From: Aliiroseovarius sp. S1123
GTDB taxonomy: Bacteria > Pseudomonadota > Alphaproteobacteria > Rhodobacterales > Rhodobacteraceae
DNA length: 64,000 nt
Assembly: GCF_023015885.1 (NCBI RefSeq)
Contig: NZ_JALKBE010000001.1
Coordinates: forward strand, 372,001 to 436,000
Reading direction: 5' to 3'
Position 1 is the first letter of the stretch. Every line of letters begins with the position of its first letter. The position numbers and the translations under genes are program-made. Of the stretch, positions 1 to 64,000 are shown in pieces. The notes under the pieces were generated by a model. The model had not been told where the DNA came from. It saw nothing but the letters and a program-made list of their open reading frames with translations, and made no database searches.

Positions 1-8
1 ATGGGCCT

Positions 9-2372
9 TTACGACAGCCGCGTCCAAAGAGGCGTGCCGTATAGAAGCCATGGCTTGTAAAGAACCCGAGAAAGGTTCGGAAGCGAAGGCTGCTCATCTT
101 CCGACGACACTTTTTGAACTCCCAAGCGAATGGCTGGCGTGTTCTCAATAGGTGCCCGTTTTCGGTGTTTCTCTACGGGAATCCGTATATTTTCACCGGG
201 AACTGCGATAGAGCTCATGGTCATTTCTACTTCTTCGGTTTCGTCATGCTTGTTCCGAGATGTTACATATTGGCGAAACTCGAAAAAATTATAGTGAACC
301 CTGAAGATGTTCAGGATCGCGATCAGAACCCTGGGATTGTAGCTGGCACCGTTCTCAAACGAGGGACCTTTTCGAGCCCCGCCGCTGCTTGCGCGATCAG
401 TCATACTGATGCGTTCGCGAACAGCCTCCATAAAGCTCGAAGCCGGCTGCAATGTCGCCCGGACAACGCGCCTTGTAATGGCCTTGCAAAGATCAGGATC
501 CTTGATCTGAGAGTCTATGCCCAAAGCTTTGAATTGTTCCCTGTATCGGCGCGACAGGACTGGGAATCCGACAACCTTGTCTGTCTCGCCGCCAAACTGG
601 ACAGGACTTCGAATCCAGAGATCAGGGAAGGCACGTGTCGCAAAATTTGATATAGGAAACGGCCGAGCATCCCCGGATCGTCCAGGTTTGTAGGCAGGCT
701 TCAGCCTGGCTTCAGTCCATGCATGCAGCGCTTCATATGGCGCAAGGTTCGGATTGGCATTCCGAAACCTTCTGAGCGATGCGTCGTATCGGTTGAACTT
801 CGAGGTGATCTGACCCTTGGTTGCCTTCTTGTTGAAGCTCACGACAAGCCATTCAAACAAATCCTCCTTAATGTCTTCCCGGAAGATGTGCGGAACTACC
901 CGCGCCATTGCCGCTTCTTGTTCACTGACGAGCGTTATCTTTCCGGAGGGCAACATTTCTCTCAGGCATTCGAGATGCGCCGCTTTTGTGTAGGTATCGC
1001 GCGTCATAATGCCCGAAAATGAGTTGCGCGTATCACGCTCTGACGCGGGGAAATTGAAATAGAACCTGCGAAGGAAGCTGAGCGAGAGCCGCCTTTCCTC
1101 AGCTCTGTCGAGCTCGAATTGAAGGCTCGCGTCGGGTGTCCTCTTCGCTCGCTTGAGCTTTTCATGAACCTTCTCACCGAAGAGGCGGAATTCTGACTCG
1201 GCAGCTGCGAAGAGTGCTCCTTCTTCATACCGCCCAGAGGGTCGTTGGAATTCCAAAAGGGGCGCGGTGAACGTTGTTCCATCTGCCTTGGTATAAGTCT
1301 TTCTGATCTTCACTGGCCCTTTGCGACCACCGTAGTGGTCGAGCAGATAATTGGCGGGATCAATGGTAGGATCGAAATCGACATCTATTCGGTAAATGTA
1401 GCCAGAATCGATGTCTGCACTGATCGAACAATTCAACTGTGTCAGGCGGCGGTCAGTGCGCGTCTCCCAGTTCACCGAAAGAACAATATCGTCATGGGCA
1501 ATTTTGTGATGGCGAAATTTCCCGAGGCGTTCGTGGTCCTTACGCCACTTGTCCAACTGGGCCTTTTCATAAGCAAGGAGGACTTCCTCAAGCCAAAATA
1601 TGCGATCGTAGAACCGCGACATGCCAACCTGTCGCCTGCCATCAGGGCTTCTGAAAATTCGGCGCATATCACTCATTCCTGACTCATTGACCAGGTGGTT
1701 CAGGATTTGGATGTTTTCAGTTCTTTCCTTCTGCCGGCGATGCGGTGCTGACACCGTAAACCGGGAGCCTCTTTGGCCTTTGCATGCTTTGCAAACGACA
1801 CGCATTCCGAGGGGCTTTCCACCCTTCCGGCTACCTTTTCTGGGCGTGGTCTTGCCGTTGGCACCATCGAGGGCAAACGCAGTCGGATCTTCAAGATACC
1901 GCTTTCCGCAGCTACCGCATCTTGGTCCATCCAGAACGCCGTTCATCGACCTTAGGCGATTTGTTTCCGCCACGAAGTGAGCATTGGAAAGAACCTTCTG
2001 ACCCAAGCCACATTTTCGATTCCCAGCCTTGTGCTGGCATACAATGGTTCTTGTATCCATCCATGCTCTTGGCTCGTTCCCGTATTCGAGGATGGAAGAA
2101 ACCCGCGCATCTTCTTTCTTGCCCGAGGAAGACAGCTTGTATTGCCCGACACCTGCGGAAATCGCTGCGCTCGAAGCAGCCGCCAGTTTGAATTTCGAAG
2201 ACCCCCCACGAGGATCAGGAATGTCAGGATTGAATGCGAAGCCAAAATTTCCACAATCCGGATTTCCGCATGTGTTCAAATTTACTCGGCCGACAACCTC
2301 TGGGTAAATCTGGTCGAGCGATAGGTTTTCAATGCTCTCGAACAAAGCCCCCCCCACCTTCAGTTTTGCCAT
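9..2372 (-). CDS. Large cysteine-rich protein resembling a DDE transposase (family not assigned)
   Basis: The 787-residue protein opens with cysteine pairs that could bind zinc (C35/C40, C112/C121, C152/C155, C194/C197). A helix-turn-helix-like stretch follows near residues 220-265. The remainder resembles an RNase H-fold transposase: a first acidic site in a strand followed by SGYIY (D320/D322), a second in LVSEQE (E484/E486), a third in NFFEFR (E698), and a transposase-like RAPIENTPA tail near 740. At 787 residues it is long for a simple insertion-sequence transposase. The gene is lower in GC than its neighbours, which fits acquisition. The far side of the element lies outside the window, so terminal repeats cannot be tested. 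The function is an inference from pattern, and an unrelated nucleic-acid-binding protein remains possible. Confidence 0.5.
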   Translation of the reverse strand: MAKLKVGGALFESIENLSLDQIYPEVVGRVNLNTCGNPDCGNFGFAFNPDIPDPRGGSSKFKLAAASSAAISAGVGQYKLSSSGKKEDARVSSILEYGNEPRAWMDTRTIVCQHKAGNRKCGLGQKVLSNAHFVAETNRLRSMNGVLDGPRCGSCGKRYLEDPTAFALDGANGKTTPRKGSRKGGKPLGMRVVCKACKGQRGSRFTVSAPHRRQKERTENIQILNHLVNESGMSDMRRIFRSPDGRRQVGMSRFYDRIFWLEEVLLAYEKAQLDKWRKDHERLGKFRHHKIAHDDIVLSVNWETRTDRRLTQLNCSISADIDSGYIYRIDVDFDPTIDPANYLLDHYGGRKGPVKIRKTYTKADGTTFTAPLLEFQRPSGRYEEGALFAAAESEFRLFGEKVHEKLKRAKRTPDASLQFELDRAEERRLSLSFLRRFYFNFPASERDTRNSFSGIMTRDTYTKAAHLECLREMLPSGKITLVSEQEAAMARVVPHIFREDIKEDLFEWLVVSFNKKATKGQITSKFNRYDASLRRFRNANPNLAPYEALHAWTEARLKPAYKPGRSGDARPFPISNFATRAFPDLWIRSPVQFGGETDKVVGFPVLSRRYREQFKALGIDSQIKDPDLCKAITRRVVRATLQPASSFMEAVRERISMTDRASSGGARKGPSFENGASYNPRVLIAILNIFRVHYNFFEFRQYVTSRNKHDETEEVEMTMSSIAVPGENIRIPVEKHRKRAPIENTPAIRLGVQKVSSEDEQPSLPNLSRVLYKPWLLYGTPLWTRLS

Positions 2373-2419
2373 GGCGTTTCCCGCTGATTGTTATATTGGC
2401 CAAAACTCGCAAAAACGAA

Positions 2420-2443
2420 GCCCGGGACTGCGAGGTCCCGGGC
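2420..2443 (-). terminator. Perfect 9-bp GC hairpin, possible terminator
   Basis: GCCCGGGAC at 2420-2428 pairs with GTCCCGGGC at 2435-2443 around a six-base loop. Read on the minus strand, the stem is followed by TTCGTTTTTG, as in an intrinsic terminator. It would insulate the transposase-like gene from upstream transcription. Confidence 0.5.
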
Positions 2444-2493
2444 ATCAGGCCGATCTGTCGTCGACTTTGAATTCGAAATTCAAATAGAAATCA

Positions 2494-2524
2494 ATGTCCT
2501 GCCGGAAATATTTCGGCAGGACAT
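2494..2524. repeat. 11-bp perfect inverted repeat
   Basis: ATGTCCTGCCG at 2494-2504 and its exact complement at 2514-2524 flank a nine-base AT-rich loop, and further A-T pairing inside the loop is possible. No clear U-tract follows on either strand. It could be an mRNA end structure or part of a mobile-element end. Confidence 0.5.
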
Positions 2525-2674
2525 GATGGGAAGCCTCCTATCGGACGGAATGCGTCACGGATCTCTGGGGGCTTTTTTCTTGGGCGGGGACTAAGTTGGA
2601 AAATGGCCCCTTTGACGGGGGAAGCAGCCCTGCGGTAGTGTTGGGAAAACACACCACAGAAGTGAGAGCAGATC

Positions 2675-3160
2675 ATGATCCGTACTCTGGCCATGTTTGG
2701 CGGTTTGGCAGGCGCCGTGGCGCTCAGCCAGTTCCCCGAGTTCACGCAGCAATACATGCAGCGCCTGTCGGGCGCGCGGACCGAGCTGAAGGTTATTACC
2801 ACCGGGTTCGATCTGACCGCAAAGGCGGCCGGATACACTCGTGACGAGGCGCTGGAAAAGATGAGTGGATCGGACTTTCAGAACGATCTACGCGACCAGA
2901 TGCAGGACAACTTCAATCGTTTTGACCGGCTGGACGCGTCCTATGCGGCTCTTAAAGGCACCGAGCCCTTGGTGCGCCTGACCAAGCTGTGGCATTTCCG
3001 CGATGTGGATCTGGTCGAACGCACGTGGAACGAGTACCGCCCGGCCGTTCCCGTGACGGCAGATGGTCTTTTATGTGCGGGGATCGGATATGTGGGCGGT
3101 TGGCTGATCGTGTCGCTGCTTTTGGGCGCGTTTCTACGCCCGTTCCGCAGGTTGGCCTAA
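2675..3160 (+). CDS. DUF2937 family membrane-associated protein
   Basis: This 161-residue protein has the features of the DUF2937 family: a short hydrophobic N-terminus, a central charged helical part with a conserved-looking RFDRLDASY segment, and a C-terminal membrane helix (roughly residues 132-152) followed by a basic tail. The family occurs in Rhodobacterales and other proteobacteria and has no assigned function. The ATG is the first start after the hairpin region and gives a normal family length. It stands alone on the plus strand between unrelated minus-strand genes. Location in the inner membrane is inferred from the helix. Confidence 0.7.
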   Translation: MIRTLAMFGGLAGAVALSQFPEFTQQYMQRLSGARTELKVITTGFDLTAKAAGYTRDEALEKMSGSDFQNDLRDQMQDNFNRFDRLDASYAALKGTEPLVRLTKLWHFRDVDLVERTWNEYRPAVPVTADGLLCAGIGYVGGWLIVSLLLGAFLRPFRRLA

Positions 3161-3191
3161 GAGCGCGCCCGTTAAAGGCGCGCCACGTGGC

Positions 3192-3905
3192 TTAAAAGTT
3201 ATAGTTTACACCCAGCTTGATTGTGTGGAACAGCGGCGTTGCCAAGGTGGTGGTTCCCCCGCCATCCGTCAGTTCATCCGTGCCGAAATTGACGTACTCA
3301 TAATCGCCGGTCAGAGTCCACCGATCCGCGAGCGGACGCTCGAAGCCCACGCCAAGGATATAGCCGTTCGTAGAGTAGGTTTCATCGAAAGACACGGCCC
3401 CACCGCCGCCAGAACCCGAGACGACATAGTCAAACTCGGCGCGCGACAGGCCAACGGTGCCATAGATGAATGAGCCAAAGAACTTCGAAGCAACGCCCGC
3501 TTTCAGACGAAGCGATAGCGCGTGGTTCAGTTTCGTCGACCCGCTATAGCCTCCGCCCGCAAAAGAATCCTCGACATTGCCGGCTTCTGCGGCAATTTCG
3601 CCACCGACAACGAAGTCGTTGAACTGCCAGCGATAGCCAGCGCGCAAAGACAGTGCCGGGCCGCCGATGTTCAGCTCTTCTCCGGTGCTGAACGACGGGC
3701 CGATGGCGGGCGTAAGTCCGATCCGGTCACCACCGGCGAAATGATATCCGAGTGTGCCCCCAACATAGGCTCCTTGCCAAGGCGAAGGGTCCTCAATGGC
3801 AGGCGTAACCGGTGTGATCACTGGGTCATTCAAAGACCCCGCCGAGGCGGTTCCCACAGCGAAGAATGTGGTGGCACAGGCCAGAAGGCTGACGGACTTC
3901 ATCAT
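3192..3905 (-). CDS. Outer-membrane beta-barrel protein
   Basis: The 237-residue protein has a cleavable signal peptide ending near the TASA/G boundary (about residue 22). The mature part has many alternating aromatic and glycine-rich strands (GAYVGGTLGYHF, LRAGYRWQ, GTVGLSRAEFDYV). It ends in YNF, the terminal phenylalanine typical of substrates of the BAM insertion machinery. Length and pattern fit the eight-stranded Omp25/opacity-type surface protein family. The role is probably structural or surface-related, and no substrate can be named. The AT-rich 3906-4060 region upstream probably holds its promoter. Confidence 0.75.
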   Translation of the reverse strand: MMKSVSLLACATTFFAVGTASAGSLNDPVITPVTPAIEDPSPWQGAYVGGTLGYHFAGGDRIGLTPAIGPSFSTGEELNIGGPALSLRAGYRWQFNDFVVGGEIAAEAGNVEDSFAGGGYSGSTKLNHALSLRLKAGVASKFFGSFIYGTVGLSRAEFDYVVSGSGGGGAVSFDETYSTNGYILGVGFERPLADRWTLTGDYEYVNFGTDELTDGGGTTTLATPLFHTIKLGVNYNF

Positions 3906-4079
3906 CGGTAAAGCTCATACTTTAATGGCAAAAATTGATTGAACTCTTGTATCTACATTTTTTTTGTGTGGGAACTTTTATTTTTCCATATCTAGTATAG
4001 CGTGTCGGAATGCCCACTATGTGTGGTGTATTGTTGCGAGCGCATGCGCAAAGTGAAATCAAAACCAAAACTGTTGACA

Positions 4080-4116
4080 GAAAAAAGAAAATCGCCCGCC
4101 ATAATATGCGGGCGAT
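4080..4116 (-). terminator. Intrinsic terminator of purEK
   Basis: A perfect 9-bp stem (4091-4099 with 4108-4116) carries an eight-base loop. On the minus strand it is followed by TTTCTTTTTTC. It lies about 20 bases beyond the purK stop codon. Confidence 0.85.
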
Positions 4117-4137
4117 CTGTGTGTCTTCGAGCAGAAC

Positions 4138-5214
4138 TTAGCTTTGGCGCGGTGTAATGCGATTCACGTGGCCCATCTTGCGTCCCGGCTTGACGTCAGC
4201 TTTGCCGTAGAGGTGCAGCGACGCGTTACCTTCCTTGGCAATTTCAGCCACGCGGTCCATGTCGTCACCGATCAGGTTCTCCATTACCACATCTGCGTAG
4301 CGCGATCCGTCACCCAGCGGCCAGCCTGCAACGGCACGGATGTGCTGTTCGAACTGATCGATGGTGCAGCCCTGCTGGGTCCAGTGGCCAGAATTGTGCA
4401 CGCGCGGGGCAATCTCGTTCACGATTAGCCCTTGCGGCGTGACGAACAGCTCGACCCCCATGACGCCCACGTAGTCCAGCGCGTTCAGGATGTTGGCGGC
4501 CAGCAGCACCGCGTCCATCCGCTGCGAGGCGGTCAGGTTGGCGGGCACGGTCGTGGTATCCAGAATGCCGTCCTTGTGGACGTTTTCACCGGGGTCGAAA
4601 CAGGCAACGTCGCCGCCGGTGCCACGTGCAGCGATCACGCTGACCTCGTGGGTGAAGGACACGAAGCCCTCCAGCAGGGCGGGTGCGCCTTGCATGTCGG
4701 CCAATGCGCCGTCTGCATCCGCATTGGACTTCAGCCGCGCCTGTCCTTTGCCGTCATAGCCGAAGCGTCGGGTTTTCAGGATCGAGGGCGCGCCGATCTG
4801 CGCGACGGCCGCGGCCATATCCTCGGCGCTTTCCACATTCGCGTAGGGCGCGACTTTCAGGCCCAGACCGGACAGGAAATCCTTCTCGGTCAGACGGTCC
4901 TGACTGACGCGCAGCGCCTCGCGACCCGGACGGATCGGCTTGTGCGCTTCCAGCGCGTCCAGCGCGGTGGTGGGGATATTTTCGAATTCGTAGGTGATGA
5001 CATCGACCGAGGCGGCAAAGGCCTCAAGCGCAGCGATGTCGTCATAGCCTGCGGTGGTCACACGGTCAGCCACCTGACCCGCGGGCGGATTGGCGCCCGG
5101 TTCAAAGATGTGCGTCTTAAAGCCCAGCCGCGAGGCTGCGACCGACAGCATGCGGCCCAGCTGGCCGCCGCCAAGAATACCAATGGTGGCACCGGTAGGA
5201 AGCATATCAGTCAT
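4138..5214 (-). CDS. purK: 5-(carboxyamino)imidazole ribonucleotide synthase PurK
   Basis: PurK uses ATP and bicarbonate to carboxylate aminoimidazole ribonucleotide (AIR) to N5-CAIR in de novo purine synthesis. The N-terminal nucleotide-fold motif [11 protein letters not shown] and a downstream ATP-grasp domain ([15 protein letters not shown], then EISVIAARG-like and [14 protein letters not shown] segments) identify it. The open frame extends upstream to 5277, but the ATG at 5214 is preferred: it overlaps the purE stop and gives the usual length of about 358 residues. It is translationally coupled to purE, whose product acts next, and a terminator follows it. Confidence 0.93.
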
Positions 5215-5695
5215 CCGAGGGTTCATCCGGGATCGAGGCCGACAACGCATCACGCCACGCGTCCAGCCGGGTTGCAAGATCCGCGTCCGACACGGCCAGA
5301 ATGCCAGCCGCCATCAGGCCCGCATTGGCGGCCCCAGCTGCGCCGATGGCCATGGTGGCAACCGGGAAACCCTTGGGCATCTGCACGATTGAATACAGGC
5401 TGTCGACACCAGACAGCGCACGCGTTTGCACGGGAACGCCCACGACAGGTACGCGGGTCTTCGAGGCCATCATGCCGGGCAGGTGCGCCGCACCACCGGC
5501 GCCTGCAATAATCACATGCAGTCCGCGATCAGCAGCCGTCTTGCCATAGTCCCACAAACGGTCCGGGGTGCGGTGCGCCGAGACGATCTTGGTCTCATAA
5601 GCAATGCCCAGCTCGTCCAAAACAGTGGCGGCTTCTTTCATAGTGGGCCAGTCCGATTGGCTGCCCATAATGATCCCGACTTTCACATCCGTCAT
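5207..5695 (-). CDS. purE: N5-carboxyaminoimidazole ribonucleotide mutase PurE
   Basis: PurE (class I, 162 residues) moves the carboxyl group of N5-CAIR to give CAIR. Diagnostic segments are [13 protein letters not shown] near the N-terminus, SAHRTPDR around residue 42, and [12 protein letters not shown] around residue 65, which form the nucleotide-binding site. It is the first gene of the purE-purK pair and its stop overlaps the purK start by eight bases. The short acidic C-terminal tail is unremarkable. Confidence 0.95.
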
Positions 5696-5771
5696 GTGTC
5701 CCTCGCATCCCTTGCGTCAGTTGGCGTTTCCATACAGGCTTCACGCCCCTCGATGCAATGCTGCGTTGCAG

Positions 5772-5990
5772 TCAAGCAATGATATCCGGGGTCAATTGAT
5801 CCTCGATCCGCGCAATTCTGTCTTTCAGGGCCAGTTTCTGCTTTTTCAAGCGCCTGAGGCGCAACTGATCCGCCCGCCCGCTTTCTTCAAGCGCGTGGAT
5901 GGCCTCGTCCAGATCCCGGTGTTCGGCGCGGAAGACCTCGAGCTCCACACGGAGCACGTCGTCGGTCTTCATTTCTTTGGCATTGCTCAT
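5772..5990 (-). CDS. YdcH family (DUF465) small coiled-coil protein
   Basis: The C-terminal part (HRDLDEAIHALEESG, then LRLRRLKKQKLALKDRI) matches the YdcH/DUF465 family of short helical-hairpin proteins of unknown function. The open frame continues to 6119, but the upstream residues do not look like the family. The ATG at 5990 gives 72 residues, the normal size. It is divergent from the small heat-shock protein gene. No biochemical role is known for the family. Confidence 0.75.
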   Translation of the reverse strand: MSNAKEMKTDDVLRVELEVFRAEHRDLDEAIHALEESGRADQLRLRRLKKQKLALKDRIARIEDQLTPDIIA

Positions 5991-6151
5991 ATTCGAGTCG
6001 TTCTCGTCGAGTGGTTGCCCGACCATAACGTCAGCCGGGGGCAATCGCCAAGCAAAAGCCGCCTTGCAACTGTTTGGAGGGACACCCATATTCATGTTGT
6101 GGTCGCCTGCGGGGGCCATAAGAAACGTGTCGCTTATTCAAGGACGTGTCG

Positions 6152-6565
6152 ATGACAAAAGTAAGCTTGGGAACGCATCCCTTCCTGTTGGGCTTTGAAC
6201 AGCTGGAGCGCATGGTCGAACAGGCCGCGAAATCCGGCAAAGATGGCTATCCCCCTTTTAATATCGAACAGGTCTCGGACCGGGCCTATCGGATCACGCT
6301 GGCGGTGGCCGGGTTTGCTGATGACGATCTGTCGATCACGGTCGAAAATGCCAAGCTGGTGATCCGGGGATCGCAGGGCGACACGCATGAAGGCCGGGTT
6401 TTCCTGCATCGGGGCATTGCTGCCCGCCAGTTCATGAAAAGCTTCGTGCTGGCCGAAGGGGTCGAGGTGGTTGGCGCCAAGACCGAAAACGGGCTTCTGC
6501 ACATCGACCTAGAACGGGCCGAGCCGGAAACCGTGGTGCAGACCATCACGATCAATAAGGCTTAG
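6152..6565 (+). CDS. Small heat-shock protein, Hsp20/IbpA type
   Basis: The 137-residue chaperone has the alpha-crystallin layout: a short N-terminal arm (LGFEQLERMVEQ), a central beta domain starting at YPPFNIEQ and containing YRITLAVAGF, and the L-x-I-D-L strand (LLHIDLERAEPE). Such proteins hold unfolding proteins for refolding by DnaK/ClpB. A GTG at 6146 is in frame, but AAGGAC ending at 6145 is better spaced for the ATG at 6152. No ROSE-type RNA thermometer was recognised in the short leader. Confidence 0.88.
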   Translation: MTKVSLGTHPFLLGFEQLERMVEQAAKSGKDGYPPFNIEQVSDRAYRITLAVAGFADDDLSITVENAKLVIRGSQGDTHEGRVFLHRGIAARQFMKSFVLAEGVEVVGAKTENGLLHIDLERAEPETVVQTITINKA

Positions 6566-6651
6566 GTCGCGAAGGGTGTTTCGACCCGCTGCCACGCAAT
6601 CGCACAGAATCATGCTATTCTTCTGGAAGTTGATTTCAGGAGGACTTTGTC

Positions 6652-7758
6652 ATGGCCCGTGCGAACATGCGCGATCTAAGCTTTGCGACGATCAATCTTT
6701 TCAATCTGCAGGTCCCTGGTGGGATCACCTATTCTAACCGCCCCCATATCGAAGATGATGCGGAAGGCCGCGCCTATTACCAGCGAAAAATCCGCTGGAC
6801 CGCCGCACGCCTGAAAGAGGTCGACGCCGAGGTCATCGCTTTTCAGGAACTTTGGTCGGTTGTCGCCTTGCGCGAATGTTTTGCCGAGGCTGGGTTGACC
6901 AATGACTATGACCTCGTGGTGCGGGACGCGCCGGGGCGCGGGCGGCCTCAGGTCGCACTGGCGGTGCGCAAGGGCCGGGACGGCGGTTCTCAGCTGGTCG
7001 ATGGGGGCTGGCACGCGGATTTCCCGCTGCAGTTCCGCTTTGACAAGGTGCGCGAGACCGCCGGTGCCGAGGAAGAGGTGACCATCACCATCAACAAATT
7101 CTCGCGGCCCCTGCTGGTGGCGCGGATCCAGCCAGAAGGCACCGGTCCCAAGCCGCCCGAAGTGCGCGTCGTCGTGGCGCATCTGAAGTCCAAAGGTCCG
7201 GCCCGCGTATCCTTCGCGCAGCCACAACCCTTGATCCTGCAACACCACGCCAAACACGCGAAATCGTCACTGGCCCATATCCGGCGCGTGATGGAGGCCG
7301 GTGCGCTGCGGGTGCTGCTGGATGGCTGGATGAAGTCCGAGGACGAAGACGACATCTCGCCCACCATCGTGATGGGGGATCTGAACGACGACACGATGTC
7401 GGTGACGAACGAGCTGATTTCCGACCAGCCGACCTATCGCATGGTGCAGAAAAGCCGTGCTGGGCTAACATCCGACAAGGGGCTTTATTCCGTCGAACGG
7501 CTGCAGCAATACCGATCCATGCGCCATGTCTATTACACACATGTCTACAAACATAAGCGCGAAAGCCTGGATCATATTCTGGTCAGCGAGGAATTCTACG
7601 ACCACTCGCGCAAGCGCCTGTGGTCCTTCCGCGAGATGGAGGTGATCAACGACCACCTGAACCGCGAAAGCTTTGAAGAAGCGCTGGGCGCGTCAGACCA
7701 CGGTATCGTCAAAGCCTATTTTGACTGGAACCCGATGCCGGATGGGTTGAGTAGTTAA
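6652..7758 (+). CDS. Endonuclease/exonuclease/phosphatase (EEP) family protein
   Basis: The 368-residue protein carries the EEP superfamily metal-dependent hydrolase motifs in order: NLFNL near residue 15, AFQELW near 64 (the metal-binding Glu), VAHLKSKGP near 175, MGDLNDD near 243, and GASDHG near 350 (catalytic Asp-His). Members cleave phosphodiesters in nucleic acids or phospholipids, and the sequence alone does not say which. There is no signal peptide, so it is probably cytoplasmic. AGGAGGA lies about ten bases before the ATG. It is monocistronic and ends at a bidirectional terminator. Confidence 0.85.
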   Translation: MARANMRDLSFATINLFNLQVPGGITYSNRPHIEDDAEGRAYYQRKIRWTAARLKEVDAEVIAFQELWSVVALRECFAEAGLTNDYDLVVRDAPGRGRPQVALAVRKGRDGGSQLVDGGWHADFPLQFRFDKVRETAGAEEEVTITINKFSRPLLVARIQPEGTGPKPPEVRVVVAHLKSKGPARVSFAQPQPLILQHHAKHAKSSLAHIRRVMEAGALRVLLDGWMKSEDEDDISPTIVMGDLNDDTMSVTNELISDQPTYRMVQKSRAGLTSDKGLYSVERLQQYRSMRHVYYTHVYKHKRESLDHILVSEEFYDHSRKRLWSFREMEVINDHLNRESFEEALGASDHGIVKAYFDWNPMPDGLSS

Positions 7759-7860
7759 TACACTGGGCCCCTCTTACGCTTTTCCTCGTTCCAAATATCC
7801 TTGGGGGAGTGTGAAGGCCCAGGGGGTCTTCACGCGGGGGCAAAGCCCCCCAAGAAACAA

Positions 7861-7890
7861 AAAAAGCCCGGCGCGACGGCCGGGCTTTTC
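7861..7890. terminator. Bidirectional intrinsic terminator
   Basis: A 10-bp stem AAAAGCCCGG/CCGGGCTTTT (7862-7871 with 7880-7889) has A and T runs on both sides. It serves the converging EEP nuclease and sulfurylase genes. Confidence 0.88.
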
Positions 7891-7907
7891 TTTAGAAATT
7901 TTAGCGA

Positions 7908-9983
7908 TCAGGCTTTTACCAGACCCATGCTCTCCAGCTTCAGCAGAACCTGGTGGGCGCAGTTGTCGACGTCGACGTTTTCAGTCTCGACCGACAGTTC
8001 CGGGTTTACGGGAACGTCATACGGGTCCGAGATACCGGTGAACTCTTTGATCTTGCCTTCGCGGGCCAGTTTATACAGGCCTTTGCGGTCACGACGCTCG
8101 CATTCCTCGATCGAGGTTGCGACGTGCACTTCCACGAAAGCACCGAACTGCTCGATGTCCTCACGCACGGCGCGGCGGGTGGTGGCGTAGGGCGCGATGG
8201 GCGCGCAGATCGCGATGCCACCGTTCTTGGTGATCTCGGAGGCCACGTAGCCGATGCGACGGATGTTCAGGTCGCGGTGTTCTTTCGAGAAGCCAAGCTC
8301 GCTCGACAGGTTTTTACGCACGATGTCGCCATCCAGAAGCGTCACGGGGCGACCGCCCTGTTCCATCAGCTTCACCATCAGCGCGTTGGCGATGGTCGAC
8401 TTGCCCGAACCCGAGAAGCCGGTGAAGAACACGGTGAAACCTTGCTTCGAACGCGGCGGCTTGGTGCGGCGCAGCTCTTTCACCACTTCCGGGAACGAGA
8501 ACCACTCGGGGATCTCTAGGCCTTCGGACAGGCGGCGGCGCAACTCGGTACCCGAGATGTTCAGGATGGTGACGTTGTCACGGTCCTTGATCTCGTCATT
8601 GGGTTCGTACTGGGCGCGTTCCTGCACATAGACCATGTGCTTGAAGTCGACCATTTCGCAGCCGATTTCCGACTGGTTGGCGCGGAAAAGCTCTTGCGCG
8701 TCGTAAGGACCGTAGAAATCTTCACCAGCCGAGTTCTTGCCGGGGCCGGCGTGGTCACGGCCAACGATGAAGTGGGTGCAGCCGTGGTTGGCGCGGATCA
8801 GGCCATGCCAGACGGCTTCGCGCGGACCGGCCATGCGCATTGCAAGGTTCAGAAGGCTCATCGAGGTCGTCGATGCTGGGTATTTGTCCAGCACGGCCTC
8901 GTAGCAGCGCACGCGGGTGAAGTGGTCGACGTCGCCCGGTTTGGTCATGCCGACAACGGGGTGGATCAGCAGGTTGGCCTGCGCTTCTTTCGCGGCGCGG
9001 AAGGTCAGTTCCTGGTGCGCGCGGTGCAGCGGGTTACGGGTTTGGAAGGCCACAACTTTGCGCCAACCCAGTTTGCGGAAATAGGCGCGCAGTTCGTTCG
9101 GGGTGTCACGGCGGCCGCGGAAATCGTAGTGCACAGGCTGCTGGATGCCGACAACCGGACCACCCAGATAGATCTTGCCAGCCTGATTATGCAGATAGTT
9201 CACAGCCGGGTGGGCGTCGTCATCAGCACCAAAGACCTTTTCGGCCTCGTTGGCCTTGTTCGGCTCCCAGCGATCGGTCACGGTCATGGTGGCAAGGATC
9301 ACGCCTTCCTGATCGCGCAGGGCAATGTCCTGACCCAGTTCGATCGAGGCTGCGAAGCCTTCCGACACGTCCAGCGTGATCGGCATCGGCCACAGTTGAC
9401 CATCGGCCAGACGCATGTTTTCCACAACGCCGTTATAGTCTTCTTCCGACAAGAAGCCTTTCAGCGGATTGAAACCGCCGTTCATCAGCAGCTCAAGGTC
9501 GCAGATCTGGCGCGGGGTCAGGTCGTGGCTGGTCAGGTCAGCAGCTTCAACTTTCAGCTTCTGCGCGCTTTCATGGCTGACATAAAGTTCGGGGATCGGA
9601 GCAAGGTTTTGTTCCATAAGATTGGTCCTGTGTTTAAGCGGAACCAGGCCGCTGGTTGTACCGGTTAGTTCCGCGTGCAATGCGTCATATTCTGCAAGCT
9701 TGCGGTTCAAGAAAATGTCTGTGAGCCGCACCTTCTCGGACGCGCCGCGTGCGGTCAGCGAGTAAGAATACCGCTGGCGCTTGTCGGGGCCGTTGCGGGT
9801 GCTGATGGTGATCAGCCCAGCATCGACCGCCGCACGCAGAAGCGCGTTCAGCCTTCCCAAAGACACCCCAATGGCTGCCGCAATCGCGCGCTGCGATGCC
9901 TCCGGCGCCGTATCGAGTTGGCGCAGAAGGCGGAAGAGCTGATCCTCTTCTCCGGGGGTGGGTTTGGCTTCGGTTGACGACAT
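7908..9983 (-). CDS. ATP sulfurylase/APS kinase with N-terminal EPS-associated MarR-like domain
   Basis: Three parts share one open frame of 691 residues. Residues about 12-108 match the EPS-associated MarR-type winged-helix regulators (SQRAIAAAIGVSLGRLNALL, then the helical SEKVRLTDIFLNRKLAEYDA). Residues about 123-505 are an ATP sulfurylase with QTRNPLHRAH (314-323) and GRDHAGPG (408-415). Residues 515-691 are an APS kinase with Walker A GFSGSGKST (522-530) and DGD at 551. Together the last two make PAPS from sulfate and ATP. An ATG at 9617 (residue 123), preceded by AGGACC at suitable spacing, could yield the standard enzyme of about 569 residues, so two products are possible. A perfect palindrome lies just upstream of the first start. 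A role in sulfated polysaccharide supply is inference. Confidence 0.9.
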   Translation of the reverse strand: MSSTEAKPTPGEEDQLFRLLRQLDTAPEASQRAIAAAIGVSLGRLNALLRAAVDAGLITISTRNGPDKRQRYSYSLTARGASEKVRLTDIFLNRKLAEYDALHAELTGTTSGLVPLKHRTNLMEQNLAPIPELYVSHESAQKLKVEAADLTSHDLTPRQICDLELLMNGGFNPLKGFLSEEDYNGVVENMRLADGQLWPMPITLDVSEGFAASIELGQDIALRDQEGVILATMTVTDRWEPNKANEAEKVFGADDDAHPAVNYLHNQAGKIYLGGPVVGIQQPVHYDFRGRRDTPNELRAYFRKLGWRKVVAFQTRNPLHRAHQELTFRAAKEAQANLLIHPVVGMTKPGDVDHFTRVRCYEAVLDKYPASTTSMSLLNLAMRMAGPREAVWHGLIRANHGCTHFIVGRDHAGPGKNSAGEDFYGPYDAQELFRANQSEIGCEMVDFKHMVYVQERAQYEPNDEIKDRDNVTILNISGTELRRRLSEGLEIPEWFSFPEVVKELRRTKPPRSKQGFTVFFTGFSGSGKSTIANALMVKLMEQGGRPVTLLDGDIVRKNLSSELGFSKEHRDLNIRRIGYVASEITKNGGIAICAPIAPYATTRRAVREDIEQFGAFVEVHVATSIEECERRDRKGLYKLAREGKIKEFTGISDPYDVPVNPELSVETENVDVDNCAHQVLLKLESMGLVKA

Positions 9984-10002
9984 GTCATACGACTCAAAGT
10001 GT

Positions 10003-10016
10003 GTTCACGCGTGAAC
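10003..10016. promoter_or_regulatory. 14-bp perfect palindrome, candidate operator
   Basis: GTTCACGCGTGAAC reads identically on both strands. It ends 20 bases upstream of the start codon of the regulator-sulfurylase chain, where a repressor would block transcription or the ribosome. Autoregulation by the N-terminal winged-helix domain is the simplest reading. Confidence 0.55.
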
Positions 10017-10155
10017 GCATCGCATGAAACAGCGACGTGACAAAGGAGTAATTTGGCAAAATTCTAATTTACGGGGAATGTCGCCAGGACTGTGTGGATT
10101 GGGGAACAGTGTTTCGCAAACGGGAGCGAAAGCGGGAAACTCGCGTGGGGCGAGG

Positions 10156-10183
10156 TGCAAAAAGGCGGCCATAGGGCCGCCTT
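10156..10183 (-). terminator. Intrinsic terminator of trxB
   Basis: The perfect 9-bp stem AAGGCGGCC/GGCCGCCTT (10162-10170 with 10175-10183) has a four-base loop. On the minus strand it is followed by a run of T. It lies about 30 bases past the trxB stop. Confidence 0.85.
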
Positions 10184-10210
10184 ATATATGTGTTTGGGAG
10201 GGAGTGACGC

Positions 10211-11152
10211 TTATTCGTTTTCAGACAGGAAGTGCTCGGCTTCCAGAGCGGCCATACAGCCCATCCCGGCCGAGGTCACAGCTTGACGGTATTTATGGTC
10301 CGTCAGGTCGCCCGCTGCGAAGACGCCGGGCACCGATGTTGCGGTCGAGTCTGGCTTCGTTACGACATAGCCGCCCATATGGGTTTCCAGCGTGTCCTTC
10401 ACCAGCTCGTTCGCCGGCGCGTGGCCGATGGCGATGAAAACACCCTTCGCCGGGATCTCGGTGATCTCGCCGGTTTTGACGTGTTTTGCACGCACGCCAG
10501 TGACGCCCAGCGGGTTTTCGTCGCCCACGACCTCTTCCAGCTGATGATCCCACAGCGGTACGATCTTTTCGTTCTTCATCAGGCGGTCGATCAGGATCTT
10601 CTCGGCGCGTAGCGTGTCGCGGCGGTGGATCAGCGTCACTTTCGAGGCAAACTTGGTCAGGAACAGCGCTTCTTCGACGGCAGTGTTGCCGCCGCCCACC
10701 ACGACGATTTCCTCGCCGCGATAGAAGAAGCCATCACAGGTGGCACAGGCCGAGACGCCGAAGCCCTTGAACTTTTCTTCGCTCTCCAGCCCCAGCCATT
10801 TGGCGCGGGCGCCAGTGGCTAGAATGACGGCATCGGCGGTATAGATGGTGCCGCTGTCGCCCTTCGCGGTGAACGGGCGTTTCGAGATGTCCAGATCCAC
10901 GATCAGGTCGCCGATCACCTCGGTGCCCATCGCGCGAGCGTGCTCTTCCATCTTCATCATCAGCTCGGGGCCTTGGATGTCGATGAAAGAAGGGTAGTTC
11001 TCGACCTCGGTCGTGGTGGTCAGCTGTCCACCCGGTTCCATGCCTTGCACAAGGATCGGCTCTAACATGGCGCGCGAGGCGTAAACGCCGGCGGTATATC
11101 CAGCAGGGCCGGAGCCGATGATCAGAACTTTGGTGTGGCGGGTCTCGGACAT
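10211..11152 (-). CDS. trxB: Thioredoxin-disulfide reductase
   Basis: TrxB transfers electrons from NADPH through FAD to thioredoxin. Visible features are the FAD-binding GSGPAG near residue 13, the redox-active CATC (C136, C139), the NADPH-binding GGGNTAVEEA near 160, and the C-terminal GVFAAGDLTD FAD motif near 275. The open frame extends to 11236, but the ATG at 11152 follows AAGGAAG at good spacing and gives the usual 313 residues. It is divergent from an Lrp-family gene, a common arrangement in related bacteria. Confidence 0.95.
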   Translation of the reverse strand: MSETRHTKVLIIGSGPAGYTAGVYASRAMLEPILVQGMEPGGQLTTTTEVENYPSFIDIQGPELMMKMEEHARAMGTEVIGDLIVDLDISKRPFTAKGDSGTIYTADAVILATGARAKWLGLESEEKFKGFGVSACATCDGFFYRGEEIVVVGGGNTAVEEALFLTKFASKVTLIHRRDTLRAEKILIDRLMKNEKIVPLWDHQLEEVVGDENPLGVTGVRAKHVKTGEITEIPAKGVFIAIGHAPANELVKDTLETHMGGYVVTKPDSTATSVPGVFAAGDLTDHKYRQAVTSAGMGCMAALEAEHFLSENE

Positions 11153-11395
11153 TGGAACTTCCTTGAGCATTCTTGGTTCGTGACGCATATAAGCGAGCCG
11201 GACCAGTATTGAAAGGCCCGAGCCCGAAGGCATCACGGCCGCGTGACGGTGCGGCTGACGATTTCATCAAGAAATGATGTTGCGCGGGTGCGAAAGATTG
11301 TTGCGCAATGCAACGTCTGGATATAGTCTCTGCGCAATTTCCGATCGAATGCCGCCACTTGGCGCGCCACCGGATGCTCATCAGAAGGCAACTCA

Positions 11396-11896
11396 ATGTC
11401 CGCAAGCAAACTTGACCCAATCGACCGTATGATTCTGGCTGAACTTCAGGCCGACGGTCGTATGACAAACGTGGAACTGGCCAAGCGTGTTGGGATATCC
11501 GCACCGCCTTGCCTGCGGCGTGTGCGCACGCTGGAAGAGCACGGGTTGATCCGCGGCTATCACGCGGATGTAGATGCCCGCGCGCTGGGCTTCGAGGTGC
11601 AAGTCTTCGCCATGGTTGGGTTGGTTAGCCAGGCAGAAGTCGACCTGTCCGCGTTCGAGGAACAGTGCCGCCACTGGCCGCTGGTCCGCGAATGCCACAT
11701 GCTGAACGGCGAGGTGGACTTCATCCTGAAATGTGTCGCACCCGACCTGTCGACCTTCCAGAGCTTCCTGACCGAACAGCTGACCGCGGCCGAGAATGTG
11801 GCGTCCGTAAAGACGTCGCTGGTCATTCGCGGAGCCAAGGACGAGCCGGGCGTGCCGTTTGATGTGCTGGAAGCACGGATGGAAGACACACCGTAA
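11396..11896 (+). CDS. Lrp/AsnC family transcriptional regulator
   Basis: The 166-residue regulator has the family layout: an N-terminal winged helix (LDPIDRMILAELQADGRMTN, then RVGISAPPCLRRVRTLE) and a C-terminal RAM-type ligand-binding domain (GEVDFILKCVAPDLSTFQSF). Lrp/AsnC proteins typically sense amino acids and bind DNA as octamers. It is divergent from trxB across a 240-base gap, so it may control trxB or amino-acid genes elsewhere. Its effector cannot be read from the sequence. Confidence 0.88.
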   Translation: MSASKLDPIDRMILAELQADGRMTNVELAKRVGISAPPCLRRVRTLEEHGLIRGYHADVDARALGFEVQVFAMVGLVSQAEVDLSAFEEQCRHWPLVRECHMLNGEVDFILKCVAPDLSTFQSFLTEQLTAAENVASVKTSLVIRGAKDEPGVPFDVLEARMEDTP

Positions 11897-11906
11897 GCGT
11901 CGCGCC

Positions 11907-11948
11907 GGAATTTTGAAAAATTCCGGGCAAAATTCTTCGAAGAATTTT
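11907..11948. terminator. Converging-gene terminator with 20-bp palindrome
   Basis: The perfect palindrome AAAATTCTTCGAAGAATTTT (11929-11948) is preceded by a second hairpin, GGAATTTT/AAATTCC. It fills the gap between the converging lrp and pgeF genes and can act in both directions. Confidence 0.7.
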
Positions 11949-11953
11949 GAGCT

Positions 11954-12712
11954 CTACAGTCGGATCGCCGAAATCAGACGGCCATAGTCGGGCTCGTTGC
12001 GGTGGCACGTGCGGCGATAGGAATAGAATCGTTCAGGGTCGGAATAGGTGCAGTGCCCTGTCCATTCCGCATGTTTAACCCCGGCCGCGTTCAGGCGGTG
12101 CAGCCCAAAAGCGGGCAGGTCGAACATGGCGCGGTCGCCCTCGCCATCGGTGAAGAAGCGGTCATAGCCGCTGTCATGCCCGGTGAACTCTTCGCGGAAT
12201 TCTGGGCCAACTTCGTAGGCTTCAAGGCTGATGGTCGGGCCGATCACGGCTGTGATGTTGGCGCGCTTGGCCCCAAGGCTTTCCATGGCCTCTAGCGTGG
12301 CTTCCAGCACACCACCAATGGCGCCTTTCCAGCCCGCGTGGGCCGCACCGATCACCTTGGCGTCGGGGTCTGCAAACAGGACCGGTTGGCAATCAGCGGT
12401 CAGGATCGACAGGGCAAGGCCCGGCGTGGCGGTCACCACCGCATCTGCATGGGGTTTGTCGCCGGTGATCGGCCCGTCCGCGACGACGACATCAGGTGAG
12501 TGCACCTGATAGACGCCGCACAGATGGCTGGGGGCCACATCCAATGCCTGCGCTACGCGGTCCTTGTTGATCTGAACCAGTTCAGATTGATCCCCACTTC
12601 CGCTGCCGCAGTTTAGCCCGGCATACACGCCCGAGGATGCGCCACCCTTGCGGGTAAAGAACCCGTGCCGTATCTGGCCAAGGGCGTCAGAGGTCAGGAT
12701 CTCAAGTACCAT
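11954..12712 (-). CDS. pgeF: Peptidoglycan editing factor PgeF (YfiH/laccase-like)
   Basis: The 252-residue protein belongs to the PgeF/YfiH family, which removes wrongly incorporated residues from peptidoglycan precursors and was formerly called a polyphenol oxidase. Family motifs are HGFFTRKGGAS near the N-terminus, LTADCQPVLF near 105 and AAHAGWKGA near 124 (metal-site Cys and His), and the C-terminal FYSYRR. It is the last gene of the lgt-midA-pgeF operon, overlapping midA by 11 bases. Confidence 0.9.
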   Translation of the reverse strand: MVLEILTSDALGQIRHGFFTRKGGASSGVYAGLNCGSGSGDQSELVQINKDRVAQALDVAPSHLCGVYQVHSPDVVVADGPITGDKPHADAVVTATPGLALSILTADCQPVLFADPDAKVIGAAHAGWKGAIGGVLEATLEAMESLGAKRANITAVIGPTISLEAYEVGPEFREEFTGHDSGYDRFFTDGEGDRAMFDLPAFGLHRLNAAGVKHAEWTGHCTYSDPERFYSYRRTCHRNEPDYGRLISAIRL

Positions 12713-13796
12713 CCGCGTGGGCCTGTGTTTTGTTGCGTTGAAGTCCGGGCAGATCGGGCGCGTCCGCGCGAGTCAGTCCCAGCACTTTGAAGAGCGTCCC
12801 CATTTCGTCCGGGTGCGTCAAGCGCCGGTGTGCGGCGATGTGGCTGTCCAGCGCGTCGCCGCTGAGCTTTCCAGCCAACGCCTGCGCGCGGGCGGTGATG
12901 CCCAGATGCTCCAAGAACACGCCTTGCGGGGTCATCATATGCGGGGTCAGGGGGGCTGCGGCGCAGGCCAGCGCCTCGAAATCCACATGCGCAGTTAGGT
13001 CGGCTTCACCGGGCGTATCCAGCACCGACACGGGCACATGGTCTTTCAGTGCCTGAAACGTATCCCCGATGGACCGCCAGTCACCGTAGTCGATGATGAA
13101 CGCCGCGCCGCCATGTCTGTCGATGAAATCTGCCAGCTTGGACATGACGCCTTGGGCAGGCGCGCAAATTTCGACCACGTCGCCGTCCTGTGTGTCGCCC
13201 AGCCGGTGATCCAGCGCAGGGACGGGTAGGGGGGCGGTCAGGCCCATGGCGAGTTTGTCGCCCTCAAGCCCCACCTGACATTCCCGCCAGCCGTCGCCAT
13301 CGCGTTGGAATTGGCGGATGGGTAAGGCGTCAAAGAACTCGTTTGCCACAAGGAACAGGGGCGCATCGGGCAGGCTGCCGATGCTGTCGTGATGCGTGAT
13401 GGGGATGGGTGCAAGGCGCTCGATCTGACGGGCGCGCAACACGGGTGAGGCCTCGACCAGATGTACATCGGCGGCCGCATGAAACCCCGGCACGCCTTTG
13501 GTGGCGCGAAGGATGTCCGCCATCAAGGTGCCGCGTCCCGGTCCAAGCTCGGCCAATGTGACGGGCGACGGCGCGCCCTGATCCAACCACGCCTGCGCAA
13601 TCGCAAGCCCCAGCATTTCGCCGAACATCTGGCTTATTTCGGGCGCGGTGGTGAAGTCACCTTGTACGCCGAGCGGGTCTCGGGTGGCGTAATATCCGTG
13701 TTTGGGATGCAGCAGGCATTCGGCCATATAGTCCGCGATTGAAATGGGGCCGGATTTCGAAATGCGACCAATCAGTTGCTTTTCGAGAGCATTCAT
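12702..13796 (-). CDS. MidA/NDUFAF7-type SAM-dependent methyltransferase
   Basis: The 364-residue enzyme matches COG1565, the bacterial relatives of mitochondrial NDUFAF7 (MidA), a protein arginine methyltransferase involved in complex I assembly. Evidence: DYMAECLLHPKHGYYATRDPLG near residue 22, GDFTTAPEISQMFGE near 46, the SAM-binding ELGPGRGTLMAD near 82, and VANEFFDALP near 148. It overlaps the lgt start (ATGA) and the following pgeF, so the three are translationally coupled. A substrate in complex I is inferred from the family. Confidence 0.85.
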   Translation of the reverse strand: MNALEKQLIGRISKSGPISIADYMAECLLHPKHGYYATRDPLGVQGDFTTAPEISQMFGEMLGLAIAQAWLDQGAPSPVTLAELGPGRGTLMADILRATKGVPGFHAAADVHLVEASPVLRARQIERLAPIPITHHDSIGSLPDAPLFLVANEFFDALPIRQFQRDGDGWRECQVGLEGDKLAMGLTAPLPVPALDHRLGDTQDGDVVEICAPAQGVMSKLADFIDRHGGAAFIIDYGDWRSIGDTFQALKDHVPVSVLDTPGEADLTAHVDFEALACAAAPLTPHMMTPQGVFLEHLGITARAQALAGKLSGDALDSHIAAHRRLTHPDEMGTLFKVLGLTRADAPDLPGLQRNKTQAHADGT

Positions 13797-14689
13797 TCCG
13801 ATGTCCGCCGATTGGCCCAGATCAGGGTGGCAATTCCGATTGCGATCATGGGCAGGGTCAGCGTCTGGCCCATGGTGATGCCCAGATCGCCTAGGCGGAC
13901 CACATGGCCCCAGGGGTTGTCAGGCGTGATGAACTGAGCGTCAGCTTGACGGAAGAACTCGACCACAAAGCGGGACAGGCCGTAACCTAGAAAAAACAGC
14001 CCGGTCAGGCGGCCCGGCGTTTTCAGCCAGCCGCGACGATAGGCCAGATAAAGCAGCGCAATCGCCAAGACGGCACCTTCCAGAACCGCTTCGTAAAGCT
14101 GGCTGGGGTGGCGGGCGCAGGCGCCAAGCGTGGCGTCCCAGCCGGAGCAATGTTGTGCATATTCGCCGGGGAATATGACGCCCCAAGGCGCTGTGGTCGG
14201 GCGGCCCCAAAGCTCGGCATTGATGAAGTTCGCCACGCGTACAAGGCCGATGCCGATTGGGGCGGCGATGGCCAGAAGGTCCGCGATGGATGCGGTCAGC
14301 AACCCGTTGCGGCGGCTAAACAGCCAGACCGCGACGATCACGCCAAGAAAACCGCCGTGGAAGGACATGCCGCCTTGCCAGATCTTGGGGATGTCTAGCG
14401 GGTTCGCCAGATAGTACTCGGGTTGATAGAAGGCGACGAAGCCAAGGCGCCCGCCGGCGATGATGCCGAGGATGATCCACGTGGCAAGATCCTCCAACTG
14501 CGCCTTCGTCATCGGCGACTCGTCCCGCCACAGCGCAGGACGCGCCAGCGCGCGGGCGATGATCCACCAGCCGATTGCGATCCCCACAAGATAGCCCATC
14601 GCGTACCAGCGCAGGGCAAAGGTGAAGCTGCCCAGATCAATCGAAAAGATCTCGGGCCCGATATTGGGAAAGGGGATGGCCATATACAT
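13793..14689 (-). CDS. lgt: Prolipoprotein diacylglyceryl transferase Lgt
   Basis: Lgt transfers diacylglycerol from phosphatidylglycerol to the lipobox cysteine of prelipoproteins in the inner membrane. Seven or so hydrophobic helices are visible, with the signature pieces MSFHGGFLG and the catalytic-region RVANFINAELWGRPT, then HPSQLYEA. The open frame runs to 14752, but the ATG at 14689 (MYMAIPFPNIGPE) gives the normal length of about 298 residues. It is first in the operon with midA and pgeF and divergent from the UbiK gene. Confidence 0.92.
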   Translation of the reverse strand: MYMAIPFPNIGPEIFSIDLGSFTFALRWYAMGYLVGIAIGWWIIARALARPALWRDESPMTKAQLEDLATWIILGIIAGGRLGFVAFYQPEYYLANPLDIPKIWQGGMSFHGGFLGVIVAVWLFSRRNGLLTASIADLLAIAAPIGIGLVRVANFINAELWGRPTTAPWGVIFPGEYAQHCSGWDATLGACARHPSQLYEAVLEGAVLAIALLYLAYRRGWLKTPGRLTGLFFLGYGLSRFVVEFFRQADAQFITPDNPWGHVVRLGDLGITMGQTLTLPMIAIGIATLIWANRRTSE

Positions 14690-14782
14690 GCGTTGTGTTG
14701 AACCTCTTCTTCGGGGCAAGTCAACCTTGTCTCTGACTGCGCAAACCCCCATATAGGGGGCAGCTCAAGCGAGGAGAAGCAC

Positions 14783-15025
14783 ATGCAGACGCGCAACAAG
14801 GTTTTTGACGATATTTCCCAGCTGATGACCAACGCCATGGGCGTGGCGCAGGGCGCGAAGGACGAAGCCGAGACCGCGATGAAAAGCTGGATGGATCGCT
14901 GGCTGGCTGATCGTGATTTCGTGACGCGCGAAGAATTCGACGCCGTGCGTGCGATGGCTCAGAAAGCGCGCGAGGAAAACGAGTCACTGAAGGCCCGTCT
15001 GGACGCATTGGAAGCTAAGAAGTAA
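14783..15025 (+). CDS. ubiK: UbiK family ubiquinone biosynthesis accessory factor
   Basis: The 80-residue protein has the UbiK/BMFP pattern: an amphipathic N-terminal helix (FDDISQLMTNAMGVAQGAKDE), a conserved WLADRDFVTREEFDAV stretch, and a C-terminal coiled coil. In other bacteria UbiK helps assemble the soluble ubiquinone-synthesis complex under aerobic conditions and binds membranes. A good SD (GAGGAGAAG) precedes the ATG. The gene is monocistronic and followed by terminator-like hairpins. Confidence 0.85.
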   Translation: MQTRNKVFDDISQLMTNAMGVAQGAKDEAETAMKSWMDRWLADRDFVTREEFDAVRAMAQKAREENESLKARLDALEAKK

Positions 15026-15035
15026 TCAATAGCTG

Positions 15036-15080
15036 GGCACGGGGTGTATTGTTCACGCCGTGCTTGGATTTTCTAATTTT
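15036..15080 (+). terminator. Terminator-like hairpin after ubiK
   Basis: GGCACGGGGTG (15036-15046) pairs at nine of eleven positions with CACGCCGTGCT (15054-15064), and a T-rich tail follows. The position directly after the ubiK stop supports termination. Confidence 0.6.
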
Positions 15081-15186
15081 AGTAACAATGTCATAGAATT
15101 GTGACATGAGATTGCCACTTTTCACCCATACTGGTCGAGATGTTAACCTAGGAATACGGCTTTGCCGGGGGCGTTCCAGGTGAGGG

Positions 15187-15220
15187 AAAGGGTGCGGATT
15201 TTCTGCACCCTTTTCTTATT
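15187..15220. terminator. Intrinsic terminator between ubiK and the sseB-like gene
   Basis: AAAGGGTGC (15187-15195) and GCACCCTTT (15205-15213) form a perfect 9-bp stem followed by TTTTCTTATT. It can end plus-strand transcripts and lies just beyond the stop of the minus-strand gene. Confidence 0.75.
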
Positions 15221-15243
15221 GCGTCGTCCGGGCCATTTGCCGA

Positions 15244-16032
15244 TCACTTCAGGATCGGCGGTTTCTCGGGGTTCGAGCCGGGCGCGACCGGCGCAAGCGT
15301 TTCGGGTGCTTTCGGGGCCGGTAGGTCGAAACGCAGGCCGATGGCAGTCAGTTTCTGTGCGATCTCGTCCGTCTCGGCAAAAAAGCCCACGTCCAGCTCT
15401 CCGACATCAATGCCCGAGAAGGTGAGGGCCTCGTTCGCAGCGCCCGCCAGTGCGCGTTCGGCGCCTTCGGCGGGGTTGATGAAGGCCAGAAGGTGCCCAC
15501 GGCGCCCGTCCGCGTGGCCGACACCTGCCAGACAGGCGTATTGGGCCAATCCCCCTGCGGAACCTAGTTTTCCCGCCAAGGCAGTCAGCAACACTTCGGG
15601 GGCAGACGGTGGCAGGATCTCGGTGATCTGGGCCTCGACCTCGTCCGGTGCGCTGGACAGCGTCTGAGCCAGCCAGTCCATCGCCTCGGCCGGGATCAGG
15701 ATGGACGAAGGCGCGACGCCCAGATTGACGCCAAGCCCAATGCCCTGACCAGACAGCATCCCCGCGATGATACGGCCCGGAAGGGCGGCGTAGGGGGCAG
15801 GGGCACCGACGAATTCGGCCAGACGGTCCTCGCGGTCGAACACCAGAACGTATTTCTCGGTCTCGAGTTCAAACAGTTCGGGTTCAATATCCTCGCCCTG
15901 CGGCTCGCTGGACAAAAGCAGGAACAGTTCGCGATCTGCCAGCCGTTCATAGAACCGCAACCGAGCAGCGTCGTCGTTCAGGTCTGCCTGCATGGCAGCG
16001 TGGGCGTGGTCCAGATGTGTCAGCTCGCTCAT
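15244..16032 (-). CDS. SseB family protein
   Basis: The 262-residue protein has the SseB N-terminal layout (a predicted helix, then a strand-rich part with LFLLLSSEP, EKYVLVFDREDRLAEF and LIPAEAMDWLAQ) and a second domain of similar size. The C-terminal 25 residues are proline-rich. SseB-like proteins were named from enhanced serine sensitivity in E. coli and have no defined molecular function. It starts 12 bases after the end of the frameshifted uracil-DNA glycosylase gene and is probably co-transcribed with it. Confidence 0.7.
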   Translation of the reverse strand: MSELTHLDHAHAAMQADLNDDAARLRFYERLADRELFLLLSSEPQGEDIEPELFELETEKYVLVFDREDRLAEFVGAPAPYAALPGRIIAGMLSGQGIGLGVNLGVAPSSILIPAEAMDWLAQTLSSAPDEVEAQITEILPPSAPEVLLTALAGKLGSAGGLAQYACLAGVGHADGRRGHLLAFINPAEGAERALAGAANEALTFSGIDVGELDVGFFAETDEIAQKLTAIGLRFDLPAPKAPETLAPVAPGSNPEKPPILK

Positions 16033-16044
16033 GGCAATCTCCGG

Positions 16045-16624
16045 CTATGAGGTCAGCGCGATGGCGACCTGCTTTTGCAGTTCGGGCAGAAGTTCGGCTT
16101 CGAACCACGGGTTTTTCTTCAGCCAACCCGTATTGCGCCACGACGGATGAGGCAAGGGGAAGAGCCGCGGCGCGCCAGTCGGCCACGGTGGCGGTGACCC
16201 CCTTGCCGCGGCCCAGATGGCGGGCTTGGGCATAGCCACCGACAAGTAGGGTGAGGGGGACATCGCCCAAGGCCTGATCCACGTGATCTGCCCATGTTTT
16301 GGCGCAAAGCGGCGGGGGCGGGAGGTCCGAACCATTCGCGTCGTAGCCCGGAAAACAAAAGGCCATTGGCGTGATGGCAATCCGCGCACGGTCATAGAAG
16401 ATGTCTCGATCCACGCCCATCCACTGCCGCAGGCGATCACCCGAGGGATCGTCAAATGGCACGCCCGATTTATGCACCCGCATCCCCGGGGCCTGACCGA
16501 TGATCCTGATCCGCGTGCCGGGCTCGAACCAGACCACGGGGCGCGGAGCATGCGCGGTTTCGGTCTGAGCGAAACGCGTGGCGCAGAGGGTGCAGGAGGA
16601 TATCTGGGATTGCAGGTCGGTCAT
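16045..16624 (-). pseudogene. Uracil-DNA glycosylase family gene with a frameshift
   Basis: From the ATG at 16624 the frame encodes MTDLQSQISSCTLC, the uracil-glycosylase motif GQAPG, PFDDPSGDRLRQWMG and an FCFPGYDANG-DLPPP segment. Near 16150-16176 the family sequence jumps frame. The first frame continues as unrelated residues into the sseB-like gene. The +1-shifted frame reads PLPHPSWRNTGWLKKNPWFE and stops at 16045 with a normal C-terminus. PHPSWRN is the second catalytic motif of the superfamily, so the intact gene would be about 193 codons. One extra base or two missing bases in a GC-rich run would explain it, either a real lesion or a sequencing error. Confidence 0.8.
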
Positions 16625-16657
16625 GGGCGCAGGGTAGAAAGGGTCCGCAGAAAATTC

Positions 16658-16722
16658 AATATTTCTAGTTTTGTCGAAATAAATATTGCGCTGCGTCAAT
16701 ATTTCGATATTTCTAGAAATAT
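16658..16722. promoter_or_regulatory. ArsR-type operator cluster
   Basis: The AT-rich gap between two divergent genes holds AATATTTC at 16658 and 16698, ATATTTC at 16707, and a perfect 16-bp palindrome ATATTTCTAGAAATAT at 16707-16722. The palindrome overlaps the arsR start codon. ATATTTC/GAAATAT inverted repeats are usual for ArsR/SmtB repressors. Confidence 0.65.
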
Positions 16723-17062
16723 GAAACACGAATCCCCAACCCCCAAAGACATTGATGTCTTTGCTTCGCAGTTTGCGGCCCTTGGGTCGGAACATCGTCT
16801 AAGCGTGCTGCGCACTTTGGTGCGGGCTGGCCCGGAAGGGCTGACCATTGGCGCGCTGGGCGAACGCTGCGGTGTCACTGGGTCGACCCTGACCCATCAC
16901 ATGAAAATCCTCGCTGCCGCCGGTCTGGTGACGCAGGAAAAGCAAGGACGTTCGATCATTTGCGCGGCTGCGGAATATGACGTGATGCGGGCCTTGTCGG
17001 ATTACCTTTTGTCAGAATGCTGCGCTGATTGCGCTGAAGGAGAGGGTCACAATCATGGCTGA
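16721..17062 (+). CDS. ArsR/SmtB family metal-responsive repressor
   Basis: The 113-residue winged-helix protein has FAALGSEHRLSVLRTLVRAG, the recognition region GVTGSTLTHHMKIL, and a wing LVTQEKQGRSI. The C-terminus carries cysteines and histidines (ECCADCAEGEGHNHG) that could bind a metal or metalloid. The ATG sits inside the candidate operator with no SD, so the message may be leaderless or controlled by occupancy of the start region. It overlaps the downstream permease by eight bases. Arsenite, organoarsenical, Cu or Zn are all possible inducers. Confidence 0.87.
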   Translation: MKHESPTPKDIDVFASQFAALGSEHRLSVLRTLVRAGPEGLTIGALGERCGVTGSTLTHHMKILAAAGLVTQEKQGRSIICAAAEYDVMRALSDYLLSECCADCAEGEGHNHG

Positions 17063-18098
17063 GACGACGCAAACCCAACCGCCAAGGCGTTTTAAACCGG
17101 ACTGGGCCTGGGTGTTTGTCCTGCTGGTGCCGCTGATCCTTGCGCTTTTGGACACGGCCGAGGTCTTGCCGATGATGCGCTTTGCGCTGACCGCGCTTGG
17201 GCATACGGCGCCTTTCATCCTCTTTGCGATCCTTGCGGTGGCGTTTCTGAAGTCCACCGGCGCCGAAAACCTTCTGGCCCGCGCGTTCGAAGGGCGCGAG
17301 ACGCGGATGATCGTGTTGGCGGCCTTTGCGGGAGGACTCTCGCCCTTCTGCTCGTGCGAGGTGATCCCCTTCATTGCAGCGCTGCTTGCCGTGGGGGCGC
17401 CGTTGTCTGCGGTAATGGCGTTCTGGCTGTCCTCGCCCCTGATGGATCCTGCGATGTTCGCCATTACGGCTGGTACGTTGGGCACGGGATTTGCCACGGC
17501 TAAACTTGTGTCGGCCGTGGGGATCGGGCTTATGGGTGGTTTCGTTGTGAAGACATTCGCCACGTCCGCCGTATTTGTAGACCCGCTGAAGAATGCTCCG
17601 GTCAAATCCTGCTGCAGCTCGTCCTGCGGATCTGGGACAGGGGCGGATGTCTACTCGGGCGAGGTGAACTGGAAGTTCTGGACCGAGGCAAATCGCCGCG
17701 ACACGTTCAAGACCGCTGCGGTCGAGAACGCCCTGTTCCTAGGGAAATGGCTGCTTCTGGCCTATATGATCGAGGCGCTAATGCTGCGCTATATCCCAGC
17801 CGATCTTGTGGCGCAGGTATTGGGCGGCACGGGCATCGGGCCGATCCTGCTGGGGGCCATCGTTGGCGCGCCTGCGTATCTGAACGGCTATGCTGCGGTT
17901 CCAATGGTGGCTGCTTTGCTTGAGCAAGGCATGTCCAACGGCGCGGCCATGTCCTTTGTGATTGCAGGTGGTGTCAGCTGTATCCCCGCCGCGATCGCGG
18001 TCTGGGCTTTGGTCAAACCTCGGGTCTTCGCAGCCTATCTTGGTATCGCTGTCGTCGGCGCCGTGTTGGCCGGTATAGGCTGGAGCGCTATCGCGTAA
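17055..18098 (+). CDS. ArsP/COG0701-type permease (metal or organoarsenical efflux)
   Basis: The 347-residue membrane protein has about eight to ten hydrophobic helices and the family motif GGLSPFCSCEVIPFIAALLA near residue 95, whose cysteines are characteristic of ArsP and SO_0444-type efflux permeases. A middle cytoplasmic loop adds SCCSSSCGSG, another potential thiol site. Such permeases export trivalent organoarsenicals or heavy metals. Coupling to the ArsR-family gene supports a resistance role. The true substrate is not fixed by sequence. Confidence 0.82.
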   Translation: MAETTQTQPPRRFKPDWAWVFVLLVPLILALLDTAEVLPMMRFALTALGHTAPFILFAILAVAFLKSTGAENLLARAFEGRETRMIVLAAFAGGLSPFCSCEVIPFIAALLAVGAPLSAVMAFWLSSPLMDPAMFAITAGTLGTGFATAKLVSAVGIGLMGGFVVKTFATSAVFVDPLKNAPVKSCCSSSCGSGTGADVYSGEVNWKFWTEANRRDTFKTAAVENALFLGKWLLLAYMIEALMLRYIPADLVAQVLGGTGIGPILLGAIVGAPAYLNGYAAVPMVAALLEQGMSNGAAMSFVIAGGVSCIPAAIAVWALVKPRVFAAYLGIAVVGAVLAGIGWSAIA

Positions 18099-18182
18099 AT
18101 CTGAATGACGGGGATGGCTGACAAACAGAGATTTGCTGGACCCCTGTTGTTGTTTGACGGCAAATGAATTATTTCCAAATGT

Positions 18183-18230
18183 AACAGGATGCGGTCGCAT
18201 CCCCGCGTGATGGCTGGGGTGCGACCTGTT
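18183..18230 (+). ncRNA. Structured nhaA leader, candidate cation-sensing riboswitch
   Basis: A compact fold is visible: AACA/TGTT outer pairs, GGTCGCA (18193-18199) with TGCGACC (18220-18226), CCCC (18201-18204) with GGGG (18216-18219), and an 11-base loop. A competing hairpin, GGATGCG/CGCATCC (18187-18203), uses the same bases, so the two folds exclude each other. It ends 30 bases before the nhaA start. Known nhaA-I and nhaA-II RNA motifs in proteobacteria sense lithium or sodium upstream of nhaA. Membership in either class is not proven here. Confidence 0.5.
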
Positions 18231-18259
18231 TACGAGAATAAGATCGAACGGGGAACGCC

Positions 18260-19558
18260 ATGTATCGTGTGTGGAATTTCATTACCACCTATTCCATTCT
18301 TCTTATCAGTGGCGCATTGATTGCGCTGGTTTGGGCGAATATCGATCCCCACTCCTATCACCATGTTGTCGAGTATCCGCTGTGGTTTAACGGCTGGATC
18401 GGAATTGATATCGGGTACTGGGAAAAAGCCTATGGAGAGGCGTCGCATCACTTTGAATACGGCGACGTCGAAAAGGTTCTGACCTTCCATTACCTGATCA
18501 ACGACATGCTGATGGCGCTGTTCTTTGCCATCGCGGGCAAAGAGGTCTGGGAAGCCGTCATTCTGAAAAACGGAAGCCTGCGCGGCAAGAAAGCCGCGAC
18601 GCCTTTGGTTGCAACGGCTGGCGGTATGCTGGGCCCGATCGCGGTCTATCTTGGCATTGCCTATTTCCTTGGCTCCAGCACCTTTGATGCTGTGTCGCGC
18701 GGGTGGGCCATTCCGACCGCGACCGATATCGCCTTCAGCTATCTTGTCGGCCGCCTTGTCTTCGGTGCGGGCCACCCGGCGGTGCGCTTCTTGCTGCTGT
18801 TGGCCATTGCGGACGATGCCGCGGGCCTGATCATTCTGGCGATCTTCTATCCGTCGGGCGAACTGGCTCCGGAATGGTTGCTGCTGTCTGTTGCCGCCTC
18901 GGTGATCGCCTACGTGCTGTTCAACTGGCTGCCGCGTCGCAAAGACCGGGGCGACCAGCTGCGTCGCTATTCGACCTTCGTACGCAAGAAGTTGGGCTGG
19001 ATTCCCTATGCCATTGCGGGCTGCCTCAGCTGGTATGGCTTTGCGCAGGCGGGCATTCACCCGGCGCTTGGCCTGCTTCCGGTGATCCCAGCCATCCCGC
19101 ATGCTGACCGCGCCTTCGGTATCTTCTCTGAGGCCGAGAAGTACCTGACGGATACGCTGAACCAGATGGAACATTCGCTGGCCATTCCAGTCGACATCGT
19201 GCTTTTCTTCTTCGGTCTTTTGAATGCGGGCGTCGAGTTCGGCGCGATTGGCGAAGCCACGTGGCTGGTGCTTGCAGGCCTGATCATCGGCAAGCCCATC
19301 GGGGTCTTCATCATGGGATGGATCGCGGTGGGTCCGATGCGACTGGGCCTTCCGGCAGGCATGCGGTTGGTCGATTTGGTCGTGATCGGGTTTGTTGCGG
19401 CCATCGGCTTTACCGTGTCGCTCTTCGTGGCCTCGGTTGCCTTTGCGCCAGGGCCTGTGCAGGACGCAGCGAAGATGGGCGCGTTGTTCAGCTTTGGCGC
19501 CGTGTTCCTGTCCTTCATTGCAGGCAAACTTCTGCGGGTTGAAAAACAGCACGGCTGA
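18260..19558 (+). CDS. nhaA: Na+/H+ antiporter NhaA
   Basis: NhaA exchanges cytoplasmic Na+ or Li+ for external protons, controlling pH and sodium, which suits a marine cell. The 432-residue protein has about twelve helices and the key AIPTATDIAFSYLVGR and LLAIADDAAGLIILAIFY segments; the latter carries the paired aspartates of the transport site. The N-terminus (VWNFITTYSILLISGALIALVWANI) is typical. It has its own structured leader and a terminator. Confidence 0.93.
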   Translation: MYRVWNFITTYSILLISGALIALVWANIDPHSYHHVVEYPLWFNGWIGIDIGYWEKAYGEASHHFEYGDVEKVLTFHYLINDMLMALFFAIAGKEVWEAVILKNGSLRGKKAATPLVATAGGMLGPIAVYLGIAYFLGSSTFDAVSRGWAIPTATDIAFSYLVGRLVFGAGHPAVRFLLLLAIADDAAGLIILAIFYPSGELAPEWLLLSVAASVIAYVLFNWLPRRKDRGDQLRRYSTFVRKKLGWIPYAIAGCLSWYGFAQAGIHPALGLLPVIPAIPHADRAFGIFSEAEKYLTDTLNQMEHSLAIPVDIVLFFFGLLNAGVEFGAIGEATWLVLAGLIIGKPIGVFIMGWIAVGPMRLGLPAGMRLVDLVVIGFVAAIGFTVSLFVASVAFAPGPVQDAAKMGALFSFGAVFLSFIAGKLLRVEKQHG

Positions 19559-19604
19559 GCCTGTTGGCAGACACTTGGCCTCTGTGTAGGTCGACCGAAA
19601 CTTT

Positions 19605-19645
19605 GGGAAAGCGTCAGAATTTCTGGCGCTTTCCCCTTTGTTTCG
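19605..19645 (+). terminator. Terminator of nhaA
   Basis: GGGAAAGCG (19605-19613) and CGCTTTCCC (19627-19635) form a perfect stem, followed by a T-rich tail. Confidence 0.8.
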
Positions 19646-19779
19646 CGTAGATTTTTGCTAAGTTCGCGCTGGATTTCCGGTGGGAAACAGACATATTTTC
19701 GCCGAAATGGCGGCCTATAGCTCTTAATTAAGAAAGTCGGCCTTAGAGTAGTGGGACCACTTCAGGTATCGGAGCGCGA

Positions 19780-20439
19780 ATGCTCGAATTCAGGAATGTC
19801 AGCAAGTCCTTTTGGACCGGGAAACAGCGCAAGGTCATTCTTGACCAGGCGTCCTTTAGGGTTGAGCTGGGCAATTCGCTTGGTATTCTGGCGCCTAACG
19901 GGACAGGTAAAACTACGCTGATCAACATGATGGCGGGGCTTGAAAAGCCGGACGAAGGCGAGATTGTGCGCAATTGCCGGGTGTCGTTTCCATTGGGGTT
20001 TATGGGCGGGGTCGTCAAAAAGCTGTCCGCCCGTGACAATGCACGGCACATTGCGCGGCTATACGGGCTTGATCCTGACTATCTTGAGGCTTTCACCCGC
20101 TGGCTGTGTGATCTTGAAGAATACTATGATTTCCCCATTGCGACCTACAGTGCAGGGATGCGCGGTCGATTTACCTTCGCGCTTTTGTTGGCGATGGAGT
20201 TTGACATCTATCTGATCGATGAGGGCATGCCGACCACTACGGACGCCGAGTTTAACCGGCGCGCGGGGACAGTGTTGCAGGAGCGTTTGCAAGACGCCAC
20301 GGTGATTGTGGTGTCTCATCAAGCGAAGACATTAGAAAAGCTATGCAATTCGGCGGCCGTTCTGAAAGACGGCCAGTTTTACCAGTTCGAAACTTTGGAA
20401 GAAGCGAAACAGCTCTATGACTACCAAACCCAAGGCTAA
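19780..20439 (+). CDS. Capsular polysaccharide ABC exporter ATPase, KpsT-like
   Basis: The 219-residue protein is an ABC ATPase of the capsule/teichoic-acid export subfamily. It has a Walker A of the form GILAPNGTGKTT (residues 34-45), a shortened signature (YSAGMRGRFTFALLLAMEFDIYLIDE with Walker B), and a switch histidine in VVSHQ. In group 2/3 capsule systems KpsT pairs with the KpsM permease, which is not in this window. The next gene overlaps by 23 bases, so the pair is coupled. Confidence 0.82.
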   Translation: MLEFRNVSKSFWTGKQRKVILDQASFRVELGNSLGILAPNGTGKTTLINMMAGLEKPDEGEIVRNCRVSFPLGFMGGVVKKLSARDNARHIARLYGLDPDYLEAFTRWLCDLEEYYDFPIATYSAGMRGRFTFALLLAMEFDIYLIDEGMPTTTDAEFNRRAGTVLQERLQDATVIVVSHQAKTLEKLCNSAAVLKDGQFYQFETLEEAKQLYDYQTQG

Positions 20440-22096
20440 TCGTTTTCGTATCCGCCGTGATGCCGGGTCTGTTTCGCAAGCGGAGCAGGTGCCCCAGAAC
20501 AGTGAAGATGCTGTGTCGGATCCGGCCGAACAGCCCCCTCAGCAAAGCGCCGACAGTTCGCAAGATCGGGCACTGAATCCGCTGGAAGAACTGGCGGCAG
20601 GCCCACAAGAGGATGGATTGCCGGCTGGTGATATGAAGCCAAGGGTCAGCGTGCAACGCGGCGCCAATCCGGCAGCGACTGACGAGGCTGCCGAGATTGA
20701 AAAAGTGCGTCAAGAAGGTCTCACCGCACGGCAGCTGCGGATGGCACGACGCGTTGCGCAAAAACACGGTGTTCAGACAGACGACGATCACGTGGCCGTC
20801 TATCACCTGCGACAGGCGGGAATTGATCCGTTCAAGCGGGCCAACATGCTTGAACTGGTTGAGGGAGAGGGCGACCGAAACGCCGCCAACTTACCGCAAC
20901 CCGTCGCGCAGCCCAGCTTGCCCGCACCAAGCGTGCTCGACGCGGCCGAGCGTGCGCGCTCGGTCATGGATATCCAGCGTGACATCGCCCGCAGGCGCCG
21001 CCGCAAATTACAGATGCTGCTTCTGCGACTGGCATTTTTCGTTGTGCTGCCATCGATCATAGCCGGGTATTACTATTTCAGTGTCGCCACCCCGATGTAT
21101 GCAACAAAGTCCGAGTTCGTGATCCAGCAAGCTGATGGAGCCGGAGGCAGTGCTGCTGCGGGGCTGTTTGCGGGGACAGGCCTTGCTTCAAGTCAGGACA
21201 GCATCGGTGTTCAGGGCTATCTGACCTCGCGTGAGGCGATGCTGAGGCTGGATCGTGATGTGGGCTTCAAGTCGCATTTCAGCGATCCGTCGATTGACGT
21301 TGTGCAACGGCTCGATTCCGATGCAAGCAATGAAACCGCATATAAGGTCTATCGCAAGCGGGTGAAGATCGGTTTCGATCCGACAGAGGGCATCATCAAG
21401 ATGGAGGTGATTGCCGCCTCTCCTGAAGTCAGCGAACAATACTCGAAATCCCTGATTGCTTACGCGGAAGAGCGTGTCGACAATCTGACCCAACGCAAAC
21501 GCGAAGATCAGATGCAGGGTGCATTGGACAGCTATGAAGAGGCCGAAGTCGAGATGTTGGCGGCTCAGGATCGTGTGTTGAAACTGCAAGAAAACATGGG
21601 CGTGTTCGATGCGACTTCGGACGCATCCTCGCTGATGTCGCAGATCAATACCTATGAACTGCAACTGCAGGATAAGCGATTGCGGTTGGACCAATTGCTG
21701 GACAATGCCACCCCCAATCAGGCCCGAGTGGATGGTGTGCGCGGGGATGTTGCGCGGCTCGAAACCCTGATCGCCGAACTTCGCGGGAAGCTGACGGATA
21801 CAGGGGGTGAAAACGGGTCACTGGCATCCATCAGTGGCCAGTTGCGGATCGCACAAACCAACCTCGAAACACGCACGATTTTGATGCAGCAGGCGCTGCA
21901 ACAGCTCGAGGTTGCCCGGATCGAAGCAAATAAGCAGACCCGCTATTTGTCGACCAACGTAAGCCCTGTGGCGCCGGATCAGCCAACCTATCCCAAAGCG
22001 TTCGAAAACACGCTTCTGGCGTTCCTGATCTTCTCTGGGATCTATCTGATGCTGTCGCTGACCGCATCGATCCTGCGTGAACAGATCTCGTCCTGA
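20417..22096 (+). CDS. Capsule export inner-membrane protein, KpsE/PCP-like
   Basis: The 559-residue protein has a low-complexity cytoplasmic N-terminus of about 195 residues rich in Gln, Pro and Ala, and a first membrane helix (LRLAFFVVLPSIIAGYYYF, about 199-218). A long periplasmic region with coiled coils follows (about 350-500), then a second helix near 530-550. This is the polysaccharide co-polymerase/KpsE architecture that links ABC export to the outer-membrane channel. ATP-YATKSEFVIQQ after the first helix fits the family. The long N-terminal extension is common in alphaproteobacterial members but its role is unknown. Confidence 0.8.
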   Translation: MTTKPKANRFRIRRDAGSVSQAEQVPQNSEDAVSDPAEQPPQQSADSSQDRALNPLEELAAGPQEDGLPAGDMKPRVSVQRGANPAATDEAAEIEKVRQEGLTARQLRMARRVAQKHGVQTDDDHVAVYHLRQAGIDPFKRANMLELVEGEGDRNAANLPQPVAQPSLPAPSVLDAAERARSVMDIQRDIARRRRRKLQMLLLRLAFFVVLPSIIAGYYYFSVATPMYATKSEFVIQQADGAGGSAAAGLFAGTGLASSQDSIGVQGYLTSREAMLRLDRDVGFKSHFSDPSIDVVQRLDSDASNETAYKVYRKRVKIGFDPTEGIIKMEVIAASPEVSEQYSKSLIAYAEERVDNLTQRKREDQMQGALDSYEEAEVEMLAAQDRVLKLQENMGVFDATSDASSLMSQINTYELQLQDKRLRLDQLLDNATPNQARVDGVRGDVARLETLIAELRGKLTDTGGENGSLASISGQLRIAQTNLETRTILMQQALQQLEVARIEANKQTRYLSTNVSPVAPDQPTYPKAFENTLLAFLIFSGIYLMLSLTASILREQISS

Positions 22097-22097
22097 T

Positions 22098-22940
22098 ATG
22101 CGCGAGGTGTCGATTGGCCGTGTACGCTTTGGCAACCATCTGCCCCTGTCGGTGATTGCAGGGCCGTGCCAGTTGGAATCGCGCGACCATGCGTTGTTCT
22201 TGGCTGCGCGCTTGAAGCAGGCCTGCGACACCGCTGGTGTGGGATTTGTTTTCAAGGCTTCCTTTGACAAGGCCAACCGAACCTCGGCGCAGGGAAAGCG
22301 TGGCCCGGGTCTTGAGGATGGGCTCGAGATGCTGGCAGCTGTTAAGTCCGACGTTGGCGTGCCGGTCCTGACGGATGTGCATGCACCAGACCAGTGCACC
22401 CCAGTGGCCCAGGTCGTGGATGCACTGCAGATCCCCGCCTTTCTGTGTCGACAAACCGATTTGCTTGTGGCCGCTGCGCAAACTGGAAAACCCGTCAACG
22501 TGAAGAAAGGTCAGTTTCTGGCGCCGTGGGATATGGCGCATGTGGCGGACAAGCTGGTGTCATCTGGGAATGATCAGGTCCTGCTGACCGAACGGGGGAC
22601 GAGCTTTGGGTACAATACGCTCGTCACGGATATGCGGGGGCTGCCACAGATGGCCGCGTTGGGCCATCCTGTGATCATGGATGCCACACACGCCGTTCAA
22701 ATGCCGGGAGGGCAGGGGGCTTCTTCGGGGGGGCAGCGGGATTTTGCGCCGGTTCTGGCGCGGGCCGCTGTGGCCGTCGGTGTTGCTGGCGTCTTTATCG
22801 AGACCCATCAGGATCCCGATACCGCGCCGTCGGATGGCCCAAACATGATTCCCTTGGAGCAGATGCCAGCGCTTTTGAAGGATCTGGTGGCGTTCGATTG
22901 TCTGGCCAAAGCGCGCCCCAATGCGGGGCTGGCCGACTGA
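22098..22940 (+). CDS. kdsA: 3-deoxy-8-phosphooctulonate (KDO-8-P) synthase
   Basis: KdsA condenses arabinose-5-phosphate and phosphoenolpyruvate to KDO-8-phosphate, the precursor of lipid A-linked KDO and of KDO linkers in KpsMT-type capsules. Landmarks: VIAGPCQLES near residue 18, FKASFDKANRTS near 48, VLTDVHAP near 95, PAFLCRQTDLL near 118, KKGQFLAPWDM and TERGTSFGYNTLV. The open frame reaches a GTG at 22077, but the ATG at 22098 just after the upstream stop gives the family N-terminus. A place in a capsule cluster suggests a dedicated supply of KDO. Confidence 0.93.
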   Translation: MREVSIGRVRFGNHLPLSVIAGPCQLESRDHALFLAARLKQACDTAGVGFVFKASFDKANRTSAQGKRGPGLEDGLEMLAAVKSDVGVPVLTDVHAPDQCTPVAQVVDALQIPAFLCRQTDLLVAAAQTGKPVNVKKGQFLAPWDMAHVADKLVSSGNDQVLLTERGTSFGYNTLVTDMRGLPQMAALGHPVIMDATHAVQMPGGQGASSGGQRDFAPVLARAAVAVGVAGVFIETHQDPDTAPSDGPNMIPLEQMPALLKDLVAFDCLAKARPNAGLAD

Positions 22941-23116
22941 TCCTGCGCGCACCACCTTGGTGATCAACGTCTTTAGAACAGCATTTCTCATCCGCTTCCA
23001 AGGTAGGTGCAGACCCAAAGAATTCGCACAAGAAGTCGGTCCACCAAAATTCCTGCAAGAACCGGAATTTTAGGCTTGCACCCTGTTTCCGCTTTGGCTA
23101 GTTAATCGCGCACGGT

Positions 23117-23191
23117 TGGGGTGTAGCCAAGTGGTAAGGCAACTGTTTTTGGTACAGTGTACCGTAGGTTCGAATCCTACCACCCCAGCCA
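23117..23191 (+). tRNA. tRNA-Gln (UUG)
   Basis: The acceptor stem TGGGGTG/CACCCCA, a D arm with AGTGGTAAGGC, an anticodon stem ACTGT/ACAGT enclosing TTTTGGT (anticodon TTG), and a T arm GTAGGTTCGAATCCTAC all pair correctly. CCA (23189-23191) is encoded. It stands immediately left of the accessory block with degenerate insertion-element repeats, as is usual for island insertion points. Confidence 0.95.
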
Positions 23192-23351
23192 ATCATTCCC
23201 GTCTCAAATCCCGTCACGCGTTTCTCGCGAGTTCATCGCGCGATTTCCGTGCGTTGCGGCGTTGCGTTTTTCCCTGAGACGCATTTCCCGGACGAACTTC
23301 TTCGATATTTCCCAGGGCAGTGTCAGAAGAACTTAGGTTGAAGCGGGCAGG

Positions 23352-23416
23352 GCGCGGAATAAGGGACAGTCATGCTGGCCTAGCTGAGACCGGTTGGAAT
23401 TTGTCTGACACCACAT
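23352..23416 (+). repeat. Left copy of a 65-bp diverged direct repeat
   Basis: This copy matches 32344-32408 at 49 of 65 positions with no gaps, best at CAGTCAT-CTGG-CTAG and at GTCTGACACCACAT. The pair brackets the accessory block. In the right copy the repeat begins inside a transposase-like reading frame, so the pair probably represents insertion-sequence ends. Confidence 0.65.
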
Positions 23417-23459
23417 TCGATTTTACTGCTCAAAGAAATAAGGCCTAAACAACCCATTC

Positions 23460-24245
23460 CTAGCCAACTTTAGCCTTTGAAAACGGTTTTTTAGGATCAT
23501 ATCCGAACAGGCTCAGACTGAAAAAACCAATGGTGCAAACGCACACCCACAACAGCGCCACGGGTTCGAGTCGTTGATAAAGCGCGAAGCGGATAAGTTC
23601 GACCGCGTATGTAAACGGGTTCCAGACCACCACCGCCGCAATATGCGGAGCGTTTTCCTGCATGCGCCACAGCGGATAAAGCGCGGTGGAGAGGAAAAAC
23701 ATCGGGAAGATGACGAAATTCATGACGCCTGCGAAGTTTTGAAGCCTGCTGATCATGGCGGACAGAAAAAGTCCCATGGCTCCTAACATCAGCCCTACTA
23801 AAAACAAGGCTGGTAGCAATGCAAGGTAACCGCCCCACTGCATACGAATGTCAAACACCCAGGCGATTGCGAGAAACACCACACATTGCAGAGCTGACAC
23901 GAGCGCACTTGCCAGAAGTTTTGCCAATAGAATCCACCAACGCGGAACTGGCGCGGTAAGCAAAAGCCGCATAGATCCCATTTCCCGGTCATAGACCATA
24001 GAAAGTGAGGACTGCATCGCATTGAAAAGTACAATCATCGCGCAAAGACCGGGCACGATATAGGTTTCATACCGAATATAGGTCTCGTAGGGCGGAATGA
24101 TCGACAAGCCGAGTGCCGCACGAAACCCTGCCCCGAAAATGAAAAGCCAGACAAGCGGGCGAACAAGTGCGGCGAGAAACCGTTCACGCTGGTGCAGGAA
24201 ACGCAAGAGCTCGCGAATGATGATGGCCTTAAGACATGTCATCAT
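23460..24245 (-). CDS. ABC-2 type permease of PQQ-dehydrogenase-associated transporter
   Basis: The 261-residue integral membrane protein has six hydrophobic segments and the ABC-2 permease pattern (ETYIVPGLCAMIVLFNAMQSS, then FPMFFLSTALYPLWRMQE). It matches the permease that accompanies PQQ-dependent alcohol dehydrogenase loci in other proteobacteria. The frame extends to 24368, but the ATG at 24245 overlaps the stop of the upstream ATPase gene and gives the family N-terminus. It ends the five-gene minus-strand operon. The exported or imported substrate of this transporter type is unknown. Confidence 0.8.
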   Translation of the reverse strand: MMTCLKAIIIRELLRFLHQRERFLAALVRPLVWLFIFGAGFRAALGLSIIPPYETYIRYETYIVPGLCAMIVLFNAMQSSLSMVYDREMGSMRLLLTAPVPRWWILLAKLLASALVSALQCVVFLAIAWVFDIRMQWGGYLALLPALFLVGLMLGAMGLFLSAMISRLQNFAGVMNFVIFPMFFLSTALYPLWRMQENAPHIAAVVVWNPFTYAVELIRFALYQRLEPVALLWVCVCTIGFFSLSLFGYDPKKPFSKAKVG

Positions 24246-24952
24246 AGCTGCGGTCTTTCGTGGCCTGCATAGTGCTGTGAAAGCTTTTCTGCGCCTCCAA
24301 GCTCTGCAAATCCACCGCGACTTGCGATCTGTCCGGCTTGCAGAACGATCACCTCGTCTTCGGGCCAAAGCTCATCCAAAAGGTGGGTAATCCAAAGGAC
24401 GGTCACACCCCGAGCGCTCATCGCATGCACCGAGTCAACGATAGCTTGCTTGGAGGCGGGATCGAGCCCCGTGGTGGGCTCATCAAGCAGCAGGATCTTG
24501 GGGTCGGGTAACAGCGCACGCGCGATTTCCAACCTGCGGCGATGACCGCCATTCAAGTCGCGCACCGAGCTTCTTTCGCGCCCTTCCAGACCAAGTTGCG
24601 CAAGAAGCTTTTGGATCCGGTCGCCGGGCTTTTTCATCCCGTGCAGCCCCGCAAAATAGCGCAGATTCTGAACAACCGAGAGCTCTAGGTCCAGAGCCGA
24701 TTGCTGAAACACCATACCCACGTCGCGCAAGCCTGCTCGTGTTCGTGTCGTAGATTGCCCCATCACGCGGACGTCGCCGCGATCCGGCAGCAATAGGCCG
24801 GCAATCAGATTGAAAATCGTCGACTTGCCGGCCCCGTTGGGCCCCAAAAGAGCGGTAAACGACCCCTCGGCCAGTCGCAGCGAAAACTGCGACAGCACGG
24901 TGCGGGACCCATAGCTTAGATCCACATTTTCAAGGACCACGGCGTCTGTCAT
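24242..24952 (-). CDS. ABC transporter ATPase of PQQ-dehydrogenase-associated transporter
   Basis: The 236-residue ATPase has Walker A GPNGAGKST near residue 37, a Q-loop at VFQQSALD, and a Walker B ILLLDEPTTGLD near 165. The signature reads RDLNGGHRRRLEIARALL, with LNGGH in place of LSGGQ, a variation seen in this transporter type. The switch histidine is in WITH. It overlaps the neighbouring genes by four bases on each side, showing tight coupling with the permease and the periplasmic protein. Confidence 0.83.
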   Translation of the reverse strand: MTDAVVLENVDLSYGSRTVLSQFSLRLAEGSFTALLGPNGAGKSTIFNLIAGLLLPDRGDVRVMGQSTTRTRAGLRDVGMVFQQSALDLELSVVQNLRYFAGLHGMKKPGDRIQKLLAQLGLEGRERSSVRDLNGGHRRRLEIARALLPDPKILLLDEPTTGLDPASKQAIVDSVHAMSARGVTVLWITHLLDELWPEDEVIVLQAGQIASRGGFAELGGAEKLSQHYAGHERPQL

Positions 24953-25386
24953 TCAATTTCGATCTTTATCGCTTGGCTTTCGCCGGTGCTGCCCGGAATG
25001 CGCAGCTCGTACCTACCGGGTCTGATCGCGACGAAGCCGATCTCCATCGTGCCAGCGTCATCGAACTCGACCGAATGGAGCGCATAGGGGCGGATTTCCA
25101 ACCCTTCGATGACAACCTCGTCAACCCAGATTGCGCGGAAGAAGTCGTTGCCCGCAAGCCCGATTTCTCCTGATCCATCTGCTGTAAACTCGACCTCGTA
25201 GTATTTACCAGATTTCAGCTTCCACGGCGCATCAGCAAGCGGTTCACCCACGGACAGGATGACTTCGGGCAAATCAACCTTGTTCGAACCCGAAAGCAGC
25301 CCCGCCATACCAAGGCCATCAGCATCGTCGTCTGCGAATGCGGTGCTTGCGGCAAGCATACTGGCGAGAACTATGGCTTTTCTCAT
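24949..25386 (-). CDS. Small periplasmic protein of the PQQ-associated operon, function unknown
   Basis: This 145-residue protein has a clear signal peptide (MRKAIVLASMLAASTAFA, cleaved about residue 18). The mature part is rich in beta strands and acidic (LKSGKYYEVEFTADGSGEIGL, RPGRYELRIPG), suggesting a cupredoxin-like or immunoglobulin-like sandwich. The usual Cys/His/Met copper ligands are not evident. I do not recognise the family. Its four-base overlap with the ATPase gene and its location after the beta-propeller gene tie it to the same periplasmic system. Confidence 0.65.
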   Translation of the reverse strand: MRKAIVLASMLAASTAFADDDADGLGMAGLLSGSNKVDLPEVILSVGEPLADAPWKLKSGKYYEVEFTADGSGEIGLAGNDFFRAIWVDEVVIEGLEIRPYALHSVEFDDAGTMEIGFVAIRPGRYELRIPGSTGESQAIKIEIE

Positions 25387-25397
25387 GTGATAACTCC

Positions 25398-26366
25398 TCA
25401 GTTGGTCGGACGTGCAACCGCGCCCCAGGGGAAACGGCCCACCTTGATGGATTTAATGGCTTTGTTGGTGGCAAGATCAATGACGCTCACGTCGCCAGAG
25501 ACACCATTGGTGGTGAACAGTTTCGTACCGTCTGGCGAAAACGCCATGTGCCAGACCCGGCGCCCCACCAGAACATAATCAAGTACTTCGTAAGTCGCCG
25601 TATCGACGACAGCGACGTGGTTAGAGGGGCCAAGCGCCACATAGGCAAGGCTATTGTCCGCGTTCAGTTCGACCCCGACTGGCTGAACCTTGTCAGGATG
25701 CACGCCGGTGATTTCAAACGCGATCTTGGCGATCTGGCTTTGGTCAGAAGTGTTGAAAATGGCGACCGTACCGCCGATTTCCGAGCTGACCCATAGTTTC
25801 GAGCCGTCGGTTGTGAACTCGGCATGGCGTGGGCGCGCATCCACCAGTGTGTTGGCGTAGATGGTGTTGGTCTCGGTGTCGATCCAATGCGCCATGTTGG
25901 TGGTTTCCGATGTGGTAATCGTGGTCTTGCCATCCGGACTGACCGCCATGCCTTCGGGTTCTACCCCCACGTTGATCTGCGCGATCACGTGATGGGTTTC
26001 GGTGTCCACCACGGTTGTCACGGCATCATCTTCATTGGCGATGTAAAGCAGCTTGCCATTGGGGTGTAGCGCGAATTGTTCGGGATCTTCACCGGACGGC
26101 AGATCGTGGATGATTTTTCCGGCCTCGACATCCAACACCTGCACTGCATCGGAATCCGAGGCGCAGATGTAGAGATATCTGAAGTCGCTCGAGAATAGGA
26201 TGCCGCGCGGACGCTCGCCCACCTCGTATTCTTTCACGACTTCCAGCGTATCAACGTCGATCACGGAAATTGTATCGCTTTTTTCGTTCGAGACCCAGAT
26301 CTCATCACTTAAGGCTGCGGCGGGCATAAGTGCGATCAAAGCCGCCAGACAGGTGTTCAATTTCAT
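25398..26366 (-). CDS. PQQ-dependent catabolism-associated beta-propeller protein
   Basis: The 322-residue periplasmic protein has a signal peptide (MKLNTCLAALIALMPAAALS) and seven YVTN-type repeats of about 42 residues. Each has a DVDTLEVV-type strand and a SPDGK/HPNGKLLYIAN-type turn, as in a seven-bladed propeller. This matches the propeller protein routinely encoded beside PQQ-linked alcohol dehydrogenases. The ATG at 26366 is chosen because the signal peptide begins there; the longer frame from 26474 overlaps the previous gene. The molecular role is unknown. Confidence 0.85.
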   Translation of the reverse strand: MKLNTCLAALIALMPAAALSDEIWVSNEKSDTISVIDVDTLEVVKEYEVGERPRGILFSSDFRYLYICASDSDAVQVLDVEAGKIIHDLPSGEDPEQFALHPNGKLLYIANEDDAVTTVVDTETHHVIAQINVGVEPEGMAVSPDGKTTITTSETTNMAHWIDTETNTIYANTLVDARPRHAEFTTDGSKLWVSSEIGGTVAIFNTSDQSQIAKIAFEITGVHPDKVQPVGVELNADNSLAYVALGPSNHVAVVDTATYEVLDYVLVGRRVWHMAFSPDGTKLFTTNGVSGDVSVIDLATNKAIKSIKVGRFPWGAVARPTN

Positions 26367-26370
26367 TGGC

Positions 26371-27546
26371 TCATTCTCCAAAGGCTTTGCATTGGCTTTC
26401 GGGTGCATCAGCTCCAAGGCTGTCCAGCTCGTTTCTGGCGTGCAGGAACCCTTCAAGCGGGGCCATTGCGACAAGAGCCGAGGCGTGTGTCAGCCCAACA
26501 GGCTGGCGCATTTGTCCGTTCCAGCTGCGAAACGAAAGAGGGCGACCCTTGAACCCAGCCAGTTCAATCCCGTCCAGAAGGTAGGATCGGATGGCATCAA
26601 GGTTTGCGAAATTCGTGCGAAGATAGGCTTCGTCCACGGCGCGCAGGGCTGCCCAGGCGGCATAGTCGATGTCCTGCATGTTGCGTCCGGCCAGATCATA
26701 AAAACGGCTTTGCAGCTGTGCAGCCCCCCATTGTTCATTCACGTGCGACCAGCCAGTGGCACGAAGGCCATCGCCCCCCAGAATGGGCCTTGGCAGCCAC
26801 GTGTTATAAGCGAGGTATCGGGCGAAATCATTTTGCTCGTCGGCTACGAACAGCACGTCGTAGTCACCAAGCTTCTGCGTCAGCAACGGAACTTCCGCAG
26901 CAGCCTGCCTGCGCAGGTCGCCGTCCAGCACCCAAGGCTCTTCTTTTCCGAAGCTCAGGCCGAACTTGCGCGACGCATTGTGCAGCGCGTCGGCAAACTT
27001 GCCGTCCTCAACAGTATTTCCCGAGACAAGCGCAAGCTTATCCCAGCGCTTCTTCAGCACGAACTGCATCAGCGCGTCCGCACGCATCGCGTAGCTTGGC
27101 AGAGTATGAAGCAAGCTCGCTCGGCAATCCGCGCCCCTTAGGCGGTCATCATAGGACCGCACGTTGAAGAAAAGGCGCGCCTCGCTCTCATCGACAAGTG
27201 TGAGCATTTGCTCGGCGCTCATGTCTAACAACACGAATGGGGCGTCGCTGGCATGAAGCGCGTCGCGCGCGCCTGCAAGGTTGCCCTCGTCCAGATCGAT
27301 GAGCTCCATTGCAAACTGATAGCCCATGAAGCCACCGGTGGTGTTGTTATCGGCAACCGCAAGCTCTGCCCCGGCACGCCCAAGGTTGTCCGGGGTGGGG
27401 TCGAGATTCGAGAGGACAGGGCGTTCAGGCGCCGCAATTCTCAGATAAAGAACCGAGATTTTGCGCATGTTTTCACCGGCTTCGACCAGTGTTGACGACA
27501 GGACAATCGCCAGAAGGCAAAACCACAGTTTCATTATGTTTTTCAT
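26371..27546 (-). CDS. Periplasmic binding protein of PQQ-dehydrogenase-associated ABC transporter
   Basis: The 391-residue protein has a signal peptide (LWFCLLAIVLSSTLVEA) and a leucine-binding-protein-like two-lobe fold (ISVLYLRIAAPERPVLSNLD, LAVADNNTTGGFMG, VLFVADEQNDFARYL). It matches the substrate-binding-like subunit paired with PQQ-associated ABC transporters. The ATG at 27546 follows GGAGGACGAG. It is first in the operon that continues with the propeller, the 145-residue protein, ATPase and permease. Its promoter lies in the 118-base divergent gap shared with the cytochrome gene. The ligand is unknown. Confidence 0.8.
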   Translation of the reverse strand: MKNIMKLWFCLLAIVLSSTLVEAGENMRKISVLYLRIAAPERPVLSNLDPTPDNLGRAGAELAVADNNTTGGFMGYQFAMELIDLDEGNLAGARDALHASDAPFVLLDMSAEQMLTLVDESEARLFFNVRSYDDRLRGADCRASLLHTLPSYAMRADALMQFVLKKRWDKLALVSGNTVEDGKFADALHNASRKFGLSFGKEEPWVLDGDLRRQAAAEVPLLTQKLGDYDVLFVADEQNDFARYLAYNTWLPRPILGGDGLRATGWSHVNEQWGAAQLQSRFYDLAGRNMQDIDYAAWAALRAVDEAYLRTNFANLDAIRSYLLDGIELAGFKGRPLSFRSWNGQMRQPVGLTHASALVAMAPLEGFLHARNELDSLGADAPESQCKAFGE

Positions 27547-27664
27547 CTCGTCCTCCCGCAACACAGTCTGTCCGACGTAGTCGGGTTCGAAAAGTTGGAC
27601 CAAGGTCGAATAGAGCCGTCGCCGCAAGCCTTCTACAAATCATTAAAAGTTTGGAGGAGACGTG

Positions 27665-28372
27665 ATGAAATTCTCGAAAATATTGCTTGTGCCGCCGTTT
27701 GTATTGGCCGCTGCCGCAGCCTTTGCCCATGGTGACGTTGCCCCGCAGGCGGTGGACACGGCTGGCCTTCCCGATCTTGGGGAAGAATGGCTTGAAGAAA
27801 ACCCGTGGCGCGACCCAGCAAGCGAGAACTGGCAAGCCGCCATTGATATCGGCGCATCGGGCTATAACCAGAACTGCGCACGTTGTCATGGGTTGGAAGT
27901 CGTTTCCGGCGGCTTGGCCCCTGATCTGCGCTATCTCAGCGCGGATTGGGATGGTGACGAATGGTATCTCGAGCGTTTCCGCTATGGCATGACCCAGAAC
28001 GGGATCACCAAGATGCCCGCCTTCGGAGATCTTCTGGGTCAGGAGGCCGCATGGGCCATCCGCACCTACGTTGAAACCCGCCCTGATGACGGTGCTTTTG
28101 ACGACTATCAGACACGCCTGTCTGCAATTCGCGATCTTTTGAAAGACCGCGCAAGCGAGGTCGAGGGTGGTGTTGATGTAGCGTCCCTTGGCGATGAAGT
28201 GGCCGCACTTCGGACTGAACTGTCCGACATCAACGCCTCTGCGGAAACCGGCTCCGACGCGCCGGTCGCTGAATCTGCTGTATCGCGCGCAGCAATTGCG
28301 CTCGATGGCAGCGCCGCCAGCTTCGCAAAAGCTGCCGAGCTTCTGACCATCGGCCTGTCAGCGGCACATTGA
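27665..28372 (+). CDS. pedF: Cytochrome c-550 of the PedF type
   Basis: The 235-residue periplasmic protein has a signal peptide and then HGDVAPQAVDT, a single heme c site CARCH (about residues 71-75) and an axial methionine in ITKMPAF. The AHGDV-QAVDT and YNQNCARCHGL-SGG-APDLRYL pieces are typical of PedF, the electron acceptor of PQQ ethanol dehydrogenases. About 90 residues after the cytochrome domain form an extra helical Ala/Ser/Asp-rich tail. The ATG at 27665 has better spacing from GGAGG than the GTG at 27662. It overlaps the next gene by four bases. Confidence 0.85.
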   Translation: MKFSKILLVPPFVLAAAAAFAHGDVAPQAVDTAGLPDLGEEWLEENPWRDPASENWQAAIDIGASGYNQNCARCHGLEVVSGGLAPDLRYLSADWDGDEWYLERFRYGMTQNGITKMPAFGDLLGQEAAWAIRTYVETRPDDGAFDDYQTRLSAIRDLLKDRASEVEGGVDVASLGDEVAALRTELSDINASAETGSDAPVAESAVSRAAIALDGSAASFAKAAELLTIGLSAAH

Positions 28373-29289
28373 TCGTTTTGCGTTTTGGCATCCATATAGC
28401 ATTGGTGCTTGGCCTTCTGGCCGGCACCGCTCAGCACGCCTTGGCAAGATGCGAAGATTTGGCCAAAGGGTATGGGGATGTGATCCCGAAACGGTCGGAC
28501 ACACGGATCGACGTCGGACAGGATTATGACACGATCCTTGAGCGCGGCTATCTGACCTTCGCTGTCTACGAAGATTTTGCGCCGTTTTCCTGGGAGGAAG
28601 CCGGCAAACCCAAGGGCATCGACATTGAAATCGCGCACATCATCGCCGAGGACATCGGCGTCGAGGCGCGTTTCAACTTTGTCGCCGCAGATGAGAACGT
28701 GGATGCAGATCTGCGCAATCAGATCTGGAAGGGGCCTTTGATTGGCGGGCAGGTGTCAAACATCATGATGCACGTTCCGTACAGCAAGGATTTGCAGTGT
28801 CGCAACGAGCTGGTGGTGCTGAACGGTCAATATTTCAACGAAACCCTCGCAACCGCCTATCGAGTCGATGTGTTCCCCGATGATCCGCCCACCACGCCTT
28901 ACTATCGGTTCCATAAAGTGGGCGTTGAAAATCACACGATCTCGGATTTCTATCTGTCGAACTTCAATGGCGGAATGTTGCTTTCGAACATTCGCCACTA
29001 TCCCGATCACAAAGATGCTTTTGCCGCGATGGGAACCGGAGAAGTGGACGCGGTGATGGGCGTGAAGAGCATTCTGGAATATCTCGATCAGAGCGACGAA
29101 GTCGATGTGGCCACGCCACCTCTTGTGAACTTCGCGCTCGACACTTGGACGCTTGGGATTGCCGTGCGTCACAATTTCCGCGAGCTTTCCTATGCGGCGG
29201 ATTATGCGATCGCGGATGCGCTTGCTGATGGGCGGATTGCAGCAATCTTTGCAAAATATGGGGTGAGCCACGCGGCCCCGGACTATTAA
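28369..29289 (+). CDS. Quinoprotein-dehydrogenase-associated periplasmic binding protein (PedB/MoxJ-like)
   Basis: The 306-residue protein uses a TTG start overlapping the cytochrome stop. A signal peptide is followed by an amino-acid-type binding-protein fold (LTFAVYEDFAPFSWEEAGKPKGIDIEIAHIIAED) and a C-terminal FALDTWTLGIAVRHNFRELS. It matches the binding-protein-like partner encoded with XoxF/MxaF and PQQ-alcohol dehydrogenases (XoxJ/MoxJ/PedB), thought to help activate or mature the enzyme. It ends by overlapping the convergent apbE gene. Confidence 0.8.
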   Translation: MIVLRFGIHIALVLGLLAGTAQHALARCEDLAKGYGDVIPKRSDTRIDVGQDYDTILERGYLTFAVYEDFAPFSWEEAGKPKGIDIEIAHIIAEDIGVEARFNFVAADENVDADLRNQIWKGPLIGGQVSNIMMHVPYSKDLQCRNELVVLNGQYFNETLATAYRVDVFPDDPPTTPYYRFHKVGVENHTISDFYLSNFNGGMLLSNIRHYPDHKDAFAAMGTGEVDAVMGVKSILEYLDQSDEVDVATPPLVNFALDTWTLGIAVRHNFRELSYAADYAIADALADGRIAAIFAKYGVSHAAPDY

Positions 29290-30170
29290 CCCAGCCGGAT
29301 CATGGTGCCGCCTTGGCTTTCCAGCCAGACTTTCGCAATGCCCATCTCTTCGAAATCCATCGCTTGGATCTTTTCCTGCGGTATAAGCGAGAGCGCCGTG
29401 GAATACGCATCGGCAAGCGCCGAGGTCCGTGCCTGAACCGTGACGGTTTTCCAAACGGGCTCCCCTCCAAACGGTTGCACGATATGGGCCTGACCATTGG
29501 CGCGCGTCATCGCGCCTGGCGCACTGGTTGCAAGCCCCAGATTGTTTAGGTCGGTATGCGTCAAGCGTTTTGCTTCACCGTTTTCAACCCCCAAGCGCCA
29601 ATCGCCATCTCCGGCTGCGTATTCGCCAAGATTGACCAGATGCGCCGAGTGACCTTGGCGGCGCAGAAGACGAGACAGCTGATCACTTGCATATCCTTGC
29701 GCGATGCCATTGAGCGTCAGCGCCGTATCCGGGTTTTCATATCGGATAATGTCCCTTCGAACTTCGACAGTCTCAAACCCAGAGGGGCGCGTAGGAAGCC
29801 TATGCTCTGCGCGCCATACCGTCTGGATGGTGGGGTCAAAGACCCCGTCTGTGAGGTTCCAAACCTCTTTGGAAATTTCTAAAAGTTCAACCAGATCCTC
29901 GGGCGGATCTTGAAGCTTTCCATCCCGGTTCAACCGTGAAATTGCCGAGTGGTGTCGGAACAGGCTGAACACCTGTTCAAGCCGGTCAACTTCTTTTTCG
30001 ATTGCTGCGAAAATACCTTCGTACTCATCGCTGCTGTCGTGAAAGATCACTGACAGATCGGCACCAAAGCCGCGCCCGCGCCACTCGCGTTGGCTTGGAT
30101 TGTACCGCGTCAGGGCCAATGTCCCCAGCGCTGCTGCCCCAAGCTTGATAACATGTCTTCGCTGCATCAT
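29286..30170 (-). CDS. apbE: FAD:protein FMN transferase (ApbE family)
   Basis: ApbE attaches FMN covalently to threonine in target proteins, using FAD, in the periplasm. The 294-residue form has a twin-arginine-like signal (QRRHVIKLGAAALGTLAL), the FSLFRHHSAISRLNR segment, LTLNGIAQGYASDQL, and a C-terminal ALADAYSTALSLIP part that in the family carries metal and FAD contacts. The ATG at 30170 matches the signal peptide start. Its flavinylation target is not evident in the window. It lies immediately beside the truncated transketolase, so it marks the right end of the inserted genes. Confidence 0.87.
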   Translation of the reverse strand: MMQRRHVIKLGAAALGTLALTRYNPSQREWRGRGFGADLSVIFHDSSDEYEGIFAAIEKEVDRLEQVFSLFRHHSAISRLNRDGKLQDPPEDLVELLEISKEVWNLTDGVFDPTIQTVWRAEHRLPTRPSGFETVEVRRDIIRYENPDTALTLNGIAQGYASDQLSRLLRRQGHSAHLVNLGEYAAGDGDWRLGVENGEAKRLTHTDLNNLGLATSAPGAMTRANGQAHIVQPFGGEPVWKTVTVQARTSALADAYSTALSLIPQEKIQAMDFEEMGIAKVWLESQGGTMIRLG

Positions 30171-30226
30171 GACGCCCGCGCCCTTCTTTTGTCGGTCACG
30201 ATCAGCGGCACGCACTTGTTGCGGTC

Positions 30227-31996
30227 TTCGGGTGGGACGTGGTGCGGGTGAAGCACGGTGTGTTGCAGCGCGCAGCCTTTGAAGAGCCGGGCGGCGACAA
30301 ACTGCGCGAATGGATCGATGCCTGTCCGAACCAGGAATACTCGGCGCTCACCTTCATGGGCGGAGCCGTCTGGCGCAAGCGATTGATGGACGATCTAGGA
30401 GATCAGGGCGATGTCTCGGCCTTGATCGAGCAGCGCAGCGACGATGAACTGGCGGCCTTGATGGAGAACCTCGGCGGCAACTGCGTCCAGACCATGGCCC
30501 AGACCTTCGACACCATTGATCACGACCGCCCCACCTGCTTCCTGGCCTATACGGTGAAAGGCTGGGGGACGCCCATCGCAGGCCACAAGGACAACCATGG
30601 CGGGCTGATGAACAACACGCAGTTCGCCCAGTGGCAAAAGCACATGGGCGTGGCAACGGGCGACGAGTGGGAACCGCTGGCCACAGTCGAAAACCCCGCC
30701 GCGCTACGTGATTTCCTGTCCAAAGTTTCCTTCTTTGCCAAGGGCACCCGGCGGTATCACGATGACAAGCTCGCCGTGCCTGCCATCGACATTGATACCT
30801 CTCGCGAAATCTCGACCCAGATGGCCTTTGGCAAGATTCTGGATGATCTGTCGAAGGGCGACAGCGATCTGGCGGCACGGATCGTGACCACATCACCGGA
30901 CGTGACGGGGACCACAAACCTTGGCCCGTGGGTGAACCGGCGCAAACTTTTCGCACGGTCCAGACAGGCAGACGCCTTTATCGAGCACCGCATCCCCTCG
31001 ACCGCGAAATGGGAATTCACGCCGGAAGGTCAGCATATCGAGCTAGGAATCGCCGAGATGAACCTGATGCTGCTTCTGGGCGCCGCAGGCCTGTCGCATT
31101 CGATCTTTGGCAAGCGGCTGATCCCCATCGGTACGGTCTATGATCCATTCGTAGCCCGCGGTCTCGATGCGCTGAACTATGCCTGCTATCAGGACGCCCG
31201 GTTCATCCTTGTGGGCACCCCATCTGGTGTGACGCTGGCCCCGGAAGGCGGGGCGCACCAATCAGTCGGATCGCCCCTGATCGGGATGAGCCAGGACGGG
31301 CTTGCCTCGTTCGAGCCCGCCTTTGCAGATGAGCTTGCGGTGATCATGGAATGGGCCTTCGATTATCTTCAGCGTGATGGTGAAGGCGACCCGGACGAGC
31401 GCACCTGGCTGCGTGATGAAACCGGTGGATCTGTCTATTTGCGCCTGACCACGAACCCGATCGAACAACCCGGCAAACGCCACGACGACGCGTTCCGACA
31501 GGGGGCCATCGACGGCGCCTACTGGCTGCGCAAACCCGGACCGAATTGCGAGGTCGTCATCGCCTATCAGGGCGCGGTTGCCCCCGAGGCGATCAAGGCG
31601 GCTGGGATGATCGGTGAAGGGCGCCGGGATATCGGCGTGCTGGCCGTGACCTCGGCTGACCGGCTCAATGCGGGCTGGACAGCGGCCCAACGGGCCCGTT
31701 CACGCGGCAATAAGGCGGCACAGGCACACATCGAGAGCCTGATGGCCGATCTTCCGCCCCATTGCAAAGTCATCACCGTCATTGATGGCCACCCGGCGAC
31801 GCTGTCCTGGCTTGGATCTGTTGCCGGTCATCAGACCATCCCAATGGGTGTCGAGCATTTCGGCCAAACCGGCACGATCGGCGATCTATATCGCCATCAC
31901 GGCATCGATGCCGACGCCATTGTCGAAAAGGTAAACGGCTTGACGGACGGGAAGCATGTGCACCGCGGTAACTTAGCGGGCTCAGCCCACAAATAA
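30227..31996 (+). pseudogene. 5'-truncated transketolase/pyruvate dehydrogenase E1-like gene
   Basis: The coding frame begins abruptly at FGWDVVRVKHG and continues for about 585 residues with good similarity in pattern to the alphaproteobacterial AceE-like transketolases of about 790 residues (YSALTFMGGAVWRKRL, GQHIELGIAEMNLMLLLGAAGLS, GTPSGVTLAPEGGAHQS, and a C-terminal VIDGHPATLSWLGSV). About 200 N-terminal residues, including the thiamine-diphosphate-binding GDG region, are missing. Family similarity stops about 50 bases from the apbE start. The GTG at 30239 could start a protein, but it would lack the cofactor site. Confidence 0.8.
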
Positions 31997-32295
31997 ACTC
32001 ACACCAAAGCCGCCATTCGACCTGCAAAGGCGATTGGCGGCTGCCCGCCCTTTTGAGAGATGCCGCGGATTTGGCCGAAGGTTAGAATGCGCTCATCGTG
32101 CCTGAAAGTGCCCCGTTTGGTACCCCCGTGTCCCCCAAAGCCTGAGCTCGGAGGGGGGGAGGGTGTCGGGGTCGTCTTCGGTCCTGCGTGGCCGCGATGC
32201 GAGAAATCGGAAACGCAGGCAGACACGCTTTGGGCCATTACTTGAGCAACCGGATCGAGTATTCGCACCTCCCGTTTCGACGACGAACACGATCC

Positions 32296-32355
32296 ATGCG
32301 CCGCTTTCGCCGAATGCGAAGTTTGCAAGAGTTCGTGGCCTCAGCGCAGAATTAA
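32296..32355 (+). pseudogene. C-terminal fragment resembling an IS6-family transposase
   Basis: The frame reads MRRFRRMRSLQEFVASAQN then stop. RFRR-MRSLQ-F is the pattern near the C-terminus of IS6-family transposases in alphaproteobacteria. Only about 19 codons survive and the stop lies inside the right 65-bp repeat. The match is from memory of the family and is short. Confidence 0.4.
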
Positions 32356-32408
32356 GGGCAGTCATACTGGTCTAGCCGGGTTTCGTTCGAAGCGGTCTGA
32401 CACCACAT
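32344..32408 (+). repeat. Right copy of a 65-bp diverged direct repeat
   Basis: It matches 23352-23416 at 49 of 65 positions without gaps and in the same orientation, 8,992 bases away. It begins within the transposase-like fragment and ends 20 bases before the stop of the tungstate-binding protein gene. Confidence 0.65.
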
Positions 32409-32428
32409 GTCTGACTACACTTAATTGA

Positions 32429-33223
32429 TTACTTGGCGTTGAAAACAAACAGGGTTTCACCGTTGATTTTGTAGTCATTGATCAACGCTTTCGCTGTGTC
32501 AGATACAAGCCACGCCTCCAGTTTAGCCGCAAGCTCGGTCTCTACGTGCTCGTGCTTATCCGGGTTCACGGGCAAATAGGCGTATTGGTTGAACAGGATC
32601 GGATCGCCCGCATAAAGCAGCGCCAGATTGCCTTTATTTCCAAAGTTCAGCCAACTTGCCCGATCTGCCATGATATAGGCGTCCAAACCAGCGGCTGTAT
32701 TCAATGCTGCACCCATGCCGGCCCCGACCGCTTTGTACCACGCGCCTTCGGGTGCGATCTCGGCCGCCGCCCACAGGCTAAGTTCTTTCTTGTGGGTTCC
32801 GCTGTCATCCCCGCGGCTGACAAAGGGGGCTTGTGCGGTCATGATGCGTGCCAACGCGTTAGCTGCGCTTTCTGCTTCTGCCACATGCGCGGCGTCGGTC
32901 GATGGGCCGATAAAGACAAAATCATTATACATGATTTCGCGGCGATGGGTGCCGAAGCCACCGGCCAGGAAGCCATCTTCGGCTTTGCGAGAATGCACGA
33001 GTATGGCGTCCACGTCCCCGGCCTCGCCCAGTTTAATCGCTTGTCCTGTACCAACGACTAGAAGCTGAACCTCGATCCCAGTGTCTTCCTTGATCCGAGG
33101 CAGCAAAATGTCGGACAGACCCGAGTTATGGAACGACGTGGTGACCGCAAGCTTCATCTCGTCCGCGATCGCTCCGGTTGCCAGAAGGGCTGCTGAAAGG
33201 GCGGCGAAAATGGTCCGTTTCAT
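32429..33223 (-). CDS. tupA: Tungstate ABC transporter substrate-binding protein
   Basis: The 264-residue periplasmic protein has a signal peptide ending at AIA/D. The TupA pattern TTSFHNSGL, VVGTGQAIKLGEAGDVDAILVHSRKAE and YNDFVFIGP supplies the anion-binding loops. TupABC imports tungstate with high affinity for tungsten or molybdenum enzymes such as formate dehydrogenases and aldehyde oxidoreductases. It is the last gene of the tupB-tupC-tupA operon and overlaps tupC by four bases. Molybdate as the main substrate cannot be excluded. Confidence 0.87.
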   Translation of the reverse strand: MKRTIFAALSAALLATGAIADEMKLAVTTSFHNSGLSDILLPRIKEDTGIEVQLLVVGTGQAIKLGEAGDVDAILVHSRKAEDGFLAGGFGTHRREIMYNDFVFIGPSTDAAHVAEAESAANALARIMTAQAPFVSRGDDSGTHKKELSLWAAAEIAPEGAWYKAVGAGMGAALNTAAGLDAYIMADRASWLNFGNKGNLALLYAGDPILFNQYAYLPVNPDKHEHVETELAAKLEAWLVSDTAKALINDYKINGETLFVFNAK

Positions 33224-33933
33224 TCTACGATGTCTCCTTTGAGAAATGCTTGTGCTTGTGGGCTGGCCGAGCCCCCGAAAAACATTTCGGCTGAGCTGTG
33301 CTCGTGAATGTTCCCGTTCATAAGAAACAAGACCTCGGTTGCCAGCCGCCGGGCCTGCCCCATGTCGTGTGTCGACATGATCAGCCGGGTGCCTGCCGCT
33401 GCCGCACGGGTCAGAATCTCTTCGATTTCACGGGTGGCGCGACCATCAAGCGAGGCGCAGGGTTCATCTAGGAACAGAAGTTCAGGTCGAGTAATAAGCG
33501 CGCGCGCAAGCGCCAGTTTTTGCCGTTCACCGCCAGACAGGTACGGTGCGGGACGGTCTAGCATATCGGCCAGCCCCACCTCTGTTGCTGCTTGGGTGGC
33601 ACGGTCACGGGCCTCGGACCAGGAAGTGCCAGTCAGCCGCAGCGGATAGGTCAGATTGCCCAGAACGGACCGGCGCATCATGATCGGCTGTTGAAAAACG
33701 AATGCCTGATGGGCACGGGCCTCTTCCGGCGGGCAAGCCCAGCGAATGCTGCCCCCCCCAAGTCGCGCAATGCCATGCATCATACGTAGAAGCGATGTTT
33801 TACCGGCCCCATTCGGTCCGATGACGACGGTGACGCCTTTGGCCCGCAGTTCCAGATTCACGGGGCCGACAAGGACTTTGCCAGAGCGGCGTAGCGTGGC
33901 GCCTTCAAGCGTAACGGGGAAAAGATTGCTCAC
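33220..33933 (-). CDS. tupC: Tungstate ABC transporter ATPase
   Basis: The 237-residue ATPase has Walker A GPNGAGKTS near residue 38, Q-loop FVFQQPIMM, signature LSGGERQKLALARAL, and Walker B LLFLDEPCASLDG with the switch histidine in STHD. It energises uptake through TupB. It overlaps both neighbours by four bases. A molybdate-type C-terminal MOP/TOBE domain is absent, as expected for TupC. Confidence 0.87.
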   Translation of the reverse strand: MSNLFPVTLEGATLRRSGKVLVGPVNLELRAKGVTVVIGPNGAGKTSLLRMMHGIARLGGGSIRWACPPEEARAHQAFVFQQPIMMRRSVLGNLTYPLRLTGTSWSEARDRATQAATEVGLADMLDRPAPYLSGGERQKLALARALITRPELLFLDEPCASLDGRATREIEEILTRAAAAGTRLIMSTHDMGQARRLATEVLFLMNGNIHEHSSAEMFFGGSASPQAQAFLKGDIVE

Positions 33934-34646
33934 CAGCGCCCCCCCCGTTCGGTGCGGCCGATCACATGGATGGCAAGATTTACTGCAATAGCCATGGCAA
34001 TCAGAACAAAGCCTAGGCCAAGAGCCAGCGCGAACTCACCCTTCCCGGTTTCAAGCGCAATGGCGGTGGTCAGGACACGTGTGTGATGGTCAATATTGCC
34101 GCCCACGACCATGATCGCGCCCACCTCGCCTATGGCGCGACCAAACCCGGCCAATGACGCCGTCAAAAGTGCCCGACGTCCGTCCCATAACAGGGCCTGC
34201 ACCCGTTGCGCCTGTGTTGTGTTCATCGAAATCAGAAGATCGTGATAGTCCGACCAAAGCTCGCGCAGGGCCTGGTGGGCAATGGAGGCAATCAGCGGCA
34301 CGATGATAATGACTTGTGCAATGATCATCGCCGTGGGTGTGAACAAAAGGCCCAAGACCCCAAATGGTCCCGACCGACTGAGCAGCACATAGACAATCAG
34401 GCCCACGACGACTGGGGGAAGCCCCATTAACGCGTTCAGAACAGCAATTGTGATCCGTCGCGCGCGAAATCTGCGCACCGCCAGAAGCGCGCCAAGCGGC
34501 AGCGCAATGGCCGAGGCGATAACAAGCGCCGTCAGCGTGACATATAAAGACCTTAGCGTGATTTCCACCAGGTCCGCGTCAAGCGTGACAAGTAGCCAAA
34601 AAGCCTCGGTTATCCCGGACCATATTTCCAAGATGTCATCCTTCAA
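33930..34646 (-). CDS. tupB: Tungstate ABC transporter permease
   Basis: The 238-residue permease has five to six helices and the EAA-type loop (HQALRELWSDYHDLLIS followed by GFGRAIGEVGAIMVVGG) that docks on the ATPase. It is the first gene of the operon and its start lies next to a 551-base region without a clear gene. The name follows the TupB/TupA/TupC convention. Confidence 0.86.
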   Translation of the reverse strand: MKDDILEIWSGITEAFWLLVTLDADLVEITLRSLYVTLTALVIASAIALPLGALLAVRRFRARRITIAVLNALMGLPPVVVGLIVYVLLSRSGPFGVLGLLFTPTAMIIAQVIIIVPLIASIAHQALRELWSDYHDLLISMNTTQAQRVQALLWDGRRALLTASLAGFGRAIGEVGAIMVVGGNIDHHTRVLTTAIALETGKGEFALALGLGFVLIAMAIAVNLAIHVIGRTERGGRW

Positions 34647-35197
34647 CGCGTTTCATCGGAACGGAGTCATAATGTCCGACCTGCTGTGGCTCGATCAACC
34701 ATATCTTGGGCAACAGCAAAACCGATTTCTGGCTAAGAAACGGCGTATTGGACATTTTGACCGTCCCAAATCGGGCCAGAGCTTCGCGGCCTGCCAGATC
34801 GACCAATCCGTACATCGCCGTGTGGTGACGGCACCGACGCGCGCGGGCGAGTCTGCTAATCTTGTTTGGAGCGTTGGCAGAAGCAGGAAAGGAATCAATT
34901 TGAACTCTGTCCGCCTGAAGCTTTTGGGGCTGCTTTTTGCCGTTGCTGATGTTGCTGGCGATGGCGTGCTGGACCACGAAGAATAACGAGCTTCTGATTT
35001 AGAAAGTCGATAGCGATCTTCGCATTGCCGAACAATGTCTGGGTCGCATTCTGACGGGAACCGGGGCAGGGGACGAGATCCTCTCATACCGATATCCCCT
35101 TGGCCGAAGACTTGGCGGCCTTTCCCCAGCTCGCAAGCCGCGCGCATAGGCGAACAGGACCGAAAGTTATCAGACCTGTCCGGGATTCTCATGCGGT
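34647..35197. other. Gene-poor region between tupB and doeD
   Basis: No recognised gene is seen in these 551 bases. A minus-strand frame of about 59 codons starting at 34815 overlaps the tupB start by 11 bases and could be a small upstream gene or a remnant. A plus-strand frame at 34673 starts MSDLLWLD, faintly like IS5 transposases, but the likeness ends there. The region probably holds the tup promoter and decayed DNA. Confidence 0.4.
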
Positions 35198-36571
35198 TTA
35201 GCCCAGAACTGCCTTCACTGCGGCAACCGCTCCTGCCACTACCTGGTCGGCCTCTTCGTGGGTCAGGCAGAAGGGGGGCGCAAATCCAAGGATGTCGCCT
35301 TGTGGCATGGCGCGGGCGATAATTTTGGATTGCTCCAAGAGCTTGGCCGAAATCTGCGGCCCGATCTTGTCGGCAGCGTCAAAGAAAATACGGCTGTCCT
35401 TATCCCTAACAAATTCAACCGCGCAGAGCATCCCTTCGCCGCGTACGTCGCCGACATGGGCGTGGCCGGCCAGCGCTGAACGCATGGTTTCGTTCAAGTA
35501 GGTACCGACCTCGCCCGCCTTCTGCACGAGGTTCAAGTCATCGATCAGCTTCAGGTTGGCGACGCCTGCCGCCGCGCCGATCGGGTGCGCCGAATATGTC
35601 CAGCCATGGCCGATCGGACCGTTTTCATCGGTGCCTTGCTCAAGCACCTTCCAGACCCTGTCCGACACGATCGAGCCGGACAGCGGCGCATAGGCCGAGG
35701 TCAGTCCCTTGGCGATGGTGATGATATCGGGTTCCATACCGTAATGGTCCGATCCAAACATGGTGCCGAGGCGGCCAAAGCCGGTGACCACCTCGTCGGC
35801 GACCAGAAGAATGTCGTGCTTCTTCAGCACTGCCTGAATGGCTTCCCAATAGCCTGCGGGCGGGGGCACGATGCCGCCGGTGCCCAAAACTGGCTCGCCA
35901 ATGAAGGCCGCGATGGTGTCTGCGCCCTCCCTCTCGATCAGTGCCTCAAGCTCGGCCACGCAATGGGCGACGAACTGCTCTTCCGTCTGATCCAGATTGG
36001 CGCGGCGATAGTAATATGGCGCTTCGGTGTGGATCACCTGTTCGACCGGCAGATCGAATTTCTTGTGGAACAGCTCAAGCCCCGTTAGCGATCCCGTCAC
36101 CAACCCCGACCCGTGATAGCCGCGCCAGCGCGAGATGATCTTCTTCTTCTCAGGGCGGTCCAGAATGTTGTTGTAGTACCAGATCAGTTTGACGTTGGTC
36201 TCGTTTGCATCCGAGCCACCAAGACCAAAATAGACCTTGGACATGTTCTTTGGCGCACGATCCAAGATCATTTTCGACAAGGTGATTGATGCCTCGGTGC
36301 CATGTCCGACATAGGCGTGGTAATAAGCCAGTTCCTTGGCCTGTTCACCAATCGCCTCGGCGATCTCTTGTCGGCCATAGCCGACGTTCACACAGTAAAG
36401 CCCAGCAAAGGCATCCAGCAGCTTGTTGCCGTCACGATCCTCGATAAAGACGCCAGAGGCAGTCTTGATCACTCGGTTCGGGCTTTCACCGCGGGCGTGT
36501 TGGGCCAGGTGGGTCGAGGGGTGGAAAAAATTCTCGCGATCCCACTGGTCGAGTTGGTCGTTTTTCAGCAT
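35198..36571 (-). CDS. doeD: Diaminobutyrate transaminase (class III aminotransferase), DoeD
   Basis: The 457-residue PLP enzyme has the class III layout: DAFAGLYCVNVGYG, the PLP-phosphate region FGLGGSDANETNVK, SRWRGYHGSG, DEVVTGFGRLG, and the Schiff-base lysine in ITIAKGLTSAYAP. Position after doeC and downstream of eut genes indicates the ectoine pathway, where DoeD (Atf) converts L-2,4-diaminobutyrate to aspartate semialdehyde. Related enzymes act on putrescine or other omega-amines, so substrate assignment rests on context. A good SD (AAGGAACG) precedes the start. Confidence 0.82.
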   Translation of the reverse strand: MLKNDQLDQWDRENFFHPSTHLAQHARGESPNRVIKTASGVFIEDRDGNKLLDAFAGLYCVNVGYGRQEIAEAIGEQAKELAYYHAYVGHGTEASITLSKMILDRAPKNMSKVYFGLGGSDANETNVKLIWYYNNILDRPEKKKIISRWRGYHGSGLVTGSLTGLELFHKKFDLPVEQVIHTEAPYYYRRANLDQTEEQFVAHCVAELEALIEREGADTIAAFIGEPVLGTGGIVPPPAGYWEAIQAVLKKHDILLVADEVVTGFGRLGTMFGSDHYGMEPDIITIAKGLTSAYAPLSGSIVSDRVWKVLEQGTDENGPIGHGWTYSAHPIGAAAGVANLKLIDDLNLVQKAGEVGTYLNETMRSALAGHAHVGDVRGEGMLCAVEFVRDKDSRIFFDAADKIGPQISAKLLEQSKIIARAMPQGDILGFAPPFCLTHEEADQVVAGAVAAVKAVLG

Positions 36572-36598
36572 TTGCGTTCCTTTCTTGTCCGTGTGGGA

Positions 36599-38074
36599 TC
36601 ACGCCCAATCACGGCAGATGTATTTGATTTCGGTGAATTCTTCCATGCCCAGGCGCGCCCCTTCGCGGCCCAGACCAGATTGTTTCGTGCCGCCGAAGGG
36701 GATCGGCGCCCCGGTGACCTTGGTGCGGTTCACCGCGACCATGCCATATTGCAATGCGCGGCTCAGTCGGTAGATGCGGCGCGGATCGTGGCTGTGCAGA
36801 TAGGCGACCAGACCGTACTCGCTGTCATTGGCACGCGCGACGACCTCGTCCTCGGTGTCGAACGGGGTGATGGGGGCAACCGGTCCGAAGGTTTCTTCTG
36901 ACATGATGCGGGCATCGGCCGGAACATCGACCAGAACCGTGGGTTCATAGAACAGCGACCCCAGCGCGCGGCGCTTGCCGCCGCACGCCAGCTTGGCTCC
37001 TTTTTCCAAGGCATCGACCACGTGCTCTTCCTGTTTTTGCACTGCCTTTTCGTTCATCAGTGGTCCGATATCCGGGTCATCCATGCCGTTCCCTACGGTC
37101 AGGGCTTTGGTGGCGTCGATGAATTTGGTGCAGAAGTCGTCATAGATGGCGCGTTCCACATAGATACGGTTGGCCCCCAGACAGTCCTGCCCGGACGTGG
37201 CGAATTTTGCCTTGATGGTTTCCTCGACCGCCACATCCAAATTGGCGCCCTTGAAGACGATGACCGGAGCATGGCCGCCCAGCTCCATCACCAGCCGCTT
37301 CACTGTCTCGGCGGACTGGCGGTACAGCAGCTTGCCCACATCGGTAGATCCGGTGAAAGACAGCGCACGTACGCGCGGGTCGTGTGTCCAAGGTTCTACT
37401 ACGGTCGGAGCGACGCCGGTGACGACATTGAAGACGCCCGCCGGAACGCCCGCGCGTTCGGCCAGTTCGGCTAGTGCCAACGCGCTATAGGGGGTTTCAC
37501 CCGACGGATGCGCCACCACGGTGCAGCCCGCTGCCAACGCTGCGGCCGCCTTGCGTGTCAGCATGGCCGAGGGGAAGTTCCAAGGCGTGATCAGGGCCGC
37601 CACGCCCACGGGTTCGCGCCACAGCTCAACTTCGGCATCGGGCAGATGGCTGGTAACGCCTTCGATATTGGGGCGCTTGGCCTCTTCGGAATAGAACTCG
37701 ACAAAGGCCGCGCCATAGTCGATCTCGCCGCGCGCCTCTGAGATGGGTTTGCCCTGTTCCAGCACGATGATACGAGCCAGGTCTTCCTTGTGCTTCAGTT
37801 GAAGCTTGAACCAACGGCGCAGAATGGTGGCGCGCTCTTGCGGCAAAAGCGCGGCCCATGCCGGAAAGGCCGCCTGAGCAGCGTCGACAGCGGCAGAGGA
37901 TTCCTCTGCCGACATCGCCGCCACGTCGCCAAGGTGATCGCCATTGGCGGGGTCCGTTACGGCAAAGCATTTACCCGACTGTGCCGCAACCCACCTGCCA
38001 TTTATGTAAGAAAAAGAACGTACAAGCGCCTTGTTCTCGATATCTGTACGTGCAGAAAGAGCCGTGTCTGACAT
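36599..38074 (-). CDS. doeC: Semialdehyde dehydrogenase of ectoine catabolism, DoeC
   Basis: The 491-residue NAD(P)-dependent aldehyde dehydrogenase has LITPWNFPSAMLTRKAAAAL, the Glu of MELGGHAPVIVF and the catalytic Cys in SGQDCLGANRIYVE. It is similar to succinate-semialdehyde dehydrogenases (Ssd). In this context it oxidises aspartate-4-semialdehyde, formed by DoeD, to aspartate. It lies 27 bases upstream of doeD. A general GabD role is the alternative. Confidence 0.82.
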   Translation of the reverse strand: MSDTALSARTDIENKALVRSFSYINGRWVAAQSGKCFAVTDPANGDHLGDVAAMSAEESSAAVDAAQAAFPAWAALLPQERATILRRWFKLQLKHKEDLARIIVLEQGKPISEARGEIDYGAAFVEFYSEEAKRPNIEGVTSHLPDAEVELWREPVGVAALITPWNFPSAMLTRKAAAALAAGCTVVAHPSGETPYSALALAELAERAGVPAGVFNVVTGVAPTVVEPWTHDPRVRALSFTGSTDVGKLLYRQSAETVKRLVMELGGHAPVIVFKGANLDVAVEETIKAKFATSGQDCLGANRIYVERAIYDDFCTKFIDATKALTVGNGMDDPDIGPLMNEKAVQKQEEHVVDALEKGAKLACGGKRRALGSLFYEPTVLVDVPADARIMSEETFGPVAPITPFDTEDEVVARANDSEYGLVAYLHSHDPRRIYRLSRALQYGMVAVNRTKVTGAPIPFGGTKQSGLGREGARLGMEEFTEIKYICRDWA

Positions 38075-38156
38075 CGCCTATCCTCCTCTTGTTGCAGAGG
38101 ATTTTGCTGGATCTGATAAGAAGAAATCACCAAATTTGGAGGGCGCGCCAGACGAT

Positions 38157-38645
38157 TCAACTGTCATGCATATCGCCAAGCAGTATATCGAAGGGTGCTC
38201 CTGCTGGCCCCTTCACTGGCTTGGTCACGATATAGGTGAAATAGCGGGATAGGCCGATGCGTGCGTCCAGCATCTCGTCTATCAGGCGTTGATAGGCATC
38301 AATGTCGCGGGTGACGATCTGCAACAGATAGTCGAACCCGCCGCCAAGCGCCCAGCAGGCCACGACCTCGTCATAGCGGTTCATCGCGGCTTCAAACGCC
38401 CGGAAGCTGGCGGCGGTGTGATCGGCGATCTCGGCTGCTACGAAAACAGTCACATGTGGAGCGAGCTTCTTGAGGTTGATGCGGGCGCCGTACCCTTCGA
38501 TCAAGCCCGCTTTTTCCAGTTTTTTTAAGCGCTCCCAACAGGGGGTGGGGGACAGGCCGATCCTGTCGGCCAGCGCAGCCTTGGTGATCCGTCCCTCTTG
38601 GGTGAGAACAGACAGGATCTGAATATCGCGCTTGTCTAGCATCAT
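38157..38645 (-). CDS. doeX: Lrp/AsnC regulator of ectoine catabolism, DoeX-like
   Basis: The regulator of about 162 residues has a winged helix (MLDKRDIQILSVLTQEGRITK, then RIGLSPTPCWERLKKLEKAG) and a RAM domain (GGGFDYLLQIVTRDIDAYQRLI). DoeX in other bacteria is an AsnC/Lrp protein encoded with doe genes and thought to respond to a pathway intermediate such as N-acetyl-diaminobutyrate. The start at 38645 is favoured because it lies just past the end of eutC; the upstream residues of the longer frame do not look like the family. Confidence 0.82.
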   Translation of the reverse strand: MMLDKRDIQILSVLTQEGRITKAALADRIGLSPTPCWERLKKLEKAGLIEGYGARINLKKLAPHVTVFVAAEIADHTAASFRAFEAAMNRYDEVVACWALGGGFDYLLQIVTRDIDAYQRLIDEMLDARIGLSRYFTYIVTKPVKGPAGAPFDILLGDMHDS

Positions 38646-38649
38646 CTGG

Positions 38650-39636
38650 TCACGCCTGAATGACAGTTCCGGCAGAGCCGAAATGTTTGCGGACATGGGT
38701 GGCGATGGCAGTATCCTGCGCACCGGTACCGGTGAGGTCGCAGATGGTGATTGCTTCAAAAGACGTACGGCCGGGTTTGGCCCCGGTGATCACCTCGCCC
38801 AGCTCGGCTGGCGTGCCTTTGTCCCAAAGGCCGGCCGTCTTGGCTGCTTCAAGCTCGCCCGAGACCGCGCATTGGCTGACGCTGTCGCAGATATACGCGT
38901 CCGCCACGATCAACGCGGCGGGATCGATCTCGTTTTTCCCGGTCTGGTCCGAGCCCATGGCCGTGATGTGCAGGCCCGGATGCAGCCACTCGGCCCGCAG
39001 TACCGGTTCGCGCGCGGGGGTGGTGGTGACCACAAGCTGCGACCGGGCGACCAGCTCTGCCGGATCCGTCACCACCTTGGCCTCGATCCCCAGCGCCTTG
39101 GCCAGATCGGCGGCGCAGGCGGCAGCCTTGTCCGGAGCGCGGCCATGCACCAGAACCCGCTTGAACGGGCGCACCAGATGCGCGGCGATCATTTGCAAGC
39201 GTGCTTGTACACCGGTGCCAATCACGCCAGCGGTGTCCACTGCCTGTGGCGCCAAATGGCGCGCCGCCACGGCGCCTGCTGCGGCAGTGCGCACATCGGT
39301 CAGGTACCCATTGTCCAGAAAGAGAGATTCCACCAACCCGGTTTTGGCCGAGAACAAGATCATCAGCCCATTCAGGCTGGGCAGTCCCAGTTTCGGGTTG
39401 TCAAAAAAGCCGGGAGATACCTTGATCGCGAACCCGTCAAAGCCGGGAATGTAAGCGGTTTTAACGTCCACCTCGCCATTCGCGTCGTGTAGGTCCATCG
39501 ACAGGATCGGCGGCATCACCACCTTGCCCGAGGCCAACGCTGTGAAGGCCTGTTCCACCACGTCAACGGCGGTCAGGTCGAGCCCTACAGCCCGCCTTAG
39601 TTCCGCTTCGGTGACGATCTGAATGTCATGCGCCAT
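38650..39636 (-). CDS. eutC: Ectoine utilization protein EutC (ornithine cyclodeaminase-like)
   Basis: The 328-residue protein belongs to the ornithine cyclodeaminase/mu-crystallin fold, with a Rossmann motif GVIGTGVQARLQM near residue 140 and VVTTTPAREPVLRAEWL near 205. EutC works with EutB in converting 5-hydroxyectoine towards ectoine. It overlaps the eutB end by 11 bases and is followed directly by doeX. Exact chemistry of the EutBC step is incompletely established in the literature I know. Confidence 0.82.
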   Translation of the reverse strand: MAHDIQIVTEAELRRAVGLDLTAVDVVEQAFTALASGKVVMPPILSMDLHDANGEVDVKTAYIPGFDGFAIKVSPGFFDNPKLGLPSLNGLMILFSAKTGLVESLFLDNGYLTDVRTAAAGAVAARHLAPQAVDTAGVIGTGVQARLQMIAAHLVRPFKRVLVHGRAPDKAAACAADLAKALGIEAKVVTDPAELVARSQLVVTTTPAREPVLRAEWLHPGLHITAMGSDQTGKNEIDPAALIVADAYICDSVSQCAVSGELEAAKTAGLWDKGTPAELGEVITGAKPGRTSFEAITICDLTGTGAQDTAIATHVRKHFGSAGTVIQA

Positions 39637-40642
39637 AGGTTTTTCCTTTCACTTCAAGGTCCCCGATCATCACGTCTTGTCCTGTCATGAGTTTCGCGAA
39701 TGTTGGCATGTCCAGATTGCGCCCCGTAATCACCGTGCCGACAGGGCCGTTTGGTGTGGGCAGTTTGCCCGCCAGCATCGCGGCCTGTCCGACGACCGAC
39801 GCCCCTTCGGCCACGATGCGATCCTCGTAGAACATCACCTGCATGGCGTGCAGGATTTCGCTTTCGGTCACCAGAATGGTGTCATCCAGAAGATCGCGGC
39901 AGATGGGATAGGACAGTTGGTTTTGCAACCCGATACCCCCGCCCAGGCTGTCCGCAAGCGAGGCGAATTCCGGCACCTCGACCGGTTCGCCGGCGCGGAT
40001 CGATGCATGCATGGCCGCGCCGCGATCCATGGTGATACCGATCACCGTGATTTGCGGATTGATTGCCTTGGCTGCCGTTGCAATGCCGGCTGCAAGGCCG
40101 CCGCCCGACAGCGGCACAAGCAGCATATCCAGATCTGGCCGTGCCTCGAGCATTTCAAGCCCAATCGTGCCCTGACCACTGATCACATGAAGATCGTCGA
40201 AGGGCGAGATCTCGACCAGCCCCTCAGCATCGCACAGGCGCAGGCTTTCCTGCATCGCTTCGTCCTGCGTGTTGCCGATGATGCGTACATCCGCACCAAG
40301 CGCTTTGATCCCGTCGATTTTGGCCTGTGGTACAAGTTCCGACATGCAGATCACCGCCCGCATCCCGCGTCGGTTGGCGGCAAAGCTAACGCCCCGCCCG
40401 TGATTGCCGGTTGAGCAGCAGGTCACGCCGCGCACACTGTCCGGCAGCGCCATCACCGCCGACATTGCGCCACGCAGCTTGAATGCCCCAACTGGCTGCA
40501 TGGTCTCCATCTTCATCAGAAAGTCGTGACCCGCGACCTTTGACATGAAAGGGGACGGGATCAGGGGCGTGTTGTCTGCCACACCGCGAATGCGATGCCG
40601 CGCATCAAAAATGTGGTGAAGTTCGAGAGCCATTCCAGTCAT
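39626..40642 (-). CDS. eutB: Hydroxyectoine utilization dehydratase EutB (threonine dehydratase-like)
   Basis: The 338-residue PLP enzyme is of fold type II. The cofactor lysine is in VGAFKLRGAMSA, the substrate loop is CCSTGNHGRGVSFAA, and the phosphate loop is PLSGGGLAAG. EutB is proposed to dehydrate 5-hydroxyectoine. It is the first gene of the eutB-eutC-doeX-doeC-doeD operon, reading away from doeA. A start nine bases further in (MALELHH) is an alternative. Confidence 0.82.
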   Translation of the reverse strand: MTGMALELHHIFDARHRIRGVADNTPLIPSPFMSKVAGHDFLMKMETMQPVGAFKLRGAMSAVMALPDSVRGVTCCSTGNHGRGVSFAANRRGMRAVICMSELVPQAKIDGIKALGADVRIIGNTQDEAMQESLRLCDAEGLVEISPFDDLHVISGQGTIGLEMLEARPDLDMLLVPLSGGGLAAGIATAAKAINPQITVIGITMDRGAAMHASIRAGEPVEVPEFASLADSLGGGIGLQNQLSYPICRDLLDDTILVTESEILHAMQVMFYEDRIVAEGASVVGQAAMLAGKLPTPNGPVGTVITGRNLDMPTFAKLMTGQDVMIGDLEVKGKTYGA

Positions 40643-40731
40643 CCGAGGTTACCACTTTCCTTGTCTGTCGCGGGTATCCGCAGCTCCAGACAGCGGCCCA
40701 AGTAAATGCGACGCGCACCGGTCATCGCCAT

Positions 40732-40741
40732 TTGTGCACAA
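40732..40741. promoter_or_regulatory. Palindromic operator candidate 1
   Basis: TTGTGCACAA, a perfect 10-bp palindrome, lies about 90 bases from the eutB start. Its form fits binding sites of FadR-subfamily GntR regulators (GT and AC half sites). Confidence 0.5.
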
Positions 40742-40870
40742 CACCACAGCAAGTTTGTTTTGGTCAATCTTGAAAAACGACATCCGATTGCCGTTAATGT
40801 ACAATAAATGCACTGTTACTCGCATTTAGCTTGGGTGAGAAGGCACGGGCCTGTCAATGGAATGACTTAG

Positions 40871-40882
40871 GTTGTGCACAAC
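40871..40882. promoter_or_regulatory. Palindromic operator candidate 2
   Basis: GTTGTGCACAAC, a perfect 12-bp palindrome containing the same core as the copy 139 bases upstream, ends 26 bases before the doeA start. That position suits repression of doeA. Confidence 0.55.
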
Positions 40883-40908
40883 TGTCCATATCTATTCATG
40901 AGGTTGCG

Positions 40909-42093
40909 ATGCCCATCGAACATGCTCCGTTCAGTCAGGCTGAATATGATCGCCGAATTACAAAGACCCGAAAGGCGATGGAAAAAGCAGGCCTGGACCT
41001 GCTGTTTGTCACCGACCCATCAAACCAGGCTTGGTTGACCGGCTATGACGGCTGGTCCTTCTATGTCCATCAAGGGGTGCTTCTGGGGCTGGAAGGAGAG
41101 CCCATCTGGTGGGGCCGCTCGATGGATGCTCTGGGCGGGCGGCGGACGTGCTGGATGTCTGACGACAACATCCACGGATACGCTGACAATTTTGTGCAAT
41201 CCACCGTGCGGCATCCGATGCAGGACCTCGCTGGGCATATCCGCGCGCTGGGGAAAGAGGCCGCCCGCATCGGTGTCGAGATGGAGAACTACTATTACTC
41301 GGCCAAAGCCCACGCCGTGCTGGTCGAGGAATTGCCAAACGCCACCCTGCAGGACGCGACGGCTTTGGTGAACTGGCAGCGGCTGATCAAGTCCAACGAA
41401 GAGATCGGGTTCATCCGCAAGGCCGCGCGCATTTCTGAAAAGGTCATCCAGACAGCGATCGACCGCGCCGCGCCCGGTGTGCGCAAGAACGATCTGGTGG
41501 CGGATATTTTCCATGCCGGGATTACCGGTGTTGATGACGATTGGGGCGACTATCCCGCCATCGTCCCTCTAACACCCTCAGGTCTGGACGCGACTGCCGC
41601 CCATCTGACATGGGATGGAGCCCCGATGCGCGCGGGCGAAGCGACTTTTTTTGAGCTGTCGGGGTGTTACAGGCGCTACCACGCGCCACTGTGCCGGACG
41701 GTCTATCTTGGTACGCCACCGTCCGAGATGCTGGCGGCCGAACAGGCCCAGATCGAAGGGATCTCCGCCGGGCTCGAGGCCGCCCGCGCGGGCAACCGGA
41801 CGTGCGACATCGCCAATGCGTTCATGGATGTTCTGGCCAAACATGGCATCAAGCGGGAAGGGCGCATGGGCTATCCCATCGGGCTGAGCTATCCGCCGGA
41901 CTGGGGCGAGCGAACGGCCTCGATCCGGACCGAGGATGATACCGTACTGGAACCCGGCATGGTGTTTCACTTCATGCCTGCGCTCTGGATGGACAGCTGG
42001 GGGCTTGAGACGACCGAGACCATCCTGATCACCGAAAACGGACCGGCCGAAGCCCTGTGCAACATGGACCGAAAACTCTTCGTAAAGGACTGA
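40909..42093 (+). CDS. doeA: Ectoine hydrolase DoeA (EutD)
   Basis: DoeA opens the ectoine ring to give N-acetyl-L-2,4-diaminobutyrate. The 394-residue protein has the peptidase M24-like fold. Characteristic pieces are PSNQAWLTGYDGWSFYVHQ near residue 42, GDYPAIVPLTPSGLDA near 208, ATFFELSGCYRRYHAPLCRTV near 245, and GYPIGLSYPPDWGER near 325. In true peptidases M24 metal ligands lie in the latter regions. The ATG at 40909 follows a GAGG and gives the family start; the longer frame from 40831 does not. Confidence 0.9.
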   Translation: MPIEHAPFSQAEYDRRITKTRKAMEKAGLDLLFVTDPSNQAWLTGYDGWSFYVHQGVLLGLEGEPIWWGRSMDALGGRRTCWMSDDNIHGYADNFVQSTVRHPMQDLAGHIRALGKEAARIGVEMENYYYSAKAHAVLVEELPNATLQDATALVNWQRLIKSNEEIGFIRKAARISEKVIQTAIDRAAPGVRKNDLVADIFHAGITGVDDDWGDYPAIVPLTPSGLDATAAHLTWDGAPMRAGEATFFELSGCYRRYHAPLCRTVYLGTPPSEMLAAEQAQIEGISAGLEAARAGNRTCDIANAFMDVLAKHGIKREGRMGYPIGLSYPPDWGERTASIRTEDDTVLEPGMVFHFMPALWMDSWGLETTETILITENGPAEALCNMDRKLFVKD

Positions 42094-42095
42094 TC

Positions 42096-43253
42096 GTGAG
42101 CGCACTTGCAGACACCAAGGCCCTTTTAGAGAAGCTGATCGGGTTCCCAACAGTATCCTCGGACAGCAACTTGGACATGATCCTGCATCTGGCCAAGCAG
42201 TTGTCCGCGTGCGGGGCCGAGGTTGAAATCTGGCATGACGAAACCGGAACAAAGGCAAACCTGTTTGCTACGCTGGGGCCGAAACGTGATGGGGGCATCG
42301 TGTTGTCAGGCCATTCCGATGTGGTGCCGGTGACCGATCAGGACTGGGCCTCGGATCCTTTTGTGATGGATACGCGCGAGGGCAAATGGTTTGGGCGCGG
42401 CACCTGTGACATGAAAGGGTTCATTGCCGCAGCAGTTGCCATGGCCCCGCGCTATGCGGCGCTGGACTTGCAGCGCCCGGTGCATTTTGCCTTCACCTAT
42501 GACGAGGAAGTCGGCTGTTTTGGCGCGCGTGCGCTGGCGGACACCCTGCGCGAAAAAGGCATCAAACCCGCTGTGGCCATTATCGGAGAGCCGACTTCGA
42601 TGCGGATCATAGAGGGCCACAAGGGCTGCTATGAATACACCACCCACTTCACCGGGCTGGAAGGGCATGGATCCGGCCCAGACCGCGGCGTGAACGCGGT
42701 GGAATACGCGGTGCGCTATGTCTCGAAACTGTTGGAGTTGAAGGCGGAGTTGCAAACCCGAACGCCGGAGGGCAGCCGGTTCGAGCCGCCCTGGACCACC
42801 ATCAACACCGGCGCACTGGTCGGGGGCGTGGCCCATAACGTGATCCCCGGTAAAGCCCGGATTGAATGGGAGATGCGCCCGGTTCAGCAGTCAGACGCCG
42901 ATTATGTGAAGGACGAGTTGCATCAATTCTGCGCCCACACACTTATCCCCGCGATGCAGGCTGTACATCCCAAGGCTGGGATCGAGACGGAAGTAATCGG
43001 CGAGGTCGATGGGCTTGAGCCGATGGCCAAGAATGAAGCGCGGGATCTGGTGATGGAACTGACAGGTGCCAACGGAGCGGACGTCGTGCCCTTCGGGACC
43101 GAGGCTGGCATTTTTCAGGGACTGGGTATGTCGGTTGTCGTCTGCGGGCCGGGCTCGATCGATCAGGCGCACAAGCCGGATGAATATGTCTCGATTGATC
43201 AGATGGAGCAATGTCTGGACATGCTTGCGCGCCTCTCGGCCAAGCTGGTTTGA
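42096..43253 (+). CDS. M20 family deacetylase, likely N-acetyl-diaminobutyrate deacetylase (DoeB2-like)
   Basis: The 385-residue metallohydrolase is of the ArgE/DapE M20 type: SGHSDVVPV (metal His-Asp), GRGTCDMKGF (bridging Asp), TYDEEVGCFGAR (catalytic Glu-Glu), IIGEPTSMRI, and the dimerisation-domain pieces GHGSGPDRGVNAVEY and NTGALVGGVAHNVIP. It starts at a GTG with AAAGGA at good spacing, two bases after doeA. Position implies it removes the acetyl group from the DoeA product. Classical DoeB/EutE is of the AstE/AspA family, so this is a different enzyme type in that slot. Acetylornithine deacetylase is the alternative. Confidence 0.75.
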   Translation: MSALADTKALLEKLIGFPTVSSDSNLDMILHLAKQLSACGAEVEIWHDETGTKANLFATLGPKRDGGIVLSGHSDVVPVTDQDWASDPFVMDTREGKWFGRGTCDMKGFIAAAVAMAPRYAALDLQRPVHFAFTYDEEVGCFGARALADTLREKGIKPAVAIIGEPTSMRIIEGHKGCYEYTTHFTGLEGHGSGPDRGVNAVEYAVRYVSKLLELKAELQTRTPEGSRFEPPWTTINTGALVGGVAHNVIPGKARIEWEMRPVQQSDADYVKDELHQFCAHTLIPAMQAVHPKAGIETEVIGEVDGLEPMAKNEARDLVMELTGANGADVVPFGTEAGIFQGLGMSVVVCGPGSIDQAHKPDEYVSIDQMEQCLDMLARLSAKLV

Positions 43254-43358
43254 CATGCTTAAGGTGTTGGGTGCTTCCGTGGGTCTGGACCTCTGCGCGC
43301 CGGGGTGTATTGCATCCCAGCACAATAGATACTGGTCATCAATCGAAGGATCACGCTT

Positions 43359-44033
43359 GTGAGCTCTGCCATTTTTGAAAACAGTGACATCAAAGCACGT
43401 GATCGTTTTGAAATCCTGCATCACGAACTTCGCAATCGGATCTGCCTGCTGGATTACGCCCCCGGCATGCGGCTTTCAGAGACCGAGTTGGCGGAAGAGT
43501 TTGGCGTGTCTCGCACCCCGCTCAGACGAGTTCTGGCGCGGCTAGAAGATGGGGGGCTGGTGCATTCGGTCCACGGTGTCGGGACCTTCGTGACCGATGT
43601 GAATATCGAGGAACTTGCGCAGACCTATCAACTGCGCATGGAGCTGGCGGAACTGGTGGGAAAACTGTCCCCTAAGCGTCCGGATGCAGCGCTTTCTGTG
43701 CGTCTTTCTGATCTGTCACAGCGCGCGAAGGCGCTTGTGCAAAATCCCGAGCCACGCGCCTTTGCCCAGATCAATATGGACTTCTTCCTTGCGCGGCTAG
43801 AGCTGTCCGACAACGCGCCACTGCGCGAGATTTCCGAGAGGCTTTACATTCAAACCACCCGGATCTGGCTGAAATCGTTCTTTGCGTCGATCATCGATCT
43901 CAACGAAGAAATTCGCGTGTTTGCGCGGGAAGTCGACGAAGTCATTGCCGCGATTGAGCTGGGCGACCTTCAGGCCGCCGCACTAATACAGCGGGCCCAT
44001 ATTTCAATGAGCTATAGCCGTATGAAGCGCTGA
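43359..44033 (+). CDS. GntR/FadR family transcriptional regulator
   Basis: The 224-residue regulator begins with GTG. It has an N-terminal winged helix (GMRLSETELAEEFGVSRTPLRRVLARLEDGGLV) and an all-helical FCD-type effector domain (HSVHGVGTFVTDVNIEELAQTYQLRMELAELVG onward). It lies 105 bases after the deacetylase, at the end of the ectoine block. It is the best candidate for the TTGTGCACAA sites, because FadR-type regulators favour such sequences. EnuR, the usual ectoine regulator, is a MocR-type protein, so this is a different regulator. Confidence 0.78.
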   Translation: MSSAIFENSDIKARDRFEILHHELRNRICLLDYAPGMRLSETELAEEFGVSRTPLRRVLARLEDGGLVHSVHGVGTFVTDVNIEELAQTYQLRMELAELVGKLSPKRPDAALSVRLSDLSQRAKALVQNPEPRAFAQINMDFFLARLELSDNAPLREISERLYIQTTRIWLKSFFASIIDLNEEIRVFAREVDEVIAAIELGDLQAAALIQRAHISMSYSRMKR

Positions 44034-44357
44034 TGCCCGGTATGGGCGCGCCAAGCAAGCGGTTCTGGAATTCTTGGACTGGCTGAAGGCAAGCCGGTTG
44101 GCCCTACTTGACCAAGATCATAGAGCTCGGCCCGGCGCAGTGAGTAGCGTCAACAGAAGAGCGATCTGTTGTTTCCATAAAGCGCGTGGTGTCGCAACGC
44201 ATCTGGTCGCGGCTAAGGGGACGGCGAATGTAAGATCCGTTTGGGCAGAAAGGACGGGCATTCATTTGCCGGCACAGCCCACGCCTCGGATGCGGCAAAG
44301 GTGTGCCGACACGGCTGCGACGCAGACTTGTGGATCTGATCAAGGGAAGGGACTGAC
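44034..44357. other. Gene-free region before the opgB-like gene
   Basis: I see no convincing gene, RNA or repeat in these 324 bases. Several short frames exist on both strands but none resembles a known protein. An SD (AAGGGAAGG) near its end serves the next gene. Confidence 0.5.
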
Positions 44358-46868
44358 ATGACAACGGCCATAAGCACTGCACTGATACTGCTGGCCCTTG
44401 CGCTACTGCGAAAGGCGGTCGCATCGCGGCGCGCGGCCATTGGGTTTGCCCTTGCCATTCTGGTACTGCTGCTTTTCTTTGTCACACACTATGGCGTGAA
44501 CGCTCTGACCGGATCGGGCATCGACGAATCCGTCCTCTTCCACGTCGTTGCCGGAATGAAGGGCGCGACCGTTCAAGATTTCAACGCTATCATTGCCGTC
44601 GTTGCGCTTTTGGTGGTCGCGGCGCTGATCGTTTCCTATTTTGCATTTCATTTTATTCGCGCCCGCAAGAACGACGCGCCACACCGTTTAGGGGTCTTGG
44701 CCGGGACGGCTGCGTTGCTTGCTGCATTTGCCGTGAACCCGACGGTGCTGGACGTCAGTGATCTGGCCTGGAAATACGGGATTGGCGCGCTTGGCGATGG
44801 GAACCGGATTGCTGCGCCACCGGAATATGTTGCGATCGACAAGCGTGATGTCAGGGGAACCGACAAGAATGTCGTCCTGCTGTATCTCGAGTCGATCGAG
44901 CGCACCTATATGGACGAAGACCTATTCCCCGGTTTGACGCCTAACCTGCTCGCGTTGGAGAAGCAGGCGCTAAGCTTTACCGACATGACGCAAGCAACGT
45001 GGGCCAGTTGGACCATCGGGGCAATGGTCGCAAGCCAGTGCGGCATCCCGCTTGCGGGGTCTGGTGCTGGTTCGGATGAGTTCCTGCCCGCCGCGACCTG
45101 TATGGGGGACCTGTTGAACGACGCCGGTTATGACATGACCTATATGCACGGCTCGTCGCTTGAGTTTGCGGGCTGGGGGACGTTTTACGAAACCCACGGA
45201 TTTGACACGGTCGAGGGCGCGGACGATTTGTATAGCGCGCTTGATGACCCGTATTACAAATCTATCTGGGGGATCTACGATGACGCCCTTCTGGATATAG
45301 GGGCGCAACGGTTCGATGACCTCGCTGCCCGTGACACGCCGTTCGGACTGGTGCTTCTGACCGTCGACACGCACCACCCGCAGGGCGGTACGGTCTCCAA
45401 TACCTGTGAAGGCATCACCTATGGGGACGGCGAAAACCCCTTTCTGAATGCGGTCCATTGCGCCGACCACATGGCGGGCGAGTTTATCCGCCACGTCCTT
45501 GCAAGCCCCGCGATGGAGGACACGGTCCTGTTGGTAATGTCGGATCACCTGGCCAGGCCGAACTCGGTTTGGGACACGCTTGAGGCCGCAGAGCGCAGAA
45601 ACCTTGTCATGGCGTTTGGTGCGGGCATCGAACCCGGCAAGGTCGATAAGCCCGGCACGACCTTTGATCTTGCGCCGACCTTCCTTGGTCTGCTTGGCGC
45701 TGATGTCGACGCCATGGGTTATGGCCGTGACCTTCAGGGGCCGACCCCGTCCTTGCGGAGCACGACGGCGGACTTGAACCTGCTTCTGGAAGACCATTGG
45801 ACCTTCCTGTCGTCCCTCGCGGTCTTCCCGCAGCTGAACGCCGGAATCCGGGTCGATGAGGCGGCAGAGAAGGCCTATATGGGCACGCGCTATGTCAGGC
45901 TGCCCGCAATCTTCCAGCTAAACGACGATCTCCGTGTTCGGGACATTCTGTATGATCTGGACGACGGCAACAAACTGCCGCGGAAATTATTGGACACGTG
46001 GTATGGCGACCGGTTTGTCTGGGTTGATAGCTGCGCCCGGGTCAGCGTCTTCGAAGGGCGCAAGACGACGTTGCCAGCGAAGTATTGCGCCTTGGCCGGC
46101 AGCCTCGGAAGCCCGGGCTTGACGTCGTTTCCTTTGGCTGAAGGCGTAACCTTGCCCTTCGGCAGCCTGAAGAATGTGTTTGCGCAGCTGCGGCCGGACC
46201 AAGCCTATTTCGACAGCGTTGTGGGCGGGTTCTACAACAACACGTTGCTGATTGATGCGGACGAGGTGCGCACGGTTTCGCCGTCCGGTCTTGTCGGAGA
46301 CTTCGTCATCCGATCGACCGGCGGTGCCGAGGCGTGGGAAAGCTATGTGTCCAACCGCGCGCAGGGCGATATTGTGTACGTTTATCGCGGGATGACGCTG
46401 CTTGGCCTCAATCCGGATGCGGCCCCGGTCAAGATCGCCCACGAAGACACCTGCGCGTGGGGGGGCGCGCTGCCGGACCCGGAGGTGTTGCTCGACACCG
46501 GCTTTGGAACGGCCATGGACCGCATGTCCGAAGACTACGGTGCCTTCGTGGTCGTCGTGCATTCGTCGGCTGTGTGCAGTGATCCCGACATTGATTTCGA
46601 TAGGATCTTCGCGGGTACGGGGTTCAGCCAATGGCGCGACCTTCAGGGGGAACAACCCTATGTCGCGATCCGTGCTGGCAATGGCAATGTCACCGAGTAT
46701 CTCGGCCAGCCGAGAACCGCGATGGTGCTGGAACTACGCGATTTCGTGCGGCAAGACACCGACGACACCCGACCTTTGGTCCTGCGTGAGGTCGCTGAAC
46801 CACAGGACGCACCCGTTGTCGCTAAACTGCCTCTGCCACCCCTTATGCAAGCCGACCGCTACCGTTAA
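44358..46868 (+). CDS. Phosphoglycerol transferase, OpgB/LTA-synthase-like
   Basis: The 836-residue inner-membrane enzyme has four N-terminal helices (about 5-20, 27-47, 75-97, 110-127) and a periplasmic sulfatase-fold domain. Its YLESIERTYMDEDLFP opens the fold, MTQATWASWTIGAM holds the likely threonine nucleophile, and VDTHHPQGG and VMSDHLARP supply metal ligands. A C-terminal part of about 350 residues resembles the extension of E. coli OpgB. OpgB decorates osmoregulated periplasmic glucans with phosphoglycerol from phosphatidylglycerol. Glucan synthesis genes are not in the window, so the acceptor is inferred. Confidence 0.75.
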   Translation: MTTAISTALILLALALLRKAVASRRAAIGFALAILVLLLFFVTHYGVNALTGSGIDESVLFHVVAGMKGATVQDFNAIIAVVALLVVAALIVSYFAFHFIRARKNDAPHRLGVLAGTAALLAAFAVNPTVLDVSDLAWKYGIGALGDGNRIAAPPEYVAIDKRDVRGTDKNVVLLYLESIERTYMDEDLFPGLTPNLLALEKQALSFTDMTQATWASWTIGAMVASQCGIPLAGSGAGSDEFLPAATCMGDLLNDAGYDMTYMHGSSLEFAGWGTFYETHGFDTVEGADDLYSALDDPYYKSIWGIYDDALLDIGAQRFDDLAARDTPFGLVLLTVDTHHPQGGTVSNTCEGITYGDGENPFLNAVHCADHMAGEFIRHVLASPAMEDTVLLVMSDHLARPNSVWDTLEAAERRNLVMAFGAGIEPGKVDKPGTTFDLAPTFLGLLGADVDAMGYGRDLQGPTPSLRSTTADLNLLLEDHWTFLSSLAVFPQLNAGIRVDEAAEKAYMGTRYVRLPAIFQLNDDLRVRDILYDLDDGNKLPRKLLDTWYGDRFVWVDSCARVSVFEGRKTTLPAKYCALAGSLGSPGLTSFPLAEGVTLPFGSLKNVFAQLRPDQAYFDSVVGGFYNNTLLIDADEVRTVSPSGLVGDFVIRSTGGAEAWESYVSNRAQGDIVYVYRGMTLLGLNPDAAPVKIAHEDTCAWGGALPDPEVLLDTGFGTAMDRMSEDYGAFVVVVHSSAVCSDPDIDFDRIFAGTGFSQWRDLQGEQPYVAIRAGNGNVTEYLGQPRTAMVLELRDFVRQDTDDTRPLVLREVAEPQDAPVVAKLPLPPLMQADRYR

Positions 46869-46917
46869 GGGCAATCTGCGGAGGGCTGACTGGGCGCCAG
46901 ATCATGGCTGCAAGTTT

Positions 46918-48366
46918 CTAGTTCCTGCAGATCTCCAGACACGCGCGCAAACCATGTGTGCCGGTTTCGAAGTAAAGTCGCCCGCCGTGCTGTTCGGCCA
47001 CCGTTGCAACGATTGTAAGGCCCAATCCGAACCCATCGACAGCTTGGGTGTTCTCTCCGCGTTTGAACGGCGCCACCACGGCTTCGATGTCTTCGGCTGA
47101 CATGCCCGATCCTTCGTCCTCGACCACGATGGTTGCGTGATCCGCATTCGCAGTCAGCTCGACCGTGGCGCGGCGACCATATTTCAGAGCATTTTCGATC
47201 AGGTTCGATATGGCGCGTTTCAGGGACACCGGGCGGGCTGTTATCAGAATGCGTTGGATTTCGGGAAGCACCACATGCCCTGAGGTGGCAGCAAACACGG
47301 ATCGGCCACCCTCGACCGAGGGACGTTCAAGCGTGCGGATCGCAACGGGCCGGCCAAGGTCTTCGTAATCCGCAACGAGCGCCTCGATCATCGAGGTCAA
47401 AGACACCTGGCGCGGATTTTCTTCGTTTAGCTCGGCGCGGGTATAGGTCAGTACGCTTTCGATCATTTCTGTCATGCTGTCGATATCGGCTTCGAACTTA
47501 TCCCGCAGATCGACGTCCTTGATCAGCGCCGTGCGCAGGCGAAGCCGAGTAGCGGGTGTGCCAAGGTCATGGCTGACCCCGGACAGAACGGTTGCACGTT
47601 TGGACAGTTGGGCGCGTTCGTCTTCAAGATAGCTGTTCACCGCCAAAACAATGTCGCGCAGTTCATCTGGTCCTTGTACCGCATAGCTTTCCGGCCCACC
47701 AAGACGGCGGCGATTGTGTAGTGCGCGCGCAAAGCGGTCGAAATAGGCAGAGGTGTCGCGTACGAGCGTGGCAAGGATGGCTAGGGCCACAAGACACATG
47801 AGAACGGCCAGTAGGCGCAGGTCCTTAGGTGCCGCGCCGCAGCCCCAGACCGACCGCCCGTCGATGCGCAGCCACGGTTGGGTCCCCATGCGGGCAAAGA
47901 GGATCGGTTCGCTGCAATAGGTTGCCAGAAGGCGCGTGACATTGCCGAACTTCTGGGCGGCTGGCTGGCCTTCGTTCGAGACAAGCTCGGACACCGAATA
48001 CTGTAGATCGCCGGACACGATGCCGAGGATCAGGGTTTCCCCGGACACCGGGTCGCGACCGGGGCCCTTGATCGACACGTTTGTGACGAAGGCGGGGGTG
48101 GGGATGTTGGGCAGTCGCGAGAACTCGCCCCGGCTGGCCAGAATCTCGTCCATCGCGTTCAGAGAGGTGATGCTGATGTTCGCGGGGGGCTCGGCACCGG
48201 TACGCAGGCTTTCGTACAGGGATATGCCTGCCACATAGCTTCCCGTCTGATGTTCCTGCCACGCGCGGGTCGACGCAAACCACATCCATGCCGAGATAAA
48301 GGCCATCAGGAAAGACACCACGACCAGCGTGACCCCAAGGGTTTGCAGGCGGAGCCCTTTGCTCAT
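46918..48366 (-). CDS. Sensor histidine kinase
   Basis: The 482-residue kinase has two membrane helices (about 8-30 and 183-203) enclosing a periplasmic sensor domain of about 150 residues, a HAMP-like linker, and the phospho-acceptor motif SHDLGTPATRLRLR (H266). ATP-site boxes are NLIENALKYG, DEGSGMSAEDIEAV and GFGLGLTIVATVAEQHGG. It overlaps the response regulator by four bases. The pair faces a glucose-type transporter operon, like the GtrS/GltR pair of pseudomonads, so a sugar or sugar-acid signal is likely. Confidence 0.87.
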   Translation of the reverse strand: MSKGLRLQTLGVTLVVVSFLMAFISAWMWFASTRAWQEHQTGSYVAGISLYESLRTGAEPPANISITSLNAMDEILASRGEFSRLPNIPTPAFVTNVSIKGPGRDPVSGETLILGIVSGDLQYSVSELVSNEGQPAAQKFGNVTRLLATYCSEPILFARMGTQPWLRIDGRSVWGCGAAPKDLRLLAVLMCLVALAILATLVRDTSAYFDRFARALHNRRRLGGPESYAVQGPDELRDIVLAVNSYLEDERAQLSKRATVLSGVSHDLGTPATRLRLRTALIKDVDLRDKFEADIDSMTEMIESVLTYTRAELNEENPRQVSLTSMIEALVADYEDLGRPVAIRTLERPSVEGGRSVFAATSGHVVLPEIQRILITARPVSLKRAISNLIENALKYGRRATVELTANADHATIVVEDEGSGMSAEDIEAVVAPFKRGENTQAVDGFGLGLTIVATVAEQHGGRLYFETGTHGLRACLEICRN

Positions 48367-49106
48367 GCGCTGTCCTCGGTTGTGACATCGGCGGCAAATA
48401 CATAGCCGATGCCGCGCTCGGTGCGCAGAAACTCTGGGGATTTCGGGTCGGCCTCGATCTTGCCGCGCAGACGCCCGACCAGAACATCAATGGCACGGCC
48501 TGACCCTTCGGGCGGGGTTCCCTGTCCCTCGCCTGTGACATCAAGGGCATTTGCGATCTCATCGCGGGTTAGCGGGATGTGCGGGTTGGCCAGAAGCACC
48601 TTCAGCAACGCGGTTTCCTTGCGCGACAGGGCGACCTGATATCCCTGCGGCGAGGTGACCTCGTCGCGCTTGGCATCATATTGCCAGCCTGCAAAGCGAA
48701 AGACCGACACGCTGCGCCGGTACACCAAAGACGCGCTGCGATTGGCGCGATGCAGGACAGCGCGGACCCGGGCCAGCAAAAGCTGGGGGTTGAAAGGCTT
48801 TGCGATATAATCGTCAGCACCGACCTCGTAGCCCTTCATGCGGTGATGGTCAGCTGACAAGGCCGAAACCAGAATGACGGGCACATCCTGTTCTTTGCGC
48901 AGGCGAGCACAGATCTCGACGCCGTTTTCATCGGCCAGCATCACATCCAGCAGGATCAGGTCCACACGGCCACCTTTCAGATGGTGGCGGATTGCATCCT
49001 CTGTTTCGCACGGGAAGGCCATGAACCCGTTCTGTTGCAGAAACTGGGTCATCATGCTGCGCGTTTCCGCGTCATCATCGACGACAAGCAGTTTTGGAAT
49101 CGCCAT
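48363..49106 (-). CDS. OmpR-family response regulator
   Basis: The 247-residue regulator has a receiver domain (acidic DDDAE pocket at 10-14, phospho-Asp D54 in ILLDVML, K103 in YIAKPF) and a C-terminal winged helix. The latter shows VALSRKETALLKVLLANP, then RAIDVLVGRLRGKIE and RTERGIGYVF. It is first in the two-gene operon with the sensor kinase. Four ordered repeats in the gap to the sugar transporter operon are its likely binding site. Confidence 0.9.
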   Translation of the reverse strand: MAIPKLLVVDDDAETRSMMTQFLQQNGFMAFPCETEDAIRHHLKGGRVDLILLDVMLADENGVEICARLRKEQDVPVILVSALSADHHRMKGYEVGADDYIAKPFNPQLLLARVRAVLHRANRSASLVYRRSVSVFRFAGWQYDAKRDEVTSPQGYQVALSRKETALLKVLLANPHIPLTRDEIANALDVTGEGQGTPPEGSGRAIDVLVGRLRGKIEADPKSPEFLRTERGIGYVFAADVTTEDSA

Positions 49107-49155
49107 GCGATGTGCCTCCCTTCGGCAAATATGCCGTCCTCACCATCTGTTTGTT

Positions 49156-49202
49156 TGTAACAGCGTGCAACAAAATCAAGGCTTGCGTAACATCATGTAA
49201 CA
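49156..49202. promoter_or_regulatory. Four direct repeats, candidate response-regulator site
   Basis: TGTAACA (49156-49162), TGCAACA (49166-49172), CGTAACA (49186-49192) and TGTAACA (49196-49202) lie at offsets 0, 10, 30 and 40. Two pairs with a 10-base period on one DNA face are what OmpR-family dimers bind. The site is between the response regulator and the sugar-binding protein gene. Confidence 0.6.
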
Positions 49203-49326
49203 AAAGGCACGAAAAACTAACCTTGGCGGCGCAGAGGCCCTGTTTCTAGCGTTGCGTAAAGATCGCGTTGGTCGGCAAGCTTAGGTCAGCGCCACCCGAT
49301 CGGTTGGCCAAAGGGAGGAAAATCTA

Positions 49327-50571
49327 ATGAAGACATCCGTATTCGCGGCCGTTTCGGCCGTTGCTATTACCTGCGCCATGCCCGCAGTCGCCGAGCCTCA
49401 GGCCGAGGTTCTGCACTGGTGGACATCGGGCGGTGAAGCCAAATCCGTCGCCGTTCTGCAGCAAGAGTTTGCAGACAATGGCGGCACATGGACCGACATG
49501 CCGGTTGCTGGTGGGGGTGGCGATGCTGCCATGACCGCTCTGCGTGCACGTGTTCTGTCGGGCAACGCACCGACCGCCGTTCAGCTGAAAGGCCCAGCCA
49601 TTCAGGAATGGTATGAGGAAGGCGTTCTGGCCGACATCTCGGCGGTTGCAGAAGCCGAAGGTTGGGCTGACGTTCTGCCCGCCTCGATCGCTGGTCACAT
49701 GATGTGTGAAGGCACGTGGTGTGCCGCCCCCGTCAACGTACACCGCGTCGACTGGATCTGGGCCAACGCTGACGTTCTGGAAGCAAATGGCATCGCAATG
49801 CCCACCACATGGGACGAGTTTAACGCCGCCGCTGACAAACTGGCAGCCGCAGGCATCACCCCGCTGGCCCATGGTGGTCAGGCGTGGCAGGACGCCACCG
49901 TGTTTGAAGCAGTCGCGCTGGGCATTCTGGGCGCAGACGGTTTCAAGAAAGCCTTTGTTGATCTGGACATGGACACTCTGAAATCCGACGGCATGGTCGC
50001 TGTCTTTGACCAGATGCGCAAAATGCGCGGCTATGTCGACGACAACTTCTCGGGTCGTGACTGGAACCTGGCCACGGCTATGGTCATGAACGGCGAAGCC
50101 GCCTTCCAGATCATGGGTGACTGGGCCAAAGGCGAGTTCCTTGCTGCTGGCAAAGCGCCGGGCGAAGACTTCCTGTGTGCCTCGGTGCCGGGTGACGGCT
50201 TCCTGTACAACGTGGACAGCTTTGCCATGTTCAACGTGGATGGCGACGACAAGAAAGCCGGTCAGGACCTTCTATCTAAGCTGATCGTTGGTCAGAACTT
50301 CCAGAAAGTGTTCAACCTGAACAAAGGGTCGATTCCGGCGCGTGTTGACGTCGCTCTGGACGAGTTCGACAGTTGTGCACACCTGTCCGCCAAGGACATG
50401 AACGAAAGCTCGGACAACGGCTCGCTGCTGCCCAGCTATGCCCATGGCATGGCGCTGCGTGGCGCACAGTCGGGTGCGATCACCGATGTGGTGACCGCGC
50501 ACTTTAACTCGGACATGTCCTCGGCTGATGCTGTGAACATGCTGGCCGACGCTGTCGCCAACTCCATGTAA
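49327..50571 (+). CDS. gtsA: Glucose-type ABC transporter substrate-binding protein
   Basis: The 414-residue periplasmic protein has a signal peptide (ending AVA/E, about residue 22). Its family-1 sugar-binding fold shows EVLHWWTSGGEAKSVAVLQQEF, MTALRARVLSGNAPTAVQLKGPAIQEW, VPVNVHRVDWIWAN-like and WNLATAMVMNGEAAFQIMGDWAKGE. It matches binding proteins of glucose/mannose importers (GtsA/GltB). It is first in an operon with two permeases, an ATPase and glucokinase, which supports glucose. A hairpin follows it, typical of unequal expression. Confidence 0.85.
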   Translation: MKTSVFAAVSAVAITCAMPAVAEPQAEVLHWWTSGGEAKSVAVLQQEFADNGGTWTDMPVAGGGGDAAMTALRARVLSGNAPTAVQLKGPAIQEWYEEGVLADISAVAEAEGWADVLPASIAGHMMCEGTWCAAPVNVHRVDWIWANADVLEANGIAMPTTWDEFNAAADKLAAAGITPLAHGGQAWQDATVFEAVALGILGADGFKKAFVDLDMDTLKSDGMVAVFDQMRKMRGYVDDNFSGRDWNLATAMVMNGEAAFQIMGDWAKGEFLAAGKAPGEDFLCASVPGDGFLYNVDSFAMFNVDGDDKKAGQDLLSKLIVGQNFQKVFNLNKGSIPARVDVALDEFDSCAHLSAKDMNESSDNGSLLPSYAHGMALRGAQSGAITDVVTAHFNSDMSSADAVNMLADAVANSM

Positions 50572-50579
50572 ATCTCCCT

Positions 50580-50620
50580 GGCCTCGCGTCTGACCTTCAG
50601 GTGCGGGGCCTCCTTTAATT
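50580..50620 (+). terminator. Attenuating hairpin after the binding-protein gene
   Basis: GGCCTCGC (50580-50587) pairs with GCGGGGCC (50603-50610) with one G-U, followed by TCCTTTAATT. It probably stabilises the binding-protein message and reduces read-through to the permease genes. Confidence 0.6.
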
Positions 50621-50634
50621 CAGGGGTCGTTACA

Positions 50635-51507
50635 ATGACCGAATGGCTTGAACGTCATATCCCCAAGATGGTGCTTGCGCCCTCTTTCATCGCCATCCTC
50701 GTTTTCGTTTACGGCTTCATCGCCTGGACTGCTTGGGTATCGCTGACCCGCTCGCGGCTTTTGCCAAAATACGAAGTTGAAGGGCTTATCCAGTATGAGC
50801 GCCTGTTCGCGTCGCCCCGGTTCGATACCGCGATGACGAACCTGTTCATCTTTGGCACTTTGTTCATCGTGATCTCGATGGTTCTTGGGCTGCTGATCGC
50901 GATCTTGCTGGATCAGAAGATCCGCACAGAAGGTGTTTTGCGCACGATCTATCTTTACCCAATGGCGCTGTCGATGATCGTCACCGGCACGGCATGGAAA
51001 TGGATCATGAACCCCGGACTGGGCATCGAAAAGATGGTCCGCGACTGGGGGTTTGAGAACTTCAGTTTCGACTGGGTGATTGACCCGGACATGGCGATCT
51101 ACGCCGTGGTCATCGCGGGTGTCTGGCAGGCCTCGGGCTTTGTCATGGCGCTGTTCCTTGCGGGTCTGCGCAGCGTGGACGGAGAGATCATCAAGGCCGC
51201 TCAGGTCGATGGTATCCCCAACTGGCGCATCTATTCCGCCATCATCATCCCATCGATGGCCCCGATCTTTCTGTCAGCCTTCATCGTGCTGGCCCACCTT
51301 GCAATCAAAAGCTTTGACCTTGTCATCGCGCTGACTGGCGGCGGACCCGGCTATGCTACCGACCTGCCTGCAACCTACATGTACGCGATGGCGTTCTCGC
51401 GCGGCGATATCGGGCAAGCGGCAAGCTCTGCCATGGTCATGATGGCCGTCGTCTTTGCGATCATCGTTCCCTACCTCTACTCTGAACTGAGGACGAAACA
51501 TGACTGA
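50635..51507 (+). CDS. gtsB: Sugar ABC transporter permease 1
   Basis: The 290-residue permease has six helices and the EAA loop (GEIIKAAQVDGIPNWRIYSAIIIPSMAP, around residue 185-210) that contacts the ATPase. It pairs with the next permease to form the channel of the importer. The next gene starts eight bases before its stop. It is of the MalF type but with a short N-terminal part, as in GtsB. Confidence 0.87.
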   Translation: MTEWLERHIPKMVLAPSFIAILVFVYGFIAWTAWVSLTRSRLLPKYEVEGLIQYERLFASPRFDTAMTNLFIFGTLFIVISMVLGLLIAILLDQKIRTEGVLRTIYLYPMALSMIVTGTAWKWIMNPGLGIEKMVRDWGFENFSFDWVIDPDMAIYAVVIAGVWQASGFVMALFLAGLRSVDGEIIKAAQVDGIPNWRIYSAIIIPSMAPIFLSAFIVLAHLAIKSFDLVIALTGGGPGYATDLPATYMYAMAFSRGDIGQAASSAMVMMAVVFAIIVPYLYSELRTKHD

Positions 51508-52396
51508 TATTGCGCTTACCACCACTCACAACCCGTCGCGCAATTGGGGTCGGATCGCCCTGCGCTGGCTTCTGTTCACCTTGCTTGGCCTCTTTGCGCT
51601 GTTCTATCTGATGCCACTTTTCGTGATGGTCACGACCTCGTTGAAAAGCTTGGAAGAGATCCGCACCGGCAGCCTTGTGGCCTTCCCTCGTGAAGTCACG
51701 TTCGAGGCCTGGCGGACCGCATGGTCCGGTGCCTGTACCGGCATCCAGTGTGAGGGCCTGCGCCCTTATTTCTGGAACTCGGTGATCCTTGCGATCCCGG
51801 CGGTCCTGATCTCGACCATGCTCGGGGCGCTTAATGGCTACGTCATCGCCCAGTGGAAGTTCAAAGGTGCAAACCTGATCTTCTCGCTGATGCTGTTTGG
51901 CTGCTTTATCCCCTTCCAGGTGGTGCTGCTTCCGATGGCACGTATGCTGGGCATGATGGGCATCGCGGGAACCATCCCCGGTCTGATCTTCGTCCATGTC
52001 ATCTATGGCATCGGGTTCACCACGCTGTTCTTCCGCAACTATTATGTGTCGATCCCGCAAGAGCTGGTGAAAGCCGCAAAAGTGGATGGCGCGGGCTTCT
52101 TCCGGATCTTCTGGTCGATCTTCCTGCCTCTGTCGCTGCCGATCATTGTTGTGACCGTCATCTGGCAATTCACCCAGATCTGGAACGACTTCCTGTTTGG
52201 CGTCAGCTTCAGTCAGGCCGGAACCCAACCCGTCACTGTGGCACTGAACAACATCGTAAACTCGACCACCGGCGTGAAGGAATACAACGTGGATATGGCT
52301 GCTGCGATCATTGCCGCCCTTCCCACGCTCCTCGTCTATGTCGTCGCCGGCAAATACTTCATCCGCGGACTGACCGCGGGCTCCGTGAAAGGCTAA
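51500..52396 (+). CDS. gtsC: Sugar ABC transporter permease 2
   Basis: The 298-residue MalG-type permease has six helices and an EAA loop (QELVKAAKVDGAGFFRIFWSIFLPLSLP). It forms a heterodimer with the first permease. A 48-residue periplasmic loop between helices 1 and 2 (SLEEIRTGSLVAFPREVTFEAW) is typical. It is separated from the ATPase gene by only four bases. Confidence 0.87.
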   Translation: MTDIALTTTHNPSRNWGRIALRWLLFTLLGLFALFYLMPLFVMVTTSLKSLEEIRTGSLVAFPREVTFEAWRTAWSGACTGIQCEGLRPYFWNSVILAIPAVLISTMLGALNGYVIAQWKFKGANLIFSLMLFGCFIPFQVVLLPMARMLGMMGIAGTIPGLIFVHVIYGIGFTTLFFRNYYVSIPQELVKAAKVDGAGFFRIFWSIFLPLSLPIIVVTVIWQFTQIWNDFLFGVSFSQAGTQPVTVALNNIVNSTTGVKEYNVDMAAAIIAALPTLLVYVVAGKYFIRGLTAGSVKG

Positions 52397-52400
52397 ACCC

Positions 52401-53498
52401 ATGGCTCCTATTCTGGACATCAAGAACCTCTACAAGAACTATGGGTCCGTCGAGATCCTGAAAGACATCAACGTCGCGATCGAGCCGGGAGATTTCTTGG
52501 TCCTCGTTGGCCCTTCTGGCTGCGGTAAGTCCACGCTTCTGAACTGCATCGCAGGGCTTGAGCCGATCACCGCGGGAACGATCGACATCGGTGGGCGCGA
52601 CATGACCCATGTCAGCCCAAAGGACCGCGACATCGCGATGGTGTTCCAATCCTATGCGCTCTACCCGACCATGTCGGTGGCCAAGAACATCACCTTCGGC
52701 ATGAAAGTGCGTGGTGTGGACGCGGCAACGCAAGAGAAGAAGCTTCAGGAAGTGGCCCAACAGCTTCAGATCGAACCGCTTCTGCAGCGTCGTCCCGGCC
52801 AACTGTCCGGTGGCCAACGGCAGCGCGTCGCCATGGGCCGGGCACTAGTGCGTGACCCCAAGCTCTTCCTGTTCGATGAACCGCTGTCCAACCTTGACGC
52901 CAAGCTGCGTGTGGAAATGCGGTCCGAGATCAAGAAACTGCATCATAACCTGAATGCCACGATGGTCTATGTGACCCATGACCAGATCGAGGCGATGACC
53001 TTGGCCACCAAGATCGTCGTCCTGAAAGGCGGGATCGTGCAGCAGATCGGCAGCCCCGCCGAGATCTATAACACCCCCGCCAACCTGTTCGTGGCGGACT
53101 TCATGGGTAGCCCGGCGATGAACCTGATCCCGGCACGCGCCAAGGCCAATGGCAAAGGCACGAAGATCGAGATCGAACGCGCAGGCGCCGCCCCGTTGGT
53201 TCTGACCGACACGCATGCGAAAGACCTGCCCGAGGACGTCATTCTGGGCCTTCGTCCGGAAGACATCGCCGAAGCGGGCTTCCGCGCTGGCGAGGACGTG
53301 CAAGAGGCCGATTGCCTGATCGACATGGTCGAACCGGCAGGGGCCGACACCTATGTCGTCTCGCAACTGGGTGGCAAACAGGTCACTGCGCGTCTTCACG
53401 CCGAAACCAACGCGCGCCCGGGCGAGAACCTGTCGCTGGCCTTTGATCTAAGCAAGGTGTCCTACTTTGCGCCTGAAAGCGGGGAACGCTTGAATTGA
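52401..53498 (+). CDS. gtsD: Sugar ABC transporter ATPase (UgpC/MsmX/GtsD type)
   Basis: The 365-residue ATPase has Walker A GPSGCGKST near residue 37, Q-loop MVFQSYALYPTM, signature LSGGQRQRVAMGRAL, Walker B LFLFDEPLSNLDA and switch VTHD. The C-terminal third is the TOBE-type regulatory domain of the MalK class (FVADFMGSPAMNLIPA, ILGLRPEDI). It energises sugar uptake. It overlaps the glucokinase start by four bases. Confidence 0.9.
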   Translation: MAPILDIKNLYKNYGSVEILKDINVAIEPGDFLVLVGPSGCGKSTLLNCIAGLEPITAGTIDIGGRDMTHVSPKDRDIAMVFQSYALYPTMSVAKNITFGMKVRGVDAATQEKKLQEVAQQLQIEPLLQRRPGQLSGGQRQRVAMGRALVRDPKLFLFDEPLSNLDAKLRVEMRSEIKKLHHNLNATMVYVTHDQIEAMTLATKIVVLKGGIVQQIGSPAEIYNTPANLFVADFMGSPAMNLIPARAKANGKGTKIEIERAGAAPLVLTDTHAKDLPEDVILGLRPEDIAEAGFRAGEDVQEADCLIDMVEPAGADTYVVSQLGGKQVTARLHAETNARPGENLSLAFDLSKVSYFAPESGERLN

Positions 53499-54415
53499 CA
53501 GGTGACAGGCTTGTTGCTGATATCGGCGGGACCAACTCTCGTTTAGGGTTGGCCCGCGCAGGGCAGCTGAACACTGCATCGGTCGAAAACTTTCGTAACG
53601 ATGACTTCGCAAGTTTCGACGACGTGCTGGTGCGCTATCTTTCTGACAGGGAAGACGCTCAAATTGCGGATGCGGTCATCGCGGTTGCCGGTCCCGTCCA
53701 TAGCAGGCGGGCTTGCCTGACCAACCGAGACTGGCATTTCGACGAAACGCAACTGTCACGCAGCCTTGGTGGACGCCCTGTTTCGTTGCTGAATGATCTG
53801 GCTGCGCTTGGACAAGCCAGCGTATTCCTCGGCCTCGACAGTCTTGATCCTGTGGTGTCGCTTGATGAGAGCCCGATGGACGAAGCACAGGCTTTGGTGG
53901 TCGGGATCGGGACCGGGTTCAATGTGTCTCCGGTGGTGATATCGAAGGGCAGGGTGGCGCAGTTGGATGTGGAATACGGGCATATCTGCCTGCCCGCAGA
54001 CATCGCGACTGAACTCTCCGCGCGATTTGGGGCGCATGCCTCAGGGTTCACAACCATCGAAGAGGTGTTTTCTGGCCGAGGCTACGCTGCCCTTTATGCG
54101 TTAGAACAGGCGAGGACCGCGCCCGAGCCAGACAGAGACACGGCTTTGCAGACCCGTGTGAAACAGGAGTTTCAGTTTTTCTACGCGGGGCTACTTGCAG
54201 TTCTTACACGGAACCTGATGCTGGCGTTTCTTCCCAGACGGGGGATCTTCTTTGCCGGGGGTGTTGCGCGAAATTTGCTTTCGACCCCAGCCAAAGCCGC
54301 CTTCGTCGACATCGTGCAGGGTCCTTTTGCCCTGAATGCCGTGGGCGCTGTTCCGGTCCACAACATTCTGGACGACGCGGCAGCGTTGAAAGGCTGCGCG
54401 GTTTACGCACGTTAA
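53495..54415 (+). CDS. glk: Glucokinase
   Basis: The 306-residue kinase phosphorylates incoming glucose with ATP. Landmarks: the phosphate-1 motif VADIGGTNSRLGL at the N-terminus, AVAGPV near residue 67, LLNDLAALG near 97 with the catalytic Asp, GIGTGFNVSPV, VEYGHICLP, and FFAGGVARN near the C-terminus. It starts with TTG overlapping the ATPase stop (TTGA). Being in the transporter operon, it supports glucose as the imported sugar. Confidence 0.88.
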   Translation: MTGDRLVADIGGTNSRLGLARAGQLNTASVENFRNDDFASFDDVLVRYLSDREDAQIADAVIAVAGPVHSRRACLTNRDWHFDETQLSRSLGGRPVSLLNDLAALGQASVFLGLDSLDPVVSLDESPMDEAQALVVGIGTGFNVSPVVISKGRVAQLDVEYGHICLPADIATELSARFGAHASGFTTIEEVFSGRGYAALYALEQARTAPEPDRDTALQTRVKQEFQFFYAGLLAVLTRNLMLAFLPRRGIFFAGGVARNLLSTPAKAAFVDIVQGPFALNAVGAVPVHNILDDAAALKGCAVYAR

Positions 54416-54435
54416 ATATGGGCAGGTCCGGCGAC

Positions 54436-55134
54436 TTATACCTTCTTGTCGTCGATCAGCGGGCTTGGGCGCGCGAACTTCTCTAGGTCGGACTGGTTCG
54501 AGATCGTGATTTTACTGCCGTCAACCTCAACGCCATAAGGCTTCAATGACTTGAACGCACGGCTCAGGTTCTCGGGTGTCATGTTCAAATAGGACGCAAG
54601 CCGCTTTTTCTCGGTCTGCAGCTGGAACTCGGGTCCGCCGCCTTCACGTATCTGCTGGCGCAGCAGGTAGTTTGCCAGACGCTCGAGCGATGTGCGCAGT
54701 TTCAGGTCTTTGGTCTTCTTGATCGACGCCCGATAGCCCGAGGCCAGTTCGCACACGATGGCCCGCGCGAAGTTGTTGTCTTCATCAAAGATGCGGCGCA
54801 CATCCTCGCTTGGGATCAGAACGATGCGGCTTTTCTCTAACGTACGCGCGGACATCAGGTTCGGCGCGTCGCGCAACGTGGCGGCCAGAATAAAGGTCGA
54901 GATCGGACGGACGATCGCCACACTGGTTTCGCGGTTGTTCCAGCGGGCGAACAGCTCAACCGAGCCATCGACGACCACATGCAGAAAGTCGCTGGAGTCG
55001 CCTTCCGTGATCAGTTCGATCTGCGGCGGAAACGTCTGAAGATAGGACGCATGCATCAACGACTGGAAGTTCTCATCGGACATCTCCGAAAACAAGTCGA
55101 GCTTGCGAATGTCTGGTCGATGCGATTCGGGCAT
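54436..55134 (-). CDS. Crp/Fnr family regulator without an Fe-S cluster
   Basis: The 232-residue regulator has a cyclic-nucleotide-fold N-terminal domain (QIELITEGDSSDFLHVVVDGSVELF), a dimer helix, and a C-terminal helix-turn-helix with recognition helix TPENLSRAFKSL. The E-x-x-S-R pattern is the one that reads TTGAT half-sites. There is only one cysteine and no N-terminal cysteine cluster, so it is not an oxygen-sensing FNR. DNR/NNR-type nitric oxide sensing through heme is the usual alternative. It is divergent from narK1 and probably controls the nar operon and itself. Confidence 0.82.
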   Translation of the reverse strand: MPESHRPDIRKLDLFSEMSDENFQSLMHASYLQTFPPQIELITEGDSSDFLHVVVDGSVELFARWNNRETSVAIVRPISTFILAATLRDAPNLMSARTLEKSRIVLIPSEDVRRIFDEDNNFARAIVCELASGYRASIKKTKDLKLRTSLERLANYLLRQQIREGGGPEFQLQTEKKRLASYLNMTPENLSRAFKSLKPYGVEVDGSKITISNQSDLEKFARPSPLIDDKKV

Positions 55135-55182
55135 GGCGGATTTACTGGCTTTCTGATTTTGAAAAATTCTTAACTGCAGTGA

Positions 55183-55196
55183 TTGATAAATGTCAA
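55183..55196. promoter_or_regulatory. FNR/DNR-type box near the regulator gene
   Basis: TTGATAAATGTCAA differs at one base from the TTGAT-N4-ATCAA consensus. It centres about 55 bases from the regulator start codon and may mediate autoregulation. Confidence 0.6.
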
Positions 55197-55296
55197 ACTC
55201 TCGTTTGTTTTCTTTCTGCCTTCAACTTGCAGTTCAGTAGTGTCTGACTTGAGGGATTTCGGTAAGTAGTTTATTTTAAAAGACAAATTTTGTTTT

Positions 55297-55310
55297 TTGA
55301 CTTGGATCAA
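55297..55310. promoter_or_regulatory. FNR/DNR-type box near narK1
   Basis: TTGACTTGGATCAA fits the consensus at nine of ten positions and lies 100 bases before narK1, a suitable distance for activation of a promoter with a 5' leader. Confidence 0.68.
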
Positions 55311-55409
55311 AACATGTTGCGCAGTCCTCGCAGACTTTGGCCCCATCGAAAACGACCACACCGCTACCTTGGAAGGGTCGGTGCTTAAGGTCGAAAAGGG
55401 GACTGAGAT

Positions 55410-56822
55410 ATGGAAATTCAGAATAAGGCCACAAGCCTTTGGAGTAACTTCTTCAACGTCCGAATGGTGCAAATCAGAACCTTCCACATGACGTGGTTTG
55501 CGTTCTTCTCCTGCTTTTTTGCATGGTTCGGTATCGCGCCCTTGATGATCGTCGTGCGCGATGAGCTTGGGTTAACGAAATCGCAGGTTGGTTGGTCGAT
55601 CATCGCCTCGGTGGCAATGACGATCGTCGGACGCTTCTTTATTGGCTGGCTATGTGACCGCATCGGTCCAAGGCTCGCCTATACATGGCTTCTGATCCTC
55701 GGCGCCTTCCCGGTGGCGGGTATTGGTCTTGCCGATAGCTTCGAAAGCTTCATGTTCTTCCGCCTTCTGATCGGTATGATCGGTGCGGCCTTCGTGATCA
55801 CGCAGTATCACACCACTGTCATGTTTGCGCCGAACGTCGTTGGTACGGCTAACGCAACCAGCGCTGGATGGGGTAACCTGGGTGGCGGTGTCACGCAGTT
55901 TGCCATGCCTCTGGTCTTCTCGGTCTTCATTACGCTTGGCTTCACGGATGCGTCCAGCTGGCGCCTGTCGATGGTCGTTGTCGGCTGTGTGATCTTCGTG
56001 GTCGGGATTGCCTACTTCTTCCTGACAAAAGACGCCCCAGACGGGAACTTCAAAGAGCTGCGCGAAAAAGGCCAGCTTGAAGACAAGAAGAAAGTCACGG
56101 GTGCCTACTTCAAGGCCATGGCGGACTATCGCGTCTGGGTTCTGTTCTTCATCTATGCTGCTTGCTTCGGCATCGAGCTGACCGTCAACAACGTCGCCGC
56201 GCTGTACTTCTATGACTACTTTGATGGTCTGACACTGGTAACTGCCGGTCTGATCGCGGCCTCGTTCGGTCTGATGAACATCTTCGCCCGTACGCTGGGC
56301 GGCATCTTCGGAGACAACTTCGCATCGCTCTGGGGCCTGCGCGGCCGGACCTTCTGGCTGTTCATTGTGCTTCTGGGCGAGGGCCTTGCCCTGATGCTGT
56401 TCAGCCGTATGGACGTGCTGTTCCTGGCGATCCCGATGCTGATCATCTTCTCGCTGTTCACACAGATGTCGGAAGGCGCAACCTATTCGGTCGTTCCCTT
56501 CGTCAACAAAAAAGCGCTGGGCGCGGTGGCGGGCATCGTAGGTGCTGGTGGCAACGCGGGTGCTGTGGCTGCAGGCTTCCTGTTCAAAGGTGAAATGGCC
56601 TGGAACAACGCCTTCTTCGTGATCGGCATCATGGTCTGCTGTGCGTCGGTTCTGGCCCTGTTTGTCCGCTTCTCACCCGAGAAAGAGGCCGAAGAAAAGG
56701 CGCTCTTTGAGAAGGCTCAGCTTGACGGATTGGAGCTTCGTGCAGCCCGCGCTGTGAACGCGCTGAACGACTCGCGTGCAATCGTTGACGAGTACAACCG
56801 CAAGCACGGTGCACATCTCTGA
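55410..56822 (+). CDS. narK1: Nitrate/nitrite transporter, NarK1 type
   Basis: The 470-residue MFS protein has twelve helices. Nitrate-porter landmarks are GWSIIASVAMTIVGRFFIGWLCDRIGPR near residue 60, and GWGNLGGGVTQFAMP near 150 and GIVGAGGNAGAVAAGFLF near 375, the two glycine-rich nitrate signature segments. NarK1-type proteins are thought to import nitrate with protons, starting respiration. A good SD precedes the ATG. It is the first gene of the nar operon and is separate from, not fused to, the next transporter. Confidence 0.88.
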   Translation: MEIQNKATSLWSNFFNVRMVQIRTFHMTWFAFFSCFFAWFGIAPLMIVVRDELGLTKSQVGWSIIASVAMTIVGRFFIGWLCDRIGPRLAYTWLLILGAFPVAGIGLADSFESFMFFRLLIGMIGAAFVITQYHTTVMFAPNVVGTANATSAGWGNLGGGVTQFAMPLVFSVFITLGFTDASSWRLSMVVVGCVIFVVGIAYFFLTKDAPDGNFKELREKGQLEDKKKVTGAYFKAMADYRVWVLFFIYAACFGIELTVNNVAALYFYDYFDGLTLVTAGLIAASFGLMNIFARTLGGIFGDNFASLWGLRGRTFWLFIVLLGEGLALMLFSRMDVLFLAIPMLIIFSLFTQMSEGATYSVVPFVNKKALGAVAGIVGAGGNAGAVAAGFLFKGEMAWNNAFFVIGIMVCCASVLALFVRFSPEKEAEEKALFEKAQLDGLELRAARAVNALNDSRAIVDEYNRKHGAHL

Positions 56823-56834
56823 ACAAAGACAAAT

Positions 56835-56862
56835 GGTGGGCCGCCCGTCCCGGTGGCCCACC
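56835..56862 (+). other. Intercistronic hairpin between narK1 and narK2
   Basis: GGTGGGCCGCC (56835-56845) pairs with GGTGGCCCACC (56852-56862) at ten of eleven positions around a six-base loop. No U-tract follows, so it more likely marks RNA processing or stabilisation than termination. Confidence 0.6.
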
Positions 56863-56888
56863 CAATCAAACCCTGAGGAGGGACTGTC

Positions 56889-58505
56889 GTGGGACAAGAT
56901 CTAAGAAACTGGACACCGGATGACGAGGCCTTCTGGGCTTCCACCGGTAAGTCCATTGCCAACCGAAATCTCTGGATTTCAATTCCCAGCCTGCTGTGCG
57001 GCTTTGCCGTCTGGCTTTACTGGGGCATCATCACAGTTCAGATGATCAACTTGGGCTTCGGATTTGCCAAATCTGACCTGTTTACGCTGGGTGCAATCGC
57101 TGGTCTGACTGGTGCAACATTGCGTATTCCGTCGACCTTCTTCATCCGTATCGCGGGGGGACGAAACACCATCGTGTTTACCACCGCGCTGCTGATGATC
57201 CCGGCCGCTGGTGCCGGTCTGGCACTGCAGAACCCGGATACGCCGCTGTGGTACTTCCAGATCCTGGCCTTCCTGTCGGGTATCGGTGGCGGTAACTTCT
57301 CGTCCTCGATGTCCAACATCAGCTTCTTCTATCCGAAGAAAATTCAGGGCTATGCGCTGGGTATGAACGCAGGTCTGGGCAACTTTGGTGTGACCACCAT
57401 GCAGATCCTGATCCCGCTGGCGATGACCATGGGCATCTTCGGTGGCGAAAGCCGTACGCTGGTGAACACCTCGGGTACGCTGATCGGTAAAATCCCTGCC
57501 GGGACCGAGACTTACATCCAGAACGCTGGCCTGATCTGGCTGGTCTTCCTGATCCCGCTGGCGATCATTGGCTGGATGGGGATGAACAACATCCGTGATG
57601 AGCACGTGTCCCCGAACATCCCCGGACCTCTTGGCGCATTTGCCACGATCACCGGCATGTTGCTGATCGGTTTCCTGACCGCGGCCTTCGGCCTGTGGCT
57701 GCTGCTGCCGGGCACCGAAGCCGGTCTGCCGACCTCGGGTCTGGGCGTGTCCAAATGGATCGTGCTGCCGATCGTAATCGCCTTGACGGTTCTGGGTCTG
57801 AAAATGATCCCCGGTGCTGTCGGTCAAAACCTGAGCCGCCAATACAAGATCTTCGGCAACAAGCACACTTGGGCCATGACCGTGATCTACACCATGACCT
57901 TTGGGTCGTTCATCGGCTACTCGGCTGCTCTGGCGCTGACCATCAAAGTTGTGTTTGGCTTCAGCCACGTTGAAGTCGACGGTGTGATGACCCACGACAT
58001 GGTAAACCCCAACGGCCCGTCGGCCCTGATGTTTGCCTGGATGGGCCCGTTCATCGGCGCTCTGATCCGTCCGCTGGGTGGTATGTGGGCTGACAAAGCC
58101 GGTGGCGCGAAAGTGACCCAGATCATCTCGGTCGTCATGGTCGCCTCGGCACTGGGTGTCGCCTACTTCATTCAGCAGGCCTATTCGTCGGCAACTCCGG
58201 AACAATACTTCTACCCGTTCCTGGGTCTGTTCCTGATCCTGTTTGCCGCCACTGGTATCGGCAACGGTTCGACCTTCCGCACCATCGCGATGGTGTTCAA
58301 CAAAGAACAGGCTGGTCCTGCACTGGGTTGGACTGCTGCGGTTGCTGCTTACGGCGCCTTCATCATCCCCAAAGTGTTTGGTGAACAGCTGAAGGCCGGA
58401 ACGCCTGAGTATGCCTTGTACGGCTTCGCGATCTTCTATGCGGTCTGCATCGCCATCAACTGGTGGTTCTATCTGCGCCCCGGCGCTTACGTCAAGAACC
58501 CCTGA
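56889..58505 (+). CDS. narK2: Nitrate/nitrite antiporter, NarK2 type
   Basis: The 538-residue MFS protein begins at GTG after GAGGAGGGA. It has about twelve helices and nitrate signatures GGGNFSSSMSNISFFYP near residue 137 and the GMNAGLGNFGVTTMQ region near 155, with a long TM11-12 segment. NarK2-type proteins exchange nitrate for nitrite once reduction has begun. In Paracoccus the two NarK parts are fused as one protein; here they are two genes 66 bases apart. Confidence 0.88.
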   Translation: MGQDLRNWTPDDEAFWASTGKSIANRNLWISIPSLLCGFAVWLYWGIITVQMINLGFGFAKSDLFTLGAIAGLTGATLRIPSTFFIRIAGGRNTIVFTTALLMIPAAGAGLALQNPDTPLWYFQILAFLSGIGGGNFSSSMSNISFFYPKKIQGYALGMNAGLGNFGVTTMQILIPLAMTMGIFGGESRTLVNTSGTLIGKIPAGTETYIQNAGLIWLVFLIPLAIIGWMGMNNIRDEHVSPNIPGPLGAFATITGMLLIGFLTAAFGLWLLLPGTEAGLPTSGLGVSKWIVLPIVIALTVLGLKMIPGAVGQNLSRQYKIFGNKHTWAMTVIYTMTFGSFIGYSAALALTIKVVFGFSHVEVDGVMTHDMVNPNGPSALMFAWMGPFIGALIRPLGGMWADKAGGAKVTQIISVVMVASALGVAYFIQQAYSSATPEQYFYPFLGLFLILFAATGIGNGSTFRTIAMVFNKEQAGPALGWTAAVAAYGAFIIPKVFGEQLKAGTPEYALYGFAIFYAVCIAINWWFYLRPGAYVKNP

Positions 58506-58517
58506 TACGTCTGCCCG

Positions 58518-58543
58518 CCTATCCCGGCACATGCCGGGGTAGG
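58518..58543 (+). other. Intercistronic hairpin between narK2 and narG
   Basis: CCTATCCCGGCA (58518-58529) pairs with TGCCGGGGTAGG (58532-58543) at eleven of twelve positions. The two-base spacer is too short to close a loop, so the innermost pair would open. A stable processing or terminator-like stem without a U-tract. Confidence 0.6.
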
Positions 58544-58566
58544 CCAGCCAACCTAGGAGAAATCAG

Positions 58567-61500
58567 ATGAGCCACCTGCTCGACAGACTGAACTTCTTCC
58601 AGTCCAAAGAACTGGAACAGTTTTCTAACGGTCACGGCCAAGTGACCAACGAAAACCGCGACTGGGAGGACACCTATCGGAATCGCTGGCGCCACGACAA
58701 AGTTGTGCGCTCGACCCATGGGGTGAACTGTACCGGATCGTGTTCGTGGAAGATCTATGTGAAATCCGGGATCGTGACCTGGGAAACCCAGCAGACCGAT
58801 TATCCGCGTACGCGCCCCGATCTGCCCAACCATGAACCGCGAGGCTGTGCCCGTGGTGCGTCCTACAGCTGGTATCTGTATTCCGCGAACCGCGTGAAGA
58901 ACCCGCTGGTCCGTGGCCGTCTGATGAAAGTATGGCGCCGGATGCGCCAGACCATGTCGCCGATCGAAGCCTGGACCGCGATCCAGAGCGACCCGATCCT
59001 GCGCGATTCATATGTGAAGACCCGCGGTAAGGGTGGGTTCGTCCGCGCAAGCTGGAATGAGGCGACCGAGATTACTGCCGCCGCCAACGCCTACACCGCC
59101 AAGAAATACGGCCCCGACCGCGTGATCGGCTTCTCGCCCATCCCGGCCATGTCGATGATTTCCTATGCCGCAGGTGCCCGTTACCTGAGCCTGATTGGCG
59201 GGGTCTGCGGATCCTTCTATGACTGGTATTGTGACCTTCCGCCGGCCTCGCCCATGACATGGGGTGAACAGACCGACGTGCCGGAATCGGCTGACTGGTA
59301 CAACGCTGGCTACCTGCTACTCTGGGGTTCGAACGTGCCGCAGACGCGGACGCCGGACGCGCACTTCTATACCGAAGCCCGTTACCGCGGCACCAAGTCC
59401 GCCGTCATCTGCCCCGACTATTCGGAAGCCGCCAAGTTTGGCGATGTTTGGCTGAACGTCAAACAGGGTACCGACGCCGCACTGGCGATGGCCTTTGGTC
59501 ACGTGATCTTGCGTGAATTCCACTTGGACAACCAAGTCGAGTATTTCGAGGACTACTGCCGCAAGTATTCCGACTTCCCGATGCTGGTGAAGCTGGAAGA
59601 CAAAAACGGCAAACTGGTTCCCGGCCGCTTCCTGCGCGCCGACGATCTGGACGGTAAGCTGGGTGAAGACAATAACCCGGAATGGAAGACCGTTGCTCTG
59701 GACGAGAAGTCCGGTGGTTTGGTCGCGCCCAATGGCTCGATCGGGTATCGCTGGGGCGAAGACGGGGAATGGAACCTCGAAGAGCGCGCACAAGAGGCCG
59801 ACACCGATCTGAAAATGACGCTGATCGGCGATGGCGACCATGATCGTGTTGCAGGCGTGGACTTCCCATACTTCGGTGGCGACGCGACCGAACAGTTCTC
59901 GACCGGCGATGATCGTCCTGACGTTCTGACCCGCAACATCCCTGTACGCGAGATTCAGACCAAAGAAGGTGTGATCCGTGTAACCACCGTCTTCGACCTG
60001 TTCTGTGCCAACTATGGTCTGGATCGTGGTCTGGGTGGTGACTGGGTTGCCAAGGATTATAACGAAGACGTTCCGGGCACCCCTGCTTGGGCCGAGAAGA
60101 TCACCGGCGTGTCCGCCGACAAGATCGTCCACGTCGCCCGCGAGTTCGCGCAAAACGCCGAGAAGACCAACGGTAAGTCGATGATCATCATCGGCGCTGC
60201 GATGAACCACTGGTACCACATGGACATGAACTATCGCGGCGTGATCAACATGCTGATCATGTGCGGTTGTGTCGGTCAGTCCGGCGGTGGTTGGGCGCAC
60301 TATGTGGGTCAGGAAAAACTGCGCCCGCAGACTGGCTGGTTACCGCTGGCCTTTGCGCTGGATTGGAACCGTCCGCCGCGTCACATGAACTCGACCTCGA
60401 TGTGGTATGCGCACTCGGATCAGTGGCGCTACGAGACCCTGACCGCCAACGAGATCATTTCGCCGACCGCACCGGAAGGTGATTGGGACGCGTCGATGAT
60501 CGACTACAACATCCGTGCTGAACGGATGGGCTGGTTGCCGTCGGCACCGCAGCTGAAAACCAACCCGTTGGAAGTGGCCAAGCAAGCCAAAGACGCCGGG
60601 ATGGAAATCCCTGCCTATGTGGCGCAGCAGCTGAAGTCTGGCGATCTGGAAATGTCCTGCGAGGACCCGGATGCACCCGAAAACTGGCCGCGCAACCTGT
60701 TTGTCTGGCGCTCGAACCTGCTGGGTTCGTCGGGCAAGGGGCACGAGTACTTCCTGAAGCACCTGCTTGGCACCGATCACGGTGTTCTGGGCAAGGATCT
60801 TGGGGAAGAAGGCGCACAGCTTCCGAAAGAGGCCAAGTGGCACGAGGACGCGCCCGAAGGCAAGCTGGACCTGCTGGTCACGCTGGACTTCCGCATGTCG
60901 ACCACTGCGGTTTATTCGGACATCGTTCTGCCCACGGCTTCGTGGTACGAAAAGAACGACCTGAATACCTCGGACATGCACCCGTTCATCCACCCGCTTC
61001 AGGCGGCTGTGGACCCGGCGTATGAAAGCAAGTCGGACTGGGAGATCTTCAAGTCGATCGCCCACAAGTTCCAGGAAGTTGCCCCGGAAATTCTGGGTGT
61101 GGAAACGGACATCGTTCAGGTGCCGCTTCTGCATGACACCCCGGGTGAGCTGGCACAGGATCAGGTGCGTGACTGGAAGAAAGGCGAATGCGACCTTATT
61201 CCGGGCAAGACCGCGCCGAACTATGTGGCTGTGGAACGCGACTATACTGCGGTTTACGACCACTTCGTGGCCCTTGGTCCGCTTCTGGACAAGCTGGGCA
61301 ACGGCGGTAAAGGCATCATGGTCGACGCCAAGCACGAGGTACAACACCTGCGTGAATTGAATGGCGTGCACGAGGAAGGCCCCGCCAAGGGTCAGCCGAA
61401 GATCGTGACTGACATTGATGCGACCGAGGTCGTGTTGATGCTGGCGCCGGAAACCAACGGCGAAGTTGCGGTGAAAGCATGGGAGTCTCTGTCCAAAGCA

Positions 61501-62304
61501 ACGGGCCGCGACCACACCCACCTGGCCAAACCCAAGGAAGACGAAAAGATCCGGTTCCGTGACATTGCTGCGCAACCTCGCAAGATCATCTCGTCGCCGA
61601 CATGGTCGGGTCTGGAAAGCGAAGATGTCTGCTATAACGCGGGCTACACCAACGTGCACGAGCTGATCCCGTGGCGAACCCTGACTGGTCGTCAACAGAC
61701 CTATCAGGATCACCAGTGGATGCTGGCCTTTGGTGAGGGCTTCCTGTCCTATCGCCCCCCCGTCGATCTGAAAACGATCACCGACGAGGTGCACAGCGAA
61801 AAAGACTGGCCGCATGTGGTGTTGAACTTCATCACGCCGCACCAGAAATGGGGCATCCACTCGACCTATTCCGATAACCTTCACATGCTGACGCTGAACC
61901 GCGGTGGCCCGGTGATCTGGATCTCGGAGAACGATGCGAAATCGGCAGGCATTGTCGATAACGATTGGGTCGAGCTTTACAACTCGAACGGGGCGCTTAC
62001 GGCCCGCGCGGTTGTCAGTCAGCGGATGAAGGACGGAACGACCTTCATGTATCACGCGCAAGAGAAAATCGTGAACACGCCCGGGTCCGAGAAGACCGGT
62101 AAACGCGGCGGCATTCACAACTCGGTCACGCGCGCGACGCTGAAGCCCACCCATATGATCGGCGGCTATGCCCAGCAATCTTACGGTTTCAACTACTACG
62201 GCACCGTTGGTGCGAACCGCGATGAATTCGTCGTGGTGCGCAAGATGAAGAAGGTTGACTGGCTCGACCGTGAAGCGACCCCGAATAAGGAGGCAGCAGA
62301 ATGA
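58567..62304 (+). CDS. narG: Respiratory nitrate reductase alpha subunit NarG
   Basis: NarG reduces nitrate to nitrite at a molybdenum bis-MGD cofactor on the cytoplasmic face of the membrane. The 1245-residue protein has the FS0 cluster ligands H51, C55, C59 (HGVNCTGSC) and C94. The Mo ligand is aspartate D223 in YDWYCDLPPAS, one residue from E. coli D222. LWGSNVPQTRTPDAHF and the C-terminal part complete the fold. No cleavable signal is present, as expected for the membrane-bound cytoplasmic enzyme. AGGAGA precedes the ATG. It overlaps narH by four bases. Confidence 0.97.
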   Translation: MSHLLDRLNFFQSKELEQFSNGHGQVTNENRDWEDTYRNRWRHDKVVRSTHGVNCTGSCSWKIYVKSGIVTWETQQTDYPRTRPDLPNHEPRGCARGASYSWYLYSANRVKNPLVRGRLMKVWRRMRQTMSPIEAWTAIQSDPILRDSYVKTRGKGGFVRASWNEATEITAAANAYTAKKYGPDRVIGFSPIPAMSMISYAAGARYLSLIGGVCGSFYDWYCDLPPASPMTWGEQTDVPESADWYNAGYLLLWGSNVPQTRTPDAHFYTEARYRGTKSAVICPDYSEAAKFGDVWLNVKQGTDAALAMAFGHVILREFHLDNQVEYFEDYCRKYSDFPMLVKLEDKNGKLVPGRFLRADDLDGKLGEDNNPEWKTVALDEKSGGLVAPNGSIGYRWGEDGEWNLEERAQEADTDLKMTLIGDGDHDRVAGVDFPYFGGDATEQFSTGDDRPDVLTRNIPVREIQTKEGVIRVTTVFDLFCANYGLDRGLGGDWVAKDYNEDVPGTPAWAEKITGVSADKIVHVAREFAQNAEKTNGKSMIIIGAAMNHWYHMDMNYRGVINMLIMCGCVGQSGGGWAHYVGQEKLRPQTGWLPLAFALDWNRPPRHMNSTSMWYAHSDQWRYETLTANEIISPTAPEGDWDASMIDYNIRAERMGWLPSAPQLKTNPLEVAKQAKDAGMEIPAYVAQQLKSGDLEMSCEDPDAPENWPRNLFVWRSNLLGSSGKGHEYFLKHLLGTDHGVLGKDLGEEGAQLPKEAKWHEDAPEGKLDLLVTLDFRMSTTAVYSDIVLPTASWYEKNDLNTSDMHPFIHPLQAAVDPAYESKSDWEIFKSIAHKFQEVAPEILGVETDIVQVPLLHDTPGELAQDQVRDWKKGECDLIPGKTAPNYVAVERDYTAVYDHFVALGPLLDKLGNGGKGIMVDAKHEVQHLRELNGVHEEGPAKGQPKIVTDIDATEVVLMLAPETNGEVAVKAWESLSKATGRDHTHLAKPKEDEKIRFRDIAAQPRKIISSPTWSGLESEDVCYNAGYTNVHELIPWRTLTGRQQTYQDHQWMLAFGEGFLSYRPPVDLKTITDEVHSEKDWPHVVLNFITPHQKWGIHSTYSDNLHMLTLNRGGPVIWISENDAKSAGIVDNDWVELYNSNGALTARAVVSQRMKDGTTFMYHAQEKIVNTPGSEKTGKRGGIHNSVTRATLKPTHMIGGYAQQSYGFNYYGTVGANRDEFVVVRKMKKVDWLDREATPNKEAAE

Positions 62305-63824
62305 AGGTACGTGCTCAAATCGGCATGGTGTTGAACCTTGATAAATGTATCGGGTGCCACACCTGCTCTGTGACGTGTAAGAACGTCTGGACGTCCCGTG
62401 ATGGTGTTGAATACGCATGGTTCAACAACGTGGAAAGCAAGCCGGGCACCGGCTATCCGACCGACTGGGAAAACCAGGCGCGTTGGAACGGTGGCTGGGA
62501 ACGCACCAAATCGGGCAAGTTGCAGCCCAAACAGGGGTCGAAATGGCGGATCTTGGCGAATATCTTCGCCAACCCCGACCTGCCCGAGATCGACGACTAC
62601 TATGAACCGTTCGATTTCGACTATGACCACCTGAAGTCCGCGCCTGAAATGGAGGCCTTCCCGACCGCGCGCCCGCGCTCCAAGATCACTGGCGAGCGGA
62701 TGGAGAAGATCGAGAAGGGGCCGAACTGGGAAGAGATCCTGGGCGGCGAATTCTCGAAACGTGGTGAAGACTACAACTTCGAAGGCATCCAAAAGCAGAT
62801 CTACGGGGAATACGAGAACACCTTCATGATGTATCTCCCTCGTCTGTGCGAACACTGCCTGAACCCGGCGTGTGCCGCGTCCTGCCCCTCGGGCGCGATC
62901 TATAAGCGTGAGGAAGACGGCATCGTTCTGATCGACCAAGAGAAGTGTCGCGGTTGGCGGATGTGTGTCTCGGGCTGTCCTTACAAAAAGGTCTACTACA
63001 ACTGGTCGACCGGTAAGTCCGAGAAATGCACCCTGTGCTATCCGCGCATCGAAAGCGGCAACCCGACAGTCTGTTCGGAAACCTGCGTAGGCCGGATCCG
63101 CTATCTGGGTGTGATGCTCTATGATGCCGATAAGATCGAGGAAGCCGCGAATGCGGAAGCCACTACCGATCTGTATGACGCGCAGCTGGGTGTTTTCCTT
63201 GACCCGAGCGATCCCGAGGTGATTGCCGCCGCAGCACGCGATGGTGTCCCGCAGGATTGGATCAAGGCAGCTCAGGAAAGCCCGATCTGGAAGATGGCGA
63301 TGGAATGGAAAGTGGCGTTCCCGCTGCACCCCGAATATCGCACCCTTCCGATGGTCTGGTACATCCCACCGCTTAGCCCGATCCAGAACGCGGCCGAAGC
63401 AGGCGCAATCGGCACAGACGGCGCAATGCCCGACGTGAAGAACCTGCGTATCCCGGTCAAATATCTGGCCAACATGCTGACCGCTGGGGACGAAGCCCCC
63501 GTTGTCACCGCGTTGGAACGGATGCTTGGCATGCGGGCCTATATGCGCTCGAAAACCATCGAGGGCGTTACGGATGAAGGTCTGGCTGAACGCGTTGGTC
63601 TGACCGGTCGAATGATCGAGGACATGTATAAAATCATGGCCTTGGCTGACTACGAAGACCGTTTCGTGATCCCAACCACGCACCGTGAGCAAGTTGAAGA
63701 TGCTTACGATCTACGCGGCGGCTGCGGGTTCACGGACACCAATGGCTGTTCCGGTGGAACGTCCAAGGCCTCGCTCTTTGGCGGTGCCAAGAAAGCCCTG
63801 AAAATGCCGTCGGAGGTGATGTAA
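62301..63824 (+). CDS. narH: Respiratory nitrate reductase beta subunit NarH
   Basis: NarH passes electrons from NarI to NarG through four iron-sulfur clusters. Cysteines appear in the usual groups: CIGCHTCSVTC (C16, C19, C22, C26), CEHCLNPACAASC, CRGWRMCVSGC (with Trp in place of a Cys, giving a [3Fe-4S] cluster), and CTLCYPRIESGNPTVCSETC. The protein is 507 residues, the normal length. It overlaps narG and its stop overlaps the narJ start by one base (TAATG). Confidence 0.97.
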   Translation: MKVRAQIGMVLNLDKCIGCHTCSVTCKNVWTSRDGVEYAWFNNVESKPGTGYPTDWENQARWNGGWERTKSGKLQPKQGSKWRILANIFANPDLPEIDDYYEPFDFDYDHLKSAPEMEAFPTARPRSKITGERMEKIEKGPNWEEILGGEFSKRGEDYNFEGIQKQIYGEYENTFMMYLPRLCEHCLNPACAASCPSGAIYKREEDGIVLIDQEKCRGWRMCVSGCPYKKVYYNWSTGKSEKCTLCYPRIESGNPTVCSETCVGRIRYLGVMLYDADKIEEAANAEATTDLYDAQLGVFLDPSDPEVIAAAARDGVPQDWIKAAQESPIWKMAMEWKVAFPLHPEYRTLPMVWYIPPLSPIQNAAEAGAIGTDGAMPDVKNLRIPVKYLANMLTAGDEAPVVTALERMLGMRAYMRSKTIEGVTDEGLAERVGLTGRMIEDMYKIMALADYEDRFVIPTTHREQVEDAYDLRGGCGFTDTNGCSGGTSKASLFGGAKKALKMPSEVM

Positions 63825-64000
63825 TGGACCGTTCGTTAAAAGCTATCTCGCTGGTTCTAAGCTACCCCACGCGCGAACTGCAGCAGGCCATGCCGGAAAT
63901 CGGCGCGGTGCTGGCATCGGACAGCCGTCTTACAGCGGCTGCCCGGCGCGACCTGCGCCCCTTGGTTGACGCCTTGGGCACGCAGGACATCTATGACCTG
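63824..64000 (+). CDS. narJ: Nitrate reductase chaperone NarJ (partial)
   Basis: Only the first 59 codons are present, cut by the window end. MDRSLKAISLVLSYPTRELQQAMPEIGAVL is typical of NarJ N-termini, and the position after narH is diagnostic. NarJ is the dedicated chaperone that helps insert the molybdenum cofactor into NarG. narI is expected next. Confidence 0.9.
   Translation, partial: MDRSLKAISLVLSYPTRELQQAMPEIGAVLASDSRLTAAARRDLRPLVDALGTQDIYDL

Follow-up and report, generated by a model that had tools for sequence, protein, structure and literature searches.

In Aliiroseovarius sp. S1123 one open reading frame joins a MarR_EPS-type winged-helix regulator to a PAPS synthetase. A comparison of 168 distinct fused sequences suggests that the gene probably yields two nested products, and that the longer one would repress its own gene through an upstream palindrome, so that PAPS synthetase supply would be under negative feedback. 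The gene lies in the window, by which we mean the whole stretch of 64,000 nucleotides that was analysed (contig NZ_JALKBE010000001.1, positions 372,001 to 436,000). Its features are listed in Table 1.

Table 1. Positions, in the window, of the fusion gene, its parts and its putative control elements
Feature	Position	Strand	Basis
Fusion gene, MarR_EPS winged helix + ATP sulfurylase + APS kinase, 691 aa	7908..9983	-	open frame, profile matches, orthologues
MarR_EPS winged-helix domain, residues 13-107	9663..9947	-	TIGR04176, predicted fold, dN/dS 0.18
Linker, residues 109-122	9618..9659	-	model confidence below 50 from residue 117 on; dN/dS 0.27 (residues 109-117)
PAPS synthetase part: PUA_2 130-281, ATP-sulfurylase 292-506, APS kinase 514-665	7911..9617	-	Pfam, NF004040
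Predicted internal Shine-Dalgarno AGGA (AGG is the codon of Arg119)	9626..9629	-	conserved at this codon
Internal ATG start (residue 123) of the predicted enzyme-only product	9615..9617	-	ATG, GTG or TTG in 168/168
Palindrome GTTCACGCGTGAAC, proposed operator, 19 bases upstream of the long start	10003..10016	-	conservation at fused loci
CTTTGT, possible -35 element	10040..10045	-	CTTT column conservation 0.77-0.94

The fused gene and its occurrence

The frame contains no internal stop over its 691 codons. When the N-terminal 122 residues were searched alone against regulator families, they matched TIGR04176 (MarR_EPS) over residues 13-107 with 91.7 bits, compared to a cut-off of 88. The whole protein scored 87.1 bits, and the other fused copies scored some above and some below the cut-off. 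Pfam gave HTH_24 and MarR_2 at the N-terminus, MarR_2 exceeding its cut-off only with the N-terminus searched alone, and PUA_2, ATP-sulfurylase and APS_kinase in the enzyme. Residues 121-690 matched NF004040 (bifunctional SAT/APS kinase) with 1032.3 bits (cut-off 669) over model positions 4-571 of 572. An earlier note on this DNA had read the frame as a MarR-type regulator joined to a full PAPS synthetase, and these matches confirm that reading. R316-H323 (RNPLHRAH) and S524-T530 (SGSGKST), the predicted catalytic motifs, are invariant in 42 aligned fused sequences; we take them to be the HxxH-type motif of the sulfurylase and the P-loop of the kinase, respectively. The solved structures closest in sequence to the enzyme part are the ATP sulfurylases 1i2d and 1m8p, presumably both fungal, and the bifunctional enzymes 2gks and 3cr8. 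Residues 121-690 are a full member of the NF004040/PRK05537 enzymes (solved relatives 1i2d, 2gks and 3cr8). That model begins at residue 121, the solved chains match from residue 130 or later, and the match includes no winged helix. The predicted structure of the N-terminal 122 residues (mean pLDDT 85.9) has the winged-helix elements and a long C-terminal helix, and its best PDB matches are mostly MarR-family chains at modest TM-scores of about 0.5-0.6. Because the full-length model is weak over the enzyme (mean pLDDT 69.6), no inter-domain geometry was taken from it. Just downstream of the gene, at 7866-7885 on the minus strand of the window, a GC-rich inverted repeat with a run of T after it resembles its terminator.

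The same note had called for a survey of how widely the fusion occurs. In 18 of 21 same-genus genomes, the window's own included, the match extended at least from residue 6 to residue 690 of the query without a stop. Among the remaining three, contig ends split the gene in G009, and the enzyme stands alone in G014 and G016. A full-length fusion was found, among the matches listed, in at least 89 of 394 family genomes, a sample of nearly one genome per genus in which distant fusions may be missed. One of these 89 (G273) has a single stop, at its extreme C-terminus. G416 and G068 are also fused and are cut by contig ends, and they were the only genomes that a separate MarR_EPS domain search of the family added among the matches listed. 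The frame is therefore not a sequencing error, since full-length fusions recur across the family; the frame is open in 185 loci, which likewise excludes a hidden stop or a misassembly. In a phylum sample of 398 genomes, all fusion-length frames fell in Rhodobacteraceae, and the open frames of matches in other families were at most 345 codons long. All 80 named loci are fused in frame, and they include Aliiroseovarius, Leisingera, Shimia, Phaeobacter, Roseovarius, Tateyamaria, Octadecabacter, Salipiger and Maritimibacter. The fused frame is established, and by comparison of genomes the fusion is a property of many marine Roseobacter-group bacteria.

We gathered 218 loci, of which 215 carry the enzyme and 185 are fused in frame, giving the 168 distinct sequences; fused loci were sought preferentially, so that 185 of 215 is not a frequency. 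None of the 30 non-fused enzyme loci has a MarR_EPS domain upstream (29 with at least 1.25 kb of upstream sequence; L020 ends at a contig end), and no MarR_EPS gene adjacent to the enzyme but unfused occurs among the 215. The trxB gene lies upstream on the same strand in 70 of the 71 fused loci with full flanks and in 18 of the 29 enzyme-only loci scanned (about 2 kb away in L137). With this shared neighbour, the enzyme-only genes often occupy the same place as the fusion. The fusion gene is surrounded by trxB, lrp, an hsp20-like gene, purE and purK, and there is no exopolysaccharide locus among its neighbours. Farther away in the window are two genes which we take to be a capsule-type ABC export ATPase and its chain-length partner (19780-22096, about 10 kb from the fusion), and genes presumably for nitrate transport and for two subunits, the large and the iron-sulfur one, of a respiratory nitrate reductase (56889-63824).

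On the enzyme tree, which is weakly resolved (19 of 131 inner branches starred) and on which the contig-end locus L020 is mislabelled unfused, the fused/unfused label takes at least 23 changes, 7 of them forced by well-supported branches. The label clusters weakly: shuffled labels take 26.7 changes, and 5 of 500 shuffles come as low as 23. We read this pattern as repeated loss of the MarR domain, with transfer between lineages as the alternative. Because many relatives carry the enzyme alone, the MarR_EPS domain is dispensable. Two fused loci are unusual. The match in L168 (Leisingera aquaemixtae) spans 3098 bases compared to about 2070 expected, with a normal junction, perhaps owing to an insert or a merged match. 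L115 (G332) has a divergent MarR domain, a 38-residue linker, two palindromes upstream and its ribosome site in another codon register, and it is perhaps an independent fusion.

The linker and the internal start

Selection on the frame was estimated from 797 moderately diverged pairs among 4000 drawn, and the ratios are approximate because synonymous sites are near saturation. Beside the values for the MarR part and the linker in Table 1, dN/dS was 0.12 for the enzyme and 0.48 for codons 118-122. The value of 0.48 over these five codons, which lie around the putative internal ribosome site, suggests little protein constraint there. By the same estimates the fused frame is kept and its linker is under purifying selection. 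Among the 168 sequences the linker has 16 residues in 151, 15 in two and 38 in one, with 14 not measured; differences in length are whole codons, as the in-frame fusion classification requires.

AGG stands four codons ahead of the internal start in 164 of the 168 sequences. In L094 and L108 the AGG and the start are shifted together by one codon, so that 166 of 168 have the two at the same distance. The exceptions are L105, with CGG, and L115, in which GAGAGGA is kept in the other reading register. All 168 have a start codon: 158 ATG, 7 GTG and 1 TTG in register, and two ATG one codon off. The nearby residues vary: the arginine follows His, Tyr, Asn or Ser and is itself followed by Thr, Ser, Asn or Met. 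Of 8680 other arginine codons in the same genes, 0.62% are AGG. The share of AGG is 99% at the junction, and the next highest share in 43 conserved arginine columns is 3.6%. The 168 sequences are related and these counts are not independent trials; synonymous sites elsewhere in the genes, however, diverge strongly in the pairs compared (proportion 0.44-0.66).

Modelled pairing with the anti-Shine-Dalgarno sequence had a median of -4.0 kcal/mol at the internal start (n=168) and -2.2 kcal/mol at the long start (n=166), compared to -3.05 kcal/mol for enzyme-only genes (n=28) and -2.6 kcal/mol for other in-frame ATG codons (n=2374). Because the ribosome site of the long start is no better than that of an ordinary in-frame ATG, the long form may be scarce. 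The proposal of the earlier note that one frame gives both a DNA-binding enzyme and a free enzyme gains support from a predicted ribosome site and start codon conserved across 168 sequences. We consider it very likely that the internal start is in use.

The palindrome and related sites

The palindrome GTTCANNNNTGAAC (GTTCA-N4-TGAAC) stands just before the long start in 165 of 167 fused loci (L042, whose contig ends there, was left out), and each of the other two is one mismatch off. It begins 30-34 bases before the long start in 115 of the 165. It was absent within 400 bases upstream of all 29 enzyme-only genes whose upstream sequence was long enough, two of which are distant relatives from other families, from all 168 fused gene bodies, and from the shuffled upstream regions (one shuffle per locus). 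A second, looser box lies upstream in 32 of 167 fused loci. A conserved CTTT block lies upstream of the palindrome, at a distance of 29 to 26 bases, and a scan for sigma-70-type consensus promoters upstream of the fusion found nothing. From the spacing of the CTTT block alone, the palindrome would cover the -10 region or the transcript start. A second MarR_EPS match at E <= 1e-10 is absent in 75 of 88 fused genomes, among the matches listed, which points to the fused domain as the one that would naturally read the palindrome. We judge autoregulation through the palindrome to be likely, with the regulator half most probably acting as a repressor of its own gene.

Stand-alone MarR_EPS genes carry related sites. 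After a locus truncated at a contig end and five others with an undetected signature had been dropped, we tested GTTCA/TGAAC half-sites at spacers 2 to 9 before the best-scoring loci only. Outside the family, GTTCA-N5-TGAAC was found in 14 of 17 loci: all 14 from other classes have it, and the three same-class loci (L234, L238 and L241) lack it. Inside the family 10 of 24 have a site, nine with spacer 4 and one with spacer 5, and 14 have no exact site. The fusion resembles the TIGR04176 regulators in its N-terminal domain, in a conserved recognition-helix region and in the GTTCA half-sites upstream. It differs from them in being joined to an enzyme, whereas members outside the family reach at most 345 codons in the 398-genome phylum sample, and in having a 4-base spacer compared to the 5-base spacer of other classes.

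The genome of the window has six exact GTTCA-N4-TGAAC sites, that of the fusion and five others, compared to one in the reversed control. One of the five (C16:274220-274233) lies upstream of a stand-alone MarR_EPS paralogue, L255 (G000:C16:273788-274096). This paralogue leads genes which, as read from their sequences, resemble UDP-glucose dehydrogenase, a nucleotide-sugar epimerase and an acyltransferase, and which form a polysaccharide locus. Another site (C17:233806), before a response-regulator gene, is kept in 4 of 16 same-genus genomes, the own genome included, and the remaining three fall within open frames of coding appearance. A search for exact sites found no conserved target of the palindrome beyond the fusion. 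Inside the genus, 14 fused genomes have 4-14 exact sites and two enzyme-only genomes have 10 and 4, the counts exceeding the reversed control by at least 2 in 15 of the 16; outside the genus, six fused genomes have 2-4 and 18 enzyme-only genomes have 0-57. Over these 40 genomes the counts do not track the presence of the fusion, and no genome-wide excess of sites tied to the fusion was seen. The enzyme-only genome G320 stands out with 57 exact GTTCANNNNTGAAC sites, possibly owing to a repeat element or a large regulon; its reversed control has none, and the other 39 genomes range from 0 to 17.

Proposed mechanism and alternatives

We propose that two nested proteins come from one frame: a long form consisting of MarR_EPS and PAPS synthetase, and a short form consisting of PAPS synthetase from residue 123. 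The long form would bind GTTCA-N4-TGAAC just 5' of its own start and repress the gene, and PAPS synthetase supply would thereby come under negative feedback. Long and short forms may assemble together, and the state of the enzyme (APS, PAPS or ATP bound) may tune DNA binding. The comparisons support the fused frame, the internal ribosome site with its start, and the palindrome with its tie to MarR_EPS. From these we infer that both products are made, that the palindrome is bound, that its binding leads to repression and not activation, that the forms assemble jointly and that the enzyme state tunes binding. Sensing by the enzyme half is a tentative suggestion. It is equally tentative that PAPS synthetase senses its substrates or product and that a mixed assembly of long and short forms switches its own gene, which would make a one-gene feedback loop for sulfate activation. 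Several biosynthetic or catabolic enzymes carry their own DNA-binding domain and act as repressors, namely BirA, NadR and PutA; in NadR a helix-turn-helix is joined to a nucleotidyltransferase and a kinase. By analogy the present arrangement would work like BirA and NadR. It shares with these three an enzyme fused to a DNA-binding domain (here by sequence and predicted fold), but it belongs to another pathway, uses another DNA-binding family and has a conserved nested start for an enzyme-only form.

The gene could also be a plain autorepressor in which the fusion is a by-product: the stop between two genes was lost, the enzyme comes mostly from the internal start, and the long form carries an idle tail with no metabolite sensing. 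The better ribosome site at the internal start fits this explanation, as do the many relatives without the MarR domain and a linker that is short and of low model confidence, as expected of a flexible stretch. However, the two genes could be separated by a single linker substitution, yet no adjacent unfused pair occurs in the 215 enzyme loci, and the linker is under purifying selection. We hold this explanation to be possible while leaning away from it. At the other extreme, the full fusion could be the only product, with AGG and the start codon arising from chance or codon preference. This would agree with a frame that is open throughout and with the conservation of the fusion protein, but AGG at 166 of 168 junctions compared to a background of 0.6%, together with solely start codons at the internal site, makes it very improbable.

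The remaining explanations concern what the regulator half reads. The earlier note had suggested that a regulator which itself makes PAPS could link sulfate activation to the control of polysaccharide or sulfur genes; in this reading it would regulate exopolysaccharide or sulfur-assimilation genes. The name MarR_EPS points in this direction; so do the potential PAPS users in the own genome (one PAPS/APS reductase match and six Sulfotransfer_3 matches) and the paralogue with the same palindrome in a polysaccharide locus. However, the palindrome is at the fusion itself, and the five other sites amount to that one paralogue, one poorly kept site at a response-regulator gene and three in coding-looking frames. 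Moreover, the six fused genomes outside the genus have only 2-4 exact sites, no polysaccharide or sulfur gene was recognised by eye beside the fusion in nine loci, and the neighbours traced in 71 loci are housekeeping genes. On the evidence of exact sites, such control is not supported, and we regard it as unlikely. The palindrome could instead be read by another regulator, the MarR domain having a different, perhaps structural, role. Binding of the palindrome by the MarR domain is a prediction from sequence, and 14 of the 24 stand-alone family members lack an exact site, as this would allow. Against it, the half-sites precede stand-alone MarR_EPS genes in all 14 loci of other classes and are absent before 29 enzyme-only genes; we consider another reader quite unlikely. 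Autorepression by the long form, with a nested enzyme-only product, is the reading that we prefer.

A literature search, with most subscription papers outside its scope, found no description of a MarR_EPS-PAPS synthetase fusion, and no described operator for the MarR_EPS family was found in the literature searched. In the portions available of two papers (PMC10599003, PMC8007912), an EPS-associated MarR regulator is mentioned once each, with neither operator nor fusion. The available part of another lists a 64 kDa protein and says nothing on the fusion (PMC4103551). This protein is probably the product of the plasmid gene, because Roseobacter plasmid copies of the enzyme match only from residue 100-126. 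A knockout in Phaeobacter concerned PGA1_c24800, which the excerpt identifies as the enzyme gene, whether fused or not (PMC3678758). In Ruegeria pomeroyi, according to the accessible part of the report, the transcript of SAT (fused or not) was about 0.5-fold with DMSP, not marked significant, and the cysH and cysJI transcripts dropped to 0.03 (PMC9769926).

The fusion predicts the mode of sulfate-activation control in a large group of marine bacteria, and its palindrome is a specific candidate operator for the MarR_EPS family. The gene is also predicted to be a clear natural case of a nested start, by which a single frame gives both a regulator-enzyme and the free enzyme. If our proposal is true, feedback on sulfate activation would be contained in a single gene, and the half-sites of the palindrome would be common to the MarR_EPS family.
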